Below, piece after piece: positions 1-64,000 of a stretch of DNA of 64,000 nucleotides (position 1 is the stretch's first letter; each line of letters opens with the position of its first letter). A program made the translations under genes and the position numbers. The stretch is from Halococcoides cellulosivorans (lineage in GTDB: Archaea > Halobacteriota > Halobacteria > Halobacteriales > Haloarculaceae): contig NZ_CP028858.1 of NCBI RefSeq assembly GCF_003058365.1, positions 496,001 through 560,000 of the forward strand. The letters are read 5' to 3'. The notes below the pieces were generated by a model, which was given only the letters and a program-made list of their open reading frames with translations, was not told where the DNA came from and ran no database searches.

Positions 1-433
1 TGACCGTCCCGCTGATCTCCCGGAGGAGGACACTCTCCATGCCGAACTCGTAGCGGTCGGGCGTCGTCGCGATCACGACGCCTTCGGGGTCGTCCAAGGG
101 CAGGTCCTCGGGCGCGTGGACGGGTGCGCCCGTGGCCTTGCGGAGTGGATCGATCCACTCGTCGCCGTATTTGGCTTTCGTCCCGATCACGATCGTATCG
201 AGTGGGTCAAGGAGTGCCTCGAACAGCGCGGCGAGACGGTCGGCGTGTTCGACGCCGAGCCAGCGATCCTTGATGAAGTCGGGTTCGCTCTCCTGGTGGT
301 TGACCAGCAAGGCCTCGACCTCGTCGAGACGCTCCCACTTCGCGTAGGACGGAAAGCCTGCACCGCCGGCCCCGGCGATGCCGGCGTTTCGGATGCGGTC
401 GACGACGTTCGCGAGATCGAATCGATCGGGCAT
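1..433 (-). CDS. RnfC/NuoF-like electron-transfer subunit, N-terminal part (runs off the left edge)
   Basis: The minus strand is open from an ATG at 433 to the window edge, giving 144 residues of an incomplete protein. Near the N-terminus it has the glycine-rich motif GIAGAGGAGFPSYAKW (about residues 18-33), the FMN/NAD-binding signature of RnfC and NuoF-type (complex I 51 kDa-like) subunits, followed by LVNHQESEPDFIKDRW, typical of the start of the same fold. The family transfers electrons between NAD(H), flavin and Fe-S centres. The Fe-S ligands and C-terminal SLBB/ferredoxin parts lie outside the window, so the exact complex cannot be told. It is divergent from the helicase gene at 542. 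I recognise the family well; the assignment to a particular RnfC, PduS-like or NuoF-like protein is uncertain. Confidence 0.75.
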   Translation of the reverse strand, partial: MPDRFDLANVVDRIRNAGIAGAGGAGFPSYAKWERLDEVEALLVNHQESEPDFIKDRWLGVEHADRLAALFEALLDPLDTIVIGTKAKYGDEWIDPLRKATGAPVHAPEDLPLDDPEGVVIATTPDRYEFGMESVLLREISGTV

Positions 434-541
434 GCGGCCCCGTCGCCCGCTCGGGACAAGAAAGTCGGGGCCGTCGACGCTCTCGCGGGCCGGCGGGTGG
501 CGACCCGCGCGCTTTTGAGCGGGCGGACCCGAATCCCGCCG

Positions 542-2893
542 ATGACCGACGCGGCCTGGGAGGAGTATTTCGGCTTCGACGAGCCGTATCAGAGCCAGGC
601 CGACGCCGTCGAGACCGCCATCGCGACCGCTCGCGACGGCGGGTATCTTGCGCTCGAAGGCCCCTGCGGGACGGGCAAGACGATGGCCGCGCTGACCGCC
701 GCGGCGACACTCGTCCGAGAGGACCGTTTCGAGCGCGTCCTCGCGGTCACCCCCGTCAAACAGCAGTTAGCGCAGTTCGTCGACGACCTCCGGACGCTGA
801 ATCGCGGGCTGGAGGAGCCACTCGCGGGTGTCTCCCTCGTGGGAAAAAGAGATCTCTGCCCGCTCGCGCTGGGTGAGATCTTTCCACCGAAGACCGGTGT
901 GCAATCGCGGTGTGAGGAGCTTCGCGAGCAGACTGCCGACCTGGTCGAGGGCGACGGGCAACGCGACCCCGCCGGGGAGGTGGCACTCGGCGGCGACGTC
1001 GACGACGCGTGGTGGGATCCCGGGCGAGGCCGTGACCTGGCCGCCCACGCCCGGCCGGATTCGGGCGGCCAGCAGGCTCTCGGTGGGCGGTCGTTCAGGG
1101 TCGCCGGCGTCGACGCTCCCTACCGGCCCGAACAGCCACGCGCGCCCGAGGCGATGGCCGACAGCGATGACCCGCCGCTCTACTGTGCGTTCGAGGCCGA
1201 CTGGTACGCCCGGAATCGTGGCTCGCCCGTCGGCTTCGACGCCGGAGAGGGCCACGTCGTCGCGCCCGAGGACTACTTGCCCGCCGCGACCGAGGCGGGG
1301 ATCTGCCCGCATCGGGCGATGACGGTCGCGATCGATCACGCCGACGTGATCGTCGGCAACTACAACCACCTGTTCGGTGGGGGCGGACGCGCGCTGCTCG
1401 AAGCGATCCTCGACGACCGCACGTTCGTGATCGTCGACGAGGCCCATCGCCTCGAAGAACGCGTCCGGGACCTGCTCTCCGATCGGGTCGGCCGCCAGAC
1501 GCTCGTGCAGGCGCGCAACGACTGCCACCGGATCGTCACGTACGCCAAGAGCGATCCCGAGCAGAAACGCGCCGTACGGCGGCACTGTGACCCCTACGAC
1601 GTACCCCTCGACGCGATCGAACGTGCGCGGGACTTTTACGACGATCTGATCGGGTGGATCGACGACCGCGCCAATGCCCACCTGGATCGCGAAGTCGACG
1701 GGTGGCCCGAGGATCCACCCGAGGAGTCGATCGAGATTCCCCTGCGCGACCCCGAGACGGCCGAGCGCGACGATATTACCGGGCGAGCGGCCGCCGAGGG
1801 CTACGATGGATCGGACTGGCGCACCCTCGACACCGTCGGCGCGGCCGTCGAGGACACCCTGCGCGAACTCTCACTTGCTCGCTCGCCGGTCGTCGCCGCG
1901 GTCGGGACGATCTGTCGGCGGTATTACGAACGCGACCAGATCGACGTGCTCCGCGAGATCGAACTGGAGTACAGCCCCCGCAGCGACGACCGCGTCGAGG
2001 GGTATCGCGCTCACTACACCGCCGGGCTGGTCGCCTACGAAACGTTGCCTGCCGAATCGCTGGCCCGAACGTTCGACGAACTCGGTGGGGGCATCCTGAT
2101 GAGCGCGACGCTGTCGCCACTCGACGTGTTCGCCGAGGTCGCGGGGCTGGACGCCCTCGATCGTCCAATCGCGACGCGATCCTATCCGCTGCGCTTTCCC
2201 GAGGCCAATCGCGCGTCGTGGATCGTCGACGCGCCCGCCTACACCGCCCACAATCGCGGCGACCCGGTCGCCGACGAGGCTGCCTGGTCGAGCACACGCG
2301 ACGCCTACGCCCAGATCCTCCGGGCGGTGGGCCGGAGTCCGGGCAACGCGCTGATCGCGATGCCGAACTACCGGGAGGCGCGGTGGGCCGGCGAGTACCT
2401 TCAGGGCGTCCTCGACCGCGCAGTCCTGATCGATCAGTCTTCCTCGGCCCGGGCGACCGACGAGCTGAAATCGGAGTTTTTCAGCGGGCCGGGGAAAGTG
2501 ATGGTCACGAGCACGCGCGGGACGCTCACCGAGGGCGTCGATTACGACGGGTCGAAACTCGCGACCGCGGCGGTCGTCGGGATCCCGCTGCCGAACGTCG
2601 GCTCACCGCGCGTCCGGGCGGTCAAACACGCCTACGGCGAGCGCTTCGGGGCGGATCGGGCCTTCGAGTACGCGCTGACGGTGCCCGCGGTCCGGCGTGC
2701 GCGCCAGGCCATCGGCCGGGTGATTCGGGGGCCCGAGGAGGTCGGCGTGCGCATTCTGGCCGGGCGGCGCTACGTCGAGGGCGCACGGCACTCCGTGCAC
2801 GCGTATCTCTCGCCCGGGGAGCGCGAGGAGTTCGTCCGGATGACGCCCGACTTTCTCGCGGATCAGATCGCGGGGTTCTGGGACGGGCGGTGA
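542..2893 (+). CDS. XPD/Rad3-family ATP-dependent DNA helicase
   Basis: A superfamily 2 helicase of 783 residues, a usual size for haloarchaeal XPD/DinG-type proteins. Walker A is GPCGTGKT (about residues 40-47), the DEAH box is VIVDEAHRLEE (about 297-307), and motif VI is QAIGRVIRG near residue 724. Between motifs I and II are four separated cysteines (GKRDLCPL, QSRCEEL, LYCAFEADW, GICPHRA) that match the Fe-S cluster domain of XPD. The family unwinds DNA 5' to 3' in excision repair or R-loop/G4 removal. The frame is open upstream as far as 116, but I start at the ATG at 542 because the earlier part overlaps the divergent gene and the family begins this close to the Q-motif. A stretch of about 100 residues between the first cysteines looks low-conservation. 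Confidence 0.93.
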   Translation: MTDAAWEEYFGFDEPYQSQADAVETAIATARDGGYLALEGPCGTGKTMAALTAAATLVREDRFERVLAVTPVKQQLAQFVDDLRTLNRGLEEPLAGVSLVGKRDLCPLALGEIFPPKTGVQSRCEELREQTADLVEGDGQRDPAGEVALGGDVDDAWWDPGRGRDLAAHARPDSGGQQALGGRSFRVAGVDAPYRPEQPRAPEAMADSDDPPLYCAFEADWYARNRGSPVGFDAGEGHVVAPEDYLPAATEAGICPHRAMTVAIDHADVIVGNYNHLFGGGGRALLEAILDDRTFVIVDEAHRLEERVRDLLSDRVGRQTLVQARNDCHRIVTYAKSDPEQKRAVRRHCDPYDVPLDAIERARDFYDDLIGWIDDRANAHLDREVDGWPEDPPEESIEIPLRDPETAERDDITGRAAAEGYDGSDWRTLDTVGAAVEDTLRELSLARSPVVAAVGTICRRYYERDQIDVLREIELEYSPRSDDRVEGYRAHYTAGLVAYETLPAESLARTFDELGGGILMSATLSPLDVFAEVAGLDALDRPIATRSYPLRFPEANRASWIVDAPAYTAHNRGDPVADEAAWSSTRDAYAQILRAVGRSPGNALIAMPNYREARWAGEYLQGVLDRAVLIDQSSSARATDELKSEFFSGPGKVMVTSTRGTLTEGVDYDGSKLATAAVVGIPLPNVGSPRVRAVKHAYGERFGADRAFEYALTVPAVRRARQAIGRVIRGPEEVGVRILAGRRYVEGARHSVHAYLSPGEREEFVRMTPDFLADQIAGFWDGR

Positions 2894-2958
2894 CACGGTG
2901 ACAACACGCTCTCGATAGCGGTTCGAGATGTCCTTTCGACGGATCGGCGCGGAATCTG

Positions 2959-3210
2959 CTACGTGTCGTCGCAGCCCCAGGTATCGTGGTCGCTCGTCGC
3001 GTCCGTCGGTTCCGTCCGGTCGTATCCATCGAACTTGGCGAACGTGCCACCCGGCTGCGTGACGACCTCGACCCGGATGCGGTCGTCAGATTCCAGGTGC
3101 CACCGGAGTCGATCGCCTGCCTCGATGTCGAGTTCGCGCCGAACGCGGGTCGGGATGACCGTCCGGGTGCCCTGGACAGTGCTTACGGCGTCGACATCGT
3201 CGCCGCTCAT
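2959..3210 (-). CDS. AbrB/MazE/SpoVT-type DNA-binding protein
   Basis: An 83-residue protein whose first half reads as a swapped-hairpin AbrB domain: STVQGTRTVIPTRVRRELDI followed by EAGDRLRW. Such domains bind DNA as dimers and act as antitoxins or small transcription factors. There is no adjacent toxin gene, so this is probably a solitary regulator. The start is taken at the ATG at 3210, directly before the domain; the frame is open further upstream but that part is basic and unlike the family. It is convergent with the helicase gene and divergent from the thioesterase gene at 3326. Confidence 0.75.
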   Translation of the reverse strand: MSGDDVDAVSTVQGTRTVIPTRVRRELDIEAGDRLRWHLESDDRIRVEVVTQPGGTFAKFDGYDRTEPTDATSDHDTWGCDDT

Positions 3211-3325
3211 ATCGGCGCAACGCGATCGAGGACGAAAAGCGTCGCGACGACACGTCCACAATCGGTTCGGAGACCACAGTCCCCGTCCGCCGAACCGTTT
3301 TCACCCCACCGGACGACCCCCGCGT

Positions 3326-3763
3326 ATGGCGAGCGTCAGCGACACCTACATCGAGAATCGCGAGCGCATCCAGCCCGACGACGTGAACAACTACGGGACT
3401 GCCCACGGGGGCAACATCGTCAAGTGGATGGACGAGATCGGCGCGATGTCCGCGATGCGCCACGCCGAGACGACCTGCGTGACCGCGCGGATCAACGAAC
3501 TCCACTTCGAGCGCCCGGTCCCCGAGGGTGAGATCTGTGTGATCGAGTCGTACGTCTTCCGTGCCGGCCGGTCGAGTATCGACGTGCGCCTGCGGGCCTA
3601 TCGCGAGGAACCGCGGACGGCCGAGCGCGAGCAGACCACCGACTCGTATTTCGTCTTCGTCGCCGTCGACGAGGAGATGCAACCCACCGCAGTCCCGGAG
3701 TTGACCGTCGAGAGCGATCGGTGTGAGCGTCTGCAACGCGACGCGCTCGACGGCCTGGAGTGA
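3326..3763 (+). CDS. Acyl-CoA thioesterase, hotdog fold
   Basis: A 145-residue single hotdog-domain protein. The segment NNYGTAHGGNIVKWMDEIGA (residues 18-37) carries the HGG of the central hotdog helix and the acidic residue used by YciA/ACOT-type thioesterases; VTARINELHFERPV continues the fold. The family hydrolyses acyl-CoA thioesters to free acid and CoA in the cytoplasm. Length equals that of single-domain family members. The ATG at 3326 follows a non-coding stretch; upstream codons in this frame belong to an antisense shadow. Substrate chain length cannot be inferred. Confidence 0.88.
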   Translation: MASVSDTYIENRERIQPDDVNNYGTAHGGNIVKWMDEIGAMSAMRHAETTCVTARINELHFERPVPEGEICVIESYVFRAGRSSIDVRLRAYREEPRTAEREQTTDSYFVFVAVDEEMQPTAVPELTVESDRCERLQRDALDGLE

Positions 3764-3847
3764 CTGGTCCGCCGACGATCGCCAGCGCCGCTGGTCACAC
3801 GCGCCGTGCTCCGACACCACTTTGCCGCGGGGCCGGTACGGGCCGGT

Positions 3848-5962
3848 ATGGACCCGAAACGCGAACTCACGAGCGTCGACTGCCGGGCGCTCGTCGCCGA
3901 ACTCCGGGCGATCCGGGGCGCGGCCCTCGAAAAAGCCTATCTCTACCCCGAGCGCGATCTCCTCCGCCTGAAATGTCGCGAGTACGACCACGGGCGGATC
4001 GAACTCCTCTGTGAACTCGACGACCCCAAGCGCGTCCACCTCGCGGATCCCGATCGGGTGCCCGACGCGCCCGAACGGCCGCCCGACTTCGCGATGATGC
4101 TCCGGAACCGACTCAAGGGCGCGGAACTCGCCGCCGTCGAGCAGTTCGCGTTCGATCGCGTCATCGAACTGCGCTTCGAGCGATCGGACGACGCGACGAC
4201 GATCGTCGCGGAACTGTTCGGTGACGGCAACCTCGCCGTGCTCGACAGCGAGGGCGTCGTCATCGACTGTCTGCGAACGGTCCGCCTGCGGTCGCGAACG
4301 GTCGCGCCGGGTGAGCCCTACGAGACGCCCGAAGCGCCGTTCGAGCCGTTCGAGGCCACCCCGGACGCGATCCGCGAGCAGTTTCACCAATCCGATTCGG
4401 ACGTCGTCCGGACGCTCGCGACCCAACTCGAATTCGGTGGGCTCTACGGCGAGGAACTCTGCTCGCGAGCGGGCGTCCCCTACAACCTCGACGTGAGCGA
4501 AGTCACCGACGACCAACTCGACGCCATCGTCGACGCGATCGACGCGCTGGGTGACCAGCTCGAATCCGGCGATCTCGACCCCCAGATCTATCGCGAGGAC
4601 GACTCGCCCGTCGACGCGACGCCCGTCGCACTCCAGGAGTACGAGGACCTCGACGCGGAGTCCGTCGACTCGTTCAACGACGCACTCGATCGGTACTTCC
4701 ACGAGCGCGCGCAGGTCCAGAGCGCCACGAGCGAGAGCGCGGTCGATTCTGGACCGGACTTCGACCAGGAGATCGAGACCAAACAGCGGATCATCGACCA
4801 GCAGGAGGGCGCGATCGAGGAGTTCGACCGCGAGGCCGCACAGTTGCGCGAGCAGGCCGAAGCGCTCTATGCCCACTACGATCTCGTCGCGGAGGTCCTC
4901 GAGACGATCCGCGAGGCCCGCGAGGCCGATACGGCGTGGACGGATATCGAGGCGACACTCGACGAAGCCGCCGAGCGCGGGATTCCGGCGGGCGAAGCCG
5001 TCGAGGGCATCGATCCCGAGTCCGGCACGGTCGATCTGACGATCGACGGCGATCGAGTCACGCTCGATCCGCGAAACGGCGTCGAGAAGAACGCCGATCG
5101 CATCTATCGCGATGCGAAGTCCGTCGAGGGCAAAAAAGAGGGTGCGAAACAGGCGCTCGAACAGACCCGCTCGGAACTGGAAGCGATCCGCGAGCGCCAG
5201 GCCCGCGCCGCAGAAGCGGACTCCGGCGCGGACGCGGACGACGAGGAGTCCGCAGACGACATCCCGACCGACTGGCTCGCGCGTGACTCGATCCCGATCC
5301 GCAGCGAGGAGGACTGGTACGAGCAGTTCCGCTGGTTCCGGACTTCGGACGGCCTGCTCGTCATCGGTGGGCGCAACGCCGAGGACAACGAACAGATCGT
5401 CAAGAAGTACCTCGGGCCCGGCGATCGGTTCTTCCACACCCAGGCCGAGGGCGGGCCCGTGACGGTGCTGAAGGCGACGGGGCCCAGCGAGTCGGTGCCC
5501 GACGATCTGACGATTCCCGACCGGTCGCGCGAGGAGGCCGCGCAGTTCGCGGTCTCCTATTCCTCGGTCTGGAAAGACGGGCGGTACGCCGCGGACGTCT
5601 ACGAGGTCGGGCCCGACCAGGTCTCGAAGACGCCCGAGAGCGGGGAGTACCTCGAGACCGGCGGGTTCGCGATCCGCGGCGATCGCACCTATCACGAGGA
5701 CACCCCCGTCGGTGTCGCCGTCGGGATCGCCTGCGAGCCAGAGACCCGCGTGATCGGTGGGCCGCCGGCGGCCATCGAGAGGCAGGCGGCGACGGCGATC
5801 GAACTCGAACCCGGAAGATACGCCCAGAACGACATCGCGAAACGCCTCTACAGGGAGTTCAAAGACCGATTCACCGACGAATCCTTCGTGCGAAAGATCG
5901 CGAGTCCCGACCTGATTCAGGAGTTCTGTCCGCCCGGTGGGAGTCGGATGGTCGAGGAGTAG
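3848..5962 (+). CDS. Rqc2/NEMF/RqcH homologue (NFACT protein), ribosome quality control
   Basis: A 704-residue protein with the complete NFACT order: an N-terminal NFACT-N domain beginning MDPKRELTSVDCRALVAELR, helix-hairpin-helix segments, a long charged coiled coil (about residues 310-450), and a C-terminal NFACT-R RNA-binding domain starting near residue 489 at WYEQFRWFRTSDGLLVIGGR. In eukaryotes and bacteria these proteins bind obstructed large ribosomal subunits and recruit tRNA for template-free tailing of the stalled peptide. The ATG at 3848 gives the standard N-terminus; 14 upstream in-frame residues are unlike the family. A Pelota gene lies about 0.8 kb downstream on the same strand, which fits a shared role in clearing stalled ribosomes. 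Confidence 0.93.
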   Translation: MDPKRELTSVDCRALVAELRAIRGAALEKAYLYPERDLLRLKCREYDHGRIELLCELDDPKRVHLADPDRVPDAPERPPDFAMMLRNRLKGAELAAVEQFAFDRVIELRFERSDDATTIVAELFGDGNLAVLDSEGVVIDCLRTVRLRSRTVAPGEPYETPEAPFEPFEATPDAIREQFHQSDSDVVRTLATQLEFGGLYGEELCSRAGVPYNLDVSEVTDDQLDAIVDAIDALGDQLESGDLDPQIYREDDSPVDATPVALQEYEDLDAESVDSFNDALDRYFHERAQVQSATSESAVDSGPDFDQEIETKQRIIDQQEGAIEEFDREAAQLREQAEALYAHYDLVAEVLETIREAREADTAWTDIEATLDEAAERGIPAGEAVEGIDPESGTVDLTIDGDRVTLDPRNGVEKNADRIYRDAKSVEGKKEGAKQALEQTRSELEAIRERQARAAEADSGADADDEESADDIPTDWLARDSIPIRSEEDWYEQFRWFRTSDGLLVIGGRNAEDNEQIVKKYLGPGDRFFHTQAEGGPVTVLKATGPSESVPDDLTIPDRSREEAAQFAVSYSSVWKDGRYAADVYEVGPDQVSKTPESGEYLETGGFAIRGDRTYHEDTPVGVAVGIACEPETRVIGGPPAAIERQAATAIELEPGRYAQNDIAKRLYREFKDRFTDESFVRKIASPDLIQEFCPPGGSRMVEE

Positions 5963-5989
5963 CGGGTCCCGGTCGCCGGGAGGTCGGGC

Positions 5990-6634
5990 TCAATCGTCCT
6001 GGATCGGTGTCTCGCCGCGTTCGTACCCGGGAGCGCACTCGCTGTCTCTCCCGGTCGGTGTTTCGGGAGTGGACACCGGCCCAGGCTTCGGAGTCCCGAC
6101 GAGCACCCCCAGGAGAAAGTAGTACAGAAACGGCGTGAGGACGACGAGCGCCAGTATCCAGGGGTTCTCCGGCAGGTTGCCGTTCACCGTGATGCTCATG
6201 TAAGTCACGAAGCAGGCGATCGCACCGGAGTGTTGGATCGAGGGGAGCGCTTCGAGTTCTGTCGTGGCACGATCGGGAGCGAAAACGATCGGCACGTGAT
6301 GGTCGGTCCCGAGGTCCGCCCCGAGTACGAACACGTATCCCAGGGGAACGAGGGTGAGCGTGGCCTGTACCGTCCGATTCGACGGGAGGAGATCGAACAG
6401 CGCGACGCTCGTTGCGACCAGCACACAGCATGCCACGCCGTAGCGATGGACGCGCGGTATCGCATCGGGGTCCCACGACCAGCGCTCTGATGCGAGGATG
6501 GCGGCGTCGGCAGTCAGCGCGAGCACGATCGCGAAGACGAATCGGGTGCCATCCCCGAACTGGACCTGCCCGGTGAGGAGGACGAACCCGACGACCACGA
6601 ACAGCGCCACCGGCAGTCGCTCCCGCTCGTCCAT
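5990..6634 (-). CDS. Polytopic membrane protein of unknown function
   Basis: A 214-residue protein with about six hydrophobic segments, for example [20 protein letters not shown] at the N-terminus, [37 protein letters not shown] and [20 protein letters not shown]. The C-terminal 40 residues are polar and proline-rich and probably cytoplasmic. I recognise no family. It sits in antisense between the NEMF and Pelota genes, so it interrupts what would otherwise be a translation-rescue pair. The start ATG at 6634 immediately precedes the first membrane segment. Confidence 0.7.
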
Positions 6635-6751
6635 GTCGATCGGTCAGGACGCGATCGGTCATATGGATTGTCATCGCTGGCGACGTTTCGGGCTCGTCGG
6701 GACCCCACCGCAGACCGACAGACACGTGCCCACGCCGCCCGACCCGCCGGT

Positions 6752-7825
6752 ATGCGCGTCGATTCGCGCCAGCCAGTCGAGGGCGGTCGCGAGCGCTGGA
6801 CGCTCGTCCCCGAGTCCCTCGACGATCTCTGGCACCTATCCTTTGTCCTCGAACCCGAGGATCTCGTCGCGGGCGACACCACCCGGCGGATCCAGCGCAA
6901 CGAGGAGAACCTCCGGGACACCGGCGGCGAACGCGAACACCTCTGGCTCGAACTCGCGGTCGAGTCGACCGAGTTCGCGAAGTTCGCCGACCGCCTCCGC
7001 GTCGGCGGCGAGATCGTGGACTGCTCCCGGGAGGACCAGCTCGGGATGCACCACACGATCAACGTCGAGGTCCACGACGAACTCGAAATCGAGAAGACGT
7101 GGAAGCCCGACCAGCGCGATCGCATTTCGGATGCCGTCGCGGCGACCGACGCGCCGAGCGTCGCGATCGCGACCGTCGAGGAGGGCCAGGCCTATCTGCA
7201 CACTGTCGCCCAGTACGGCACCGAAGAGCGCGCTTCGATCAGCGGGCCCACAGGGAAAGGCGAGTACGCCCGCGATCGCGAGGAGTTGTTCGAGGACCTC
7301 TATGCCGTCCTCCAGCGGACCGACGCCGACGCCCTCGTGCTCGCGGGCCCGGGCTTTACCAAACAGGACGCACTCGACTACATCGCGGATCGAGACGCCG
7401 ATCTCGCGGGGTCGATCCGCACGGTCGATACGAGCGCGGTCGGCGATCGCGGCGTCCACGAAGTGCTCAAACGCGGCGTCGTCGACGAGATTCAAGACGA
7501 GACCCGCATCGCCGCGGAGGCCGCGTCGATCGACGAGGTCATGGAGCGCATCGGCGCGGACGGCGCGGTCGCGTACGGGCCCGAGTCGGTCGAAACGGCC
7601 GCCGAATACGGCGCGATCGAGGAGTTACTCGTCCTCGATCGGCGCCTCCAGCGCGCCCGCCGCGGCGAGGCCTGGGAGGCGATCGACGCCGAGGCGATCA
7701 TCGAACGGACCGAACAGCAGGGCGGCGACGTGACGGTCTTCTCCGCGGAGTTCGACCCCGGTCAGCAACTCGCGAACCTCGGCGGGATCGCCGCACTCCT
7801 GCGCTATCGGATCGACGAGACCTAA
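6752..7825 (+). CDS. pelA: mRNA surveillance protein Pelota (Dom34)
   Basis: A 357-residue protein colinear with archaeal Pelota: an N-terminal Sm-like domain (about 1-125, including [20 protein letters not shown]), a central eRF1-like domain 2 (about 130-255) without the GGQ motif of release factors, and an eRF1-like domain 3 at the C-terminus (about 260-357). Pelota binds the empty A site of stalled ribosomes with aEF1A/ABCE1 and promotes subunit dissociation. The ATG at 6752 is the family start ([12 protein letters not shown]). The stop overlaps by 4 nt the stop of the convergent aminotransferase gene. Confidence 0.95.
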
Positions 7826-8928
7826 TTTTCGACCGTGGCCACGTACTCGGTGAGTCGATCGACGGCGGTCTCGATCCGCGGGGTGAGCATCGAGAAGCGC
7901 AACCACTCAGACCGGGCGTCACCGAACGCCGCGCCGGGCATCGCGGCGACGCCGCCCGACTCGATCATCTCGAAGACGGCGTCGAAACTTCCGCCGACGC
8001 CGGGCAGGCGCGCGAACACGTAGAACCCGCCGTCGGGCTGGTAGTACTCCGCACCGATCGCGTCGAGCCCGGCGGTAAAGGTCGCGATCCGATCCTGGAC
8101 CCGACGGCGATTCGTAGCGTACCAGTCTGGCCGGGTGGTTTCGAGCGCCCGCGCGACGGCGCGCTGGCCCGGCCGCGTCGTCGCGACGTTCGTGAGCAAA
8201 TGCCGGGATTCGATGTCGTCGATCAGATCGGCGGGCGCGACGAGATACCCCACCCGGAGGCCCGGGACGGCGAGCGTCTTCGAGAAGGAGTTCGTCACGA
8301 CCGCGGGCGCGTCCGCGTCGAGTGCGCTCTGGTGGCGACCAGCAAAGACGAAGTGGTCGTACACCTCGTCGCTGATCAGGATCGCGTCGAAGTGGGCCGC
8401 GATCGCCGCCAGTTCGTCGATCGCGTCGGCCGAGAGCGTCTGCCCCGTCGGATTGTTCGGTGTCGTGATCACGACCGCGGCGGTGTCGGTGCTCGCGGCT
8501 GCGCGGACGGCGTCGGGATCGAGTCGCCCCTCGTCGTCGACCGGGACGAGTCGTGCCCGGTTGCCGAGGAGACTCGCCCGACCGGCGTAGTAGGGATAGA
8601 CGGGGTCGGCGGCGACGATCTCTGACCCCCGCTCGGCGAGTGCGGTCGCCATCGCGACGTGATTGGCCGCGCCGGCGCCGTTGGTCACGAGCACGCGCTC
8701 CGGGTCGACACCCCGTCGATCGGCGATCGCCCGCCGCAGACGGTCGAGACCGGCCGCTGGCGGGTACTCGTAGGCGTTCGGATCGGCGGCGGCCATCGAT
8801 CGAAGCCCGTCGCGCACCCCCTCGGGTGGCCCCCAGTCGGGACTGCCCCGGGCGCAATCGACCACGTCGCGGTCGGCGCTCCTGGCGGCGGCCATCACCC
8901 GATAGAACTGCGGGCGTCGATACTCCAT
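7822..8928 (-). CDS. PLP-dependent aminotransferase, class I/II
   Basis: A 368-residue fold-type I aminotransferase. It shows the nucleotide-cofactor loop [16 protein letters not shown], the TPNNPTG motif, the [11 protein letters not shown] segment, and the PLP-binding lysine in [16 protein letters not shown]; the substrate-carboxylate arginine is near the C-terminus in SEWLRFSML. Substrate is probably an aspartate- or aromatic-type amino acid, but this cannot be fixed from sequence. The ATG at 8928 gives MEYRRPQFY; the ORF is open further upstream through the antisense of the neighbouring gene, which I reject. It follows the gene at 8930 with only one base between them, so the two are probably co-transcribed. 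Confidence 0.88.
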
Positions 8929-8929
8929 C

Positions 8930-9475
8930 TCACTCGGAGGCTTCGATCGGCCCCGATTCGTACAGTCGCGCACCGCAGTTTCGACAGACGAGTGCGGCGA
9001 CGTCGTACGTTCCACAACACGACTCGACGGTCTTCGAATCGAAGGTGACGGCCTCGTCACACGCCGGGCAGACGTCGAGGAACAACCGGACGCCAGAGAC
9101 GATCTCGCCGCGCCGCCGTGTCTCGAACTCCTCCCACCCGTCGACCCAGTCGAGCAGGACCGCCGCGATCGCCACGTCAGCGAGGATTGCGGCCTCGCTG
9201 GGGTAGGCTCCGATGTTCCGCTCTTTGAAATACAGTGTGACGGCATCGCCGTCGCGTTCGAACCTGATCAGATCGGGATCGACGCCGAGCCACGGCCGTG
9301 CCCGGTCGAGTGCGTCGTCGAGGTCGTCGATCGCGTCGAGTTCTCCCCGGACGGCCGCGTCGGCGCGATCGGTGAGTTCGAAGTCCGTGCCGTCGGGCGT
9401 CTCCTGGAGCACCCCCTGGTCGAGCAGGACTTCTTCGACGCTCTCGACCTCCTCGTTGGATGCGTCGCTCGCCAT
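8930..9475 (-). CDS. Haloarchaeal protein with C-terminal four-cysteine zinc site (paralogue 2)
   Basis: A 181-residue acidic protein. The C-terminal third carries CPACDEAVTF, then SCCGTYDVAALVC and CRNCGARLYES, a rubredoxin/zinc-ribbon-like set of Cys pairs. The middle (YPSEAAILADVAIAAVLLDW) looks helical. It is a clear paralogue of the gene at 9477-10028: same length, same Cys spacing and the same YPSEAA and RLYES motifs, with one base between the two genes. Function is unknown to me; a zinc-binding or DNA/RNA-associated role is a guess. The ATG at 9475 follows immediately on the stop of the upstream copy. Confidence 0.75.
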   Translation of the reverse strand: MASDASNEEVESVEEVLLDQGVLQETPDGTDFELTDRADAAVRGELDAIDDLDDALDRARPWLGVDPDLIRFERDGDAVTLYFKERNIGAYPSEAAILADVAIAAVLLDWVDGWEEFETRRRGEIVSGVRLFLDVCPACDEAVTFDSKTVESCCGTYDVAALVCRNCGARLYESGPIEASE

Positions 9476-9476
9476 C

Positions 9477-10028
9477 TCACTCGTCCAGCGGCGGCGATTC
9501 GTACAGCCGATCGCCACAGTTGTTACACGAGATCGCAGCGGTCTGATAGTGGCCACAGCAGGACTCGACCTCTTCGGTCTTGAACGTCACCTCTTCGCCA
9601 CAGGCCGGACAGATCTCCAGGAAGACTCTGATCCCGCTGAGGATCTCGCCTTTCTCGGTGATCTCGAAGCTATCCCACTCGTCGATGTACTCCTCGACGA
9701 TCGCCGCCGCCGAGACGTCGGCGTACAGCGCGGCCTCCGAGGGGTAGACCCCCGCGGGGATGCCGTCGACGAGCACGCGAAAGGCGTGTGGGAACTGGTC
9801 GAACTTCACCTCGGCGTCCGGGTCGGCCTGCTCTTTGAGCAGGTCGAGCAACCGCTCGCGGGCGACCTCACGATCGTTGACGGCGTCGAGTTCGGCGCGC
9901 ATCTGCTCGTCGAACGCGTCCGTGAAGATCAGGTCCGTGCCGTCGTCGTTCAGTTCGAGAATACCGTTCTCGATCAACAGCGACTCCAGGTCCAGTTCGT
10001 CGGTTTCCGTGGCTGACTCCTCTGACAT
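9477..10028 (-). CDS. Haloarchaeal protein with C-terminal four-cysteine zinc site (paralogue 1)
   Basis: A 183-residue acidic protein with an N-terminal helical part and a C-terminal Cys-rich module: CPACGEEVTF, SCCGHYQTAAISC and CNNCGDRLYES. It heads a compact minus-strand run with its paralogue (8930-9475) and the aminotransferase (7822-8928), genes separated by single bases, so all three are probably one transcript. I recognise no experimentally characterised family. The two copies differ at most positions outside the Cys module, so the duplication is old rather than recent. Confidence 0.75.
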   Translation of the reverse strand: MSEESATETDELDLESLLIENGILELNDDGTDLIFTDAFDEQMRAELDAVNDREVARERLLDLLKEQADPDAEVKFDQFPHAFRVLVDGIPAGVYPSEAALYADVSAAAIVEEYIDEWDSFEITEKGEILSGIRVFLEICPACGEEVTFKTEEVESCCGHYQTAAISCNNCGDRLYESPPLDE

Positions 10029-10184
10029 GGGTAGTGTGTGGGTGCCGCCTGGCCGACCCCCGATTCGACCGGCGGCTATTCCCGTCCCAAACTGTCGGGC
10101 CGCTGGCGTTGAAAACGTTGCGTTCAGGCCCCGCGCTCACCGCTCGTCGGGACGCTTTTGGCCGCGACGCTCGTCGCTCCGACG

Positions 10185-11165
10185 ATGGGAAACGCCGATC
10201 TCCGCGATCTCGCCGTCCTCGAACCGATCGATCCCTCCGCGATGGCCGGCGCGACGATCGCGATCGACGCGCACAACTGGCTGTATCGGTATCTCACGAC
10301 GACCGTCCGGTGGACCAACGCGGCGGCCTACACCACCAGCGACGGTCGGGAAGTCGCGCACCTCCTGGGCACGCTCAAGGGCCTGCCGACGCTGTTCGAG
10401 GCGGATCTGACACCGATCTTCGTCTTCGACGGCGCGACCGTCGATATGAAAGACGACGAAGTCGCTGACCGGCGCGCTGCCCGCGAGCGCACCGAAGACG
10501 CCCTCGAAGACGCCCGCGAAGCGGGCGATCCCGTCGAGATCGCGCGTCTCGATTCCCAGCGTCAGAGCCTCTCGCCCGAGATGATCGAGACCACGATCGA
10601 ACTGCTCGATCACCTCGGCGTTCCGGTCGTGAAGGCCCCCGCGGAGGGCGAGGCCCAGGCCGCCCACATGGCCGCGACCGAGGCCGTCGACTACGTCGGC
10701 ACCGAGGACTACGATGCGCTCCTCTTCGGCGCACCCCAGACGCTCCGCCGACTCACGTCGAGTGACGACACCGAACTGATGGACCTCAAGGCGACGCTCG
10801 ACGAACACGCGATCTCCCGCGAACAGTTGATCGACGTGGCGATCCTCTGTGGCACCGACTTCAACGACGGCGTCTCCGGTTACGGCCCCGTGACGGCCGT
10901 CGACGCGGTCCGCGAGCACGGCACTCTCGCGGGCGTGTTCGAGGCCGAGGACGTGTTCGTCGAACACGCCGACCGGATTCGCGACCTGTTTCTCGACCCG
11001 CCGGTCACCGACGACTACTCGTTCGATACCTCGATCGATCCGGACCTCGAGGCGGCCCGCGCGTTCTGTGAGACCGAGTGGGAGATCGCGAGCGACGAAC
11101 TCGATCGGCCGTTCGAGCGCATCGAGGACACGCTCGTCCAGACCGGCCTGGATCAGTGGGGGTGA
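10185..11165 (+). CDS. fen: Flap endonuclease 1
   Basis: A 326-residue archaeal FEN1. It starts with the family N-terminus [15 protein letters not shown] and contains the N-domain [14 protein letters not shown], the acidic catalytic cluster FVFDGA, the I-domain [12 protein letters not shown] and [14 protein letters not shown], and the [11 protein letters not shown] helix-hairpin segment. The enzyme cleaves 5' flaps during Okazaki fragment maturation and base excision repair. No canonical C-terminal PCNA-binding box (QxxLxxFF) is obvious; the end [12 protein letters not shown] may be the haloarchaeal variant. The ATG at 10185 is chosen over an upstream GTG because the family invariably starts MGN at this place. 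Confidence 0.95.
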
Positions 11166-11312
11166 GGAGATAGATCTGGGGCGTAACCGTGACCGAACCG
11201 ATGGGCAATCGCGATTCGGGCCCCGGCGGATTCGGACGGTCGGCGCTGACTCGGTGCGTGTTGTGGGTAATGGTGGGCAAGACATATCCTGCACCAGCCC
11301 CGACAGTGGAGT

Positions 11313-11555
11313 ATGACGACCGTCGAGGCCAGTGACCTCCAGACGAACGAGACCGACGAGAGGGGCCGGGTCTACCTCGGGACGGAGTACGCGAACAAGC
11401 GCGTCACCGTCGCCGTCGTCGAGGTCGAACCCACGAGCCCGGACGAAGAGGAGTTAGCCGCCGCATATCGAGACACCTCCGAGCGGGCCACGGAACTGGC
11501 TGCCGAGTGGGACGCGGCCTCCGACGAGGCGTGGGATGCCCTCGACGATGCCTGA
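11313..11555 (+). CDS. Putative antitoxin of a PemK/MazF module
   Basis: An 80-residue acidic protein. The first half, LQTNETDERGRVYLGTEYAN, resembles a short AbrB-like strand-hairpin, the second half is a charged helix rich in Glu and Ala, the usual layout of a MazE-like antitoxin with its toxin-blocking tail. The stop lies inside the next gene: the toxin ATG is at 11548, so the two overlap by 8 nt and are translationally coupled. Antitoxin function is inferred mainly from that linkage. Confidence 0.75.
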   Translation: MTTVEASDLQTNETDERGRVYLGTEYANKRVTVAVVEVEPTSPDEEELAAAYRDTSERATELAAEWDAASDEAWDALDDA

Positions 11556-11898
11556 ACAGGGACCCATTCGGCGGGGCGATGTCGTCATCGTTCGACTCGA
11601 TCCAGCCGAGGGCCACGAGATGACGAAAACCCGACCGGCGGTCGTGGTCCAGAACGACGTCGGCAACGAGCATTCGGGGACGACCATCGTCGCCCCCGCG
11701 ACGGGAACCCACCGTGGCTATCCGTTCGAGGTGGCGGTCGACGCGGCGGACTCGCCGTTCGAGACGGACTCGTCGATTCGGTGTGATCAGCTTCGCGTCG
11801 TCTCGATCGACGAGCGGATTCAAGGGGTCGTCGGGCGCCTCGACGACGAGACGATGGCGGCCGTCGACGACGCGCTTCGGGTGAGTCTGGGGCTGTAG
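11548..11898 (+). CDS. PemK/MazF-family endoribonuclease toxin
   Basis: A 116-residue protein with the PemK/MazF SH3-like barrel pattern: an N-terminal RRGDVVIVRLDPAEGHEMTK strand pair, the KTRPAVVVQND segment carrying the conserved RP(A/V)VV, TTIVAPAT, and the basic IRCDQLRVVS strand before the C-terminal helix. MazF toxins cleave mRNA in a sequence-specific manner and are neutralised by the preceding antitoxin. The ATG at 11548 overlaps the antitoxin end; an in-frame ATG at 11536 lies deeper in the antitoxin and is less likely. Confidence 0.88.
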   Translation: MPEQGPIRRGDVVIVRLDPAEGHEMTKTRPAVVVQNDVGNEHSGTTIVAPATGTHRGYPFEVAVDAADSPFETDSSIRCDQLRVVSIDERIQGVVGRLDDETMAAVDDALRVSLGL

Positions 11899-11914
11899 GA
11901 GGCAGATTCCGAAC

Positions 11915-12208
11915 TCATTCCGACCGATCGTCGACGCGCTCGCGTCCACGTTCGTTGATCTTCGCGGGGATATCTGCGACGTCACTCTCGGTGAGGTCGC
12001 TCTCGGCGGTGAGTTCGTCCATCACCACGCGAACCTTTCTCCGCAGACTGTTCTGTAACGGTTCGCCGTACTCCGGCGGATTTCGCCACGGAGAATCGAC
12101 GATCTCGTCGAGTTTGACGAGGATACGGTCCTGCTCGGACGGGGAGAGTGTGCTCAGATCGTCCTCCGCTCCCGGTGCGAGTTCCCAGGTCCACCCCTCC
12201 TCACTCAT
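11915..12208 (-). CDS. RelE/ParE-like protein with atypical C-terminus (possible chimera)
   Basis: A 97-residue protein. The first about 60 residues are a recognisable haloarchaeal RelE-type toxin (EEGWTWELAPGAEDDLSTLS, then ILVKLDEIVDSPWRNPPEYG and EPLQNSLRRKVRV). After RKVRV the expected RelE strands and catalytic C-terminal residues are missing. Instead there is a hydrophilic tail, VMDELTAESDLTESDVADIP and onwards to RGRERVDDRSE, that looks like the C-terminus of a different small protein. I infer an in-frame fusion or deletion that probably abolished RNase activity. Its start overlaps the end of the RHH antitoxin gene by 8 nt, so the operon layout of a toxin-antitoxin module is intact. 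Confidence 0.65.
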   Translation of the reverse strand: MSEEGWTWELAPGAEDDLSTLSPSEQDRILVKLDEIVDSPWRNPPEYGEPLQNSLRRKVRVVMDELTAESDLTESDVADIPAKINERGRERVDDRSE

Positions 12209-12479
12209 TTGTACCAAATTTCTCGCGCGCCTCGTCGGCCCTCGTCGTCCGCTCTTCGCGGACGGCCTCTTCGGCTTTCAGGAGCGCAACCAACTCGTCC
12301 CGATCGAAGGTCGGGTTCTCGGTGGCGTCCCGGAGCGCGTACCGGATGTACTCGCTCCGGCTGTTGAATCCGCGGCCCTGCCAGGTCTCGTCGATCTCGT
12401 CCAGAAACGACTGCGTGAGCTTGAAGTTGACAGTGACGACCTTGTCGCCACCGCCAGGACCCGTGGTTGCTCCGGACAT
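12201..12479 (-). CDS. Ribbon-helix-helix antitoxin
   Basis: A 92-residue protein with a ribbon-helix-helix core: KVVTVNFKLTQSFLDEIDET, then WQGRGFNSRSEYIRYALRDA, with the typical glycine before the second helix. The C-terminal tail (EERTTRADEAREKFGTNE) would wrap the partner toxin. It precedes and overlaps the RelE-like gene (11915-12208). A dyad element lies only 6 nt upstream of its ATG (12486-12503), consistent with autorepression. It is a paralogue of the orphan RHH gene at 12749, including the REKFGTNE/RERFGTDE ending. Confidence 0.82.
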   Translation of the reverse strand: MSGATTGPGGGDKVVTVNFKLTQSFLDEIDETWQGRGFNSRSEYIRYALRDATENPTFDRDELVALLKAEEAVREERTTRADEAREKFGTNE

Positions 12480-12485
12480 ATAAGC

Positions 12486-12503
12486 GTATTACGATAGTGG
12501 TAC
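12486..12503. promoter_or_regulatory. Imperfect dyad, probable operator of the RHH/RelE-like operon
   Basis: GTATTACGATAGTGGTAC reads outwards as GTAnnAC...GTnnTAC. It lies 6 nt upstream of the minus-strand RHH start codon and matches in form and placement the perfect dyad in front of the paralogous RHH gene at 12749. RHH antitoxins typically bind such sites to repress their own operon. Confidence 0.5.
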
Positions 12504-12724
12504 CAGTAAGCGTTGTGGAGGAGGGCCCTCACAAACGAATCGCTATCCACTTTGTCGTCTGAGCGGCTGAATATGGCCTGAAGTGGACGATTTGTCGGGT
12601 CAATCACCGACATTCACTCTGTTCGAACGTGTCAACCATCAGGATGTGGGTGTAGATCCTGGTCGGAGGGCGTATTTTGTCGTCGTCGAGCGACCCAGTC
12701 GCCCCCGAGAGCCGAACACTCTTG

Positions 12725-12744
12725 TGTAGTACGAACGTACTACA
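12725..12744. promoter_or_regulatory. Perfect 9-bp inverted repeat, probable RHH operator
   Basis: TGTAGTACG-AA-CGTACTACA is a perfect 9-bp inverted repeat with a 2-nt centre, ending 4 nt before the ATG at 12749. Its position over the start region and its likeness to 12486-12503 suggest autoregulation by the RHH proteins. Confidence 0.65.
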
Positions 12745-12748
12745 GTAT

Positions 12749-13021
12749 ATGGCTCAGTCCGACACCACCCCTGACGGGAACGACGAGAAGGTCAATCTCC
12801 GACTACCGAAAGACTTCCTCGCTGACCTCGACGAGCAGTGGCAAGAACAGGGATACAACTCGCGTTCGGAGTTCATGCGCGAGGCGCTCCGCGATGCGGT
12901 CCACGGCACACGGCTCTCGACGCAGACTCTCGAAGACCTGTTGGTGAGTCACCGGCAGTTCGAGGACGGTCAAACGGTGAGCGCCCAGGAAGCGCGGGAA
13001 CGGTTCGGTACGGATGAGTGA
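12749..13021 (+). CDS. Orphan ribbon-helix-helix protein
   Basis: A 90-residue RHH protein: KVNLRLPKDFLADLDEQWQE, then QGYNSRSEFMREALRDAV, then a long acidic tail with VSAQEARERFGTDE. It is closely related to the RHH antitoxin encoded divergently at 12201-12479, but no toxin gene follows; the next gene is the convergent chorismate mutase gene. It could be an antitoxin left after toxin loss, an anti-addiction protein able to bind the RelE-like neighbour, or a plain repressor. The ATG at 12749 lies next to the operator-like repeat at 12725-12744. Confidence 0.8.
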   Translation: MAQSDTTPDGNDEKVNLRLPKDFLADLDEQWQEQGYNSRSEFMREALRDAVHGTRLSTQTLEDLLVSHRQFEDGQTVSAQEARERFGTDE

Positions 13022-13035
13022 TTGTCGGTGTCCGC

Positions 13036-13326
13036 TCACCGACTCTCGCGCTGTTCGACCTTGTTCAACTCGATCAGGAGCCGAAAGATCGCCTTCACGA
13101 GGTTGGCGTCCACGTCGAACTGCTCGGCGTTTTCGCCAGCGCGATCCATGACGCGGGTTTCCTGGTCTTCGTCGGTCGTCGGGAGGTCCTGCTCGGCTTT
13201 GACCTCCGCGATGGTGTCGGCGACGTAGGTGCGTCGTGCGATCAACTCGACGAGTTCGCGATCGATGGATTCGATCTCCTCGCGGAGCTCTGCCAGACTC
13301 ATGTCGTCGGGGACCGTCGGGCTCAC
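13036..13326 (-). CDS. Chorismate mutase (AroH/AroQ-type)
   Basis: A 96-residue AroQ-fold chorismate mutase, converting chorismate to prephenate for Phe and Tyr synthesis. The three-helix signature is clear: LAELREEIESIDRELVELIA with the active-site Arg, the RRTYVADTIAEVKAEQDLPT loop, and the C-terminal VKAIFRLLIELNK helix. The start is either a GTG at 13326 that overlaps the stop of the shikimate kinase gene (GTGA), as used here, or an ATG at 13302. It is second in a two-gene operon with the archaeal shikimate kinase, joining two steps around chorismate. Confidence 0.92.
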   Translation of the reverse strand: MSPTVPDDMSLAELREEIESIDRELVELIARRTYVADTIAEVKAEQDLPTTDEDQETRVMDRAGENAEQFDVDANLVKAIFRLLIELNKVEQRESR

Positions 13327-14171
13327 AGTACCCTCGCCCCCCGTGTGCGTGTCGTCGTGAACCACGTTCGTCCCTCGCGGTGATCCCACCTATCGGCCAC
13401 AGCCTCTAAGTGCTCCCGATTGCCGACCGCGACGACGCTCGGCCCGGTGCCCGACAGCGAGACGCCGCGCGCGTCGGCCATCGCCTCGACCATCGGATCG
13501 GGATCGAAGCCGAGCGCGGCGGCGTACGCCAGGCCGTTGACGGTCATCGCCGTGCCGTACTCGCCCGACAGCGCCAGGTCTGCGACGTGATCGGCCATCG
13601 GCGCGATCTGTCGGCAGCGCTCGACGTCGGCGTCGGCGGAGTGAGCGGTGGCGGGTGGCGTCCAGACGAGGACGTCCCAGTGGACCCGATCGCGGACGAG
13701 CAAGTCGTCTTCGTCGTTGTCGGTGACGACGAGGCCGCCGAGCATGCTCGCGGCGGCGTCGTCGAACGCGCCCGTGACGGTCACGCCCGCGTCACGGGCG
13801 GCTTCGACGCCGATCCGGGTCGCCGCGGTCCGACTGCACGCGTCACCGGCGTCGAGGGCGTCGAGTGTCGCGAGGACGGTCGCGTTCGCGGCGGCACTCG
13901 ACGATTTCAGGCCCGCGGCGGTCGGCACCGAACTTTCAGTCTCGACGTGGCCGCCCTGGCCGTCACCGAAACGGTCGACGACGCGTTCGACACACCGCTC
14001 GATCAGCGCGGTGTCGCCGTCGCCGTCGGTGATCGCGCCGGTGATCGACCCCGAATCGTCGAGCGTGACTCGCGCGGTCGTCTCGACGTCGATGGCGAAC
14101 GCCGACCCGGTCCCCGTCGCGAGTGCGTTCAACACCGTCCCCGCTGCCGGTGCGGCGGCTGCTCCCTGCAT
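13323..14171 (-). CDS. aroK: Archaeal shikimate kinase (GHMP superfamily)
   Basis: A 282-residue GHMP kinase of the archaeal shikimate kinase type, which phosphorylates shikimate in the pathway to chorismate and is unrelated to bacterial AroK. The ATP-binding motif PTAAGLKSSSAAANA lies near residue 84, the N-terminus begins with the GTVLNALATGTGSAF strand-loop, and the third GHMP motif VSLSGTGPSVVAVG is near the C-terminus. The length fits the family. It is followed by chorismate mutase with an overlap of stop and start codons, which supports a function in aromatic synthesis. Confidence 0.93.
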   Translation of the reverse strand: MQGAAAAPAAGTVLNALATGTGSAFAIDVETTARVTLDDSGSITGAITDGDGDTALIERCVERVVDRFGDGQGGHVETESSVPTAAGLKSSSAAANATVLATLDALDAGDACSRTAATRIGVEAARDAGVTVTGAFDDAAASMLGGLVVTDNDEDDLLVRDRVHWDVLVWTPPATAHSADADVERCRQIAPMADHVADLALSGEYGTAMTVNGLAYAAALGFDPDPMVEAMADARGVSLSGTGPSVVAVGNREHLEAVADRWDHREGRTWFTTTRTRGARVL

Positions 14172-14209
14172 GGTCGGCTTCCTGCGGCCGTGTACTTACC
14201 GGTGGCGAC

Positions 14210-15955
14210 TCAGAGCCGCTGCAGTTCGATTTCGACGACAGTCCCGTTCTCGTCGGTGCGTGTCTCGACGCTGCCGCCCGACCGGTCGATCGCGTGGTGG
14301 GCCAGCCAGAGGCCGAGTCCGCGCCCGTGGAACAGGGGGTCGACCTCGGCCGCCCCTTCGAGAATCGACTGCGCGGTCGGCGGCAGGCCCGGCCCCTCGT
14401 CGACGATCCGGATGCGGACGGTGTCGGTCCCCCCGACCGAAATCGTCACCGTCGGTGCGTCCTGGTCGGCGTGATCCAGGCCGTTCTCGACGAGTTGGTA
14501 CAGCCCACTCTCCAGTCGCGGGATCGCCAGCACCGTCAGATCGTCCGGGCAGGTCACTCTGAGTTGTGACTCGGGGAACGCACGACGAGCGCGCCGGGTG
14601 ACCCGATCGATCATCGCGGAGAGATCGACCGGTTCGACGGTCGGCCGGTCGGTGAGGAGTTCGACGATTTCACGCTCCATGTCGGCCAGATCGACCAGAT
14701 CGTCGGCGGTTCCGACGATGATCTGTGCGAGGTCCGCGACGTCCGCGGTGGGGTCGTTCGCGATCAGTTCGGCGTACCCGCGGATCACCGTCATGCGATT
14801 CCGGATGGTGTGGCGCAAAATTCGGTCGAGGACGCGCAGGTGACGCTCGCGTTCGCGACGGTCACTGATGTCACGGAAGATGTACAGCGAGGCGGGCTGG
14901 CCGTCGAGGTGGATCGCTGCGGCGTGTAACTCGACGGGAACGATACTCCCGTTCGGGCGGTGGAAGTCGACTTCGATCGCCGGTCGGCCCTCCAGACAGT
15001 CGTCCGCGTGCTCACAGTCGGGCAGTCGGTCGGGCTGAGCGGTCAGGGCGGCGATGGGTCTGCCTTCCAGTGTCGATCGGTCCCGAGCGAGGATGTCGGT
15101 CGCGCGGTCGTTGACGAACTCGATCCGGCCGTCGCGGACGATGGCGATGCCGTCGGGGCTCTGCCTGACGAGCGTGGAGTATCGCTCGCGCTCCTCGGCA
15201 AGTTCCTGACGGTGACGCCGCCGTTCGGAGACGTCGAGGACGAACCCCGAGATGACACCCGTCCCGTCCGGGAGTTGCCCGGTGAGACTCGCGTTCATCG
15301 ACAGCCAGATCGACGCGCCGTCGGCCCGCCTGGCCTCGTACTCGAAGTCGGTGACCGATCCGGTCTCGTGAAGCTGATCGAGAAACTCCTGGCGTGTCGA
15401 GGGATCGACGTACAGGTCGGTCGTGAGGTCCTGGTAGGTTTCCAGGACGTCCTCGACGCTGTCACACCCGAGCATCGCCGCCAGTTCGGGGTTGATCCGG
15501 AGGACGTCACCGTCGACGGTGGTCTGAAAGATGCCGACGGGGGCGAGATCGAACAGCCGATACCTGAGGACGTGACTCGTCGTCGCGTCGAGACGGGCGC
15601 TCAGATCCGGAAACTGACAGTGTGTCCGCACGAATGCGCCAGTCTCGTCGTACTCGGGAATCGCGGCGACGTGGACGCGCTCGATACTTTCGTCCGCGAG
15701 TTCGAGATCGAACGTGCCGCCGGACACCGACCCGCCCATCGGGAGACAGGATTCGAGTATCGCGACCCCGTCTCGGCCGGCGAAAAACTCCTCGATCGGA
15801 TGGCCCATGACGGCGTCGTACTCGTAGCCGGTCCGATCGAGCCAGTTGTCACTCGCGAATTCGATCGTGCCGGTGGATTCGACCACGACCGTCGGGACGC
15901 CTCTCGGGTCGGCGCTCTCCCGCCCGGTCGTCGACTGGTCTGTTCCGGTCGGCAT
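14210..15955 (-). CDS. Multi-PAS sensor histidine kinase (soluble)
   Basis: A 581-residue kinase with no obvious membrane segment. Three PAS-type domains occupy roughly residues 20-125, 140-245 and 260-370; PAC-like ends such as SGFVLDVSERRRHRQELAEE and IFRDISDRRERERHLRVLDR join them. The phospho-acceptor helix is ILRHTIRNRMTVIRGYAEL (about 376-394), followed by a HATPase domain with the N-box NGLDHADQD, the G1 box DEGPGLP and the G2 box HGRGLGLWLAHH. No response regulator lies next to it. Haloarchaea have many such orphan kinases; the ligand or redox/light cue sensed is unknown. Confidence 0.9.
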   Translation of the reverse strand: MPTGTDQSTTGRESADPRGVPTVVVESTGTIEFASDNWLDRTGYEYDAVMGHPIEEFFAGRDGVAILESCLPMGGSVSGGTFDLELADESIERVHVAAIPEYDETGAFVRTHCQFPDLSARLDATTSHVLRYRLFDLAPVGIFQTTVDGDVLRINPELAAMLGCDSVEDVLETYQDLTTDLYVDPSTRQEFLDQLHETGSVTDFEYEARRADGASIWLSMNASLTGQLPDGTGVISGFVLDVSERRRHRQELAEERERYSTLVRQSPDGIAIVRDGRIEFVNDRATDILARDRSTLEGRPIAALTAQPDRLPDCEHADDCLEGRPAIEVDFHRPNGSIVPVELHAAAIHLDGQPASLYIFRDISDRRERERHLRVLDRILRHTIRNRMTVIRGYAELIANDPTADVADLAQIIVGTADDLVDLADMEREIVELLTDRPTVEPVDLSAMIDRVTRRARRAFPESQLRVTCPDDLTVLAIPRLESGLYQLVENGLDHADQDAPTVTISVGGTDTVRIRIVDEGPGLPPTAQSILEGAAEVDPLFHGRGLGLWLAHHAIDRSGGSVETRTDENGTVVEIELQRL

Positions 15956-16187
15956 GCGTTTACCCCGGTCCAGGTTCCCGACACGTTCGAACCATCATAA
16001 ATTATCGATATGAACAATGAACGTGTATCCCCAAAACTGTGTTGGCCACCGACACGGCCGAAGTGGCCCGGGGGGTGTCGCGGGCCCCCCGACGGCGTCT
16101 GTCGCAGACCGGACCCCTCGTTTCGGATCGACGCTGTGGCGGGCCGCGGGCCAACGACTCATGGCGCTGGCCGACAGACGGGGACCT

Positions 16188-17414
16188 ATGAAGACGATCA
16201 AAGACAGCGTCCACGACCACATCGACGTCGGCGGTGTGGCCCTGGACCTGCTCGACACCCCGCCCGTCCAGCGGTTGCGTCACGTCTCCCAACTCGGGAC
16301 GGCGACGCTCGTCTACCCCTCCGCGAACCACACCCGCTTCGAGCACAGCCTCGGTGTCTACCACCTCGCGGATCTCGCGCTCGATCACCTCGGCGTCGAG
16401 GGTCGACAGGCCGATCGGGTTCGCGCGGCGGCACTGATCCACGACGTCGGTCACGGACCGTTCAGCCACAACCTCGAAGGCCTCGTCGCCCGCGAGACGG
16501 GCCGCGAACACGACGAAATCGGACCGCTCGTCGAGGAGAGCGCGATCGGACGCGTGCTCGCAGACCACGGCCTCGACCCCGACGCCGTCGTCGATCTGGT
16601 CGCCGGTGAGGGCCGGTTGAGCCAGATCATCGCGGGCGATCTCGACGTCGACCGGATGGACTATCTCGCCCGCGACGCCCACCACACCGGCGTCCCGTAC
16701 GGCACCGTCGATCACGGCCGACTCGTCCGCTCGCTGGGCTTTTTCGACGGCGATCTCGTGCTCGGTGCGGACAGCGTCCAGACCGCCGAGAGTCTGCTGA
16801 TCGCGCGGGCGCTGATGAACCCGACGGTGTACAACCACCACGTCGCCCGGATCGGGCGGGCGATGCTCGAACGCGGGGCGCGCGCCCTCCTCGATACGAC
16901 GGCACCGACCGCCAGCGAGTTGCGCCGGATGGACGACCACGAACTCCTCGTTCGCCTGCGCGAAACGCCCGCGAGCGCGCCGATCGGGCGGCGGATCACC
17001 GAACGCGATCTGTACAAGCGTGCGGTCTGGGCCGAGCGGTCGGCGGTGCCCGCGGAGGTGATCGACGCCGACTACGAGGGGATTCGTTCCGTCGAGGGTG
17101 AGATTGCGGCGGCCGCCGAGATCGACCCCGAGCGGGTGATCGTCGACGTGCCCTCGCGCGCGCCGATGGTCGAGGGGTCGGCCCGCATCCTCGTCGACGG
17201 TCGGACTCGCCGGTTGGCCGAGCACTCGACGCTGGTCGGCGCGCTCGAATCCGCTCGCGACGAACAGTGGCGCCTCGGGGTGTACGCGCCTGCCGACGCG
17301 ACCGACCGGGTGGGCGAGGCCGCGGTGCGCGTGCTCGGCCTCGACGGCGCACGCGTCAGCGAGACACCGCACGGCCTGAACGCCACGCTCGAACAGTTTC
17401 GGGGCGAAGAGTGA
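16188..17414 (+). CDS. HD-domain phosphohydrolase (SAMHD1/dGTPase-like)
   Basis: A 408-residue protein. It starts MKTIKDSVHDHIDVGG, typical of the COG1078 family, and shows the metal-binding H...HD...D pattern: SANHTRFEHSLGVYHLADLA, then AALIHDVGHGPFSHNLE, and later DLDVDRMDYLARDAHHTG. Members hydrolyse (d)NTPs or other nucleotides. The C-terminal 120 residues are more variable. The frame is open upstream to 16017, but that part has no family likeness, so the ATG at 16188 is used. It stands alone, divergent from the PAS kinase. Confidence 0.9.
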   Translation: MKTIKDSVHDHIDVGGVALDLLDTPPVQRLRHVSQLGTATLVYPSANHTRFEHSLGVYHLADLALDHLGVEGRQADRVRAAALIHDVGHGPFSHNLEGLVARETGREHDEIGPLVEESAIGRVLADHGLDPDAVVDLVAGEGRLSQIIAGDLDVDRMDYLARDAHHTGVPYGTVDHGRLVRSLGFFDGDLVLGADSVQTAESLLIARALMNPTVYNHHVARIGRAMLERGARALLDTTAPTASELRRMDDHELLVRLRETPASAPIGRRITERDLYKRAVWAERSAVPAEVIDADYEGIRSVEGEIAAAAEIDPERVIVDVPSRAPMVEGSARILVDGRTRRLAEHSTLVGALESARDEQWRLGVYAPADATDRVGEAAVRVLGLDGARVSETPHGLNATLEQFRGEE

Positions 17415-17481
17415 TTCGCGCCGTGGACCGGGACGTTCGTGCGGAGGAAAGCGTGATACACGCGGCGCCGTGAGCACTGCC

Positions 17482-18501
17482 ATGCACCTCTCCGGGACGC
17501 TCCTCGTCGGGCCCGAGTTCGAGCCTTGCGAGGGCCGCCTCCACGTCGCGGACGGCACGATCGAATCGATCGAACGCACCACGGTAAACAGCGACGCGAT
17601 CGTGATGCCCGCGTTCGTCAACGCTCACACCCACCTCGGGGATTCGATCGCCAAGGAGGCCGGCGAAGGCCTCTCGCTCGACGAACTCGTCGCACCGCCC
17701 GACGGGCTGAAACACCGCCTCTTGGGGCAGGCCGACGACGAGACGCTCGTCGCGGCGATGGCCCGATCGATCCAGTTCATGGAACGCGCGGGCACGGCGG
17801 CGACCCTGGAGTTCCGCGAGGGCGGTCGCGACGGCGTCGCCCTCCTCGATCGCGCCCTGGCGGGGCAAGCCCTCCGGGCGGTCACGTTCGGACGTGGCGA
17901 TCCATCGGTCCTCGACGTCGCGGACGGCTACGGCGCGAGCGGGGCCGCCGATCGGGATTTCACCGCCGAACGTGCGGCGGCCGCCGACGCCGACGCGCCG
18001 TTCGCGATCCACGCCGGGGAGGTCGACGCCCGCGATATCGACCCCGCGCTGGATCTCGATCCCGATCTGCTCGTCCACATGGTCCACGCCACCGAGGCCC
18101 ACCTCGACCGCGTCGAACGCGAATCGATCCCCGTGGCGGTCTGTCCCCGGTCGAATCTGGCGACCGGGGTGGGTCGCCCGCCGATCGCCGCACTCCACGA
18201 CCGGACGACCGTCGCGCTCGGGACGGACAACGTCATGCTGTCGAGTCCGTCGATGTTCCGGGAGATGGCCTATGCCGCCGATCTCTCGGGGGTGCCTGCC
18301 GCGGAGATCCTCGCGATGGCGACCCACAACGGCGCGCAGATCGCTGGCCTCGACGGCGGGACGATCACCGAGGGCGCGCCCGCGCGATTGATCGTCCTCG
18401 ACGGCGATTCGGACAACCTCGCGGGCGTCCAGGACGTGCGCCGCGCGGTCGTCCGCCGCGCGAGTGTGGCCGACGTGACCGACGTTCTCTTGCCCGAGTG
18501 A
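17482..18501 (+). CDS. Amidohydrolase-superfamily metal-dependent hydrolase
   Basis: A 339-residue TIM-barrel amidohydrolase. The metal-binding HxH is in PAFVNAHTHLGDSI, further ligands are in FAIHAGEVDAR and LVHMVHATEAH, and the late Asp is in ALGTDNVML. The protein resembles the cytosine/guanine/chlorohydrolase branch that deaminates or dechlorinates purines and related ring compounds, but the substrate is not evident. A GTG at 17470 could add four residues; I prefer the ATG at 17482. A second, more canonical member of this superfamily is encoded at 38941. Confidence 0.85.
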   Translation: MHLSGTLLVGPEFEPCEGRLHVADGTIESIERTTVNSDAIVMPAFVNAHTHLGDSIAKEAGEGLSLDELVAPPDGLKHRLLGQADDETLVAAMARSIQFMERAGTAATLEFREGGRDGVALLDRALAGQALRAVTFGRGDPSVLDVADGYGASGAADRDFTAERAAAADADAPFAIHAGEVDARDIDPALDLDPDLLVHMVHATEAHLDRVERESIPVAVCPRSNLATGVGRPPIAALHDRTTVALGTDNVMLSSPSMFREMAYAADLSGVPAAEILAMATHNGAQIAGLDGGTITEGAPARLIVLDGDSDNLAGVQDVRRAVVRRASVADVTDVLLPE

Positions 18502-18599
18502 CGGTCTCTCGGGACCCGGCCGGATAGACGACCACGAACACGCTCCCCACGTGTGACGCGGCGAGAACGCTTATCATGCGCCCCGTGGTATCGCCACAC

Positions 18600-19055
18600 A
18601 TGTACGACCGGATTCTGGTCCCGACCGACGGCTCCGCAGAGATGGAGACGGTGATCGATCACGCGGTGAATCTGGCCCAGGACCACGGTGCGACACTGCA
18701 CGCCGTCTACATCGTCGACACGGCGACGATGGGGCGGATGCCGGTCGACTCCTCGTGGGACTCCCTGGCCGAGATGCTCCGCGAGGACGGTGAACGCGCG
18801 CTGGCGACCGTCGAAGACCGCGCGGGCGACGTGCCCGTCGAGCGCGAGTTGCGCGAGGGCGCGCCGAGTCGAGCGATCGTCGAATACGCGGAGGCGTGCG
18901 ACGCGGACGTGATCGTCATGGGGACGCACGGACGCGGTGGGATCGATCGGCTCCTCCTGGGATCGGTGGCCGAACGGGTCGTCCGGACCGCGACGGTGCC
19001 GGTGCTGGTCGTCCCGGTCCGGACCGCGGTCGACGAGACGACCGAGCGTGACTGA
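18600..19055 (+). CDS. Universal stress protein UspA family
   Basis: A 151-residue single Usp domain. It begins MYDRILVPTDGSAEME and ends with the ATP-binding signature VMGTHGRGGIDRLLLGSVAE and VVRTATVPVLVV, complete in sequence. Haloarchaea carry many copies; roles include nucleotide-dependent stress regulation. An AT-rich box (CTTATCAT, about 30 nt upstream of the ATG) could be the TATA element of a near-leaderless transcript. It stands alone as a transcription unit. Confidence 0.93.
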   Translation: MYDRILVPTDGSAEMETVIDHAVNLAQDHGATLHAVYIVDTATMGRMPVDSSWDSLAEMLREDGERALATVEDRAGDVPVERELREGAPSRAIVEYAEACDADVIVMGTHGRGGIDRLLLGSVAERVVRTATVPVLVVPVRTAVDETTERD

Positions 19056-19173
19056 GTCGACCAGCGGTCGGTCTCGCCGCGTTGCGTTCCAATCTACTGC
19101 TCCCGATCGAACGGTCCGGTCGCCCCGTTCCCACACTCGAAGTTATGCTGGTTGGCGTCCTAGCTCATGTACC

Positions 19174-20316
19174 ATGTCATCAGCAACCAAGAAATCGTCG
19201 CCCCACCGGCCGATCCTCTACGCAGATCCACCAGGACAGGCCGATGACGAGTCGACGGCATCGGATGCGGTCGGCTGTCCACATTTCGCCCGGAGTGGGC
19301 CGTTCGATCACGTCCTCTTCGTGGTCCCCGTCCACGCGTTCGATCGGGCCCGTCAGACCTGGCAGTGGCTTCGAGACGCGGACGACGCCCCCGAATCGGG
19401 GGCTGCAGTCGTGCTCTCCCCGAGTCACGCGACGAGTCCGGACGAGGTGGCTGGACTCGATCAGATCTGCATCGATCCGCACGATCTCACGGGCATCTCG
19501 ATCGTTCTCTCGAAGTTTCTCGACGAGTACGCCGATTCGTCCGACCGTCTCGCGATGGCGTTTCTCGGCCTCGAACACGCCCTGAGCTATCACGATCCCG
19601 ATCTCGTCTATCGATTTCTCGATTCGATCATCGCGACGGCGACCCAGCGCGGTGCCGACGTCCACGCCCACATGGATCCGGACGCCCTCGACGACCGACC
19701 CCGGAAACTGCTGTCGTCGCTGTTCGTGCCCGCGGGGCGATCCGGGTCGGCGTCGAGCGGTCCGGAGACCGCGAGTAGATCGACCGGGGCAGCGTCGTCA
19801 ACCCCGACCGACGATCGGACCGCGGCGCCCCTCGAAACCGGGAACATTCCGTTCGATCCGGAGACACTCCAGCACACGGTCAGCATGAGTGCCGAGGAGA
19901 TCGACGCGTTCCTCGACAGTCAGGGCCACGGTGTCATCAGCTTCGATGGGACGCCGCCGTATGCGATTCCGATGTCGTTCGGGTACGATACCGAAGACCG
20001 GGTCGCGTATCTCCACCTCTCCGAGTGGGACGGCAGCGAGAAGGCTCGCCGATTCGAGGACTCCGATCGCGTGTCGCTGGTGGTATCGAGCTTCGAGACG
20101 CCGAGCGAGTGGGCCAGCGTCATCGTCGACGGCACGCTCACGATGGCGGACGACGCGATCGATTTCGATCAGTTGCTCCGCGTGTACAACAAAGCCGACG
20201 TCGCGACGATCGACGTGTTCGATCGCCCGATCGACGAGATTGACATTCGGTGGTTCGTCCTCGAACCGATCGAGATGGTCGGGCGCCAGAGCACGAACCG
20301 GACCGAATCGGAGTGA
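19174..20316 (+). CDS. Fusion of a DUF835/KaiC-like domain with a pyridoxamine-5'-phosphate-oxidase-like domain
   Basis: A 380-residue two-part protein. Residues about 45-190 resemble the RecA/KaiC-like sensory domain common in haloarchaeal signalling proteins (GPFDHVLFVVPVHAFDRARQ, LDQICIDPHDLTGISIVLSK, LSYHDPDLVYRFLDSIIATA). A Ser/Thr/Pro-rich linker follows (about 195-225), then a flavin-binding split-barrel domain (about 230-375: MSAEEIDAFLDSQGHGVISF, YAIPMSFGYDTEDRVAYLHL, ARRFEDSDRVSLVVSSFE). The second part would bind FMN, F420 or haem. The combination suggests a redox- or flavin-sensing regulator. Each half is recognisable; the joint function is inference. Confidence 0.75.
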   Translation: MSSATKKSSPHRPILYADPPGQADDESTASDAVGCPHFARSGPFDHVLFVVPVHAFDRARQTWQWLRDADDAPESGAAVVLSPSHATSPDEVAGLDQICIDPHDLTGISIVLSKFLDEYADSSDRLAMAFLGLEHALSYHDPDLVYRFLDSIIATATQRGADVHAHMDPDALDDRPRKLLSSLFVPAGRSGSASSGPETASRSTGAASSTPTDDRTAAPLETGNIPFDPETLQHTVSMSAEEIDAFLDSQGHGVISFDGTPPYAIPMSFGYDTEDRVAYLHLSEWDGSEKARRFEDSDRVSLVVSSFETPSEWASVIVDGTLTMADDAIDFDQLLRVYNKADVATIDVFDRPIDEIDIRWFVLEPIEMVGRQSTNRTESE

Positions 20317-20317
20317 C

Positions 20318-21205
20318 TCACTCGGGGGCGAGCGCTCGCGCGCTGGCCGCATCGTCGGGTGTCGCGACGCCAGTCTCGATCGACCAGGTCTCGGTGTGAG
20401 AGACGGTCTCGCCGGGATCGACGGTCGCGAGCGGGCCGAGCGTCTCCAGTTCGAGCAGGTCGTCGGCGACGTACACCTCGAAGACCGACCCGGCGTCGGG
20501 ATAGGTCGCCGTGGGGTCGGGATCGATCGATTTGACGAATGCGGTGCCGTCCCGGACGTACGCGCCCCAGCCGTCGGTACCGGTGACGCCGACCTTGCAG
20601 TCCTCGCCGGGGGCCTGATCGACCAGCAGGTGGTCGTCGACCCGGGTGAAGCGGTCGTCGCTGGCGTCGGTGTACGGCCAGTAGACCACCGATCGGTCGG
20701 GCAGGTCGTCCTCGGGGTCGCCACCGGCCATCGGCAGGACGGCTCGCCCGCCGGCGGCACAGACCGTCACCGCCCACGGCGCGAACTCGATCGGCCAGAG
20801 GCCGTCGTTGGTCAATCGGTGCGTCAGTTCGACGACCGGGCGGTCGGGCGCCATCGAAATGTCGATCGCCTTGCGCACGCCGGTCGTCTCCTCGGTCGGC
20901 GCGGTCAGCGTCATGCCCCGATGCTCGCGCTCGACCGCCAGGGGGTCGTTGTCGGGTTCGTACGTCCGGGGGACGGACTCGGGGGCGTGCCAGAGGCGGT
21001 GCCCGCCGTACATCGTCCACTCGTCGCGGTCGGTCGCGCCGAGGTGCTCGCCCTCGTAGAGGAGGTTCGCGCCGTCGATCGGGCCACAGTGGACCACGCG
21101 GGGGCCCACGGCCGTCGGCGCGACGAGTTCGATCTGGCCGTTCGAGACGCGCACGCAGTCGGTCCAGCCCGCGTAGTCGGTGGTAGTGACCTCAACAGGA
21201 GCCAT
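20318..21205 (-). CDS. DUF4380-like / mutarotase-like carbohydrate-associated protein
   Basis: A 295-residue beta-rich protein. The N-terminus (IELVAPTAVGPRVVHCGPID and HLGATDRDEWTMYGGHRLWH) and the middle (VELTHRLTNDGLWPIEFAPW) match the galactose-mutarotase-like supersandwich of DUF4380 proteins. No signal peptide is seen. It probably binds or epimerises a sugar, although catalytic residues cannot be assigned with confidence. The ATG at 21205 gives MAPVEVTTTDY. It is convergent with the PPOX fusion gene with one base between the stops, and divergent from a sugar nucleotidyltransferase gene. Confidence 0.65.
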   Translation of the reverse strand: MAPVEVTTTDYAGWTDCVRVSNGQIELVAPTAVGPRVVHCGPIDGANLLYEGEHLGATDRDEWTMYGGHRLWHAPESVPRTYEPDNDPLAVEREHRGMTLTAPTEETTGVRKAIDISMAPDRPVVELTHRLTNDGLWPIEFAPWAVTVCAAGGRAVLPMAGGDPEDDLPDRSVVYWPYTDASDDRFTRVDDHLLVDQAPGEDCKVGVTGTDGWGAYVRDGTAFVKSIDPDPTATYPDAGSVFEVYVADDLLELETLGPLATVDPGETVSHTETWSIETGVATPDDAASARALAPE

Positions 21206-21326
21206 GAGTCGGTTGTCGATCGGTCGCACGGCGTGACCTTAATCTTCCCGACGGGACCCACGCTCTGGGGTGATTGGTGGCGACTGGTAACAAAAGAACT
21301 ATTTACTGGCTGTCGAATGCCGGGGT

Positions 21327-22301
21327 ATGCACGCCGTCGTCCTCGCGGGCGGGTACGCCACACGACTCTGGCCAGTCACGCGCAACCGCCCCAAGATGGT
21401 GCTCCCGGTCGGCAATTCGGCCATCATCGATCGGGTGCTCGCCGCGCTCGACGCCGACGATCGTATCGAGTCGGTCTTCGTCAGCACGAACGAGCGGTTC
21501 GCGAGCGACTTCCGAGCGCACCTCGCGGAGGCCCCCTTCGAGAAGCCTCGGCTCTCGGTCGAGGAGACGACCGACGAAACGGAGAAACTCGGCGTCGTCG
21601 GCGCGCTCGCTCAACTCGTCGAGCGCGAAGACATCGCGGACGAGGATCTGATCGTCGTCGCCGGCGACAACCTCGTCGACTTCGATCTGAGTGCCTTCCT
21701 CGACCGGTTCGAGGCGACCGGCGATCCGACGCTCGCGGCCTACGACATCGGATCGCGCGAAGACGCCTCGGCGTACGGCATCCTGGAGGTCGAGGACGGC
21801 CGTGTCGTCGACTTCGCGGAGAAACCCGATCGCCCGTCGAGCACGCTCGTCTCGCTCGCCTGCTATGCCTTTCCCGCCGACGGGCCGACCTTTGGCGAGT
21901 ATCTCGCGGGCGACAACAACCCCGACGAACCGGGCTGGTTCATCCAGTGGCTCGTCGATCGGACGACCGTCCGTGCGGTCACCGTCGACGGCGCGTGGTA
22001 CGACGTCGGCACGCCCGAGAGCTATCTCGACGCGGTCGCGTGGGCGCTCGACGGCGACTGCCTGATCGACGACGCTGCGACCGTCGAGGACAGTACGATC
22101 GGCCCGAACGTCCACCTCATGCCCGGAGCGGAGGTGATCGACTCGACGGTGTCGAACGCGGTCGTCTTCGAGGACGCGACGATCGAGGCCTGTGACGTCC
22201 GCGAGTCGATCGTCGACCGCGAGACACACGTCGCGAATCTCGACCTCGCGGGCGCGCTCATCGGTGCGCACACCGAGATCAAAAACGGCCACTCACCGTA
22301 G
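21327..22301 (+). CDS. Sugar nucleotidyltransferase (glucose-1-phosphate thymidylyl-/uridylyltransferase-like)
   Basis: A 324-residue two-domain enzyme. The N-terminal Rossmann-like part has the nucleotide-binding motif LAGGYATRLWPVTRNRPKMV, the metal/sugar motif VAGDNLVDFDL, and VEDGRVVDFAEKPDRP; the C-terminal part (about 240-324) is a short left-handed beta-helix (DDAATVEDSTIGPNVHLMPG). Such enzymes make NDP-sugars from sugar 1-phosphates and NTPs for glycosylation or polysaccharide synthesis. An AT-rich box (AACTATTTAC, about 27 nt before the ATG) may be the promoter TATA element. Confidence 0.9.
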   Translation: MHAVVLAGGYATRLWPVTRNRPKMVLPVGNSAIIDRVLAALDADDRIESVFVSTNERFASDFRAHLAEAPFEKPRLSVEETTDETEKLGVVGALAQLVEREDIADEDLIVVAGDNLVDFDLSAFLDRFEATGDPTLAAYDIGSREDASAYGILEVEDGRVVDFAEKPDRPSSTLVSLACYAFPADGPTFGEYLAGDNNPDEPGWFIQWLVDRTTVRAVTVDGAWYDVGTPESYLDAVAWALDGDCLIDDAATVEDSTIGPNVHLMPGAEVIDSTVSNAVVFEDATIEACDVRESIVDRETHVANLDLAGALIGAHTEIKNGHSP

Positions 22302-22406
22302 TTCGGCGCGCGGAGCGCGGTCTCTGCGCTGGGGGATGCGATCGGTGCTCGTCTCGAACGGCAGTCGGTATACACAGTTATCCCATTTCCCACGATCGTT
22401 CGCGAT

Positions 22407-22808
22407 ATGGCCGAGAAGAATCTGCTCGGGGATGGCATGCTGTTCGGTATGGCTCTCGTCGTGGTCGCCAGTCTCGGAATCTTCGGAGCAATGGTGTACG
22501 GTCTCGTCGCCGGTGTGGATCCCGGCCCGTACGGATCGATCCCCGCGGCGACGGTGCTGGCGGGACTCGGTGTCGCTGGATCCACCGTCGGGTATCTCTC
22601 GACCAGTGGGCGACTTGCTACCGCCGACGCCACCCTCGCCAGGGATGGCGGAATGGCCTGTCTGTTTGCGGGCTTCATGTTGGCCATCCCGCTGACCGGG
22701 ACCCCACTGCCAATTGGTTTCCTGCGGCTTCTCGGTGGGGTCCTGTGTGGGGCCGGCGGGATCGTCCTGTTGGGTCTCTCCCTCTGGCCTGATGCGATTC
22801 CAGACTGA
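22407..22808 (+). CDS. Small four-helix membrane protein
   Basis: A 133-residue hydrophobic protein with about four transmembrane segments: GMLFGMALVVVASLGIFGAM, a second around AATVLAGLGVAGSTVGYL, a third in MACLFAGFMLAIPLTG, and a fourth in LLGGVLCGAGGIVLLGLSLW. Short polar loops join them. I recognise no family; it resembles the many haloarchaeal membrane proteins of unknown function. It is convergent with the DUF371 gene. Confidence 0.65.
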   Translation: MAEKNLLGDGMLFGMALVVVASLGIFGAMVYGLVAGVDPGPYGSIPAATVLAGLGVAGSTVGYLSTSGRLATADATLARDGGMACLFAGFMLAIPLTGTPLPIGFLRLLGGVLCGAGGIVLLGLSLWPDAIPD

Positions 22809-22834
22809 TCCAGAAGGGCTCAGGTGATCGCCGT

Positions 22835-23248
22835 TCAGTCCTCGACCGCGAATTCGACGTCGAGGTCCGCGCCGTCGGCGAGCGCGTCGATCAGGTCCCG
22901 ATCCAGATCCGCCGCGGCGGCGTCGGCCTCCACGGCCACCGTTCGATCGTCGACGTAGTCGCTGGTCCGGACGACCAGGCTCCGATCGTTCTCGAAGGTC
23001 AGGTCCGGGTCGCCCCGGGCGGTGACGCGGTCGGTGTGGCCGTCGGCCTGCAGTTCGATCGTGATCGTCGCGTCGGCGGACTGGCAGGCGGCAACGAAGT
23101 CGGGCGGGAACTCGCTGGGCACCGCATCGCTTTCGATGCCGACGATGCAGTCGCCCGCCGGCGTCAGAAAGTCGTCGCTGGTGACCTCGAAGGTGCTCTC
23201 GTGGGCGGCGCTGACGTGCTCGTGACCGTGGGCCTGCAACTCGACCAT
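22835..23248 (-). CDS. DUF371-family protein
   Basis: A 137-residue protein matching the archaeal DUF371 family: MVELQAHGHEHVSAAHESTF at the N-terminus, then TPAGDCIVGIESD in the middle and a beta-strand-rich second half (ITIELQADGHTDRVTARGDP, SLVVRTSDYVDD). The function is unknown; the family is conserved in archaea and predicted to be a small beta-barrel. The ATG at 23248 is used because upstream in-frame sequence lacks the family pattern. It is divergent from the first glycoside hydrolase gene. Confidence 0.78.
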   Translation of the reverse strand: MVELQAHGHEHVSAAHESTFEVTSDDFLTPAGDCIVGIESDAVPSEFPPDFVAACQSADATITIELQADGHTDRVTARGDPDLTFENDRSLVVRTSDYVDDRTVAVEADAAAADLDRDLIDALADGADLDVEFAVED

Positions 23249-23423
23249 GGCGGCCGTCGCGGCCCGATGCGGGAAGGCCCGTCGAAACGCGGCGAGCGCC
23301 GGACGCTCGCGACCGGTCCACGGTCGTGTGGGTGCGTCGCAACGTTTAATCCACTCTCGCGCGTACGAAACGATATACCGCCGTACTGGGGCGTGGGGTG
23401 ACCCCGGGCGGCGACGACCACCC

Positions 23424-25004
23424 ATGACACACGAATCACGCGATACGGGCCGAACAGGAACTTCTCGCCGCCGATTCCTGAAAGCTGCGGCGGGGTCGGG
23501 GGCACTCATCGCGACGGCCGGGGCGGGGGCCCTGGGCGGGGTGAACGCCGCCGATCACGGCATTCCGACGCCACAGCTGTCGGTGAGTGGCAACACGATC
23601 GTCGATCCCTCGGGCAACACCGTCAAACTCCGTGGGGTCAACATGGCCGACTCCAAGCGGCTCGACGTCACCGCGCCCGCACGGGGGATGACCGCGACAC
23701 AGGTCGTCGAGATGCTGACCGACGAATCGCGGGACTTCTACCCGCGGGTGATCCGGATTCCGGTCCAGCCGGTCGATATCGGTGAACACACGCCCGGATC
23801 GATCGACGGCGCACCCGAACCCGTCGCGTTCGACGAGGAGCAACTGCGGGACTACATCGACACGCACCTCCGGCCGGTCGTCGACACCGTCGCCGCGAAC
23901 AACGTCTACTGCATCCTGGACTATCACCGCCACTGGAAGCCCCTGGAGTGGGCCGAGGGCCAGACCGGCCCGATCAATCAGGACCTCCACGAGGAGGGAC
24001 TCCTGTTCTGGGACGTCGTTGCCGAGGAGTTCGGTGACGAGGACCACGTCCTCTTCGAGGTGTACAACGAACCGACCGAACCCGCGCTGTACGGCGGCCA
24101 GCCCAGCGACACGTGGGTCTGTGACCTCTGGAGCCTGTTCAAAGAGCAAGTCCAACCGTGGGTCGATACGATCCGCGAGCACTCGGGCAATCACGTCATC
24201 GTCGGGTCGCCCGGGTGGAGCCAGCACATCCAGGGCGTGCTCTGTGAGGAGTTCGACGGTGGGAACCTCTCCTATACCTACCACATCTACGCGGGCCACG
24301 CCGTCAGTCAGAATCAGGGCTGGGCGCTCGGCGAAGAGTCCGCGAAGGGCGGCGGGACCTACGGCGTCTACGAGCAGGTGCCGATGTTCGTCACCGAGTT
24401 CGGCTGGCAGAGTGATCTGACGATCCAAGACCACGGCTACGGGGCCGCGACCTACCTCAAGGGGACGACCGAGGAGTTCGGCAAGCCGTTCATGGAGTTT
24501 CTGGAGTCCAGCCCGGCGATCAACTGGACGGCGTGGTGTGCCGACCCGGTCTGGCTGCCCGCGATGTTCGACCTGGGCGACTGGGCCGGCGACGGCTACG
24601 TCGACTCGGTGGGCAACCCCTACGAGGACGAGATTCCGACCGAGTGCGAGGAGTTGCCCTGCGAGTGGGATCTCAAACCCGATCAGGCCGACATGGGCCA
24701 GTTCATCATGAGCACGCTCGCGGACAAGCGCGACGACATGATCCCCTCGGGCGAGATACCCGACACGACGACCACCACCCCGGGCGGCGAGACGCCCGAC
24801 TGGCCCGCGGGCGCGACCGACCCCGACGGCGACGGCCTGTACGAAGACCTCTCGGGTGACGGCGACCTGAACTTCCCGGACGTGAACCATCTCTTCCAGA
24901 ACTCCGATTCGAGTGCGGCACAGGCCAACACGCAGTTCTACGACTTCGATGGCGACGGCGACCTCGACTCCCAGGACGTGCTCGCGCTGTTCGAGTTGGT
25001 CTGA
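23424..25004 (+). CDS. Secreted GH5 endoglucanase/cellulase with dockerin-like C-terminus
   Basis: A 526-residue exported enzyme. The Tat signal is TSRRRFLKAAAGSGALIATA (residues about 11-30). The GH5 catalytic domain runs to about residue 440: GNTVKLRGVNMADS, YCILDYHRHWKPLEW, acid/base Glu216 in FEVYNEPTEP, and nucleophile Glu325 in MFVTEFGWQ. A Thr/Pro/Gly linker (near 455-470) leads to the dockerin-like module (about 473-526): TDPDGDGLYEDLSGDGDLNF and YDFDGDGDLDSQDVLALFEL, two Ca-loop repeats. Several Cys residues suggest a disulfide outside the cell. It belongs to the same subfamily as the enzyme at 37101 and opens the seven-enzyme cluster. Confidence 0.9.
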   Translation: MTHESRDTGRTGTSRRRFLKAAAGSGALIATAGAGALGGVNAADHGIPTPQLSVSGNTIVDPSGNTVKLRGVNMADSKRLDVTAPARGMTATQVVEMLTDESRDFYPRVIRIPVQPVDIGEHTPGSIDGAPEPVAFDEEQLRDYIDTHLRPVVDTVAANNVYCILDYHRHWKPLEWAEGQTGPINQDLHEEGLLFWDVVAEEFGDEDHVLFEVYNEPTEPALYGGQPSDTWVCDLWSLFKEQVQPWVDTIREHSGNHVIVGSPGWSQHIQGVLCEEFDGGNLSYTYHIYAGHAVSQNQGWALGEESAKGGGTYGVYEQVPMFVTEFGWQSDLTIQDHGYGAATYLKGTTEEFGKPFMEFLESSPAINWTAWCADPVWLPAMFDLGDWAGDGYVDSVGNPYEDEIPTECEELPCEWDLKPDQADMGQFIMSTLADKRDDMIPSGEIPDTTTTTPGGETPDWPAGATDPDGDGLYEDLSGDGDLNFPDVNHLFQNSDSSAAQANTQFYDFDGDGDLDSQDVLALFELV

Positions 25005-25106
25005 TCACACTGCGGGTCGAGTCACACCGGGAATGGGTCGCAATATCGCTTGCCTCGGGCGGTAGGAGTGTAGGACGGGCGCGCTCCGTCCGAGACGGTA
25101 TGCAGA

Positions 25107-25135
25107 TAATTTATGATGCCGAAGAACATAAATTA
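25107..25135. promoter_or_regulatory. AT-rich 9-bp inverted repeat upstream of the mannanase-like gene
   Basis: TAATTTATG and CATAAATTA form a perfect 9-bp inverted repeat with an 11-nt spacer, ending 44 nt before the ATG at 25180, in otherwise GC-rich DNA. Size and position suit a dimeric sugar-responsive regulator; the TrmB-family protein encoded at 27610 is a candidate, without direct evidence. Confidence 0.5.
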
Positions 25136-25179
25136 GCTGTACGCAGCACTGGCGAGGGGACCGTGCGTGTACGTCACAC

Positions 25180-27396
25180 ATGACAGTCCGAGATCACACT
25201 ACGTCCGACCGAGCAGAGCGGAACCGAACGACGCGACGAACCTTCTTGCGGGCGGCGGGTGCGACAGCGCTGGCGGCCGGCATCGGGACGGCCTCGCTGT
25301 CTGGCACTGCCGCGGCAGCACCGAACGACTCGTTCGTCGAGACCGACGGCGCACAGTTCGTCATCGACGGCGAGCCGGTCTATCTCAACGGGTCGAACAA
25401 CTTCTGGCTGATGGACACGTACTACGGGACGCCGTCGTTGCACGACACGGTGTTCTCGCTGTACGATCGCCTGGGGCTGAACTTCGTGCGGACCTGGGGG
25501 TTCAACGACGGCGAGAGCGAACACGGGCCCACCCTCCAGCCCTCACCGGGCGAATACAACGAGGAGGCCTTCGAGCGGTTCGACTCACTGGTCGCGAAAG
25601 CCGGCGAGTACGGCATCAAACTCGTGCTCCCGCTGGTCAACAACTGGGAGGAGTACGGCGGGAAAGGCCAGTACGTCAGTTGGGTTGACGGTGCGTCCAG
25701 CGGTGACGACTTCTACACCAACGAGGAGTGCAAACAGCTCTACAAGGACTACGTCGAGTACGTCCTCACGCGGGAGAACACGATCACTGGCGTCGAGTAC
25801 CGCAATGACCCGGCCATCGCCGTCTGGGAACTCGCGAACGAACCGCGGGCGTCGTCGCTCTCGGTCGAGGAGCTGACGGGCTGGGTCGAGGAGATGTCCG
25901 CCCACATCAAATCGATCGACTCCAATCACCTCGTCTCGACGGGCAGCGAGGGCTTTTACACCGGCGGCGAGCACGGCAGTTCGTATCCGTACCGCGCGAA
26001 CGAGGGCGTCGACTACGTCGCCCAACACCAGGTCGACACCATCGACTGCTGTTCGTACCACATGTACCCCATCGCGTGGAATCTTGGGGCGGACAACGGC
26101 AGTGACTGGATCGCTCAACACCACGTCGACGCTCAGGAGACCATCGGCAAGCCCGCTTACGCCGGCGAGTTCGGACTCTCGACGAGCGACGTCTCGATGA
26201 GCGAGCGGAACAGCTACTACCAGGACTGGTACGACACGCTCGACACCGAAGACGCCGCGGGCGCGATGGTCTGGCAGGTCGTCGACGGCTCTCGTGAGAG
26301 TCCGCCGCGACTCGACAGTCCGACCCATGGGATCTACGAGGACGACACCGAGACGCTCTCGATCGTCCAGGACTACGGCGCTCGGGCGCGTGCGAAATCG
26401 GGTACCGCCCTCGAACCCGACGCCCCGTCGGCCCCGACCGGCGTCGGCCTCTCCGGGCGGACCGACACCTCGATCGACGTGGTCTGGAACGCGACCGTCG
26501 GGTGGGGCGCGGGGGCGGACCACTACGCGGTCACCCTCGACGGTGAGGAGGCGACGACCCTCCCCGCGGGGACGACGTCGACGACCGTGACGGGCCTCGA
26601 TCCGTCGACCGAGTACACCCTCGCAGTCCGTGCGGTCGACGTGAACGGGACGCGTTCGGCCTCGAGCGAGACGGTGACGCTCGCGACGCTGCCGAGCGAG
26701 GTCTCGACGGTGGTCGACCCCTGTGCGGACACGAGTATGCTGGCAGAGGCGTCCGATCTGGACGCGCTCACGACCGACACGACCAACCCCGAGTACTTCG
26801 TCCGGCCGGACGGTGAGGCCGACGACGCCCGCATCAACCGGAGCGCCGCCGAGGACGTCGCGATGGTGTATCGCGTCGACGGGGACCTCCTCGATCTGGC
26901 CGTCGAGTTCCACGAGAACGCCTCCGAGGGCGGCGATATCGAGTACTACGAGTCGACCGACGGTGGGGCGAGTTGGCAGGCCGTCGAGGTCCGCCGGACC
27001 GAGTACAGCCCGCCGAGCAGCGGTGGCTGGTCGAGTCAGTTGCACTCGAAGACCGGGTTCTCCGAGGGTGTCGACCGCGTAAAACTCGTCCTCACTGGCG
27101 GGAGTGCCGCCTGGGCCGTCCAGGTCGGGACCGTCGAACTCACCGTCGGTGACGGCTCCGACGAGCCGGCGGCCCCGCCGGCCGTCGGCGGGAGTGCGAA
27201 CGCGCCGACCGATCCGGACGGCGACACGCTCTTCGAGGACGTCGACGGCGACGGTGAGCTGAACTTCCCGGACGTGAACACGCTGTTCCAGAACACCGAG
27301 TCGGCATCGGTCCAGGACAACGCCGGATTCTACGACTTCTCCGGCGACGGTGTCGTCGACATGCAGGACGTGCTCGCGCTGTTCGAGTTGGTCTGA
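25180..27396 (+). CDS. Secreted GH5 mannanase-like enzyme with Fn3, beta-sandwich and dockerin-like modules
   Basis: A 738-residue enzyme. The Tat signal is TTRRTFLRAAGATALAAGIG (about 17-36). The catalytic domain (about 48-400) begins like endo-1,4-beta-mannanases (VYLNGSNNFWLMDTYYG), with acid/base Glu221 in WELANEPR and nucleophile Glu330 in YAGEFGLS. A fibronectin type III domain follows (about 412-505: APTGVGLSGRTDTSIDVVWN, then YTLAVRAVDVNGTRSAS), then a beta-sandwich (about 510-655) possibly binding carbohydrate, then the dockerin-like module (about 672-738). Mannan is the likely substrate by family resemblance; cellulose is possible. A palindromic AT-rich element lies 44 nt upstream. 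Confidence 0.88.
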   Translation: MTVRDHTTSDRAERNRTTRRTFLRAAGATALAAGIGTASLSGTAAAAPNDSFVETDGAQFVIDGEPVYLNGSNNFWLMDTYYGTPSLHDTVFSLYDRLGLNFVRTWGFNDGESEHGPTLQPSPGEYNEEAFERFDSLVAKAGEYGIKLVLPLVNNWEEYGGKGQYVSWVDGASSGDDFYTNEECKQLYKDYVEYVLTRENTITGVEYRNDPAIAVWELANEPRASSLSVEELTGWVEEMSAHIKSIDSNHLVSTGSEGFYTGGEHGSSYPYRANEGVDYVAQHQVDTIDCCSYHMYPIAWNLGADNGSDWIAQHHVDAQETIGKPAYAGEFGLSTSDVSMSERNSYYQDWYDTLDTEDAAGAMVWQVVDGSRESPPRLDSPTHGIYEDDTETLSIVQDYGARARAKSGTALEPDAPSAPTGVGLSGRTDTSIDVVWNATVGWGAGADHYAVTLDGEEATTLPAGTTSTTVTGLDPSTEYTLAVRAVDVNGTRSASSETVTLATLPSEVSTVVDPCADTSMLAEASDLDALTTDTTNPEYFVRPDGEADDARINRSAAEDVAMVYRVDGDLLDLAVEFHENASEGGDIEYYESTDGGASWQAVEVRRTEYSPPSSGGWSSQLHSKTGFSEGVDRVKLVLTGGSAAWAVQVGTVELTVGDGSDEPAAPPAVGGSANAPTDPDGDTLFEDVDGDGELNFPDVNTLFQNTESASVQDNAGFYDFSGDGVVDMQDVLALFELV

Positions 27397-27477
27397 TCGA
27401 CCCGATCGATTCGACGCTCGCGTCTGCGCTCTGGAGCATCTGAATCCGGGTGCTGGCCGCCCTATCCACGTCGAAAT

Positions 27478-27540
27478 AATTTAATATTATCCTGGTTGAA
27501 TACTTTAAATATATATTTAAATTATAAAAAATACATTTGG
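27478..27540 (+). promoter_or_regulatory. AT-rich promoter region of the TrmB gene, with an 18-bp palindrome
   Basis: About 60 bp of nearly pure A+T stand in a GC-rich setting. At 27504-27521 is the perfect palindrome TTTAAATATATATTTAAA, directly followed by TTATAAAAAATACATTTGG, which contains a TATA-like box. The ATAAAAA-ACATTT core lies about 84 nt before the TrmB start codon; an equivalent ATAAAAACACATTT lies the same distance before the GH43 gene. An AT-rich palindrome over a promoter suggests autoregulation. Confidence 0.55.
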
Positions 27541-27609
27541 CTCTCGACCCCGTATCGACTGTGGACTGTGACAGAACCGTCCTGCGGCGTCACAGGGGAC
27601 ATTCGAGAG

Positions 27610-28695
27610 ATGACACGATCGCTCACAGAGGCGCTGACGCGCTGGGGATTCTCCGACACAGAGGTCGACGTCTACCTCGCCGCGCTGGAGGCGGGCCAGG
27701 CACCGGCCTCGGAGATCGCAGACACAGCAGACGTTTCGCGGCGTCACGTCTACCGCGTCAGTGAGCGACTGGCGGAGGTCGGCCTGGTCGACGTTCGAGA
27801 CCAGTATCAGCCGACACTCATCCGGGCGACGCCGTCGGAGGAGGTCGCCGAGATCATGCAGCGCCGCCAGAAGACGATCGTCACCGAGATCGACCAGCAC
27901 CGCGGCGGGCCGGACGAGCCGATCGGTGGCGTCGAGGTCATCAAACACACGGCCACCGTGCTCGACCGCACCCGATCACTGATCGCCGCGGCCGACGAGC
28001 TGGTGTTCGTGACCGCGCCAGCGGATCTCGTCGAACGGCTGGCCGAGGACCTGCAGGCGGCCCGCGAACGGGGAGTGATCGTCCTGGTGTTCACCGAAGA
28101 CGTCGCCGGGCTGTCGCAGCCGTTCGAGCAGATCGCGAGCGTCGTTCGGGTGCGCGAGGACTTCGACCTGTTCCACCAGTTCGCCCTGGCTGTCGACTCT
28201 TTCCGGGCGCTCGTCGGCACGCCCGAGGCTATGGACCATCACGCCGACGAGCGGTTCGGTCCGGCACTGGCAGTCGAGGGCGAGTACGTCACGCCCCGGA
28301 TCTGTGCGTCGTTTCTCGAATACGAGTGGAAGCTCGGCGTCGAGCGCGCCGTGCCCGAGCCAGTGTCGCTGCCCGCCACGTTCGAGGGGTTCACTCCGGC
28401 GGTCGTTCACGCTGCACTCCACCGTAGCGCAGGGACCGACCTCCACGCGACCGTCGTGACGCGCCCCATCGAGCGGGACCGCTCTGATCGCGACACCAGG
28501 ACCACGATCGAGGGCGCTGTCTCCGCGGTCCGACAGGGGATCGTGGAACCGTATCGGAAATCGTTCCTCTTCGAACAGTCGATGACGATCGATACCGACA
28601 CGGGTGAGGTGACCGTCGCCGGTCCGGGTGCGATGTTCGAAGACTTCGTCGCGACCAGGGTGACACTTCAGCGGGGCAGCGATGTGGACTCTTGA
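27610..28695 (+). CDS. TrmB-family transcriptional regulator
   Basis: A 361-residue regulator. The N-terminal winged helix (about 5-75: LTRWGFSDTEVDVYLAALEA, then SEIADTADVSRRHVYRVSER) is a TrmB DNA-binding domain. The C-terminal part (about 100-361) contains the PLD-like sugar-sensing region (TRSLIAAADELVFVTAPADL) and ends in a beta-rich module. TrmB proteins in haloarchaea control sugar uptake, glycolysis and gluconeogenesis. Placed in the middle of the glycoside hydrolase cluster, it is the likely local regulator. The ATG at 27610 is used; a TTG-initiated frame from 27496 runs through the AT-rich promoter and is rejected. Promoter and leader resemble those of the GH43 gene at 31428. Confidence 0.88.
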   Translation: MTRSLTEALTRWGFSDTEVDVYLAALEAGQAPASEIADTADVSRRHVYRVSERLAEVGLVDVRDQYQPTLIRATPSEEVAEIMQRRQKTIVTEIDQHRGGPDEPIGGVEVIKHTATVLDRTRSLIAAADELVFVTAPADLVERLAEDLQAARERGVIVLVFTEDVAGLSQPFEQIASVVRVREDFDLFHQFALAVDSFRALVGTPEAMDHHADERFGPALAVEGEYVTPRICASFLEYEWKLGVERAVPEPVSLPATFEGFTPAVVHAALHRSAGTDLHATVVTRPIERDRSDRDTRTTIEGAVSAVRQGIVEPYRKSFLFEQSMTIDTDTGEVTVAGPGAMFEDFVATRVTLQRGSDVDS

Positions 28696-29020
28696 GTCCC
28701 GATCGTCGCTCACCACGCCTGGCGACGGTCGATTCCCGTGGAGGGACGCGACGGTCGGGCCGTCGGGAGGCGGCGGCCGTGGGGGCGCGCACCTGAAACG
28801 GTCTTGGGGCCGTATCGATCCGGACGCGCCGCCGTCTCGACGGTGATCGGTCGGCCGTGTCGGTCACCTCCGGGCGGACTGACCCGAATCCCCGATTCGG
28901 ACAGCACGGACCGAACTGTGACGAACTACGTCGTCGGGAATCGCCGCGGCGTTTTTGTAACTCCCTGCCGGTCTACAATCACCGCCATGAACAGAGAAAG
29001 AAACGGCCGCGCGCGAGCCA
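28696..29020. other. Intergenic region, no supported gene
   Basis: Between the TrmB gene and the tandem repeat I see no convincing coding pattern. A short reading frame starts at an ATG at 28987 (MNRERNGRAR...) and continues into the repeat, giving a Pro/Thr/Ala-rich 75-residue peptide to 29214, but it lacks the acidic composition of haloarchaeal proteins. A weak AT-richer box (GCGTTTTTGTAAC, near 28950) could be a promoter for the downstream gene. Confidence 0.4.
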
Positions 29021-29190
29021 CGGGGACAGCGTCGACGCCCCCAGCGGCGACGGGGACAGCGTCGACGCCCCCAGCGGCGACGGGGACAGCGTCGACGGCC
29101 CCGGCGGCGACGGGGACAGCGTCGAGGCCCTCGACGGCGACGGGGACAGCACCGACGCCTTCGACGGCGGCGGAGACGGCGTCCTCGCGC
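29021..29190. repeat. 30-bp tandem repeat (minisatellite), about 5.7 copies
   Basis: The unit begins CGGGGACAGCGTCGACGCCC and is 30 bp long. Units start at 29021, 29051, 29081, 29111, 29141 and 29171; the first two are identical and later ones are progressively diverged. One frame encodes acidic repeats (GDGDSVDAPS type) and ends with a TGA that overlaps the GTG at 29198 used as a possible start by the next gene. Because the unit is 30 bp, copy-number change would not alter any reading frame. Confidence 0.9.
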
Positions 29191-29206
29191 TGGTCGGGTG
29201 ATACTC

Positions 29207-31246
29207 GTGTCTGACGAACCTGGCTTCGATCCGATAGAGCGCCGTGGGCTGTTGAGACGGCTCGGCGCTGGGAGTCTCTGCATGGCGGGGCTCACCGGCA
29301 CCGGACTCTCGGGGACCGCCGCCGGGCAGTCGGCCCAACCGACCGTGGACCTCGCGACACCCGTCCACCCGGCCCGACACGAGGCGTCTGGACTGCTCTA
29401 TGGGCTGAGCGCGGACGGCTCGGAGCCGTCGAGCGCGTGGCTCGAACCGATCGATCACGGCCTCCAGGTCGGCGGCGGCGCCCGAATCGCCAGTGGTGGC
29501 TGGGGAACGGCCGGAGAGAGCGGGTACGCGGCCCGCTGGGACTCGATCGTCCAGCAGTACGAGCGGGTCACGAGCGGTGGATCCGACGCCGAGTACTGCA
29601 TCCGGATGAGCGACCTGTGGGGGGCGGACGCCACGCAGGCCGACACCGACCCACACCCGGGTGACGACGGGGACTGGAGCAGCTATTACGACTTCCTCGA
29701 CCGGATCATGGACGACGTCGAGGCCGCCGGGATGGCGCGCGACGAGATCCAGTACGAGATCTGGAACGAACCGAACATCGATATTTTCTGGCCCCGATCC
29801 AGATCGCAGTACCACGAGATGTGGCAACACGGTGTCGAGCATATCCGGTCTCGACAGCCGGACGCCCGCATCGTCGGGCCGGGCCACACTCACTTCAGTC
29901 GGAATCTGATGGGCCAGTTTCTCGATATGACGGTCGAGACGGGGTCCGTGCCGGACATTCTCAACTGGCACGTCCTCCAGGCCAACAACGACGCAGTCGA
30001 GACGGCATCGGCGGTGCGGGACCTGTTGGCCGAGCGCGGTCTCGAACACCTCGACCTCGAAGTCAACGAGTACGTGCCCTCGGACCGGCAGAGTCCGGGC
30101 TACACGGCGTGGGATCTGGCTCGCGTCGAGAAGTCCGACATCGAGTACGCCGCACTGGGGAACTGGTCGTACTGTTGTGCGACGTCGGCGCTGTGTGCGA
30201 CGCTCACCGAGGACGGGGCGGCACCGACCGGGCGGTGGTGGCTGTACGCCCGGTACGGACAGACCAGGGGTGAGGTCGTCCGCACCGAGGCGACCGACAG
30301 CATCGACTCGGCGGCGAACTGTAATCCGGAGGAGACCCAGTCGCGGATCGTCGTGGGAAATCACGGCGTCTCGGGCCAGGTCGACCTGCGGATTCAGAAC
30401 CCTGACCGCATCAGCGACAGTCGCGTGCGGGTCAAAGTCGAGCGCCTACCCGACCAGGACGGCGGCGCGCTGCCAGCCCCGCTGGTCGCTCAGGACTACG
30501 TCACCGACGCCGGCAGCAATCATATGGTCGGCATCGACTGGTCGACACCGACCGACGCGTACGTCGTGACGGTCACGCCGGCGACGCCGGCGGTGCCGGA
30601 GGGCATCTATCGCATCGAGGCGGCCCACAGCGGTCACGTCCTCGGTGTCGCGGACGGGGCGACCGACGACGGCGCGGCCGTCACCCAGCAGGCCGATGCG
30701 GATGCTCGCCACCAGCGCTGGTCGCTCGACCACCTCGGAGACGGCGTCTACCGAATCGAGAACGTTGCTACCGGGAAGGTCCTGGACGTGGCGGACAGCG
30801 GTACCGAGAACGGGGCGACCGTCCACCAGTGGACCGACCTCGGCGCGGACAACCAGCGCTGGCACGTCGAACAGACCCGAAGCGACGTCTACAGGATCGA
30901 GGCGGTCCACAGCGGGAAGGTCCTCGATGTCGACGGGGGGTCCTCGGAGGCCGGCGCGACAGTCCACCAGTGGGTGGATCGGAGTGGCGACAATCAGCGC
31001 TGGCGCTTCGTCGCGGTCGAGAACGACCAGCCACCGACGCTGGGCGAGCGGGTGCCGACCGACCCGGACGGCGACGGCCTGTACGAAGACGTCAGTGGGA
31101 ACGGTCGGGTCGATTTCCCGGACGTGAACCTGCTCTTCCAGAACACCGACACCGCGGCCGTCCAGGACAACACGGCGTTCTACGACTTCTCCGACGACGG
31201 CACGGTCGATCCGCAGGACGTCCTCGCACTGTTCGAGATGGTCTGA
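29207..31246 (+). CDS. Secreted GH39-like glycoside hydrolase with ricin-type lectin and dockerin-like modules
   Basis: About 679 residues. A short twin-arginine signal is seen (IERRGLLRRLGAGSLCMAGL). The catalytic domain (about 45-460) looks like a clan GH-A enzyme: IQYEIWNEPNIDIFW with acid/base Glu188 and LDLEVNEYVPS with probable nucleophile Glu288, closest in feel to GH39 xylosidases. Next comes a ricin B/CBM13-type beta-trefoil (about 465-605) with three repeats ending NQRW or HQRW, and then the dockerin-like module (about 615-679). No ATG is available: GTG at 29207 or 29198 is the start. The family call is moderate; the secretion and modular layout are clear. Confidence 0.78.
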   Translation: MSDEPGFDPIERRGLLRRLGAGSLCMAGLTGTGLSGTAAGQSAQPTVDLATPVHPARHEASGLLYGLSADGSEPSSAWLEPIDHGLQVGGGARIASGGWGTAGESGYAARWDSIVQQYERVTSGGSDAEYCIRMSDLWGADATQADTDPHPGDDGDWSSYYDFLDRIMDDVEAAGMARDEIQYEIWNEPNIDIFWPRSRSQYHEMWQHGVEHIRSRQPDARIVGPGHTHFSRNLMGQFLDMTVETGSVPDILNWHVLQANNDAVETASAVRDLLAERGLEHLDLEVNEYVPSDRQSPGYTAWDLARVEKSDIEYAALGNWSYCCATSALCATLTEDGAAPTGRWWLYARYGQTRGEVVRTEATDSIDSAANCNPEETQSRIVVGNHGVSGQVDLRIQNPDRISDSRVRVKVERLPDQDGGALPAPLVAQDYVTDAGSNHMVGIDWSTPTDAYVVTVTPATPAVPEGIYRIEAAHSGHVLGVADGATDDGAAVTQQADADARHQRWSLDHLGDGVYRIENVATGKVLDVADSGTENGATVHQWTDLGADNQRWHVEQTRSDVYRIEAVHSGKVLDVDGGSSEAGATVHQWVDRSGDNQRWRFVAVENDQPPTLGERVPTDPDGDGLYEDVSGNGRVDFPDVNLLFQNTDTAAVQDNTAFYDFSDDGTVDPQDVLALFEMV

Positions 31247-31306
31247 TCGGTCGGTGTGCCTGATCGGCGGATCACACCGACGACCGCCGACGGGACGAAA
31301 ACATCG

Positions 31307-31427
31307 AACTTAACAATTTAAAATTATATTAATGTAGTTAAAAGATAAAAACACATTTCCGGGATGGAGTCGTACGTAAGTATCAGTCCGTGACGTCTCG
31401 TCATGGTGTCACAGGGGAATCCGAAAC
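31307..31427 (+). promoter_or_regulatory. AT-rich promoter and leader of the GH43 gene, similar to that of the TrmB gene
   Basis: AACTTAACAATTTAAAATTA and the following A+T run to about 31350 precede ATAAAAACACATTTCC, a TATA-like box about 85 nt before the ATG. The end of the leader reads GTGTCACAGGGGAATCCGAA then ACATGACACGA; the TrmB leader ends GCGTCACAGGGGACATTCGA then GAGATGACACGA. The shared promoter core, spacing and leader end suggest common origin and common control. Confidence 0.5.
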
Positions 31428-33272
31428 ATGACACGAGACACAGAATCCGAGCCGATAGCGGAATCGGCACCGACCGGCGAGGGTGAATCGACTTCGAAAT
31501 CGACTGTCGCGATGGCTCGCCGGGAGTATCTCCAGTCTGTCGGGGCCGTCGGCGCATTCGGCGTCGCCGCGTCGTGTGGTAGCGCGGCGGCCCAGAGCGC
31601 CGAGGAGACCACCTACGAGAATCCACTCCATGGCCCGGATTTCGCGGATCCGACGATCCATCGGGCCGAGGACGGCACCTGGTGGGCCTACGCCTCGAAC
31701 ATGAGCTACAGCGATCCGGCCAACGAGACGCTGGTGCCGATCCTCTCCTCGCCGGATCTGGTGAACTGGACCGAGGAGGGCGAGGCGTTCGCGTCCGAAC
31801 CGGGGTGGACCGAGGGGTCGATCTGGGCCCCCGACGTCCACTATCACGACGGCCAGTGGGTCCTCTTTTACTCGAAGTGGCCGGCCGACCGGGACGCCAA
31901 CGCGGACCAGACGGGCATCGGCGTCGCGACGGCCGACACCCCCGGCGGCCCGTTCACCGACCACGGAGCGCTGTTCACGAATCCCGACCACCCTTATCCC
32001 GGCAACACCATCGACCCCTATTTCGTCGCCCACGAGGGCACCCCTTACCTCTTCTGGGGCAACTTCGCGGGTATCTATCACGTCGAACTCACCGCCGACC
32101 TGCGCGACTACCGATCGGGAACCTTCGGACAGATCGTCGGGGGTGCCTACGAGGGCTCGACCATCTTCGAGCGCGACGGTACCTGGTACTATTTCGGCTC
32201 GACCGGGGACTGCTGTGACGGGTTCGACAGTACCTACGAGATCGAAGTCGGGCGCTCGGAGGACGGTCTGTTCGGGCCGTACTACGATCGCGAGGGGACG
32301 CCCATGATGGAGCGCGACGAGTGGAACGCCGGTCCGACCCACCTCGGGGACAACGACCGCTTCGTCGCACCGGGCCACGGCGACGTGACCGTCGACGACG
32401 CGGGCAACCACTGGTTCGTCTATCACGCCTACGACACCGAGGGCCCGGAGATCGCCGGCCAGTACGGCTGGCCACCCGCACGGCAGTTGTTCCTCGACCG
32501 TGTGTACTGGACCGACGACGGCTGGCCGGTCGTCGGCGGCGACGGCACGCCGAGTCTGACCGCGCCGGTCCCGAACCTGGGGCAGCGACCCGCGCCGATC
32601 GAGGACGGCACCTATCGGATCCGAAACGCCCGGAGCGGGCACGCACTGGCCGTCGAGAGCACCGACGCGGGCGCGAGTGCGATCGTGACGACCGACGACG
32701 CCGGTGCGCACGACGAGTGGATCGTCACCCGACTATCGGGCGGCGCGTACGTCGTCGAGAACGCGGAGTCCGGCCTCGCACTGGAGGTCGCGGACGCCGC
32801 CACCAGCGACGGGGCCGACGTTCAGCAGTGGCACCCGAACGGCCACCCGACCCAGCGGTGGACGCTCCTCGACGACGGCGACGGGTCCCGACTGTGGAAC
32901 GCCTGCGGGAATGCGGTCGGTGGGCGACAGGTAGCCGAGGTGGCGAACGCCTCGGAGTCGGCGGGCGCGACCGTCCAGCAGTGGACCGACAACGGCGGGA
33001 ACCACCAGCGCTGGGAGTTCGTGCCGGTCGACGACCCCACGACGCCCGGTGACGGACCCCCGGCGCTGGGCGAGCAGGTGCCGACCGATCCGGACGGCGA
33101 CGGCCTGTACGAGGACGTCTCGGGGGACGGCGACCTGAACTTCCCGGACGTGAACACGCTGTTCCAGCACACCGAGTCGGCGGCGGTCCAGGACGACGCC
33201 GCGTTCTACGACTTCTCCGGCGACGGTGTCGTCGACATGCAAGACGTGCTCGCGCTGTTCGAGATGGTCTGA
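31428..33272 (+). CDS. Secreted GH43 enzyme (xylosidase/arabinanase-like) with ricin-type and dockerin-like modules
   Basis: A 614-residue enzyme. The signal is Tat-like (MARREYLQSVGAVGAFGVAA, about 27-46). The five-bladed beta-propeller of GH43 spans about 60-385: catalytic base Asp74 in DFADPTIHR, pKa-modulating Asp196 in NTIDPYFV, and acid Glu242 in YEGSTIFERDG. A ricin/CBM13-type trefoil follows (about 393-540), then the dockerin-like module (about 550-614: PTDPDGDGLYEDVSGDGDLN and YDFSGDGVVDMQDVLALFEM). GH43 enzymes release arabinose or xylose from hemicellulose side chains or ends, complementing the two GH10 xylanases downstream. Confidence 0.9.
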   Translation: MTRDTESEPIAESAPTGEGESTSKSTVAMARREYLQSVGAVGAFGVAASCGSAAAQSAEETTYENPLHGPDFADPTIHRAEDGTWWAYASNMSYSDPANETLVPILSSPDLVNWTEEGEAFASEPGWTEGSIWAPDVHYHDGQWVLFYSKWPADRDANADQTGIGVATADTPGGPFTDHGALFTNPDHPYPGNTIDPYFVAHEGTPYLFWGNFAGIYHVELTADLRDYRSGTFGQIVGGAYEGSTIFERDGTWYYFGSTGDCCDGFDSTYEIEVGRSEDGLFGPYYDREGTPMMERDEWNAGPTHLGDNDRFVAPGHGDVTVDDAGNHWFVYHAYDTEGPEIAGQYGWPPARQLFLDRVYWTDDGWPVVGGDGTPSLTAPVPNLGQRPAPIEDGTYRIRNARSGHALAVESTDAGASAIVTTDDAGAHDEWIVTRLSGGAYVVENAESGLALEVADAATSDGADVQQWHPNGHPTQRWTLLDDGDGSRLWNACGNAVGGRQVAEVANASESAGATVQQWTDNGGNHQRWEFVPVDDPTTPGDGPPALGEQVPTDPDGDGLYEDVSGDGDLNFPDVNTLFQHTESAAVQDDAAFYDFSGDGVVDMQDVLALFEMV

Positions 33273-33473
33273 TCGGTCGACTCCGCGACGGCGCCATCCG
33301 AACGGTCGCGTGTGATCGCGAGCGTGTCTGGGTGAGCGTTTCGATGATTCCACTCCGAATTTTTCGCGGTGTCTGATTTCGAGGAAAAATCCTTTGGCGC
33401 CAGCTGTCGTATCGATGAACGAGTCCGTACAGAACCGGGTGGCGGGGGGAACGGACGTGAGACGACTCTGCAC

Positions 33474-35132
33474 ATGACACGAGATATCGAATCACCGGAT
33501 GGGGAGGAATCGACGACGGACGAGGACGGATCGACCGGGCGGGTCGACCGGCGGGACTACCTGCGCGCGATCGGGGGCCTCGGCATCGGGGGGCTGGGGA
33601 CGGCGGGCGTCGGTGCGCTGACCGGGACGGCCACGGCCCAGACGGCCTTCGACGAAAGCGCTGCCGACGAGCGCATTCGGGAGACTCAGACGGGCCCGCT
33701 CACCGTCGAGGTCGTCGACGAGAACGGCGACCCCGTGTCGGGCGCGTCGGTCGACGTCGAGATGACCGAACACGATTTCGACTGGGGCACGATGGTCAAC
33801 GCCGGGACGCTGCTCGATCGATTCGGGGAGGGCAGCGACTACCGCCAGTACCTCCAGGAACTGTTCAACACGGCCGTTCTGGAGAACATCCACAAGTGGG
33901 CCATCTGGGAGGGCAACATCCAACAGGCCGACGACGCCGTCGACTGGCTCGACGAGCACGGCTTTCGGATCCGCGGGCACACCTGTGTCTACGGCGTCGA
34001 CTACGCGATTCCGAACGACGTCCTCACGGCGGCTCAGAACGGTGACGGCCAGACCGTCCGCGACCGGACGATGGCCCACCTCCGGGAGATCATCACTCAC
34101 TACGGCGATCAGATCCAGGAGTGGGACGTCGTCAACGAGGCCGTCCACCGCGGGAAACTCCAGCAAGGCGAGTATTCGGGCGTCGATCCCGAGAACCCGA
34201 TGTCCAGCCAGACCAAGCCCTGGACGACCGATCTGCTGGCCGACTGGTATCGCGAGGCCGAGTCGGTGATCGAGGCAAACGGCCTCGACGTCGAGACCGC
34301 GACGAACGACTTCAACACGATGACGTGGGACCAGGACGAGTACTACGAACAGGTCCAGTTCCTCCTCGATCAGGGCATCGATCTGGACGCGATCGGCCAC
34401 CAGACCCACCTCGGATCGTCGACGAACCCATCGGGCCAGTCCTGGAGCTACGCGACGATCGACGCGGTCTTCGAGCGGTTCGCCGCGCTCGACGCCAACC
34501 AGCGGATCACCGAGTTCGACATGGCCGGTGACGGCTGGAGCGGGCAACAACAGCGCGCCGAGGCGTTCCGGGCCTTCCTCAAGACCGCCTACGGCCACCC
34601 CGATGTCGACCAGTTCGTGATGTGGGGGATGTGGGACGAGACGCACTGGCGCGACGAAGCGCCCTTCTTCGACGAGGACTGGTCCGAGAAACCTGCCCTC
34701 GACGTCTGGCGCACCCTCGTCCTCGACGAGTGGTGGACCGACGCCTCCGAGACGACCGCTGACGACGGGACCGCGACGGTCGACGCGTTCCTCGGTGAGC
34801 ACGACGTACGCGTCGAGACGAGCGACGGCACCACGGTCACGGAGACGGTCGCGGTCACCGACTCGTCCGCGGGCGCACGGATGACGGTCACCGTCGACGT
34901 GCCGACCACCGAGGGCCCGAACTGGGTGTCGGAGCCAGCGCCGACCGATCCGGACGGCGACGGCCTGTACGAGGACGTCTCGGGCGACGGTGACCTGAAC
35001 TTCCCGGACGTGAATCGGCTGTTCCAGACCACCGAGTCGACAGAGGTTCAGGACAACGCCGAGTATCTCGATTTCGACGGCGACGGCGACGTCGACATGC
35101 AGGACGTCCTCGCGCTGTTCGAGCGGGTCTGA
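33474..35132 (+). CDS. Secreted GH10 xylanase with dockerin-like C-terminus (copy 1)
   Basis: A 552-residue enzyme. The Tat signal is VDRRDYLRAIGGLGIGGLGT (about 22-41). A beta-sandwich N-terminal part (LTVEVVDENGDPVSGASVDV) leads into the GH10 barrel: HKWAIWEGNIQQADDAVDWL, RIRGHTCVY, acid/base Glu222 in WDVVNEAVHRG, the HQTHLGS strand, nucleophile Glu347 in RITEFDMAGD, and MWGMWDETHWRDEAPFF. A small beta domain (about 425-480) joins it to the dockerin-like module (about 490-552). GH10 enzymes cut beta-1,4-xylan internally. The next gene is a paralogue, only 85 bp away. Confidence 0.93.
   Translation: MTRDIESPDGEESTTDEDGSTGRVDRRDYLRAIGGLGIGGLGTAGVGALTGTATAQTAFDESAADERIRETQTGPLTVEVVDENGDPVSGASVDVEMTEHDFDWGTMVNAGTLLDRFGEGSDYRQYLQELFNTAVLENIHKWAIWEGNIQQADDAVDWLDEHGFRIRGHTCVYGVDYAIPNDVLTAAQNGDGQTVRDRTMAHLREIITHYGDQIQEWDVVNEAVHRGKLQQGEYSGVDPENPMSSQTKPWTTDLLADWYREAESVIEANGLDVETATNDFNTMTWDQDEYYEQVQFLLDQGIDLDAIGHQTHLGSSTNPSGQSWSYATIDAVFERFAALDANQRITEFDMAGDGWSGQQQRAEAFRAFLKTAYGHPDVDQFVMWGMWDETHWRDEAPFFDEDWSEKPALDVWRTLVLDEWWTDASETTADDGTATVDAFLGEHDVRVETSDGTTVTETVAVTDSSAGARMTVTVDVPTTEGPNWVSEPAPTDPDGDGLYEDVSGDGDLNFPDVNRLFQTTESTEVQDNAEYLDFDGDGDVDMQDVLALFERV
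34917..35132 (+). repeat. Long direct repeat encoding the dockerin-like end, copy in GH10-1
   Basis: These 216 bp, ending at the stop codon, are repeated at 36727-36942 at the end of the second GH10 gene. By eye there are about 11 differences, clearly fewer than in the catalytic parts of the two genes. Recent duplication or gene conversion of the terminal module is the simplest reading. Confidence 0.8.
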
Positions 35133-35217
35133 CCGACCCGAATCCGTCCCGACGGCACTCGATCGGACCGAATCGTGGTCTCGGAGGGGGGACCGACCGG
35201 CCACACGCGACTCACAG

Positions 35218-36942
35218 ATGACTCGAAACCACACCACGACAGATCCGGACGCACAGGTGACCACAGACGACGCCGACCGCGCAGCGACTGACGAATCACG
35301 CACCGACCCCGGGGGTGGCCGCGTCGACCGCCGGGACTACCTCCGCCTGATCGGCGGTGTCGGGATGGCCGGGGCCGCCGGGTCGATCGCTGGCCAGGCG
35401 ACGGCCCAGAGCGACGACTGGGAGGCCGCCGCCGACGAGCGCATTCGCGAGCACAGGCAGGGCCTGCTGACCGTCGCAGTCGTCGACGAGAACGGCCAGC
35501 CAGTGCCCGACGCGACCGTCGAGGTGGCGATGCAGTCTCACGACTACTGGTTCGGGTACGCGATGTCGGCGGACTTACTCGACCAGACCGACCCGGGCCA
35601 CCCCTATCGCGAGGCGCTGAAAGAGGACTTCAACGTCGTCTGGTTCGGGAACAACCACAAGTGGCGTTTCTTCGAGGAGAATCAGGAGCGTGCCGACCGC
35701 GCCACGGCGTGGGCGAAAGACAACGGCCTCGACATTCGGGGGCACGTCTGTCTGTGGGCCAACGTCAACGCCTGGCCGATTCCCGGCGACGTCGTCGACG
35801 CGATGGGCCTCGACCACCAGTCCGGCGAGAGCGGCCCCGACTTCGACGCCCAACACGTCGAGGACCGGAGCTTCGAGCACGTCCAGACGATCATCGACCA
35901 CTACGCCGACTTCGAGTACGACGGCACGTCGTATGGCTCCGTGATCGACGAGTGGGAGGTCATGAACGAGGTAGTCCACGAACCCGGATTCATCAAGGCC
36001 GTCAACGGGGTGCCGGCCCCCGACGACGCGCCCGACATCGACCCCGTCACCGATCCCGTGCTCGCGGACTACTACCAGCACGCCCGCGACGTCGCGCCCG
36101 ACGACGTGGGGCTGGCGGTCAACGACTACAACACGATGGAAGGGTCCTACGAGTACGCCCGCAGCGACTACGAGCGTCAGATCGAGTTTCTCGCCGCGAA
36201 CGGCCACCTCGATTACGTCGGGATCCAGAGTCACTTCACCGAGCAGAGTACGACGGTCTCGCCCCAGGAGGCCCTGGAGGTCCTCGATCGGTACGCCCAG
36301 CACGGCGTGCGCCTGCGCGTGACCGAGTACGACGCGACCGGCGACGACTGGTCCGACGACGAGAAGGCCGACTTCTTCGGTGACTATCTCAAAGCCGTGT
36401 TCAGTCACGAGGCGACCGACGCCTTCCTCACGGCGGGCGGGAGCGACGAACACCACTGGCGCGACGACGGGCCCTTCTTCTATGCGGGCTGGGACCCCAA
36501 GCCCGCCTACGAGGTGTATCAGAATCTGGTCTTCGACGAGTGGTGGACCGACACCGCCGAGACGACCGGTGAGGACGGGACCGCGACGGTCGACGCGTTC
36601 CTCGGCACCCACGAGGTGCGCGTCGAGACGACCGACGGCACCACGGTGACCGAGACTGTCTCGATCACCGACTCGGACGCCGGTCGACAGATCACGGTCA
36701 CCGTCGACGGATCGACCGCGGACGGTCCGAACTGGGTGTCGGAGCCAGCACCGACAGACCCGGACGGCGACGGCCTGTACGAGGACGTCTCGGGCGACGG
36801 TGACCTGAACTTCCCGGACGTGAATCGGCTGTTCCAGACCACCGAGTCGACAGAGGTCCAAGACAACGCCGAGTATCTCGATTTCGACGGCGACGGCGAC
36901 GCCGACCTCCAGGACGTGCTCGCGCTGTTCGAGATGGTCTGA
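35218..36942 (+). CDS. Secreted GH10 xylanase with dockerin-like C-terminus (copy 2)
   Basis: A 574-residue enzyme with Tat signal VDRRDYLRLIGGVGMAGAAG (about 38-57). After the N-terminal beta segment (LLTVAVVDENGQPVPDATVE) comes the GH10 barrel: HKWRFFEENQERADRATAWA, IRGHVCLWANVNAWP, acid/base Glu251 in WEVMNEVVHEPG, IQSHFTEQ, nucleophile Glu370 in RVTEYDATGD, and HHWRDDGPFFYAGW. The connecting beta domain and dockerin-like end closely match GH10 copy 1, while the catalytic domains differ much more, so the two enzymes probably have different xylan specificities. Confidence 0.93.
   Translation: MTRNHTTTDPDAQVTTDDADRAATDESRTDPGGGRVDRRDYLRLIGGVGMAGAAGSIAGQATAQSDDWEAAADERIREHRQGLLTVAVVDENGQPVPDATVEVAMQSHDYWFGYAMSADLLDQTDPGHPYREALKEDFNVVWFGNNHKWRFFEENQERADRATAWAKDNGLDIRGHVCLWANVNAWPIPGDVVDAMGLDHQSGESGPDFDAQHVEDRSFEHVQTIIDHYADFEYDGTSYGSVIDEWEVMNEVVHEPGFIKAVNGVPAPDDAPDIDPVTDPVLADYYQHARDVAPDDVGLAVNDYNTMEGSYEYARSDYERQIEFLAANGHLDYVGIQSHFTEQSTTVSPQEALEVLDRYAQHGVRLRVTEYDATGDDWSDDEKADFFGDYLKAVFSHEATDAFLTAGGSDEHHWRDDGPFFYAGWDPKPAYEVYQNLVFDEWWTDTAETTGEDGTATVDAFLGTHEVRVETTDGTTVTETVSITDSDAGRQITVTVDGSTADGPNWVSEPAPTDPDGDGLYEDVSGDGDLNFPDVNRLFQTTESTEVQDNAEYLDFDGDGDADLQDVLALFEMV
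36727..36942 (+). repeat. Long direct repeat encoding the dockerin-like end, copy in GH10-2
   Basis: Partner of the repeat at 34917-35132; it starts at CCGAACTGGGTGTCGGAGCC and runs to the stop. The differences cluster in the last 40 bp. Confidence 0.8.
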
Positions 36943-37100
36943 CGGGTCGGGCCGGGACGGACTGAGTCTGCGGGACGGATCGGCACAGTGGGGATCGTTC
37001 GATTCCGTCGGGAAAGATTTAATCACGCGTGAGGCTAACATGTAATGAACCAGGTCTGCGAGTCGGGGGGACGGGCGCGCAGACTGTGTGAAATTACACC

Positions 37101-38861
37101 ATGAACGACGACACCACACCACGATCGACCACGGGTGCATCGACCCAGGCGACCACCAGACGACGACTGCTGAAGGCCGCGGGCGCGGCCGCTGCGGGCA
37201 GTCTGGTCGGGGTCGGCCTGACGAACTCCGTCAGCGCCTCGTCGGTCGCGTCGGCCCCGCCGCGTCTGGAGCGGAAGAGCAGTTCGAGCAACCTGATCGT
37301 CGACCCGCAGGGCAACCGGGTGACGCTCCGTGGCGTCAACATCGTCGATCCGTGGCGGGCGGGCCGGGACGCCCCCTACTACAAGTTCAGGGGCGAGCGG
37401 TCGGTCCAGTTGGCGACCAACCACGACAACGGCTGGCACGCGAACATCATCCGCGTGCCGATGCAGCCCAACGACATCGCCCGGCAGGGCGCGGGATCGA
37501 TCGAACCCGGTGCGTACACCCAGGAGCAACTCGACAGCTACATCGAGAAGTACGTCGATCCGATCGTCGAGGAGTGTGCCTACCAGGGTGTGTACTGCAT
37601 TCTGGATTACCATCGGCACTGGCCGGACGGCCCGGACTGGGACCAGGCCGACCTCCACGAGGAGATCACCGACTTCTGGGACACCGTCGCGGCGCGGTAC
37701 GCCGAACAGGATCACGTCATCTTCGAGGTGTACAACGAGCCGACGACCCCGTACAACGGCGCCGGCTGTATCCAGGACTGCCCGGACGTCACCGACGATG
37801 GCTCCGAGCAGACCTGGCTCAACTGGCGCGAGACGGCTCAGCCGTGGGTCGATACGATCCGCCAGCACGCCTCGAACCTGACGATCATCGGGTCGCCCCG
37901 CTGGAGTCAGTGGACGCTCTGGGCGCCCGAACACGAGTTCGCGGGCGAGAACCTGGGCTACGTCGGGCACTTCTACACCCAGGAGGGCCTGCGCCCGCTG
38001 TCGACGTACTTCGGTGAGGCCTCCGAGCAGGTGCCCGTGTTCATCACGGAGTTCGGGTTCGGTGGCTCGGGCAGCCACATGAACGGCACGCGCGAGGAGC
38101 ACGGCCCCGAGTTCGCGGAGTTTTTCGACACCTACGACGCGGCCCACCCGATCGGCTGGTGTTTCGACTTCGACTGGGGCCCGCCGATGCTCGATCGGAG
38201 CTACGAGGTCGCCACCGAGTGGGGCGACTGGATGCAGTCGTTCCTCGCGGACAACTACGGGACGTACGCGCCCGCCGATCCGCATCCGAACGTCTCGGCG
38301 CCCGCCGCGCCCGGCGAGGTCGCACTCCTCCAGAAAGCCGACACCACCGTCGAGGTGGAGTGGCCCACCGTCGACGGGGCCGACGGCTACAACGTCTACG
38401 CGAATCAGGAGTTGCTCGGTCAGGTGAACGGGCCACCGATCGTCATCGGCGGCCTCGAACCCAGTTCGCAGGCCTGGATCGGCGTCACCGCGTACAACGA
38501 CGGTGGCTCCTCGGCGTACGTCGAGATTCCCGAGATCAACCTGCTCGGTGAGGGCGAGGGCCCCGACCTGACGCCCGACATCGGCGGTGACGCCGACCCC
38601 GAACCGCCGACCGACGAGACGCCGACCACGACCACGCCGACCGACGACGAGCCGACCTGGCCCGACGCACCGACCGATCCCGACGGCGACGGCCTGTACG
38701 AGGACCTCTCGGGCGACGGAACGGTGAACTTCCCGGACGTGAACACACTGTTCCAGAACTCCGATTCGGCTGCCGCCCAGGACAACGCGCAGTACTACGA
38801 CTTCGACGGCGACGGCACGCTCACGATGCAGGACGTCCTCGCGCTGTTCGAGACGGTCTGA
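37101..38861 (+). CDS. Secreted GH5 endoglucanase with Fn3 and dockerin-like modules
   Basis: A 586-residue enzyme. The Tat signal is TTRRRLLKAAGAAAAGSLVG (about 18-37). The GH5 domain (about 60-390) has RVTLRGVNIVDPW, YCILDYHRHWPDGPDW, acid/base Glu213 in FEVYNEPTTP, and nucleophile Glu317 in VFITEFGFGG. A fibronectin III-like domain follows (about 405-485: VALLQKADTTVEVEWPTVDG, ending AWIGVTAYNDGGSSAYVEIP), then a Pro/Thr/Glu linker (about 495-525), then the dockerin-like module (about 528-586). It is a paralogue of the GH5 enzyme at 23424, so related cellulases bracket the island. Confidence 0.9.
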   Translation: MNDDTTPRSTTGASTQATTRRRLLKAAGAAAAGSLVGVGLTNSVSASSVASAPPRLERKSSSSNLIVDPQGNRVTLRGVNIVDPWRAGRDAPYYKFRGERSVQLATNHDNGWHANIIRVPMQPNDIARQGAGSIEPGAYTQEQLDSYIEKYVDPIVEECAYQGVYCILDYHRHWPDGPDWDQADLHEEITDFWDTVAARYAEQDHVIFEVYNEPTTPYNGAGCIQDCPDVTDDGSEQTWLNWRETAQPWVDTIRQHASNLTIIGSPRWSQWTLWAPEHEFAGENLGYVGHFYTQEGLRPLSTYFGEASEQVPVFITEFGFGGSGSHMNGTREEHGPEFAEFFDTYDAAHPIGWCFDFDWGPPMLDRSYEVATEWGDWMQSFLADNYGTYAPADPHPNVSAPAAPGEVALLQKADTTVEVEWPTVDGADGYNVYANQELLGQVNGPPIVIGGLEPSSQAWIGVTAYNDGGSSAYVEIPEINLLGEGEGPDLTPDIGGDADPEPPTDETPTTTTPTDDEPTWPDAPTDPDGDGLYEDLSGDGTVNFPDVNTLFQNSDSAAAQDNAQYYDFDGDGTLTMQDVLALFETV

Positions 38862-38940
38862 GCGTCGACTGCGTCGACGTCGGGGACGTGGCCCACCTCG
38901 GAACGGCAGATTGAGGGGCCCGCCGGGCGCGAGTCGGCAC

Positions 38941-40230
38941 ATGGGAACACTCGTCGTCAAGGACGGACGCGTCCTCCGCCCGGACGGATCGATCGATCGA
39001 GCGGACGTGCGCATCGACCGCACGGCTGGCCGAATCGACGCGATCGGTGCGGACCTGTTCGGTGACGATCACCTCGACGCGTCGGGCGGCCTCGTCGTGC
39101 CGGGACTGGTCAACGCTCACACGCACGTCGCGATGACGCTTCTCCGCGGTGTCGCGGACGACAAACCGCTCCAGGCCTGGCTGGAAGAGGACATCTGGCC
39201 GCTGGAGGCCCACCTCACGCCGTCGGCGGTCCGGGCGGGCACCGAACTCGGCCTCGTCGAGATGATTCGCTCGGGCACGACCGCGTTCGCGGACATGTAC
39301 TTCCACATGCCCGAGGTCGTCGCCGCCGTCGAGAAATCGGGCCTGCGGGCCCGACTGGGCTACGGGTCGATCACGGTCGGGAAAGACGCCGACGCCGCCC
39401 GCCAGGAGTGTCGTGACGGCCTCGCTTTCGCCCGTGAGTACGACGGGGCGGCCGACGGGCGCATTCGAACGGCGTTCATGCCCCACTCGCTGACGACCGT
39501 CGGCGAACAGTTCCTCCGGGAGTTCGTCCCCGAGGCCCGCGCGGCGGACCTGCCCGTGCATCTGCACGCCAACGAGAATCGCGAGGAGGTCGCCCCGATC
39601 GTCGAGGAGCACGGCCAGCGCCCACTGGCGTACGCTGCGGACTGTGGCCTGCTCGACGCGGACGACTTCCTCGCCCACGCCGTCCACCTCGCGGACGGGG
39701 AGATCGATCTGCTCGCGGAGCGCGGAACGGGCGTGGTGCACTGCCCGGCGTCGAACATGAAACTCGCGAGCGGGATGGCCCCCGTCCAGCGCCTCCTCGA
39801 CGCGGGCGTGCCGGTCGCACTCGGCACCGACGGCGCGGCCTCGAACAACGATCTCGACGTGTTCGGAGAGATGCGCGACGCGGCGCTGGTGGGCAAACTC
39901 GCCGCCGACGACGCGAGCGCGGTCGACGCCCAGAGCGCGGTCGAAATGGCGACCGCGGGCGGGGCGGACGTCCTCGGCTTCGAGTCCGGGCGGATCGAGG
40001 CGGGCGCGAACGCCGATCTGGCCGTCCTCGATCTGGACGCGCCGCATCTGACGCCACAGCACGACCTGGTGAGCCACCTGGTCTACGCCGCCCGCGGGAG
40101 TGACGTCCGGCACACGGTCTGTGACGGCCAGGTGCTCATGGCCGATCGGGAGGTCCAGACGCTGGACGCCGACGCGGTCCGCGAGCGCGCGATCTCGGAG
40201 GCGACCGCTCTCCTCGATCGGGCGGCCTGA
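38941..40230 (+). CDS. SAH/MTA/5'-deoxyadenosine deaminase-like amidohydrolase
   Basis: A 429-residue amidohydrolase of the MtaD/DadD type, which deaminates S-adenosylhomocysteine, methylthioadenosine or 5'-deoxyadenosine. Metal ligands are visible: HxH in VNAHTHVAMTLLRGV, His in LPVHLHANENREEV, His in DDFLAHAVHLADGE, and Asp in ALGTDGAASNNDLDV; GMAPVQRLLDAGVPVALGTD is characteristic. Family length is 410-440. The ATG at 38941 is standard. It lies just after the glycoside hydrolase island but looks unrelated to it. Confidence 0.9.
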   Translation: MGTLVVKDGRVLRPDGSIDRADVRIDRTAGRIDAIGADLFGDDHLDASGGLVVPGLVNAHTHVAMTLLRGVADDKPLQAWLEEDIWPLEAHLTPSAVRAGTELGLVEMIRSGTTAFADMYFHMPEVVAAVEKSGLRARLGYGSITVGKDADAARQECRDGLAFAREYDGAADGRIRTAFMPHSLTTVGEQFLREFVPEARAADLPVHLHANENREEVAPIVEEHGQRPLAYAADCGLLDADDFLAHAVHLADGEIDLLAERGTGVVHCPASNMKLASGMAPVQRLLDAGVPVALGTDGAASNNDLDVFGEMRDAALVGKLAADDASAVDAQSAVEMATAGGADVLGFESGRIEAGANADLAVLDLDAPHLTPQHDLVSHLVYAARGSDVRHTVCDGQVLMADREVQTLDADAVRERAISEATALLDRAA

Positions 40231-40270
40231 CTCGAAACCATCAATTGGCCGCCGGACGGATCGCCGTTCG

Positions 40271-41650
40271 ATGACGGATCGCGGCGATCGATCACGATTC
40301 GACCCACGCGGCTTCTATCGGGCGATCGCCGTGCGCTGGCACCGCTGGATCGAGCGGACCGACAACCTGCTCACGCTGTCGGTGCTGGTCGTCCTCCCCG
40401 TTCTCATCGGCGGCGTCACCCTCCTCGCCAACCACGAACCCGCGCTGCCCTTTCTGCTCTTCCCGCCGCTGGCCTCGGGTGGCTACTCGCTGTTTGCCGA
40501 TCCGGGCGCGTGGCGACGAGACGTCCGGCGGTTCGTCGGTGGCCTGTCGGTCGGGGCGGCGAGCGGGTGGCTCGCGCTCGAAGCCGCGACGGCCGTGTGG
40601 TATCAGGTGCCGGCGACGAACGTCCACGCCGGCGCGGTCGCGCTGGGCGTGTTGGTGACGGCACTGGTCACGCTCGCCCTCGACCTCCAGGCTCCGGCGG
40701 CGTTCTCGACGGCGCTGCTCGTCCACGTCTCCGGCCCCGGTGGGGTCGACCCCGTGGGCTACGTCACGAGCGTGATCGCCGGGAGCCTGATCGTCGCCGG
40801 CGCGTACGTCGTCTGGCGGCGCGGCCTGTACGACCGCCGGGCGGGCCTGCTCTACGAGTCGATCGAGGCCGACGATCAGGTGCTCGTGCCCGTCTACGGC
40901 GAGACCGCGACGGCGACCGCGACGCTCGGGGCCCGCATCGCCGGTGCGCACGACGCCGGGCGGGTCGTCTTGTGTGGCCTCCTCGACGGGACGGACCCGC
41001 CCGCACATCCGGCCAGCGACGCCGATTCGGTCGACGCGGTCGCGGAGGACCTCGAACGGATCGCCGCGGCGGTCACCGATCGGGTCGGCACGCCGGTCGA
41101 CGTCGTCGTCGCGCGCGGGCGGGCCGACCGGATCCTCCGTGTCGCTCACGACACCGACTGCGATCTGATCGTCGCGCCGGCGGTGTACGCCGACGAGGGC
41201 CTCGCGCCGTTCGTCCGGGCGCTGTTCCAGAGCGACCTCGACGTGCTCGTTCACGACTCCCGGGCGGGCCGGACCGAGTGGAATCGCGTGCTCGTCCCGG
41301 TCCGGCGCGCGAGCGACGTCGCCCACAGCATGATCGACTTCGCGGACCGACTGGTGGGGTCGGGCGCGGTCAGCGTCTGTCGGTGTGTCGACGCTGCCGA
41401 CGAGCGCCCGACCGCCGAACGCGCGATCGAGCGGCTGATCACGGCGTTCGATCGCCCGATCGAGACGCGCGTCGCGGTCTCGCCCCTGGAGACGTTTCTC
41501 GACGCCTACGCCAGCCAGTACGATCTCGTCGTGATCGGTGCGAGTCGCGACCGCTCGCTGCCCTCGCGGATCCTCTCGCCGCCGACCTATCGGCGTCTCG
41601 CGGGCATCGACACCGACCTCGCGATCGTCGATCGCAACTACCGGTCCTGA
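40271..41650 (+). CDS. HPP-like membrane protein fused to Usp domains
   Basis: A 459-residue protein. Residues about 28-195 hold four to five transmembrane segments of the HPP family (LLTLSVLVVLPVLIGGVTLL, PALPFLLFPPLASGGYSLFA, then VALGVLVTALVTLALDL and VTSVIAGSLIVAGAYVVW). The cytoplasmic remainder has two universal-stress-like domains, one about 210-330 (DQVLVPVYGETATATATLGA, CDLIVAPAVYADEGL) and one about 333-459 (NRVLVPVRRASDVAHSMIDF, YDLVVIGASRDRSLPSRILS). Haloarchaeal HPP-Usp fusions have been linked to transport, but the substrate is unknown. The gene end overlaps the convergent SRPBCC gene by 13 bp. Confidence 0.8.
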   Translation: MTDRGDRSRFDPRGFYRAIAVRWHRWIERTDNLLTLSVLVVLPVLIGGVTLLANHEPALPFLLFPPLASGGYSLFADPGAWRRDVRRFVGGLSVGAASGWLALEAATAVWYQVPATNVHAGAVALGVLVTALVTLALDLQAPAAFSTALLVHVSGPGGVDPVGYVTSVIAGSLIVAGAYVVWRRGLYDRRAGLLYESIEADDQVLVPVYGETATATATLGARIAGAHDAGRVVLCGLLDGTDPPAHPASDADSVDAVAEDLERIAAAVTDRVGTPVDVVVARGRADRILRVAHDTDCDLIVAPAVYADEGLAPFVRALFQSDLDVLVHDSRAGRTEWNRVLVPVRRASDVAHSMIDFADRLVGSGAVSVCRCVDAADERPTAERAIERLITAFDRPIETRVAVSPLETFLDAYASQYDLVVIGASRDRSLPSRILSPPTYRRLAGIDTDLAIVDRNYRS

Positions 41651-42072
41651 GTGTCGAACGACTCGAAGGCGGCTTCGAGGTTGTCGAGTTCGGCACCGAA
41701 CTGTCGCTCGAAAAACGTCTCGACGCCGGGCGCGTGGCCGTCGACGACGAAGCGATTCGAGAGGCTCGTGCCCGTCTCCGTCTCCGTCAGGCGGTGCTCG
41801 CCCTGGATGTCCATCACCGATGAGCGACCCACGAACCGGACGAATGCGGGGGGATCGCGCTCGACGTCGCGGGTGTCGACGCTGACGCGTTTGTCGAGCA
41901 GCGGGATCGGCAGCGATATCTCCCAGGTCGCGCGATCCACGTGCTCGGGATCGGCATCGACCGCCTCGACGACGCTGATGGCGCGCGCCCGCTCGATCGG
42001 GTCGGCAATGAACGCCCAGACGGCGTCCCGGGGGGCGTCGATCTCGATCGTGCGTTCGAGTTCGACGGTCAT
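41638..42072 (-). CDS. SRPBCC (START/CoxG-like) ligand-binding protein
   Basis: A 144-residue helix-grip protein. The start MTVELERTIEIDAPRDAVWA is a classic SRPBCC opening, followed by the curved sheet (WEISLPIPLLDKRVSVDTRD, then VRFVGRSSVMDIQGEHRLTE) and the long C-terminal helix (FFERQFGAELDNLEAAFESF). Such proteins bind hydrophobic ligands or act as CoxG-like accessory proteins. The ATG at 42072 is favoured. Its end overlaps the 3' end of the HPP-Usp gene on the other strand. Confidence 0.85.
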   Translation of the reverse strand: MTVELERTIEIDAPRDAVWAFIADPIERARAISVVEAVDADPEHVDRATWEISLPIPLLDKRVSVDTRDVERDPPAFVRFVGRSSVMDIQGEHRLTETETGTSLSNRFVVDGHAPGVETFFERQFGAELDNLEAAFESFDTQDR

Positions 42073-42126
42073 GGCCGCACTGGGGTGTCCGTCACAATAG
42101 GTGGCGTGGTCTCGGCCGTCCACCCG

Positions 42127-42303
42127 TTAGGCTAGCGTCTGGACCGCGACGATCGCGGCGACGCCCGCGGCGACCGCGAGCGCGAACCCACCCCCGGCGA
42201 TCAGGTTGTCTGCCGCGGCGACGGCCATCACGCCCGCACCGAGTGCGGCGACGGCGAGCCCCGCGAGTGCGATGCCGACCGGTCGATCGGTCTGTGTCTC
42301 CAT
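42127..42303 (-). CDS. Small two-helix membrane protein (58 residues)
   Basis: A 58-residue open frame with two hydrophobic segments, VGIALAGLAVAALGAGVMAV and FALAVAAGVAAIVAVQTLA, separated by ADNLIAGGG. It begins with an ATG at 42303 and ends in TAA. It lies on the same strand between the PhoU-like gene (42329-43378; 25 bp gap) and the SRPBCC gene, consistent with one transcript. Alanine-rich hydrophobic micro-proteins of this kind are common in haloarchaea; function unknown. Confidence 0.6.
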   Translation of the reverse strand: METQTDRPVGIALAGLAVAALGAGVMAVAAADNLIAGGGFALAVAAGVAAIVAVQTLA

Positions 42304-42328
42304 GCAGGCTCAACGGAGAGCGCCCACT

Positions 42329-43378
42329 TCACTCGTTCGCCGCGTCGTCGATCTGCACCGGGCCGGCGTCGCGATCCAGCGCGAGGTTCGTCGCGATCTC
42401 GGCGTTTCGAACGCCGAAGTCCGCGGTCTGCTGGAGGGCGACCAGCACCTCACGGACCTGCAGGAGGTCGTCGTTGGGCAACTCTTCGAGACCGTCGAAG
42501 ATGTCCTGGACCTGGTCGTCGATCGCCTGGAACCGCTCGCGGACGTCGGTCGTCACCCCGTGATCGCGCTCGACGGCGGCCTGGATCGCCTGTTCTGAGA
42601 TCTTGTCGACGTGATCGTTGAACGCACGGATCTGTTTCATCGTCGAATCCGAGACCGCCAGGGTGTGGCCGTCGGCGTCGCGAGCGATCGTCGCGATGTC
42701 TTCGGCGCTGTCGGCGGTGAGTTCGAGGTTCTTCGCGAGCGAGCGATACGCGATCAGCGGAAAGCTCTCGGTGAGGCCGACCGCGCGCGCGAGCGTCGGA
42801 TCGCGATGCGCCGAGAAGATCAACCGGAGGAGGAGGACGAAGATCTTGTTCGCCTGGCGCTCGCGGTTCAGCGCCCGATCCGCGAGTTCGCGATTCCCCT
42901 GGCTGAGCGCGTCGATCGCCTCCGAGCGCATCGTCCGGCCGGTCGACTCCAGGCGTTCGAGCAGGTTCGTCAGCGAGAAGTCCGCGGGATCGACCGAACA
43001 CCGGATCGAGATCCTGTCGGGCGTCTCTTCGATGACACCCAGGCCCATGAGTTGGGCCTCTGCGTTGTACACCGCGGAGATGTGCTCGCCGTCGAGCGTG
43101 GCCCGATCTCCCGATTCGACGGCGATCACACGCCGTCCGAGGACGTACTGGGCGACGATCGCTCGTTCGAGCGTGTCGGCGTCCAGGTCCGACGCGTCGA
43201 TGGTCGCCGTCGACTCGCCGGAATCGATCGATCCCGGCAGGACGGTGATCGACCCCTGATCACCGATGCGCAGGCTCACCTCGTCACCTTTCTCCACGTC
43301 GTACGTACGGGCCCACTCCGCGGGCAGCGTCATCGCGAGCGTCGATGGGCCCAGTTGCTGGACCTTGCGGGTCTCCAT
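42329..43378 (-). CDS. PhoU-like phosphate-signalling regulator with N-terminal AbrB domain
   Basis: A 349-residue protein. The N-terminus (1-50) is an AbrB/SpoVT-type DNA-binding hairpin (RKVQQLGPSTLAMTLPAEWA, then DVEKGDEVSLRIGD). Residues about 115-335 form two PhoU three-helix repeats (LLERLESTGRTMRSEAIDAL, ESFPLIAYRSLAKNLELTAD, AFNDHVDKISEQAIQAAVER). Haloarchaeal PhoU2-type proteins with this AbrB-PhoU layout are thought to regulate phosphate or other responses. It leads a minus-strand run with the small membrane gene and the SRPBCC gene. Confidence 0.88.
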   Translation of the reverse strand: METRKVQQLGPSTLAMTLPAEWARTYDVEKGDEVSLRIGDQGSITVLPGSIDSGESTATIDASDLDADTLERAIVAQYVLGRRVIAVESGDRATLDGEHISAVYNAEAQLMGLGVIEETPDRISIRCSVDPADFSLTNLLERLESTGRTMRSEAIDALSQGNRELADRALNRERQANKIFVLLLRLIFSAHRDPTLARAVGLTESFPLIAYRSLAKNLELTADSAEDIATIARDADGHTLAVSDSTMKQIRAFNDHVDKISEQAIQAAVERDHGVTTDVRERFQAIDDQVQDIFDGLEELPNDDLLQVREVLVALQQTADFGVRNAEIATNLALDRDAGPVQIDDAANE

Positions 43379-43624
43379 ATCTCGTCCAGGGTCCCTACGG
43401 CCTTGTATCTGCCCCGTTCGGTAGAAGGGTGTATAAGGGCATACTATCGCTCCGCGCAGTCACCGGTATTTATGGTGGTCGGCCTGCTATCTCGATACGC
43501 CGGGAACGACGCTTTTCTCGTCTGACCGGCACAAAACCGGCGTCGGCACCTCGCACTCCTCGGCGGGTTCGCGCCCCGGGCGACCCCGGTCGTCCCCTTT
43601 CGTCTGATCGACTCCCGAGACCGA

Positions 43625-44152
43625 TCAGGGCGAGAGGTGATCGTCGACGGGTTCGGCGGGCACGCCCGCGACGGTCGTCCCCCGGGGCACGTCGCTCGCG
43701 ACCAGCGAGTTCGCCGCGACCGTCGCGTCCGCGCCGATCCGTACGCCCGGGAGCACCGTCGCGCCCGTCCCGATCGTCGCGCGATCACCGATCCAGACGT
43801 CTCCGACGCGATACTCGTCCTGGAGGAACTCGTGACAGAGAATCGTCGCATCGTAGCCGACGATCACGTCCTCACCGAAGGTGATGCGATCGGGCCACAT
43901 GAAATCGGGCGTCGCGCCGATGGCCAGTGCGGTCCGTGCCCCGACCTCCGCACCGACGGTCCGGAGGACGACGTTTTTCAGCCGGACGCTGGGGACGTAC
44001 TTCAGTATCCAGATCACCACGGGCATGAACAGCATCCAGATCGGGTTGCGCGCGCGGATCCAGTGGCTGTACACGGAGTTCGGCCCCGGCGTCGCCGTGC
44101 GGTCGAGACGGTCCTGTCGTCGCTCGTCGTCCCCGCAAGCCTCGTCGCTCAT
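43625..44152 (-). CDS. Hexapeptide-repeat acyltransferase
   Basis: A 175-residue left-handed beta-helix acyltransferase of the maltose/galactoside acetyltransferase or CatB type. After a hydrophobic N-terminal helix (PIWMLFMPVVIWILKYVPSV) come hexapeptide repeats: VGARTALAIGATPDF, FGEDVIVGYDATILCHEFLQ with the catalytic-type His, VWIGDRATIGTGATVLPGVR, and IGADATVAANSLVASDVPRG. The N-terminal hydrophobic stretch may attach it to the membrane. It could acetylate a sugar or lipid-linked intermediate. The 246 bp between its end and the PhoU-like gene hold nothing I can identify. Confidence 0.85.
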   Translation of the reverse strand: MSDEACGDDERRQDRLDRTATPGPNSVYSHWIRARNPIWMLFMPVVIWILKYVPSVRLKNVVLRTVGAEVGARTALAIGATPDFMWPDRITFGEDVIVGYDATILCHEFLQDEYRVGDVWIGDRATIGTGATVLPGVRIGADATVAANSLVASDVPRGTTVAGVPAEPVDDHLSP

Positions 44153-44209
44153 CGTCGCCTCTCGGTGCCGGGCGTCGCTCGGTCGGTCGAGACCGGGTCC
44201 CTCACGGTT

Positions 44210-45496
44210 TCACTCGCGCAGACTTGCGAGATGTTCGTCGCGCTTGGCGAGCAGGGCCTCGGTCCCGATGTCGTGACGCACGCGGACGCCCTCCTCACCG
44301 ATCGCCGCGAGGCCGTCTTCGGCGATCGATTCGGCCTCGGCGATGGTGTCGGCGACGCCGACGACCGCGAACGCTCGCGAGGTCGTGGTGTAGATGCCGT
44401 CCTCGCGGGCGTCGACGCTGGCATAAAACAGGAGTGCGTCGGTCTCATCGACGGCGTCGGCGTCGATTTTCGTCCCCGCGGCGGGATCGGTCGGATAGCC
44501 CTCGGGGACGGCGTACTTACAGACCGTCGCCTGGGAGGCGAAACTCAGGCGTGGGAGTTGATCGCCCTCGCGCGCGGCGACGAGCACGTCGAGCAATGGG
44601 GTCGTCATCACGGGCAGTGTGTTCATCGCCTCGGGGTCGCCGAAGCGGGCGTTGAACTCGACGACGCGGACGCCGTCGGCGGTCAGCATGAACTGGCCAT
44701 AGAGGACGCCCGTGTAGTCGTCGAGCGCCGCGACGGTCTGCTCGATGATATCGACGGCGTCCATGTACTCGGACTCGTCCATGAAGGGCAGTTCGAGACT
44801 GGCCGCGCTGTACGACCCCATCCCGCCGGTGTTGGGCCCTTCGTCGCCTTCGTAGGCACGTTTGTGGTCCTGGACGGCGGGGGTGACCCGGACCGATCCG
44901 TTCGCGACGAGCGCCTGGACGGTGAACTCCTCGCCGACCAATCGTTCTTCGAGGACGATCCGGTCGTGTTCGGAGTCGCGAATGTAGTCTTTGGCCTCCT
45001 CGACCGTCACCTGATCGCCGATGACGCGGACGCCTTTCCCGCCAGTGAGGCCGGCGGGCTTGACGGCCAGGTCTCCGTCGAACTCGTCGATGTACTCGCA
45101 GGCGGCCTCGCTGTCCTCGAAGACCGCGTACTCCGGACAGCCCGGAATGTCGTTCCGGTCCATGAACCGCCGTTGGAACTCCTTGTCGGTCTCGATCCGG
45201 GCGGCGTCGGCCGACGGGCCGAAGGTTGCGACGCCCTCGGCCTCCAGGGCGTCGGTCACGCCCGCCTGGAGGGCCGCTTCGGGGCCGATGATCGCGAGCG
45301 TCGCGCCGATGTCCTCGGCGTACGCGGTCACCGCGTCCGGATCGGTCGTCTCCAGGGTCTCGACGCCGTCCGCGAGGCCGGCGATGCCGGGATTGCGATT
45401 CGTCGCACACGCGTACAAGGTACAGTCGTCGGCCAGCGCCCGCGCGATGGCGTGTTCGCGGCCGCCGCCACCCACCAGCAAAACAGTCTCGCTCAT
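44210..45496 (-). CDS. purD: Phosphoribosylamine-glycine ligase
   Basis: A 428-residue ATP-grasp enzyme that joins phosphoribosylamine and glycine in purine synthesis. It starts MSETVLLVGGGGREHAIARA, the family N-terminus, and has ATP-grasp motifs AVKPAGLTGGKGVRVIGD and VLEERLVGEEFTVQALV, plus GGMGSYSAASLELPF and VVEFNARFGDPEAM. The length is standard. It lies 57 bp upstream of the acyltransferase gene on the same strand. Confidence 0.96.
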   Translation of the reverse strand: MSETVLLVGGGGREHAIARALADDCTLYACATNRNPGIAGLADGVETLETTDPDAVTAYAEDIGATLAIIGPEAALQAGVTDALEAEGVATFGPSADAARIETDKEFQRRFMDRNDIPGCPEYAVFEDSEAACEYIDEFDGDLAVKPAGLTGGKGVRVIGDQVTVEEAKDYIRDSEHDRIVLEERLVGEEFTVQALVANGSVRVTPAVQDHKRAYEGDEGPNTGGMGSYSAASLELPFMDESEYMDAVDIIEQTVAALDDYTGVLYGQFMLTADGVRVVEFNARFGDPEAMNTLPVMTTPLLDVLVAAREGDQLPRLSFASQATVCKYAVPEGYPTDPAAGTKIDADAVDETDALLFYASVDAREDGIYTTTSRAFAVVGVADTIAEAESIAEDGLAAIGEEGVRVRHDIGTEALLAKRDEHLASLRE

Positions 45497-45586
45497 GCCC
45501 GAAACGGTGGCGCACGCGAACCTAAAGCTTCCTTTTCGGTGGGTTGAGCACCGGCCGGTCGGTCACCGCGACGGGATCGAAACCCC

Positions 45587-46693
45587 TCACTCCGCGAGGC
45601 GTGCGGCGATGCGCTGGGCGCCGTAGGTTGCCGACCGGTCGGGTTCGTCGGGGGCGATCACCTGCACGTCGCGATCCAACTCCTCGCTCAGACGCTGTTC
45701 GAACTCGTCGACGAGCCCCGGAATGCAGACCATGCCGCCGGTGAGTGCGATCGGCTGGTTCAACGCGATGTTGTACAGTTTCATGTAGTCGTTGGCCAAC
45801 TCGGGGAGGAACGTGTTCGCCACCTCCTCGACGACCTCGTCGAGGTACTCGTCGCAGGCGTTCATCACGGACTTCTCGATGGTGAACTCGTGAGAGCCGC
45901 CGCCGGGCTGTTGAATCACGTCGGTAAACGGCTCGAAGTTCTCGAAGTCGGCGTGTTCTTCTTTGTACTCGCGGGCGGTCTGAACGTCGATGTTCACCCG
46001 GCCCTGGGTCTCCTCTTCCACGTAGTTGGCGATCCGCCGGTCGACCTCGTTGCCGGTGACGGCACCGGTCGTGAACGGTGAGAGCTGTTCGCCACGACGG
46101 TAGGCGGAGGCTTCGAGGTTCGTCGAGCCCATGTTGATCGCGATGAAGATCTCACCGACCGCTTCGAGCCCCTCACCAAAGGCTGGGATCGCCCCACACA
46201 GCGATTCGGGGTAGCTCTCGACGAGGGCTTTGCCGACGGGGCTGTTCTCGATGACGTCCTGGAGATTTTCGAGGCCGGACTCGTTGTCGATCGTCGGGAT
46301 GGCGTAGACGACGACGCTGTCCTCGGGCACGTCGTTCGATTCGAGCACCTCCCGGAAGAATCGGGCCGTCAGGTCCGCGCGATCCTCGTCTTCGGGCAAC
46401 CCGCTGCGCAGCATGAACTGCACGCGATCGGGGTACTCGCGGGCGGCCTGTTCGCCGTACAGCGCCTGTTCCTCGCCACTGATCGGGTCGTCGTAGGTCG
46501 CCAGACAGGTCAGCGTCCGGATCGTCCGGAGTTTCCCGCCGTCGGGGTAGGCGATCACCGTCCGGGTGCTCCCGAGTTTGACGCCGATGGGGACGGGCCC
46601 GTCCGCCGTGTCGGGGGCACTCTCCTCGGGGGCGTCGGCCTCGTCCGCCGCGGCCTCCGTCTCTTCGTCGGCCTCGGTATCGTCCTCGCTCAT
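45587..46693 (-). CDS. Actin/Hsp70-superfamily ATPase, salactin/MreB-like
   Basis: A 368-residue protein with an acidic N-terminal tail (about 1-30) followed by the actin fold. The phosphate-1 loop is VPIGVKLGSTRTVIAYPDGG, the connect-1/phosphate-2 region is EIFIAINMGSTNLEASAYRR, and the adenosine motif is IALTGGMVCIPGLVDEFEQR. Haloarchaea have a dynamically unstable actin homologue named salactin; overall plan and length suit that family, though orthology is inferred. Such filaments may position cellular components. The ATG at 46693 has a good TATA-like box (CTATTTAC on the minus strand, about 26 nt upstream), consistent with a leaderless transcript. Confidence 0.75.
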   Translation of the reverse strand: MSEDDTEADEETEAAADEADAPEESAPDTADGPVPIGVKLGSTRTVIAYPDGGKLRTIRTLTCLATYDDPISGEEQALYGEQAAREYPDRVQFMLRSGLPEDEDRADLTARFFREVLESNDVPEDSVVVYAIPTIDNESGLENLQDVIENSPVGKALVESYPESLCGAIPAFGEGLEAVGEIFIAINMGSTNLEASAYRRGEQLSPFTTGAVTGNEVDRRIANYVEEETQGRVNIDVQTAREYKEEHADFENFEPFTDVIQQPGGGSHEFTIEKSVMNACDEYLDEVVEEVANTFLPELANDYMKLYNIALNQPIALTGGMVCIPGLVDEFEQRLSEELDRDVQVIAPDEPDRSATYGAQRIAARLAE

Positions 46694-46849
46694 ACCAGTA
46701 GTGATACCATCGCACAGGGTAAATAGCTGTTCGCCGTTCGTCTTCGTTCGGAGCACTCAGGGCCTGAAGACAACTCTCAGCCAACTTCCGCTACATCACA
46801 GTCTTCGGGTCGATTTCCCCGTTCTCCGCGTTGAATCTGGGTCGACCGA

Positions 46850-47320
46850 TCAGCTCATCGCGTCGAGTTTGACGACGTAGACCAGGCTCAACAGGTGGTC
46901 GTCGACGTCGAGGCCCTCGCCGTCGTGGGCCGGGTGGTCGATGCCCATGAGGTACTCGCCCAACTCCGAGCGAACCGATCCGGTGATCCACTCGACGTCT
47001 TCGTAGTAGGCTAGTGCTTCCATCGCGCCGCGATACCCGCCGTGCAAGAGCAGGTACTCCAGCCACTCGAAGATCAGAAACTCGGCGGACTGGACCTCGG
47101 GCATCCCCGACAGATAAGGTTTCGTCGTGTCGTCCCGACTGATCGGCATCAGTTCGCGATACAGCGAGGCGCGAAACGACTCGCTCTCGGGGGCGTTCGG
47201 TATCGCGTCGAGGGGGTCGGGCTGTCCGTGACGGTCGGCCCCGTCCGGTCGATCACCGTCGGGCCCGTCGGCCATCTCCCGGAGGTGTGTCAGATCGTAG
47301 TCCCGGGGGTTGATCGGCAT
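46850..47320 (-). CDS. FlaD/FlaE-like archaellum accessory protein
   Basis: A 156-residue protein. The C-terminal half matches the FlaD/E domain of archaellar accessory proteins (KPYLSGMPEVQSAEFLIFEW, then LEYLLLHGGYRGAMEALAYY, then ELGEYLMGI). The N-terminal part is short and acidic (MPINPRDYDLTHLREMADG). In archaella FlaC/D/E form a cytosolic ring that links the motor to the chemotaxis machinery. No archaellin genes are nearby, but ParA and CheW genes are divergent from this one, so it could belong to a motor-positioning or chemosensory unit. Confidence 0.78.
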   Translation of the reverse strand: MPINPRDYDLTHLREMADGPDGDRPDGADRHGQPDPLDAIPNAPESESFRASLYRELMPISRDDTTKPYLSGMPEVQSAEFLIFEWLEYLLLHGGYRGAMEALAYYEDVEWITGSVRSELGEYLMGIDHPAHDGEGLDVDDHLLSLVYVVKLDAMS

Positions 47321-47492
47321 ATCGTACACATTCGTGATACTGGGGCATAAAACTTCCACCTCGTCAGACGGGCGAATGACGACGTTGTATCCATTTTCCA
47401 CCACACTCTCCGTCGGCGCCACTCTGATTTTCTATCGTGATATCCCGAGACGTGATTTTAAGACGGCGGAACGCGGATGTTGGATGAACTGC

Positions 47493-48404
47493 ATGGCCTC
47501 ACGGGATCGGCCGGTGCGACTCTGTGTCACGAACGCCAAGGGCGGGACTGGCAAGACAACGATCGCGATCAACGTCGCGGGCGCGCTCAACGAGCGCGGG
47601 TACGACGTGTTGTTCGTCGACCTCGACCCGCAGGGCAACGCGACCGAAGGGCTCGGCCTCGTCGAGGCCTACGATCGCGGCCCGCCGACGCTGTTCGACG
47701 CGTTGACCGATCCCGATGGGGCCTCGATGGCCCCGGGTCTGCTCGTCGACCACCCCGAGATGACGGTCCTCCCGAGCAATATCGATCTGCTCCAGGCCGA
47801 GCGCGAACTCACGATCGCCGGGCTGATGGCCCGCGCGAAAGCCGAGGACATGGGCATTCGGGCGGCGGATCTGGAACCGCTGGCGCTGAATATCGACCCC
47901 GCGATGATCTCGCCCGGGAACGCCCTGGATCTACTCGATCCCGTCCTCGACGCCGTCGAGGTCGGCTTCGATTACGTCATCGTGGACTCGCCGCCCTTTT
48001 ACGGGCAGTTGACCGACACCGCGATCTACGCGACGCGGAACGTGATCGTCCCGGCACTGACCGAGGCGACCTCCGAGCGGGCGATCGAGTTGCTCATCGA
48101 CCAACTCGCGGCACTCGAAGCCCAGGCCGACATCCGGGTCGACACCGTCGGCGTCGTCGCCAATCGCGTCGAACAGACCAACGAGGACGCCGCGATGATC
48201 CAGTGGCTCGAAACCGTCTTCTCGGAGTTCCCCGTCTGGCAAGTCCGCAAGCGCGTGGCGCTGCAGCGGGCGTTCTCGGCGGGCCACTCGATTTTCGCTG
48301 ACGAGGACGCGATCGACATGGAACGCGTCTTCCTCCAGATCGCTGACGAACTGAGCCGCCGATTCGAGCAGCCTACCCCCACCAACCAGGAGACTCAAGC
48401 ATGA
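47493..48404 (+). CDS. ParA/MinD-family ATPase linked to CheW
   Basis: A 303-residue deviant Walker-type ATPase: the signature VTNAKGGTGKTTIAINVAGA starts near residue 11, the switch region is VLFVDLDPQGNATEGLG, and FDYVIVDSPPFYGQLTD is the Walker B/switch II region. ParA-like proteins form dynamic gradients on the nucleoid to place cargo; variants (ParC/PpfA) place chemotaxis clusters. The stop overlaps the start of the CheW gene (ATGA), indicating close coupling. An ATG at 47484 adds three residues and is an alternative start. No ParB gene is present. Confidence 0.87.
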   Translation: MASRDRPVRLCVTNAKGGTGKTTIAINVAGALNERGYDVLFVDLDPQGNATEGLGLVEAYDRGPPTLFDALTDPDGASMAPGLLVDHPEMTVLPSNIDLLQAERELTIAGLMARAKAEDMGIRAADLEPLALNIDPAMISPGNALDLLDPVLDAVEVGFDYVIVDSPPFYGQLTDTAIYATRNVIVPALTEATSERAIELLIDQLAALEAQADIRVDTVGVVANRVEQTNEDAAMIQWLETVFSEFPVWQVRKRVALQRAFSAGHSIFADEDAIDMERVFLQIADELSRRFEQPTPTNQETQA

Positions 48405-49270
48405 CAGACGACGACCGTATGGACCGCGCCGAGCGCATCAAGCGGATGCGCGAAGGCCGCCGCGACGACGCATCGTCCGACGACAGTACCCCCGAGGAGA
48501 CCGCCGGTGACGAGTCGAGCGACGACTCGCCCACCGGTCAGGATCCCACGGCGTCCGAGCGATCGCCAGGGCCAGACCCAGCGTCGGGCGCATCGGACGA
48601 AGATCGGCCCGATGCCGCCAGCGACTCGCCGGCGGACGAGGGGATCGATTCCGACGCGATGGCGGCCGCCAAACGCGTCGCTGAGTCGGTCTCCGGTGTC
48701 GACGCCGACACCCTCGCCGCGACGAACGACGCGGTCGAGAGCGGGGCCGTCGACCCCACCGAATCGGACCCCGAGACCGTCGTCCCGACCGAGACCGACG
48801 CCGGGGCGGCCGAGTCGAGCGCCGAGACGGTCGCCCCGACCGAGACCGTCGAGACGCGCGTCCTCGAATTCCAACTCGGTGACGAGCGCTACTGTATCGA
48901 CATCGCGTACGTCGAGGAGATCGTCAAAGACGAGGCGATCACGCGCGTCCCGAACACACCGGCGCTCGTCGAGGGGGTCGTCGACCTGCGCGGCCAGATC
49001 ACGACGATCCTCGATCCCAAAGAGGTCATCGACGTCGACGATTCCGAGACCGGATCGCTGATCGTCGTCTTCGACGCCGAGGCCGTCGAAGACCAGGGCG
49101 CGATCGGGTGGCTCGTCGACGAGGTCCACCAGGTCGGGCCCGTTTCCAAGTCAGATCTGCGGGACTCGCCGGTCGAGGAGGCGTACATCAACGGCGTCAT
49201 CGATCGGGACGACCAGTTCGTGCTCTGGATCGAACCCGATCTCGCCCTCGACGCGATCGACGAGGAGTGA
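48401..49270 (+). CDS. CheW-domain protein with long acidic N-terminal tail
   Basis: A 289-residue protein. Residues 1-150 are a disordered, Asp/Glu/Ser/Thr-rich tail that begins with a basic helix (MDRAERIKRMREGRRDD). The CheW domain occupies about 150-285: RVLEFQLGDERYCIDIAYVE, EIVKDEAITRVPNTPALVEG, VVDLRGQITTILDPKEVIDV, and GWLVDEVHQVGPVSKSDLRD. CheW couples chemoreceptors to the kinase CheA. The overlap with the ParA gene suggests that the pair controls array placement; the N-terminal basic helix could be the ParA contact, as in other ParA cargo adaptors, which is inference. Confidence 0.88.
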   Translation: MTDDDRMDRAERIKRMREGRRDDASSDDSTPEETAGDESSDDSPTGQDPTASERSPGPDPASGASDEDRPDAASDSPADEGIDSDAMAAAKRVAESVSGVDADTLAATNDAVESGAVDPTESDPETVVPTETDAGAAESSAETVAPTETVETRVLEFQLGDERYCIDIAYVEEIVKDEAITRVPNTPALVEGVVDLRGQITTILDPKEVIDVDDSETGSLIVVFDAEAVEDQGAIGWLVDEVHQVGPVSKSDLRDSPVEEAYINGVIDRDDQFVLWIEPDLALDAIDEE

Positions 49271-49289
49271 TTCCACCGATCGGTACGTC

Positions 49290-50252
49290 TCAGAACAGCG
49301 CGTCGTCGACGATGCTGGCGGGGCCACCGACCGACCAGACGTGCGTGTCGGTCCCGATGCCCGCGAGACGGTCCTGCACACGATCGACGGCGTCGGCGGT
49401 CGTGTTCACGTAGACGCTCGCGCCGGTGTCCGTCGAGAAGTAGGCGGGGATGTCCTCTTCGGAGCGGAGCTCTCGGACCGCCTCGAACACCTCGATGCTG
49501 CGGCCGTCCCAGTACACCCACCCCGAGGGGCCGGTCATCGTCGTCGCCGCGAGCGCGAGCGTGTCGCGCTCGGCCGTGTCCGCGACGCGGTCGAACGTGC
49601 CCGCGCGCAACGCGTCTTTCATCTCCGCGATCTGATCTCCGACCTGGGCGCGGCGGGCCTCGAACATCGGACTCGCGGCGGCCTCCTCGTGGGCGTCGTC
49701 GGTCTCCTTGTAGACGGGAATCTCGACGCCGACGACCCGCCAGTCCTCGACGGCCGATTCGAGGCGATGCGATCGGCAGTCCTGGTCGTTCAGGCCCGCT
49801 TCGAGCAAGGAGACGCCACCGGTGACCGCACGCGCCGCCGAGGCCGACCCGCGCCGGGCGATAGCCGAAATCCCGGGCCGCGAGAGGTCGAGGTCGGCGG
49901 CCGCGACGAGCGCCGTCGCGAGCGCCGCAAAGCCCGACGCCGAGGAGCCAAAGCCCACGTTCGAGGGAAAGGAGTTCTCGCTTTCCATTCGAACCCGCCG
50001 ATCGATGCCCGCGCGCTCGCGGACCGCGTCGACGACCGTCCGGATGCGCTCGGCCCCGCGCCCCTCGACGGGGTCGCCGCCGATCGCGTAGCGGTCGGCG
50101 TCGCGGTCCTCGAAGGCGACCGTCGTCGTGGTCGCCGCCGGCGCGGTACAGACGCTGATGCTGTCGTGATACGGGTAGCGGCCCGGCTTTTCGCGGAGGC
50201 CGTGGTACTTGACGAGCCCCTGGATCGGGTGGGCTCGCGCTGTCGCCTTCAT
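49290..50252 (-). CDS. Phosphomevalonate/diphosphomevalonate decarboxylase family
   Basis: A 320-residue GHMP-superfamily decarboxylase. It starts MKATARAHPIQGLVKYHG, the family N-terminus, has the GHMP motif FPSNVGFGSSASGFAALATA, the ARRGSASAARAVTGGVSLLE segment, and SGWVYWDGRSIEVFEAVREL near the C-terminus. In haloarchaea this family converts mevalonate 5-phosphate to isopentenyl phosphate, the alternative mevalonate route. Its presence is notable because genes of another archaeal route lie at 57179-60751. The ATG at 50252 is standard. Confidence 0.88.
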   Translation of the reverse strand: MKATARAHPIQGLVKYHGLREKPGRYPYHDSISVCTAPAATTTTVAFEDRDADRYAIGGDPVEGRGAERIRTVVDAVRERAGIDRRVRMESENSFPSNVGFGSSASGFAALATALVAAADLDLSRPGISAIARRGSASAARAVTGGVSLLEAGLNDQDCRSHRLESAVEDWRVVGVEIPVYKETDDAHEEAAASPMFEARRAQVGDQIAEMKDALRAGTFDRVADTAERDTLALAATTMTGPSGWVYWDGRSIEVFEAVRELRSEEDIPAYFSTDTGASVYVNTTADAVDRVQDRLAGIGTDTHVWSVGGPASIVDDALF

Positions 50253-50336
50253 GGTCGCTCCTGGGCGGGCGGGCACTTTGGCCTTCCTTCGCCGGCGAAC
50301 GAGGCAGTGATGTCGATGGCGGAGAAACATCGATGG

Positions 50337-50365
50337 TATTATTATTATTATTATTATTATTATTA
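50337..50365. repeat. Uninterrupted (ATT)9 trinucleotide microsatellite
   Basis: TATTATT... continues without interruption as nine ATT units plus flanking bases, then GATTTTACCC. It lies 18 nt before the ATG at 50383, exactly where the TATA box of a leaderless transcript would be expected (about 26-31 nt upstream). A pure trinucleotide run of this length in a GC-rich genome is striking; slippage could change promoter spacing. Confidence 0.9.
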
Positions 50366-50382
50366 GATTTTACCCTCTCTTC

Positions 50383-53300
50383 ATGGGACTATCCGCATCT
50401 GAAATCAGTATACGGAGGTATTTCGTATTGTTCCTCGTGGCTTGCCTCGTGATACCGGCTGCCACGATACCGACCGTCGGTTCCACGACTGCAGACGACG
50501 GTGATGTACTGACCGATGGGACCGCGAACACACCGCTCGAAGGGAAGTCGGTGGCTCGATCGACCGTTCGTGACTTGCCGGCCGAGAACGAACGTCTCCG
50601 GGACGGTCGGGACCGGGCCAGCCGTCGTATCAATCGGTCAATTCAGACGTTTCGGGACCCGGTTCGGGTTCAGAATCAGTCTGCTTTCGAACACGATGCG
50701 AACGCCATCGAAGCGCTCTCGCCGTATCTGGAGACGAATCGATCTGACGCCGTCGGTCAGGTCGAATCGTCTCTCGTACGGGCCGACCATGTGAGTGCGA
50801 ACCAGTCAGTCACGGATGCTCGTCGCGCTTTCAGGCTCTCGAAGGACGACCTCCCGCCGACTTCGTACTGGAGTGCCCGTTCGCACGTCTCGGAAGCCGA
50901 ACGGCTGTTCGAAGAGGCGGAGGACCTTCGAGAACGTGCGAACGAGACGACGGGTGATCGGCGCGTCGAGCTCACGACTCGGGCCATCAGGACCTACGGG
51001 ACTGCCGTTCAGCAGGCCAACGAAGCGTTGCGACTGATCGACGCCGATATCGGTCCGTCGGTCACAGTCGCCAGTCGATCGGATCCGATCGTCAACGACT
51101 CCGTTCGCGATCACTATAGCTTTCGAGGAACGATCGTGAATCCTCCCGGGTGGACGAACGTGACACTCACCGTCACAACGAACCGGACGCGAACGACGGT
51201 CAACCCACGGTGGAAGAACTACACGCACGCTCGCTTCTGGGCGGACCTCAATCGGACTGACCGGGTGACGGAGATCAGTATCGTGCCTACCCAGGGTGGC
51301 GAACCGATTCCTGGGGCGACCAACGCGACGATCCGTCTCGACGGTGACGGCCTGACCGATCGAACCGAGATCAACCTGACGGGGACCGATCCACTGGATC
51401 CAGACAGCGATTCGCCACTGACGACGGCCAACGAAAGCAGCAACGGGATCGTCGACGGTCGAGAGGATTTCGACGGTGACGGCCTTCTGACGAGCGAGGA
51501 GCAGTCGATCGGGACGCACCCACTCGATAACGACACCGACGGAGACGGTCTCAGAGACGCCTTCGAGATCAGCCGAACTCGAACGGATCCGACTCGACCG
51601 GATACAGACGGCGACGGCGTGCCTGACGGTGCGGAAGATCTGGACGGCGACGGACTGACGAATTTGGACGAACAGGCGGCCGGGACGCCACCACGATTTG
51701 CCGACATCGACGGTGACACGCTCACGGATCCAGCCGAACTCGCCAACGGAACTGATCCGCTCGATGCCGATACCGATGGGGACGGTCTCGACGACGACGC
51801 CGAACCCGCACTCGAAACTGATCCGCTCGACCCCGATACTGACGACGACGGGATACAGGACGGAAACGAGACGTTCACGACGACCGCCAGCAATCGGTCG
51901 CTCGGGGCGACCGTCACGCTGACGGGCGCGGGCAACGTTGCCGGTGGGGTCACCATCGACCGACAGGACGCACGATTCGCAACGTCGGATCGCATACAAA
52001 ATCGCAGTGTATCGACGGTGGCCGATATTCGATCCGAACGGTCTTTCGAAACGGCAAACGTGACGCTCTCGATCGATCGTCCTGCCGAATTCGAAAACGA
52101 GAGCGACCTCGCGATGTTCAGATACGATCCCGAACGGCAGATCTACATGCCACTGAATTCGTCGGTCGATCTGGACGATGGCACGGTGACGGCTCAGACC
52201 TCACACTTCTCGACGTTCGTCGTCTTCCCGGTGGCGAACTGGGCGTCAGACCTCTCGGCTGAGGACTCCTCGAACGAGAGCGACGAACTCAAGCCCGTCG
52301 ACGTGGTCTTCGTCATCGATTCTTCGGGATCGATGGGCGGGAACGATCCCCATGAGTTCCGGAAAGAGGCGGCGAAACGATTCGTCGGGTCCCTCCTCGA
52401 ACGCGATCGAGCCGGCGTCGTCGATTTCGATAACGACGGGGAACTCACGCAGTCGCTGACCTCAGAGCACGACGCGGTCAACGTGACGATCGAAAACCTG
52501 GACGCATACGGCGGGACCGACATTGGGGCTGGGCTCAGGGTCGCGAACGACCATTTCGCCGCTGCGAGTAACGACAGCCGGAGTCAAGTGACCGTGTTGC
52601 TCACAGACGGAAACGGAGAAGGGGGTATCGACGAAGCGCAAACGGCTGCCAGTCGGAACACGACGATCCACACGATCGGCTTTGGCAGTGCCGATCGGAC
52701 CAAACTCGATTCGATCGCCTCGATCACGAACGGCTCGTTCCACTACGTGGGAAGTGCCTCGGAGCTGCCCGAGGTCTTCTCGCGCGTGTCAGAAGACGTC
52801 AAACCGCCAGACACCGACGGGGACGGCCTGCCGGACCCACTCGAACGCCAGGGCATCCCGGTCGGATCGACTGGACTCGGAACGTCGACGATCCAGACCA
52901 ACCCGAACGCGAGTGACACCGACGGCGACGGCCTCTCGGACGGCGTCGAGGTCGGTGACCGCCACGAAGAGCAAGTGACGTTTTACGTCGATGGCCATCG
53001 CATCTCACACACGGTCACCTATTACGAACTCGTGAGTGATCCGACCAGCGTCGATGGTGACAGCGACGGCCTCGACGACGACGTGGAGTTCGAGGGCTGG
53101 GAGATTCCCGTCGAAAACGTCTCCGGAATGGATCGGCCCCTCCGCTTCGACACTGATTGCCAGTACGTTGAGTACGGCGGTGGGATCTTCTGGAGTGGCT
53201 GTACCGTCGACGATTCGATCAACGTGAGTTCGGATCCGTTACTGGTCGACAGCGATCGTGACGGCTTGAACGATAGCATCGAAAAGCGTCGGACGCACAC

Positions 53301-54969
53301 CGATCCCGAAGCAGTGGTCACCTACGGTCTGACGAAGCGGCAGGCTGGCGTCATGCGAACGCTGCGTGATCCCGGAACGATCGCGACGGGGACTATTGTT
53401 CGTCCCCAGAGCCTGGGAGTCCCGTCCGAGACTGTCGGTCGGGAGGTTTCGGTCGGTCGAGACGGATTCAACGACGCGACCTCGGATTTCGACTTCGTGA
53501 CGACGAACGAGTGGCCTCGCGATGCCAACGACGCTGGGGTGATCGAGGAGACGCTATCCTTCGAAGCGATAGACGGCGTCGAACGGACCGACACCTGGCA
53601 GTCGAACCGAGACGAGACGACAGTCGAAGCCAGTTCCCGGCTCGATCCGTGGAATCCCGATACGGACGGTGACGGTCTGACCGATGGCTGGGAGCGGACT
53701 GGGATCCACGAAGTCCGGCAAACGTTCGCCACCATGACTGTCGTGGATGCGAACGTCCTCGACGAGCGGACGAATGCGACGCGTCCCGATACCGACGGCG
53801 ACGGCGTCTGGGACGGATGGATCGGCGTGTACGACACGGATCGATCCACGAGTCGGAACGTCGTCCTGTACCGGGAACACCTCCACGACGACGATGGGTC
53901 GGGAGCCCCCAGCGGGATCGCCGGTGACGAAATCGTCAACGAACAGGTGGGTGTCCACGAGGTGACCGACGATCCCATGACGTCGGCCGCTCGATCGGCC
54001 GAACTCCCTGGCCGATCCGGTGAGTATCACTCGAACGTTCACGTGGGCGAACTACACTGGGGAACGGATCCGACGGACGCAGATCAGCTACCGGACCGAT
54101 CACTGACTATCGAAGTGGATTACATCGAGGGACGGAATCCTCGCAATCTCACGCTCTCGAACGGCAACGACGTGCTCGAACAGACCAGGATGAACTATGC
54201 GCTGTACGGCATCGATCTCACGTTCGAAGCCGACGACTCACTGTCGCAGTCCGACCTCGAAAACACCTGCCGGGCAGTCAATCTGTTCGAACCCGATCGG
54301 CAACCGGGCTTCAAAGCGTTCGGGCCGGTCCTCGACGACGGAACTGGTCTGATTACGAAGACTCGCTCTGGTGGCATCGGCGAGGTTCACTCCCGGATCG
54401 AATGCATCGAACCGGACGCATTCAACGTCTGGGAGACTGATCTGGTGGAGGACGCCTACCACGACGATCCATCGACGCTGCACCTGTTCTGGTCCTCCTC
54501 GCATGGGTCTGATATTCCCAAATACGTGCCCCACGACCTCTCACCGATTCCGGAAGGCGTCAACGGAATGGAGGGGCACACTGGTTCGCCGACACAGACC
54601 GCGTTCATCGAGAATATCTGGGGAACGCCCCACGGAACCGTTATGTTCGACGACGCCATGACGTCCCCAGAAGGGAAGCATCGAGTTCTCATGGAAGAGA
54701 TCGGTCACGGACTGAGTGCCGGATGGCTCGACGATAAACTTCTGAAGATCGGCGAATGCTATAGTGGTGACTTTTGCTATGGGATCGGTCCCGGCGGCCG
54801 CGTGACTGGCGGGGGCGATGACTTGACTGTCGAAGCGATTGAAGGGTCGAAAAATGGAGATTGGCCAGTTATGGGAAGAGCCGATTATTTCGGATCCGAG
54901 AGAACTGCATTCAGTATCGAGGAGTTAGTGACTATTGATTTTAAGGGGATACCAACGAAAGATGAGTGA
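50383..54969 (+). CDS. Giant secreted surface protein: TSP3 repeats, VWA domain, zincin-like C-terminal tip
   Basis: A 1528-residue exported protein. A Sec-type signal ([20 protein letters not shown], about 13-32) is followed by a helical region (45-230) and a beta region, thrombospondin type-3 Ca-binding repeats (about 320-500, DTDGDGLxD type), a beta segment, a VWA domain (about 638-800) with MIDAS motif DSSGSMGG at 646-653 and [10 protein letters not shown], and more TSP3 repeats (about 810-1140). The C-terminal about 150 residues (1381-1528) hold [17 protein letters not shown] (Glu1438, His1442), resembling a metzincin helix in which the first His is replaced by Glu. The gene overlaps the following lipoprotein gene by 8 nt. 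The tip is repeated at 55479-55931. Its layout resembles a toxin-delivery stalk with a variable tip. Confidence 0.85.
54523..54738 (+). repeat. 216-bp near-identical tract shared with 55482-55697
   Basis: From TACGTGCCCCACGACCTCTC to GGCTCGACGATAAA the two tracts are colinear, with about seven single-base differences by eye, after which the reading frames diverge clearly. Such a tract could serve for homologous exchange of the tip. Confidence 0.85.
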
Positions 54970-55438
54970 TCGAATATCGCGGCGAAAACTGATAGCGTCC
55001 GTACCGGCTGTCGGATCGTTGAGCGGTTGTCTATTCGTTGCGGGCGGTCCGACATCGCGTAACCTCGACTTGGAGGGTGTGAGTGTCCGGGAGCAGCCTG
55101 ATGGTACTCATGAGGTTACAGTCACGACTGACTTTTATGTCCGGAACCGGAACGAATCCGAAGCGTTTCGTGACGTATCCATTATTGGAATTACTGATTC
55201 GAGCATTCACTGTCGAAACAGGATTGACGCTAATTCGGAGAGTCTCGCGTATGAAAACATAGTGGTGACGTTGCGATGTCGCCAATTGCCCAAGTATATT
55301 ACAACGACACTCACTGGATCGTGTACGAAAACCCATTTTCCAGTGTACCGACTGACTCTGTCGGATGGAAATGCGTCCCTCAGTTACGTCGGAGACCGCT
55401 ATTGTGACGACAATTTGACCGCAATTCCCGAACGATAG
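54962..55438 (+). CDS. Tat-type lipoprotein A, candidate immunity/inhibitor protein
   Basis: A 158-residue protein. [19 protein letters not shown] contains a twin-arginine motif and a lipobox with Cys23, so the mature protein is anchored outside the membrane. The mature part is a beta-rich domain of about 135 residues with four cysteines (IHC, LRC, GSC, RYC), probably two disulfides. It begins 8 nt before the end of the giant protein gene (ATGAGTGA), a translationally coupled arrangement. Closely related to lipoprotein C (56531) and more distantly to B (55924). Unknown family; the neutralising role is inferred from layout. Confidence 0.8.
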
Positions 55439-55478
55439 TATCGGGTCCCGAGCGGACCAGTACTGCTCTGATGTTTAA

Positions 55479-55931
55479 ATGTACGTGCCCCACGACCTCT
55501 CACCGATTCCGGAAGACGTCAACGGAATGGAGGGGCATACTGGCTCGCCCACGCAGACCGCGTTCATCGAGAATATCTGGGGAACACCCCACGGAACCGT
55601 TATGTTCGACGACGCCATGACGTCCCCAGAAGGGAAGCATCGAGTTCTCATGGAAGAGATCGGTCACGGACTCAGTGCCGGATGGCTCGACGATAAAGGG
55701 CTCAAGATCGGCGAATGTTACAGTGGCGGCTACTGTTATGGGATCGATCCCGGCGGTCGGGTGACTGGCGGCGGCAATGATTTAACGATTGAATCTACAC
55801 AACGCTATTCTGATGGCCTGTGGCCGATTATGGGCGATGCGAATCCGATCGACAAAACACAACGAACGGCCTTCAGTATCGAAGAGATTCTAACGATTAA
55901 TTTCGTTAACATTCCCAGCAAAGATGAGTAA
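55479..55931 (+). CDS. Orphan copy of the zincin-like tip domain (150 residues)
   Basis: A stand-alone copy of the C-terminal tip of the protein at 50383, without signal peptide or stalk. It starts [20 protein letters not shown] and keeps [17 protein letters not shown] (Glu59, His63). DNA is about 97% identical to 54523-54738, then the protein diverges ([12 protein letters not shown] in the long protein, YSDGLWPIMGDA here) before a common ending TAFSIEE...IPSKDE. Lacking an export signal, it looks like a silent donor module for tip exchange rather than an active protein, although an ATG is present. It overlaps lipoprotein B by 8 nt. Confidence 0.8.
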   Translation: MYVPHDLSPIPEDVNGMEGHTGSPTQTAFIENIWGTPHGTVMFDDAMTSPEGKHRVLMEEIGHGLSAGWLDDKGLKIGECYSGGYCYGIDPGGRVTGGGNDLTIESTQRYSDGLWPIMGDANPIDKTQRTAFSIEEILTINFVNIPSKDE

Positions 55932-56397
55932 AAGAATCTCGAGGAGATGTGTCCTCCTCAGCGTGCCAACTTTTGCAAGTGTGAGCGGTTGCATCAGCCC
56001 TGGTGGCCCTCGGAGTAGGACACTTGCACTCAGAGATATCGAGTTCGAAAGTCAATCAGAATCTTACAAGATTGATGCAGTGGCATACTTCAGCGTGAGG
56101 AATCAGGACTTAAGAGAGGAGGTCCACGATGTGAAGTTAATTGGGTTTAGATCCAATCAAATCGTTTGCAATCGGCCAATCTCTCCGACCTTTTCCAGTA
56201 GTCTATCTCATGAAGAGCCAATTTCGGTAACTTGTCCCAAAGAGGTGAGTTATCTGACGATGACGGTTGAGGAACAGCGATGCCAGAATTCACTATTTGG
56301 GGTATACAAGATTAACGAGGCAAGTTCTGAGAGCCGGTCTGAATTTATTGGGTACCGCGAATGTAATGAGTCGTTGACGACTATCCCGACACGATAG
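55924..56397 (+). CDS. Tat-type lipoprotein B, candidate immunity/inhibitor for the orphan tip
   Basis: A 157-residue protein with ISRRCVLLSVPTFASVSGC at the N-terminus: twin Arg and a lipobox Cys23. It belongs to the same family as lipoproteins A and C by layout and the four mature cysteines (IVC, VTC, RC, REC), but is the most divergent of the three. It overlaps the end of the orphan tip (ATGAGTAA), just as A overlaps the long protein. The gene is visibly richer in A+T than the rest of the window, suggesting different ancestry. Pairing of the most divergent lipoprotein with the divergent tip is what specificity pairs would show. Confidence 0.78.
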   Translation: MSKRISRRCVLLSVPTFASVSGCISPGGPRSRTLALRDIEFESQSESYKIDAVAYFSVRNQDLREEVHDVKLIGFRSNQIVCNRPISPTFSSSLSHEEPISVTCPKEVSYLTMTVEEQRCQNSLFGVYKINEASSESRSEFIGYRECNESLTTIPTR

Positions 56398-56440
56398 CTT
56401 AGTATCTTATTTATATTATTCCGAATGTAGAATAGTCGGC

Positions 56441-56538
56441 AGTGATTGGGATATCTGATGGTAATAGAGGGAATGGATTTGATTTTGGAGGAATTGCCAA
56501 CAGTCGTCTTAAAAAATATTCCATCGAAAGATGAGTGA
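56441..56538 (+). pseudogene. Decayed third copy of the tip C-terminus
   Basis: Immediately before lipoprotein C, one frame reads DLILEELPTVVLKNIPSKDE then stop, matching the ends of the other two tips ([20 protein letters not shown] and AFSIEEILTINFVNIPSKDE). Upstream, SDWDI followed by a stop resembles the GDWPVM/GLWPIM segment, so the reading frame is broken. The same 8-nt ATGAGTGA junction to the lipoprotein is preserved. This is a remnant of a third tip/lipoprotein cassette. Confidence 0.7.
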
Positions 56539-57007
56539 TCGAATATCGCGGCGAAAACTGATTGCGGCTGTACCGGCCGTCGCATCGCTTAGCGGCTGCT
56601 TGTTCGTTCCAGGCGGGCCGAAAGCACGTGATCTCGATCTCGACAATGTGACTGTGCGGGACCAGCCCAATGGTTCGTACGAAATTACAGTTCAAACTGA
56701 CTTCTACGCTCGGAATTGGGACGAATCCGAAGCGTTTCGTGACGTATCGATTATTGGATTTACCGATTCGAGCGTTCAGTGTCGAGATCAGATCACCGCC
56801 GACTCGGAGAGTCTCGCGTATGAAAAGATAGCGGTGACGCTCCGGTGCCAACATTTGCCAGAGTATATCACGACTGCATTCTCTGGATCCTGCACGAACA
56901 CTCACTTTGGAGTGTACCGATTGAACCGGTCGGATGGCGATGCATCCATCGAATACGTCGGCGAACGTTCCTGTGGCGACGATGTAACTGCAATTCCCGA
57001 ACGATAG
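56531..57007 (+). CDS. Tat-type lipoprotein C, candidate immunity/inhibitor protein
   Basis: A 158-residue protein beginning [20 protein letters not shown] with lipobox LSGC (Cys23) after a twin-arginine motif. It is colinear with lipoprotein A with no gaps that I can see and keeps all four cysteines (VQC, LRC, GSC, RSC); differences are spread over the mature domain (for example KSRD against NRID stretches). It follows a decayed tip fragment. In a toxin/immunity scheme it would be a retained orphan immunity gene protecting against a variant tip present in other strains. Confidence 0.8.
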   Translation: MSDRISRRKLIAAVPAVASLSGCLFVPGGPKARDLDLDNVTVRDQPNGSYEITVQTDFYARNWDESEAFRDVSIIGFTDSSVQCRDQITADSESLAYEKIAVTLRCQHLPEYITTAFSGSCTNTHFGVYRLNRSDGDASIEYVGERSCGDDVTAIPER

Positions 57008-57178
57008 TATCGGGTTTCTGGGTGGCCCAACAGGGGCCCTTTCATATCCTATCCGATCTGGCCGTTGACGTTCGTCAGGGCCCGCTCTAAGGAGTGCTCA
57101 CTCTCGACAGCCCCCGCCCGTTCCCGGCAGATGGCGGCAAACCTGAACGGTTTTACCCGTCATCGGCGTGGCCCGTGT

Positions 57179-58486
57179 ATGGGACTCAGGAGCGTCCTCG
57201 ACGCCCACCCGGATCCGACGCGACTCACACAGTCGGTCGATCCGGACGCCGAACTCCCGGCGCTCGCGGTCCAGGACGCCGCGACGCCGACGATTTTCGA
57301 GTCGGTGGCGGGCTACCCCGACTGTCGAGTCGCCACGAACTGCATCGGGACGCGAACAGCCATCCGCCGGGCGATCGACACCGACGAGTCGCTCGTTGCA
57401 GCGATGTCGGCCGCGATGGCCGACCCCGCACCGCTCGAACGGACGGTACCGGTCGCCGCTCGCGAGGTCGCGACCGATCCGGACGTCCGCGAGCACATTC
57501 CGATCCCGGACTACTACGAGGCCCACGATCGTCGCTATCTCGCCTCCAGCGTCGTGATCGCCGAGGACCCCGACACCGGGACGCACAACCTCTCTTTCCA
57601 CCGGATGCAGTATCTCGGCGACAACGAGTTCGCCATTCGGCTGGTCGAACGCCACCTCCACGACATCCATTCGCGTACCGAGGGCCCGACACCGATCGCC
57701 GTCGCGATGGGCGTCCACCCCGCGGTCGAACTCGCCGCCGCGACGTCGATCGCCCCCGGTGAGAGCGAACTCGAACTCGCGAACCGCCTCCACGGCGGCC
57801 AGTTGGCGACCGATTCTCTCGACGGCTTGACCGTCCCGAGCGAGAGCGAGGTGCTCATGCTCGGCGAGATCACGTCGGAGACGGCCGAGGAGGGCCCGTT
57901 CGTCGACCTCTCTCGGACCTGGGATCGCACGCGCGAGCAACCCGTGGTCCGCGTGAACACGCTCATGACGCGGCCAAATCCCCTCGTGCGCATCATCGTC
58001 CCCGGGCGGGCCGAACACGCGAACCTCATGGGTGTGCCCCAGGAGCCCCGGATCTATCGGATCGTCGAGAACGCGGTCCCGACCGTCGCAAACGTCGTGC
58101 TCACCCACGGCGGGTGCTCGTGGCTCCACGTCGTCGTCGCGATCGACGTCCGGACCCAGGGCGACGCGAAAAACGCCGGTCTCGCCGCACTCGCGGCCCA
58201 TCCGTCGCTCAAGCGCGTCACGATCGTCGATGCCGATATCGACCCGAGCGACCCCGAGGCCGTCGAGTGGGCGGTCGCGACCCGAACGCAGCCAGATCGC
58301 GACGTGGAGGTGATCGAGGGCGCGGACGGGTCTTCGCTCGACCCCTCCCAGGACTTCGCAACGGGCACGACCGCGAAGTGGATCGTGGACGCGACGCGGC
58401 CGCGCGGGCCCGATCGTGAGGCCAGCGAGTTCCGCGAAGCGAGGATTCCCGGGGAGGACGACATCGACCTGGAGGAGTTCGAATAA
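57179..58486 (+). CDS. UbiD-family decarboxylase, probable anhydromevalonate phosphate decarboxylase
   Basis: A 435-residue prenyl-FMN-dependent UbiD homologue. Family features are IPIPDYYEAHDRRYLASSVV, TGTHNLSFHRMQYLG, the ENAVPTVANVVLTHGGCSWL stretch, and the C-terminal VDADIDPSDPEAVEWAVATR with QPDRDVEVIEGADGSSLDP. It heads an operon with aconitase X large and small subunits and the cofactor enzyme UbiX, the gene set of the archaeal modified mevalonate pathway, where it would decarboxylate trans-anhydromevalonate 5-phosphate to isopentenyl phosphate. The ATG at 57179 is used; its stop (TAATG) overlaps the next start by one base. Confidence 0.88.
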   Translation: MGLRSVLDAHPDPTRLTQSVDPDAELPALAVQDAATPTIFESVAGYPDCRVATNCIGTRTAIRRAIDTDESLVAAMSAAMADPAPLERTVPVAAREVATDPDVREHIPIPDYYEAHDRRYLASSVVIAEDPDTGTHNLSFHRMQYLGDNEFAIRLVERHLHDIHSRTEGPTPIAVAMGVHPAVELAAATSIAPGESELELANRLHGGQLATDSLDGLTVPSESEVLMLGEITSETAEEGPFVDLSRTWDRTREQPVVRVNTLMTRPNPLVRIIVPGRAEHANLMGVPQEPRIYRIVENAVPTVANVVLTHGGCSWLHVVVAIDVRTQGDAKNAGLAALAAHPSLKRVTIVDADIDPSDPEAVEWAVATRTQPDRDVEVIEGADGSSLDPSQDFATGTTAKWIVDATRPRGPDREASEFREARIPGEDDIDLEEFE

Positions 58487-59664
58487 TGCACCTGACTACC
58501 GAAGAAGAGGCGCTGCTCGATTCGTCGAACCCCGCCGAGCGCAAGGCGATGAACCTCCTCGTCGAACTCGGTGACATCTACGGGGCCGACCGCCTCGTCG
58601 AGATCGGGTCCGCCCAGGCCTCGGGGATCTCGTATAAGTCGATCGGCGACCCGGGCGTGCAGTTTCTGGAGTCGTTCGCCGAGGAGGGCGCGAAAGCGTC
58701 GGTGCCAACCTTTACGAACCCGGCGGGGATGGACTTCGAGCAGTACGAGGCCGTCGGCGTCGACGAATCGTTCGCCCAGAATCAGCGCCGGATTCGCGAC
58801 GCGCTCGACGCGATGGGGATCACCCTCTCCTTTACGTGCACACCCTACCTGGCGGGCAATCTCCCTCGCGCGGGCGAACACGTCGCGTGGGCGGAGTCCT
58901 CGGCAGTCTCCTTTGCGAACTCGGTGATCGGCGCGAAGACGAATCGTGAGGGCGGACCGTCTGCGATCGCCGCCGCGATCACCGGGCGAACGCCCGAACA
59001 CGGCCTCCATCTCGATCACAACCGTCGGCCGACCCACCGGGTGCGCGTGGATGCCGATCTGGACTCGACCGCCGATATCGCCGCGCTGGGTTCGTGGGTC
59101 GGCCGCCGCGTCGAGGACGGGATCCCCTACTTCTCGGGGATCGAGGCCGCCGACACCGACGATCTGAAAGCGCTCGGCGCGGCGATGGCCGCCTCCGGCG
59201 CGGTCGCACTCTATTACGTCGAGGACCTGACGACGGATCGCGACCCGCCGACTGGCGTCGAGAGCCTCTCGGTCGGTGACGCGGAACTCGACAACGAGTA
59301 CGACCGCCTGCGCACCGATGCCGACCCCGATCTCGTCGTGATCGGCTGTCCGCACGCCTCGCCCGCCGAAATCGCGGAGATCGCTGCCCGTGTCGACGGG
59401 GAGTCTCTCGACGCGGACCTCTGGGTGTGTACGAGCGCCGCAGTCCGGGCCCAGGCCGAGCGTAACGGCCACGTCGCGACGATCGAGGCCGCCGGCGGAT
59501 CGGTGCTGGCCGACACCTGCAACGTCGTCGCGCCGATCGAGGCGATGGACTACGCAGTCACGGCGACCGACTCCGCGAAGGCCGCGAACTACCTGCCCGG
59601 ATTCTGCGAGCAGACCGTCGTGTTCGACGATCGTGCCAGCCTCATCGAGGGGGTGCTCGCGTGA
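58486..59664 (+). CDS. Aconitase X large subunit, probable phosphomevalonate dehydratase large subunit
   Basis: A 392-residue AcnX catalytic subunit. It shows the DUF521 pattern: MHLTTEEEALLDSSNPAERK, IGSAQASGISYKSIGDPGVQ, TCTPYLAGNLPRAGEHVAWA, SAVSFANSVIGAKTNREGGP, and the C-terminal LADTCNVVAPIEAMDYAVTA with a cluster-ligand Cys. In archaea this enzyme with its small subunit (next gene) dehydrates mevalonate 5-phosphate to trans-anhydromevalonate 5-phosphate using a [4Fe-4S] cluster. The operon with UbiD and UbiX favours this over the hydroxyproline dehydratase activity known for other AcnX proteins. Confidence 0.88.
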   Translation: MHLTTEEEALLDSSNPAERKAMNLLVELGDIYGADRLVEIGSAQASGISYKSIGDPGVQFLESFAEEGAKASVPTFTNPAGMDFEQYEAVGVDESFAQNQRRIRDALDAMGITLSFTCTPYLAGNLPRAGEHVAWAESSAVSFANSVIGAKTNREGGPSAIAAAITGRTPEHGLHLDHNRRPTHRVRVDADLDSTADIAALGSWVGRRVEDGIPYFSGIEAADTDDLKALGAAMAASGAVALYYVEDLTTDRDPPTGVESLSVGDAELDNEYDRLRTDADPDLVVIGCPHASPAEIAEIAARVDGESLDADLWVCTSAAVRAQAERNGHVATIEAAGGSVLADTCNVVAPIEAMDYAVTATDSAKAANYLPGFCEQTVVFDDRASLIEGVLA

Positions 59665-60179
59665 GCGATTCCGACGGGGCGACGGACGCCACCGATGCCG
59701 AGAGCGCCGACGAGAGGGACCCCGCGGACTGGTCGGTCGCGGACGGCACCGCGATCACCGAGGGGACCGCGACGGGTGAGGTCCTCCGCTCGGACGAACC
59801 GATCAGCTTCTACGGCGCGGTCGATCTCGATACGGGCGAATTCATCGAGGAGGGCCACGACCTCGAAGGGTCGTGTATCGACGACAAGGTCCTCGTCTTC
59901 CCACGTGGGAAAGGATCGACGGTCGGATCGTACGTCCTGTATGGCGTCGCCCAGAACGGCGTCGGCCCGGCGGCGATCGTCCTCGAGGAGACCGAGACGA
60001 TCGTCGCGACGGGGGCGATCCTCGGGGAGATCCCCTGCGTGGACGGGCTCGAAATCCCGCTGGACTCGCTCGCCGATGGCGAGCGAGTCACCGTCGACGC
60101 CGACGCGGGCGAACTGCGTCGCGTGGACGCCGCGGCGGACGCTGATTCAGTTGCGGACAGCGACGCGAGCGATCGATGA
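59661..60179 (+). CDS. Aconitase X small (swivel) subunit, DUF126
   Basis: A 172-residue protein with a DUF126/swivel domain (about 35-150): GTATGEVLRSDEPISFYGAV, ATGAILGEIPCVDGLE, and KVLVFPRGKGSTVGSYVLYG, with an acidic N-terminal extension of about 30 residues and a short acidic C-terminal tail. It completes the active site of the AcnX dehydratase encoded just upstream. The start is a GTG overlapping the previous stop (GTGA), and its own stop overlaps the UbiX start (ATGA). Confidence 0.9.
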   Translation: MSDSDGATDATDAESADERDPADWSVADGTAITEGTATGEVLRSDEPISFYGAVDLDTGEFIEEGHDLEGSCIDDKVLVFPRGKGSTVGSYVLYGVAQNGVGPAAIVLEETETIVATGAILGEIPCVDGLEIPLDSLADGERVTVDADAGELRRVDAAADADSVADSDASDR

Positions 60180-60751
60180 CACGGATCGTGCTCGGAATTT
60201 CCGGGGCGTCGGGGATCCCGCTGGCGGTCCGCACGGCCGAGTCGATCGCCGCCCACGCCGAGTTGATCGTCGTCGTCACCGACGCCGCCGAGTCGGTGAT
60301 GGCCCACGAGGGCCCGGGCCGGGAGGAAACGATGGCCCACCTCGACCAACTCGCGACCGCGGTGTATCACGACGACGAGATCACTGCGTCGGTCGCCTCC
60401 GGGTCGGTCGACGCGCGCGGCATGGCGATCGTGCCCGCGTCGATGCACACCGTCGCGGCGGTCGCCGACGGGCACGCCGACGGCCTGCTGACCCGCGCCG
60501 CCGACGTCTGCCTGAAAGAGGACCGCCCGCTCGTGGTCGTGCCCCGCGAGACGCCGATGAGCGAGATTCACCTGGGGAACTTGGAGCGTCTGGCCGGGGT
60601 CGGGGCCAGTGTCGTCCCGCCCGTGCTCGGATTTTACTACGAACCCGATGGGATCGACGACGTGCTCGATCATCTGGCGGGCAAGGTTCTCGATCGGTTC
60701 GACATCGAGCATTCGCTCGGTGAGACGTGGTCTGGCGACGGGCGACTGTAG
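60176..60751 (+). CDS. ubiX: UbiX-type flavin prenyltransferase
   Basis: A 191-residue flavoprotein. It starts with the nucleotide-binding loop TRIVLGISGASGIPLAVRT, then SVASGSVDARGMAIVPASMH, LTRAADVCLKEDRPLVVVPR, ETPMSEIHLGNLERLAGVGA and VPPVLGFYYEPDGIDDVLDH, all typical. UbiX attaches a dimethylallyl group to FMN, producing the prenyl-FMN that the UbiD enzyme of the same operon needs. As last gene of the four, it rounds off the pathway module. Confidence 0.94.
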   Translation: MTRIVLGISGASGIPLAVRTAESIAAHAELIVVVTDAAESVMAHEGPGREETMAHLDQLATAVYHDDEITASVASGSVDARGMAIVPASMHTVAAVADGHADGLLTRAADVCLKEDRPLVVVPRETPMSEIHLGNLERLAGVGASVVPPVLGFYYEPDGIDDVLDHLAGKVLDRFDIEHSLGETWSGDGRL

Positions 60752-60854
60752 GGTGACCATCGACCCCCGGGGGTTTGCGGACTATTGCGGGTCGATGGAA
60801 ATCTTGATGTGAAATCCGCGTGTAATCGGGGGTGAGGCCGGTGAAACGGCCATG
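60752..60854. promoter_or_regulatory. Probable CRISPR leader
   Basis: Only 103 bp separate ubiX from the first repeat. The stretch contains an AT-richer middle (GGAAATCTTGATGTGAAATC) and no gene. Two facts place the leader on this side: the repeat orientation (GTTGAAGC at its 3' end becomes the crRNA 5' handle in haloarchaeal type I-B systems) and a degenerate repeat end after the last unit. The leader is short compared with usual ones, so it may extend into ubiX or be reduced. Confidence 0.5.
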
Positions 60855-61945
60855 GTTTCAGACGGACCCCTTGTGGGGTTGAAGCAGGTCCCGCGATGGC
60901 TGAAGCTGGCGGCGATCGCGTTTCAGACGGACCCCTTGTGGGGTTGAAGCGACGCCGACGAACGCGAGAAAATCGCAGAGGCCGCGTTTCAGACGGACCC
61001 CTTGTGGGGTTGAAGCAACTGCCTCAATGACCTAGGGACCGACGGCGTGAGGGGTTTCAGACGGACCCCTTGTGGGGTTGAAGCGCTATCCATCGATTCA
61101 AGGTCTTTAGTCATAACCATAGTTTCAGACGGACTCCTTGTGGGGTTGAAGCGGCTTTACGTCCGACGAAATCGAACCGCCGAACGAGTTTCAGACGGAC
61201 CCCTTGTGGGGTTGAAGCGGGGTCGGTGCCGCCGCCTGGCGTGGCAACGCTCGTTTCAGACGGACCCCTTGTGGGGTTGAAGCCGTCTCGGGATCGGGGT
61301 TGCGGCCGGTGACCTGGTTTCAGACGGACCCCTTGTGGGGTTGAAGCACCGCCTGAGATTCCTGCCCGCTCAGGTCGTCGTGATGTTTCAGACGGACCCC
61401 TTGTGGGGTTGAAGCGAGGTCGGGGAGACCTACTCCGCGAGCAATCTGACGGGTTTCAGACGGACCCCTTGTGGGGTTGAAGCACCGAGTCTCGGCCGGT
61501 CGAGACGATGACCGTGCGGTTTCAGACGGACCCCTTGTGGGGTTGAAGCGTCACGGGTGACCAGTGATGTCGTGGACTGTTGTCGTTTCAGACGGACCCC
61601 TTGTGGGGTTGAAGCCCTCTTTGGGATCTTTTTCCGTAAAAGACCCATAAGTTTCAGACGGACCCCTTGTGGGGTTGAAGCCGAATCAGGTCGAGCAGGC
61701 TGTGGTACAGTTCGCGGTTTCAGACGGACCCCTTGTGGGGTTGAAGCATAACTGAACACCCGTAGGAAAACCTACGGTAAAAGTTTCAGACGGACCCCTT
61801 GTGGGGTTGAAGCGCAGGAGACGATCGCCGCAGCCTACCACGCACTGCGTTTCAGACGGACCCCTTGTGGGGTTGAAGCGGCCCCTGGAACTCGATCGCC
61901 ATGCGAGTGTCCTGGTTTCAGACGGACCCCTTGTGGGGTTGAAGC
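60855..61945 (+). CRISPR. CRISPR array, 17 repeats of 31 bp and 16 spacers, type I-B-like
   Basis: The repeat starts GTTTCAGACGGACCCCTTGT and ends GGGGTTGAAGC. It contains a small hairpin CCCC-TTGT-GGGG. Repeats begin at 60855, 60920, 60986, 61054, 61122, 61188, 61253, 61317, 61385, 61453, 61519, 61585, 61651, 61717, 61783, 61849 and 61915. Only repeat 5 has a change (C to T at 61135). Spacers are 33-37 bp and all different. After the last repeat the sequence CGTCGGGTTGAAGTACC (about 61961-61977) looks like a decayed further repeat end. No cas gene is present within the window, neither upstream nor in the 2 kb downstream. Confidence 0.98.
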
Positions 61946-62002
61946 TGTCTCGCTCACGTCCCGGCGTCGGGTTGAAGTACCGTGGCTCACAATGTACACA
62001 CG

Positions 62003-62305
62003 ATGAGCACCGACAAACGGCGCGTTCAGTTCCGCGCTCCCGAGCGATTGATCGAACGGACTGACGCGCTCGCGGCCGTCCTGGGCGAGGATCGGACTGA
62101 CCTTCTGGTGACGGCGCTTCGGGAGTACCTCCAGGACGCCGCTCACGACGACGTGCTGACCCAGGAGATCGCCGCCGCGTACTACGACGACGAGATCAGT
62201 TCGGACCAGCTCGAATCACTCCTCGGCGCGGAAGAAGCGGCGAACGTCCGCGTGCTGGATCGGCAACTCGACGAGGCGTTCGTCGAGGACGTGGCCGACA
62301 CGTGA
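62003..62305 (+). CDS. Ribbon-helix-helix antitoxin of a PIN-toxin pair
   Basis: A 100-residue protein: RRVQFRAPERLIERTDALAA, then VLGEDRTDLLVTALREYLQD forms the RHH core, and the acidic C-terminal part (EIAAAYYDDEISSDQLESLL) wraps the toxin. Its stop overlaps the GTG start of the PIN gene (GTGA). An in-frame GTG at 61982 is less likely than the ATG at 62003. It resembles the antitoxin encoded in mirror orientation at 63411-63770 (REYLQD against REYIAD, AAYYDDEI against EAYYDGQI). Confidence 0.85.
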   Translation: MSTDKRRVQFRAPERLIERTDALAAVLGEDRTDLLVTALREYLQDAAHDDVLTQEIAAAYYDDEISSDQLESLLGAEEAANVRVLDRQLDEAFVEDVADT

Positions 62306-62805
62306 CCGACCTCGTCGCCGACACCTCGGCACTCGTGAGCCTCGGCGTGACGGCGGATAGCGATCCTGACGTGCTGAGCGTCGTCCTCGATCGCTACGAT
62401 CTCGTCGTGCCCGAGACCGTCGTGGACGAACTGCGGGACGTCGCCGCCTACGAGGACGCCCACGCGAGCGGTGCGCAAGCAGTCCTCGACCGATCGGCCT
62501 ATCGGGTCGCGTCGGTGTCGCTCGATCCCGAGTTTCCACTCGACGCCGGAGAGAACGCCGCCGTCACGCTCGCCAGCGAGCGCGGCGCAGCGTTGATGCT
62601 CTGTGACGAGTTCAGCCAGATCGGGCTGATCCACGCGTCGCTGGCCGAGACGCGACTCGTCACGACGCCGACGCTACTCGCGGCGCTGGTCGAAGACGGT
62701 CGATTGACTGGCGACGAGGCCGAGCGCGCGCTCGACCGGATCGCATCGGTCCGGGACTGGGCGGCGAACGCGTACGTCCAGCGGGCGCGGACGCTGTTCG
62801 AGTGA
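62302..62805 (+). CDS. PIN-domain ribonuclease toxin
   Basis: A 167-residue PIN-domain protein of the DUF3368-like type. Catalytic acids are visible: Asp in LVADTSALVSLGV, Glu in VVPETVVDELRDV, Glu in LDAGENAAVTLA and Asp in LMLCDEFSQIGLI. PIN toxins cleave tRNA or mRNA when the antitoxin is lost. Start is the GTG at 62302 within the antitoxin stop. It lies 0.36 kb after the CRISPR array and is a paralogue of the PIN gene at 62859-63407, which points toward it. Confidence 0.87.
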   Translation: MTDLVADTSALVSLGVTADSDPDVLSVVLDRYDLVVPETVVDELRDVAAYEDAHASGAQAVLDRSAYRVASVSLDPEFPLDAGENAAVTLASERGAALMLCDEFSQIGLIHASLAETRLVTTPTLLAALVEDGRLTGDEAERALDRIASVRDWAANAYVQRARTLFE

Positions 62806-62858
62806 TCGCTAGATTCCTCTTCGACAATCGGTGCACCGAGGATTTGAACACGCTCTCG

Positions 62859-63407
62859 CTATCCATCCAGCGTCGCCCCCACGGCCTGCACGTAGCTGTT
62901 CGCGTCCCAGCTCCGAGACGGTCCGATCACGTCCAGGAGGTCACGCGCCTGGTCGACCGTGAGGTGGCCGTTCCGGGCGTAGTCTCGGATCAATCGCGGC
63001 GTCGGCACGAGCGTCGCTCCCTCGACGAGTGCGTGAATGCGCGCGAGGTGAGTGAACTCGTCGGTCAGCAGTGCGTCGACTGCGTTGGTATTCGCGAGGA
63101 CGATCGCAGCGGTTTCGCCCGTATCGAGGCCGTAGGTCGGGAGTTCGTCCGGTCCGCCGTCCTCGGCCAGCGGATCGACGACGCGGAAGTGCTCGCTCGC
63201 GGCGAGGACGTTCGTCGCCGCGGCGGCGTGAACGTCGTCGTAGCCAGCCATCTCCCGGAGTTCGTTTTCGACCTGTGTCGGGACGCTCACCCGAGTGCTC
63301 GTGAGCAGGTACTGCAACGGGTCGGGGTTGCTCGCGGTGTCGCTCGCGTCGGCTCTGGGGATCGCCAGGCTCACCAGCGAGCAGGTGTCGGCGACGACGG
63401 TCTCCAT
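62859..63407 (-). CDS. PIN-domain ribonuclease toxin (mirror copy)
   Basis: A 182-residue PIN-domain protein: METVVADTCSLVSLAIPRAD with the first Asp, VSVPTQVENELREMAGYDDV, LDTGETAAIVLANTNAV and ALLTDEFTHLARIHALVE. It is related to the protein at 62302 throughout, including the C-terminal SWDANSYVQA against DWAANAYVQR. The antitoxin gene ends 3 bp before its start. The two PIN genes are convergent with about 50 bp between their stops. Confidence 0.87.
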   Translation of the reverse strand: METVVADTCSLVSLAIPRADASDTASNPDPLQYLLTSTRVSVPTQVENELREMAGYDDVHAAAATNVLAASEHFRVVDPLAEDGGPDELPTYGLDTGETAAIVLANTNAVDALLTDEFTHLARIHALVEGATLVPTPRLIRDYARNGHLTVDQARDLLDVIGPSRSWDANSYVQAVGATLDG

Positions 63408-63410
63408 CGA

Positions 63411-63770
63411 TCAGTCCTCGGGGTCGACCGTCGCCGTCTCCCCGTCGTAGATATCGACGCCATCCTCCGGCGCGGAGAGATCGAGCGGCTCGGAGTCGAG
63501 GTCCCGTTTGAGCAGCTTCGCGGTGCGGGCTCGTTCGGTCCCGACCAGCGCTTCGAGGCGGTCGTACCCGATCTGGCCGTCGTAGTACGCCTCGGTGATG
63601 TCGTGGCGGAATCGCTCGTCGTCGGTCGCGTCGGCGATGTACTCGCGGAGCGCCTCGATGATGACGTCCGTTCGGTCGGTCCCTTCGATTTCGGCCAGGG
63701 CGTCGGCCTGTCCGACGAGGTCCGCTGGCGACCGGAAGTGGACGCGCTTGTGTTCGGAGTCTGCGACCAT
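63411..63770 (-). CDS. Ribbon-helix-helix antitoxin (mirror copy)
   Basis: A 119-residue protein with an RHH core (KRVHFRSPADLVGQADALAE, then IEGTDRTDVIIEALREYIAD) and a longer acidic tail than its paralogue at 62003. The ATG at 63770 is used; an upstream ATG at 63809 would add 13 residues of unlikely sequence. The pair with the PIN gene at 62859 forms a second VapBC-like module. TGTGCAC lies immediately before the start codon, and TGTACAC lies just before the start of the other antitoxin gene, a possible shared operator half. Confidence 0.83.
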   Translation of the reverse strand: MVADSEHKRVHFRSPADLVGQADALAEIEGTDRTDVIIEALREYIADATDDERFRHDITEAYYDGQIGYDRLEALVGTERARTAKLLKRDLDSEPLDLSAPEDGVDIYDGETATVDPED

Positions 63771-64000
63771 GTGCACAGTATGTGTTCCGGGGACTAAAAT
63801 CGTGTGCATGGCGTGTGTCTGGAATTCGTGTTTGGTTCCGCGGTTTCTGTAAGCTGGGAATTCTCTTTCGGTATTTTCCGAACGCCCCCTCGCGCTCGAC
63901 GGCTACGAACTGCTCACGGGTCGCTTCGCTCCCCGTTCGCATCTCGTGGCCTCACTCCGTTCGGCCACGCTACCGCTGCGCGCGCCTTCGGCGTGCTTGC
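63771..64000. other. Intergenic end of window, low-complexity tail
   Basis: Apart from the divergent promoter area of the antitoxin gene, the last 150 bp are an unusual run of short inverted motifs (TTCGCTCC, CGTTCG, CTCCGTTCGG, CTTCGGCG), a kind of sequence often found at the ends of haloarchaeal genes and in decaying regions. I see no supported gene; a gene entering from the right edge is possible. Confidence 0.4.

Follow-up and report, generated by a model that had tools for sequence, protein, structure and literature searches.

In a halophilic archaeon that grows on cellulose, a tandem array of 30-bp units stands immediately in front of the gene for a secreted, GH39-like enzyme. The array is a genuine minisatellite and is probably part of the 5' leader of that gene. 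As to how it came about, the reading we favor, at roughly even confidence, is that of a coding relic with a broken frame, for which the tail of a dockerin gene would be the likeliest source, while the enzyme would be translated from GTG 29207 with its own Shine-Dalgarno (SD) sequence. The locus demands no new mechanism, and a relic is likelier than a new kind of control element. Positions are those of the window, the whole 64,000-nt stretch analyzed, which comprises bases 496001–560000 of a single-contig chromosome of 2,723,120 bases and has a GC content of 65.8%.

In the favored reading, transcription would start near nt 28981 from the promoter at 28945–28958, placing the array in the transcribed leader and outside the enzyme. 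The repeat would have arisen in DNA that formerly coded in the acidic GDGDS frame, presumably the tail of a dockerin gene left before the enzyme in a head-to-tail run of dockerin genes. This relic would have been cut off from any start codon and then expanded by slippage. The features concerned are as follows.

27496–28695, plus strand: TrmB-type sugar-sensing regulator, the upstream neighbor, not part of the repeat (PF11495, E 3.8e-30)
28945–28958, plus strand: best BRE/TATA-like promoter site (CGCGGCGTTTTTGT; PWM 8.68 bits; predicted transcript start about 28981)
28987–29214, plus strand: leader ORF of 75 codons, MNRERNGRARA and then TGTASTPPAA-type repeats, from ATG 28987 to the stop TGA 29212–29214, with an 8-nt overlap with GTG 29207
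29020–29183, plus strand: 30-bp tandem array, 5.5 copies by Tandem Repeats Finder
29022–29201, plus strand: acidic frame, GDSVDAPSGDGDSVDAPS...GGGDGVLALVG and stop, with coding-like codon phase and no usable start codon
29161–29201, plus strand: tail resembling a dockerin 3' end, FDGGGDGVLALVG and stop, against FDGDGDVDMQDVLALFEMV and stop, from DNA alignment to dockerin ends
29196–29202, plus strand: SD-like GGGTGAT before GTG 29207, duplex −9.4 kcal/mol
29207–31246, plus strand: secreted enzyme gene with Tat-type signal (MSDEPGFDPIERRGLLRRLGAG), GH39-like catalytic domain, ricin-type lectin and dockerin; proposed start GTG 29207

The 30-bp array

The initial annotation described nearly six 30-bp units before the enzyme gene. 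Tandem Repeats Finder bears this out, with period 30, 5.5 copies, 88% matches and a score of 230. Minisatellites, or VNTRs, are defined as at least three head-to-tail units of 10–60 bp, and the array, with 5.5 units of 30 bp at 88% matches, belongs to this class. Compared with unit 1, unit 2 is identical, unit 3 differs at 2 bases, unit 4 at 4 and unit 5 at 6 (12 in total). The array thus resembles a prokaryotic minisatellite in a gene leader in that its units lie head to tail, are most similar at one end and adjoin the start of a gene. It differs in being known here from one strain, and in that copy changes of 30 bp preserve every frame, which rules out a phase-variable frame switch of the gene.

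The array, with 110 of 120 bases matching at a lag of 30, is the sole site in 464 kb of the same chromosome that reaches at least 85 of 120. A shorter 30-bp repeat of 1.9 copies is found elsewhere on the chromosome (L047:13433–13489). A different tandem array, with a perfect 57-base periodicity (120/120), lies at 247798 relative to the window start (genome ~743800). When the array DNA was searched against its own genome, a single other match was obtained (E 4e-4, 78% over 54 query bases), and a mobile or dispersed repeat was rejected on this ground. That match falls within a gene that we take to encode an ABC-transporter ATPase. In the family, the same search gives matches in 120 of 146 genomes, its own included. 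The best four foreign loci comprise one in an ordinary ORF and three further stretches that are acidic or of low complexity, which argues against an array common to relatives. GDGDS-like repeats do recur in other genomes of the family; one of them (L099) has an acidic repeat, reading VDGDSVDGDSVD in one frame, with 83% identity over ~80 bases, and is probably convergent.

A structured RNA element is supported neither by folding nor by Rfam. The fold of the array has a z-score of −1.19, with 28 of 200 shuffles folding equally well, and that of a single unit a z-score of 0.24. The Rfam search returned no credible match, only a miRNA match at 19 bits against a cut-off of 69.

The transcript and the start of the enzyme

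The promoter matrix was trained on 206 upstream regions of the same chromosome and scanned over 28651–29210. The site at 28945–28958 is the best in the scan, at 8.68 bits; a score this high turns up in 0.7% of 4,000 random stretches, each represented by the best of 20 positions, and in 18% of the 206 genes. The motif starts at −42 from ATG 28987, and the commonest positions in genes are −36 and −37. Before GTG 29198 or GTG 29207 the best site has 1.5 bits, an average value matched by 54% of random stretches. Because the only good promoter predicts a start upstream of the repeat, near 28981 by the usual spacing, the array is probably in the leader.

Going upstream, the first stop in the enzyme frame is TGA 28988. 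The first ATG of the frame (29282) lies past the twin-arginine motif MSDEPGFDPIERRGLLRRLGAG, which was recognized by eye, and the initial annotation was right that the gene lacks an ATG start. Three candidate starts precede this ATG: GTG 29198, GTG 29207 and TTG 29252. GTG 29198 had been named as the start, and the second in-frame GTG at 29207, with GGGTGAT in front of it, had been overlooked. Duplex energies were computed with an assumed anti-SD sequence. The −9.4 kcal/mol at GTG 29207 is matched by 1.1% of 3,000 random 16-mers and by 12.5% of 64 GTG-start genes, whereas GTG 29198 has only −2.7 kcal/mol, a median value. The median gene of the region has an SD no stronger than in random sequence; strong ones are commoner before GTG starts, for which the tenth percentile of the 64 genes is −9.6 against −6.4 in random sequence. 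From GTG 29207 the twin-arginine motif follows after 11 residues, compared with 13 in three orthologues (L034–L036). Since the SD match precedes 29207 only and the resulting signal peptide has about the orthologue length, GTG 29207 is the likely start and GTG 29198 probably is not. For the same reason of length, the N-terminal extension lost by frameshift that had been suggested is not needed, and translation from GTG 29207 appears to give a complete enzyme. For this secreted carbohydrate-active enzyme the probable start is thereby corrected.

For the catalytic domain, matches to 5u22 (E 2.8e-22) and 8uwt (E 5.5e-22) show a resemblance to GH39 and GH5-39-like glycosidases such as these β-xylosidases, yet the enzyme stays below the Pfam GH39 cut-off (PF01229, 22.2 against 26 bits). 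Matches to the enzyme at E ≤ 1e-20 occur in five of 392 genomes of the order and five of 146 of the family, its own included and one being a fragment. Among named genomes the scan found four loci: the three haloarchaeal orthologues and one on a Chloroflexi contig, where the ORF runs off its contig. No upstream array was seen by eye in the three haloarchaeal orthologues, and a dockerin is absent from all three. In Actinarchaeum halophilum and strain YIM A00013 the orthologue stops after the lectin, and in Halorhabdus amylolytica it stops sooner. A related genome (G336) carries a GH39-like gene fragment with pieces in different frames (L037:1501–1764), apparently a pseudogene.

The orthologues bear on another history of the start codon. 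ATG 28987 could be the former start of the enzyme, split from it when a repeat-bearing insertion in the n-region of the signal peptide broke the frame, with GTG 29207 recruited later. The residues MNRERNGRARA match the orthologue L034 (MVNNRRNGNSTIS) better than does any N-terminus predicted in the home region (0 of 388 as high). In L034 and L035, moreover, the enzyme starts similarly close after an AT-rich, promoter-like stretch, judged by eye. The other two orthologues are not matched in this way, 145 and 66 of the 388 N-termini being as high; the comparison covers only about 11 residues and was made with three orthologues in all. We regard this history as unlikely. The 388 genes come from a simple in-house gene caller, with approximate starts, and the acidic ORF stays among them in the SD, N-terminus and stop-geometry counts.

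Reading frames through the array

A codon log-odds score was trained on 171 long ORFs. Within the array the acidic frame scores +0.68 bits/codon, compared with 0.35 (sd 0.20) for real-gene windows, and it alone has a coding phase on the plus strand; the other two plus-strand frames score −0.37 (the frame of ATG 28987) and −1.05 bits/codon. GC by codon position in the acidic frame is 0.85/0.54/0.98. Each of five 20-codon windows along it is matched by 0.14–1.04% of 6,222 intergenic windows. The initial annotation had the GDGDSVDAPS frame end in a TGA overlapping GTG 29198, and this stop is indeed found at 29199–29201. Of ATG, GTG and TTG codons the frame has just one, GTG 28857, and transcription is predicted to start some 120 nt downstream of it.

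The differences between units fall at first, second and third acidic-frame codon positions 5, 6 and 1 times, and with 11 of 12 at the first two positions there is no sign of selection on the acidic peptide. Neither the acidic frame nor the frame of ATG 28987 has a Pfam match at E ≤ 0.001. In the 145 other genomes of the family the acidic peptide has no homologue at E ≤ 1e-4 (home genome only, 1 of 146); its next match in the own genome, at E 0.04, overlaps a dockerin gene. The coding-like phase, the missing start codon and the pattern of unit differences together make the acidic frame look like former coding DNA under no present selection for its peptide.

A live gene for a small acidic peptide would require an indel in the assembly, such that ATG 28987 leads into the GDGDS frame. 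Of the plus-strand frames the acidic one has the best coding phase, and its stop, 5 nt before GTG 29207, would suit such a gene. Given the single-contig genome and the lack of acidic-peptide homologues in the family, we judge this very unlikely.

On the minus strand a frame over the array is also coding-like, its total being +21 bits where the acidic frame reaches +34. It is open for 121 codons (28926–29291), and its first start codon is at 29021, the far end of the array.

The initial annotation also proposed a small translated leader that couples translation to the enzyme. The acidic frame, without a usable start, does not lend itself to this, but the third-frame ORF from ATG 28987, which runs through the array and had been overlooked, possibly could. 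ATG 28987 lies ~6 nt after the predicted transcript start. Ribosomes would initiate there on a nearly leaderless transcript, read the TGTASTPPAA frame across the array to TGA 29212–29214 and reinitiate at GTG 29207. In Haloferax volcanii, 72% of protein-coding transcripts are given as leaderless, defined as 0–5 nt (PMC4983044), and the 6 nt predicted here are just outside this definition. For the same organism 62 gene pairs are given as overlapping by 8 nt, and stop-to-start distances of −8 to +6 nt are stated to allow efficient termination-reinitiation (PMC10666635). The distance between TGA 29212–29214 and GTG 29207, −8 nt, is inside this range, and the 8-nt overlap, the SD and the haloarchaeal host are consistent with termination-reinitiation as described for overlapping pairs of H. 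volcanii (PMC6728339, PMC10666635). Unlike in those pairs, the upstream ORF here is a repeat with no coding signature in its own frame rather than a conserved gene, and any coupling is predicted. The geometry is also frequent: at 200 of the 388 predicted starts of the region a stop in another frame lies at −8 to +6 nt, and at 12 of 388 at exactly −8, so the overlap is poor evidence for coupling. The negative codon score of the ORF gives no sign of selection for its peptide, and the SD at GTG 29207 can work alone. We hold this translated leader to be doubtful; it can be combined with the coding-relic origin of the repeat.

If the ORF were coupled, slippage in 10-codon steps could alter the length of the leader with the frame intact and tune synthesis of the glycosidase stepwise. 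Such a leader would be a step-wise control knob in an archaeal gene, an idea to which we attach hardly any probability. The array also offers a natural setting in which to learn whether a leader ORF that carries repeats affects haloarchaeal translation.

Dockerin likeness of the tail

Around the array, genes for secreted enzymes that carry a C-terminal dockerin follow one another head to tail. With the enzyme as query, 71 matches were found on the chromosome, its own included; 70 of them reach the dockerin end and one covers the lectin only. The 70 correspond to 70 ORFs, three of which run off the fetched stretch and were dropped, leaving 67 complete 3' ends for comparison. Thus about 70 dockerin ORFs are found on the 2.7-Mb chromosome, most ending in DVLALFE-V or nearly so, and those arranged head to tail near the array are at window positions 23541–38861. 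The upstream TrmB-type regulator also matches NF047392 (E 6.8e-23), under the curated cut-off. Farther along the window, 61 kb in, positions 60855–61615 have the look of a CRISPR-like array, with the repeat GTTTCAGACGGACCCCTTGTGGGGTTGAAGC and a period of ~66.

The tail at 29161–29201 was noticed to resemble dockerin ends before the likeness was tested statistically. In the best alignments it reads TCGACGGCGGCGGAGAC and, after a gap of 12 bases (6 bases in one alignment of four), GGCGTCCTCGCGCTG, and the dockerin frame is kept. Like the type I dockerin ends of its own genome it has FDGGGDG-VLAL-VG and a stop, with an identity of 12 bases and a gap of whole codons, whereas counterparts of VDMQ and FEM are missing, and it is not a working dockerin. 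A type I dockerin has two calcium-loop repeats detectable by profile, and for the acidic frame Pfam returns none at the threshold used.

Several comparisons favor the likeness. The mean score of the tail against the 67 dockerin ends, 25.7, is reached by none of 368 other gene 3' ends, none of 5,739 random coding windows and none of 788 windows chosen for high G/D and GC content; the acidic frame had itself been called as a gene and was excluded from the controls on gene ends, coding windows and intergenic windows. Codon shuffles of the tail never score as high (0 of 500, against the first 40 of the 67 dockerins). On both strands of the 464 kb, nine copies of the 12-mer GTCCTCGCGCTG were counted, eight in dockerin ends and one in the tail.

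Other comparisons are less favorable. The mean score of the tail is reached at two intergenic sites (5 of 13,316 windows), and its best single score of 35 by 17 of the 5,739 coding windows. Of random coding stretches, 0.8% give alignments to the tail as good as that of the median dockerin. Seven other sites in the 464 kb reach at least 32, four of them dockerin ends and three not, and the top one, in an unrelated gene, has 41 against 35 for the tail. By a protein profile built from the 67 dockerins, homology is not significant for the whole acidic peptide (−1.4 bits, with 907 of 5,000 shuffles as high) and marginal for its last 30 residues (169 of 5,000).

These comparisons matter for the opposing reading, in which the array is a slippage product of non-coding DNA and both its coding phase and its dockerin likeness come about by chance from a GC-rich GACG/GTCGAC repeat. 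The unit contains an imperfect 15-base sub-repeat, and acidic repeats made of similar DNA have appeared in other genomes of the family. The coding-like frame on the minus strand, the chance intergenic sites that match dockerin ends equally well, the unremarkable RNA fold and the want of a credible Rfam match also agree with it. Against it, the coding-like score of the acidic frame and the dockerin likeness both continue into the non-repeated tail at 29184–29201. We consider a purely non-coding origin possible but not probable.

For the relic we favor, a dockerin-gene tail is the likeliest source, because the sequence up to the stop codon resembles a degenerate dockerin 3' end; whether the tail in fact stems from a dockerin we put at about even odds. 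If it does, the array would record that, between dockerin genes in tandem, a gene decayed and slippage took place, and otherwise it would be an ordinary repeat.

The chromosome also has two adjacent ORFs, L103:538–2046 and L103:2055–2681 (genome 2197182–2198077), with cohesin matches of 53.6 and 46.8 bits against a Pfam cut-off of 24.1; the same search was over the cut-off in one of 14 control genomes. Together with the ~70 dockerin ORFs, they look like a small cohesin-dockerin set in an archaeon. By eye, the first of the two also has a dockerin-like end, and the second has a Thr/Ser-rich stretch and a hydrophobic tail at its end.

What the first reader, a model, noticed from the sequence alone, without database searches (positions are those of the whole stretch)
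50337..50382. (ATT)9 microsatellite at the expected TATA position of the giant surface protein gene
A pure trinucleotide run of nine units occupies 50337-50365, 18 nt before the start codon. Most haloarchaeal transcripts are leaderless, so the TATA box would fall within the run. Slippage would shift promoter spacing in 3-bp steps: a possible phase-variation switch for a surface effector, rarely considered in archaea.
Basis: partly seen in the sequence, partly recalled or inferred. Interest (0 to 1): 0.7.

Follow-up and report, generated by a model that had tools for sequence, protein, structure and literature searches.

The report
ATT microsatellite in archaeal toxin promoter
A salt-loving archaeon carries an exceptionally long, pure ATT repeat exactly where the TATA box of a giant toxin-like surface-protein gene should lie; it probably serves as that TATA box, but small changes in repeat number would leave the core promoter unchanged, so a simple on/off spacing switch is unlikely and no length variation has been seen.

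Summary
A pure 29-bp period-3 run (50337-50365, 9.7 units) ends 17 nt before the ATG of a 1528-aa secreted protein gene (50383-54969). It is the only ATTx7 place in its 2.72-Mb, 65% GC genome. ATTx6 occurs at one place in 10 of 391 haloarchaeal genomes, and this is the longest. Extrapolated chance expectation is about 1e-8. It lies at the expected TATA position: homologous genes carry AT-rich TATA elements there, and the divergent gene has its own conserved promoter elsewhere. The run holds the haloarchaeal TTWT motif in every register. The gene looks like the trunk of a polymorphic toxin: VWA and TSP3 domains, a zincin-like C-terminal domain, an overlapping lipoprotein gene and downstream orphan cassettes. 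The proposed mechanism is not supported as stated. The run's 3' end is fixed relative to the gene, so slippage does not change TATA-to-start spacing; alleles with 7-16 units are identical from -40 to -1. Only severe contraction, or upstream elements (none found), could make length matter. MutS and MutL relatives are present. No second strain was available, so variability is untested. Most likely this is a slippage-born repeat serving as an over-long TATA region, with phase variation unproven.

The parts
50337..50365 (+). Pure ATT/TAT microsatellite, 29 bp, 9.7 units, at -46 to -18 of the giant gene; contains TTAT (TTWT) every 3 bp from -44 to -23
50366..50382 (+). Spacer GATTTTACCCTCTCTTC between run and ATG; T-12/A-11 fits the haloarchaeal WW '-10' element; no Shine-Dalgarno motif evident
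   Evidence: by eye
50286..50336 (+). Upstream flank of the run; GAAA (BRE-like) at -59; TCGATGG direct repeat is at chance level
50383..54969 (+). Giant secreted protein, 1528 aa: signal/TM segment, TSP3 repeats, VWA domain, C-terminal zincin-like domain with EEIGH
54962..55438 (+). Lipobox-type lipoprotein, ATG overlapping the giant gene's stop; putative immunity protein
55452..55931 (+). Orphan copy of the C-terminal domain (76-80% identical), without signal peptide or trunk
55924..56397 (+). Second putative immunity lipoprotein, overlapping the orphan cassette
56531..57007 (+). Third lipoprotein, preceded by a remnant cassette end (~56485-56540)
   Evidence: remnant by eye
49290..50252 (-). 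Divergent (di)phosphomevalonate-decarboxylase-like gene; its own core promoter (CCAAAGTG, about -31 to -22) is conserved in relatives, so the run is not its TATA box

Best explanation
The run is a true microsatellite that grew by replication slippage inside the AT-rich core promoter of a polymorphic-toxin-like gene, and it now serves as an over-long TATA region for a leaderless (or nearly leaderless) transcript. TBP could bind any of several identical TTAT registers; the one about 29 nt before the start, fixed by the downstream WW and start site, would set initiation. Because the run is anchored at its 3' end and periodic, gain or loss of a few units leaves the core promoter sequence unchanged; only contraction to about 5 units or fewer would bring GC-rich flank into the TATA/BRE zone. 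Shown: the repeat, its rarity, its position, promoter homology, allele invariance and the neighbouring toxin-like array. Inferred: TBP binding, start site, slippage origin and toxin function.
For: Rarity far beyond chance. Position matches the AT peak at -30 to -25 in 116 gene starts of the same genome. Homologous genes in related genomes carry AT-rich elements at the same place, e.g. CGAAACGTAAATTTAATTGG and ACGAAAATAATATAATAATGG, the latter close to an ATT/AAT seed. The divergent gene has a separate conserved promoter in relatives. TTWT is the haloarchaeal TATA motif (PMC4983044), present at -44 to -23 every 3 bp; alleles with 4 or more units keep TTAT at -29, and those with 7 or more are identical back to -40.
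Against: No transcript start is mapped. No consensus BRE (CGAAA) sits directly before the TATA zone; the nearest GAAA is at -59. TTATTATT is not as strong as the TTTTA-type elements seen upstream of other genes (by eye). My de novo TATA matrix failed: it converged on coding-sequence noise. A start further upstream with a 20-25 nt leader containing part of the run is not excluded.
Confidence: 0.6

Rival explanations
1. Phase- or rheostat-type switch: repeat number changes alter toxin expression by moving upstream elements (a BRE, regulator site or chromatin protein) relative to the core promoter, about 100 degrees of helix per unit, as at nadA of Neisseria or sabA of Helicobacter.
For: A long uninterrupted repeat is a good slippage substrate; the gene is a surface/secreted effector, the typical class; archaeal PolB and PolD slip in vitro, shown on a hairpin template with direct repeats (PMC4134008); nadA shows that spacing of distal elements can matter (PMC2791445).
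Against: No operator above chance upstream; core promoter invariant for small changes; MutS and MutL relatives present; haloarchaea are polyploid with gene conversion, which equalises alleles (PMC4056108); no variant allele seen.
Confidence: 0.1
2. Neutral microsatellite: the run arose by slippage in an AT-rich intergenic stretch and has no role beyond tolerated sequence; another element drives the gene.
For: The other nine ATTx6 runs are nearly all intergenic and most lie far from a start codon; prokaryotes show no general enrichment of short tandem repeats (PMC12699852).
Against: It exactly covers the TATA zone of a gene whose homologs have TATA-like elements there, and no other AT-rich element lies between it and the ATG except GATTTTA at -17 to -11.
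Confidence: 0.2
3. Leadered transcript: TFB/TBP bind at GAAAC...GGTATTAT (-59 to -40), transcription starts inside the run about 20-25 nt before the ATG, and repeat number changes the leader and the start-site context.
For: GAAA at -59 lies 11 nt upstream of the first TTAT; about 28% of Haloferax protein-coding transcripts are leadered (PMC4983044).
Against: BRE-to-TATA gap is too long compared with 2-3 nt in homologs; no Shine-Dalgarno motif evident by eye.
Confidence: 0.1

Closest known systems
nadA promoter TAAA repeat, Neisseria meningitidis (PMC2791445)
   Same: Simple repeat upstream of a surface-protein gene; changing length moves distal elements relative to the core promoter
   Different: There the repeat is upstream of the core promoter with known NadR/IHF sites and variation shown; here it is the TATA zone itself, with no known operator and no variation shown
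Haemophilus influenzae hifA/hifB TA repeat (van Ham 1993, listed in PMC11868660; details from memory)
   Same: Repeat within a divergent intergenic region acting on a core promoter
   Different: Bacterial -35/-10 spacing is changed directly; archaeal TATA-to-start spacing is not changed here
Helicobacter pylori sabA repeat rheostat (PMC4081817)
   Same: AT-rich promoter repeat proposed to tune expression in steps
   Different: Bacterial sigma promoter, variation shown; not so here
Polymorphic toxin systems (PMC3482391)
   Same: Long secreted trunk with variable C-terminal domain, adjacent small immunity-like gene, downstream orphan cassettes, zincin-type tips
   Different: Haloarchaeal trunk with VWA/TSP3 rather than RHS or filamentous haemagglutinin repeats; the putative immunity protein is a lipoprotein; toxicity untested

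Membership tests
Phase-variable promoter simple-sequence repeat (contingency locus) | Long uninterrupted short-unit tandem repeat in or next to a promoter | tested here: met
   position
Phase-variable promoter simple-sequence repeat (contingency locus) | Repeat number varies among cells or isolates | not testable with these tools
   no other genome of the genus held; no raw reads
Phase-variable promoter simple-sequence repeat (contingency locus) | Change in length changes the spacing of promoter elements | tested here: not met
   core promoter from -40 to -1 identical for 7-16 units; only sequence upstream of the run moves
Phase-variable promoter simple-sequence repeat (contingency locus) | Change in length changes expression | not testable with these tools
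   needs a reporter assay
Haloarchaeal core promoter (TATA of a leaderless gene) | TTWT motif about 24-31 nt before the start | tested here: met
   TTAT at -32, -29, -26; motif from PMC4983044
Haloarchaeal core promoter (TATA of a leaderless gene) | BRE (CGAAA) directly upstream of TATA | tested here: not met
   nearest GAAA at -59; homologs have it at about -37. BRE is not invariable in haloarchaea
Haloarchaeal core promoter (TATA of a leaderless gene) | Transcript start at 0 to -5 | not testable with these tools
   no transcript data
Polymorphic toxin system | Shared trunk with exchangeable C-terminal domain | tested here: met
   trunk about 50% identical to G020 copies while C-terminal domains differ; G001 C-terminal copy 63-66% identical in a short open frame
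Polymorphic toxin system | Adjacent immunity gene and orphan cassettes | tested here: met
   lipobox-type lipoprotein ORF next to the C-terminal domain in most homologs; orphan cassette array in window
Polymorphic toxin system | C-terminal domain toxic, neighbour protective | not testable with these tools
   needs experiments; HExxH motif is EEIGH here

The most novel reading that the evidence does not exclude
The repeat is an archaeal contingency promoter: length changes in the ATT run set the expression of a polymorphic toxin in individual cells, through upstream-element phasing or occasional deep contraction that destroys the TATA box.
Probability: 0.08. Interest if true: 0.75.

Novelty: new member of a known kind. 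Interest (0 to 1): 0.4.

Why it matters
A recent phase-variation review names archaea only as a direction for future surveys (PMC11868660). This locus is a clean place to test it: the longest ATT run found in 391 haloarchaeal genomes, in the core promoter of a conflict gene. It also makes a general point: in archaea a repeat that is itself the TATA zone is buffered against slippage, unlike a bacterial -35/-10 spacer repeat.

Tried and rejected
Learning a TATA/BRE weight matrix from 464 kb of the genome failed: it converged on coding-sequence signal because start codons are uncertain; I relied on AT profiles, homologous promoters and the published motif instead. An upstream operator: the TCGATGG direct repeat is found at this level in 27% of random stretches. 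The run as promoter of the divergent mevalonate gene: rejected, that gene has its own conserved element. A structured RNA: no Rfam match. Repeats marking an inserted island: no shared edge words. Named relatives of the giant protein in genome contigs: none. Structure prediction of the C-terminal domain: useless, mean pLDDT 29. Solved-structure search: one hit at E 0.31 only.

Full report
Observation. The run is real and exact: 29 bp of period 3 at 50337-50365, ending 17 nt before the ATG at 50383. The genome is 65% GC. ATTx7 occurs only here in 2,723,120 bases. In a 464-kb sample the next longest period-3 run is 14 bp, and extrapolated decay gives about 1e-8 expected runs this long per genome (a rough extrapolation). 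Of 391 Halobacteria genomes, 10 have ATTx6, each at one place, the others 18-26 bp long and nearly all intergenic. One of these, in G141, also sits 22 nt before a start codon.

Which gene it serves. The upstream gene runs the other way (mevalonate-decarboxylase family). In most of 34 relatives that gene has a conserved element of the type AACTGCCAAGTG at about -31 to -22, and here GGCCAAAGTG stands at that place; so the run is not needed as its TATA box. The giant gene is not next to this gene in the relatives where both were placed. Homologs of the giant gene have AT-rich elements at -31 to -20, several preceded by GAAA. In this genome AT content peaks at -30 to -25 of gene starts. In Haloferax volcanii 72% of protein-coding transcripts are leaderless and the proposed haloarchaeal motifs are TTWT for TATA, CGAAA for BRE and WW at -10 (PMC4983044). 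The run offers TTAT at -44 to -23 every 3 bp, and TA stands at -12/-11.

Mechanism. I wrote out alleles from 0 to 16 units. The 3' end of the run is fixed relative to the ATG. From 7 units upward the sequence is identical back to at least -40, and TTAT at -29 persists down to 4 units. Slippage therefore cannot shift TATA-to-start spacing; it moves only what lies upstream. The GAAA box moves from -53 (7 units) to -65 (11 units), both outside BRE range. In homologs the GAAA box lies at about -37; in this promoter it would lie there with about 2 units. The expansion may thus have displaced an old BRE, but a four-letter match is weak evidence. The direct repeat TCGATGG upstream is at chance level.

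Is it variable? Not testable: no other genome of the genus is held and no reads are available. Against high variability: MutS and MutL families are present, and haloarchaea examined are polyploid with gene conversion (PMC4056108). For it: archaeal replicative polymerases slip in vitro, on a hairpin template with direct repeats (PMC4134008).

The gene. P0001 has TSP3 repeats and a VWA domain. Its C-terminal domain carries EEIGH, while other members carry HE[ILTV]GH, suggesting a zincin-like peptidase fold (inference, since the structure prediction failed, and no solved relative was found). The stop codon overlaps a lipobox-type lipoprotein. Then follow an orphan copy of the C-terminal domain (76-80% identical) with a second lipoprotein, and a remnant with a third. 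In most homologs a similar lipoprotein ORF adjoins the C-terminal domain. This is the layout of polymorphic toxin systems (PMC3482391). Toxicity is not shown. The toxin-like array is AT-richer (35-60% GC) than its neighbours (68-71%), as expected of acquired DNA.

Verdict. The sequence feature is striking and well placed; the switch as proposed is not supported, and phase variation remains a low-probability but testable reading.

Noticed in passing
54962-57007: Array of three paralogous lipoprotein genes interleaved with one orphan and one remnant copy of the giant protein's C-terminal domain: a haloarchaeal polymorphic-toxin-like cassette array.
   Followed up: partly
50383-54969, C-terminal domain: The zincin-like motif reads EEIGH here and in several relatives, HE[ILTV]GH in others; a conserved substitution of the first histidine.
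   Followed up: partly
57065-60751: UbiD, aconitase X (large and swivel subunits) and UbiX-type flavoprotein genes close to a mevalonate-decarboxylase-like gene: parts resembling two alternative branches of the archaeal mevalonate pathway within about 11 kb. Aconitase X is over cut-off in 5 of 58 genomes searched, this one included.
   Followed up: partly
60855-61615: CRISPR-like array (repeat GTTTCAGACGGACCCCTTGTGGGGTTGAAGC); the genes in the 3.7 kb before it are metabolic, not cas.
   Followed up: no
27474-27533: Second AT-only block (30 bp, TTTAAATATATATTTAAATTATAAAAAATA), very unusual in this GC-rich window.
   Followed up: no
L074 (G141): Another haloarchaeal ATT run of 22 bp, 22 nt before the ATG of a 135-aa ORF: a second case at the TATA position.
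   Followed up: partly
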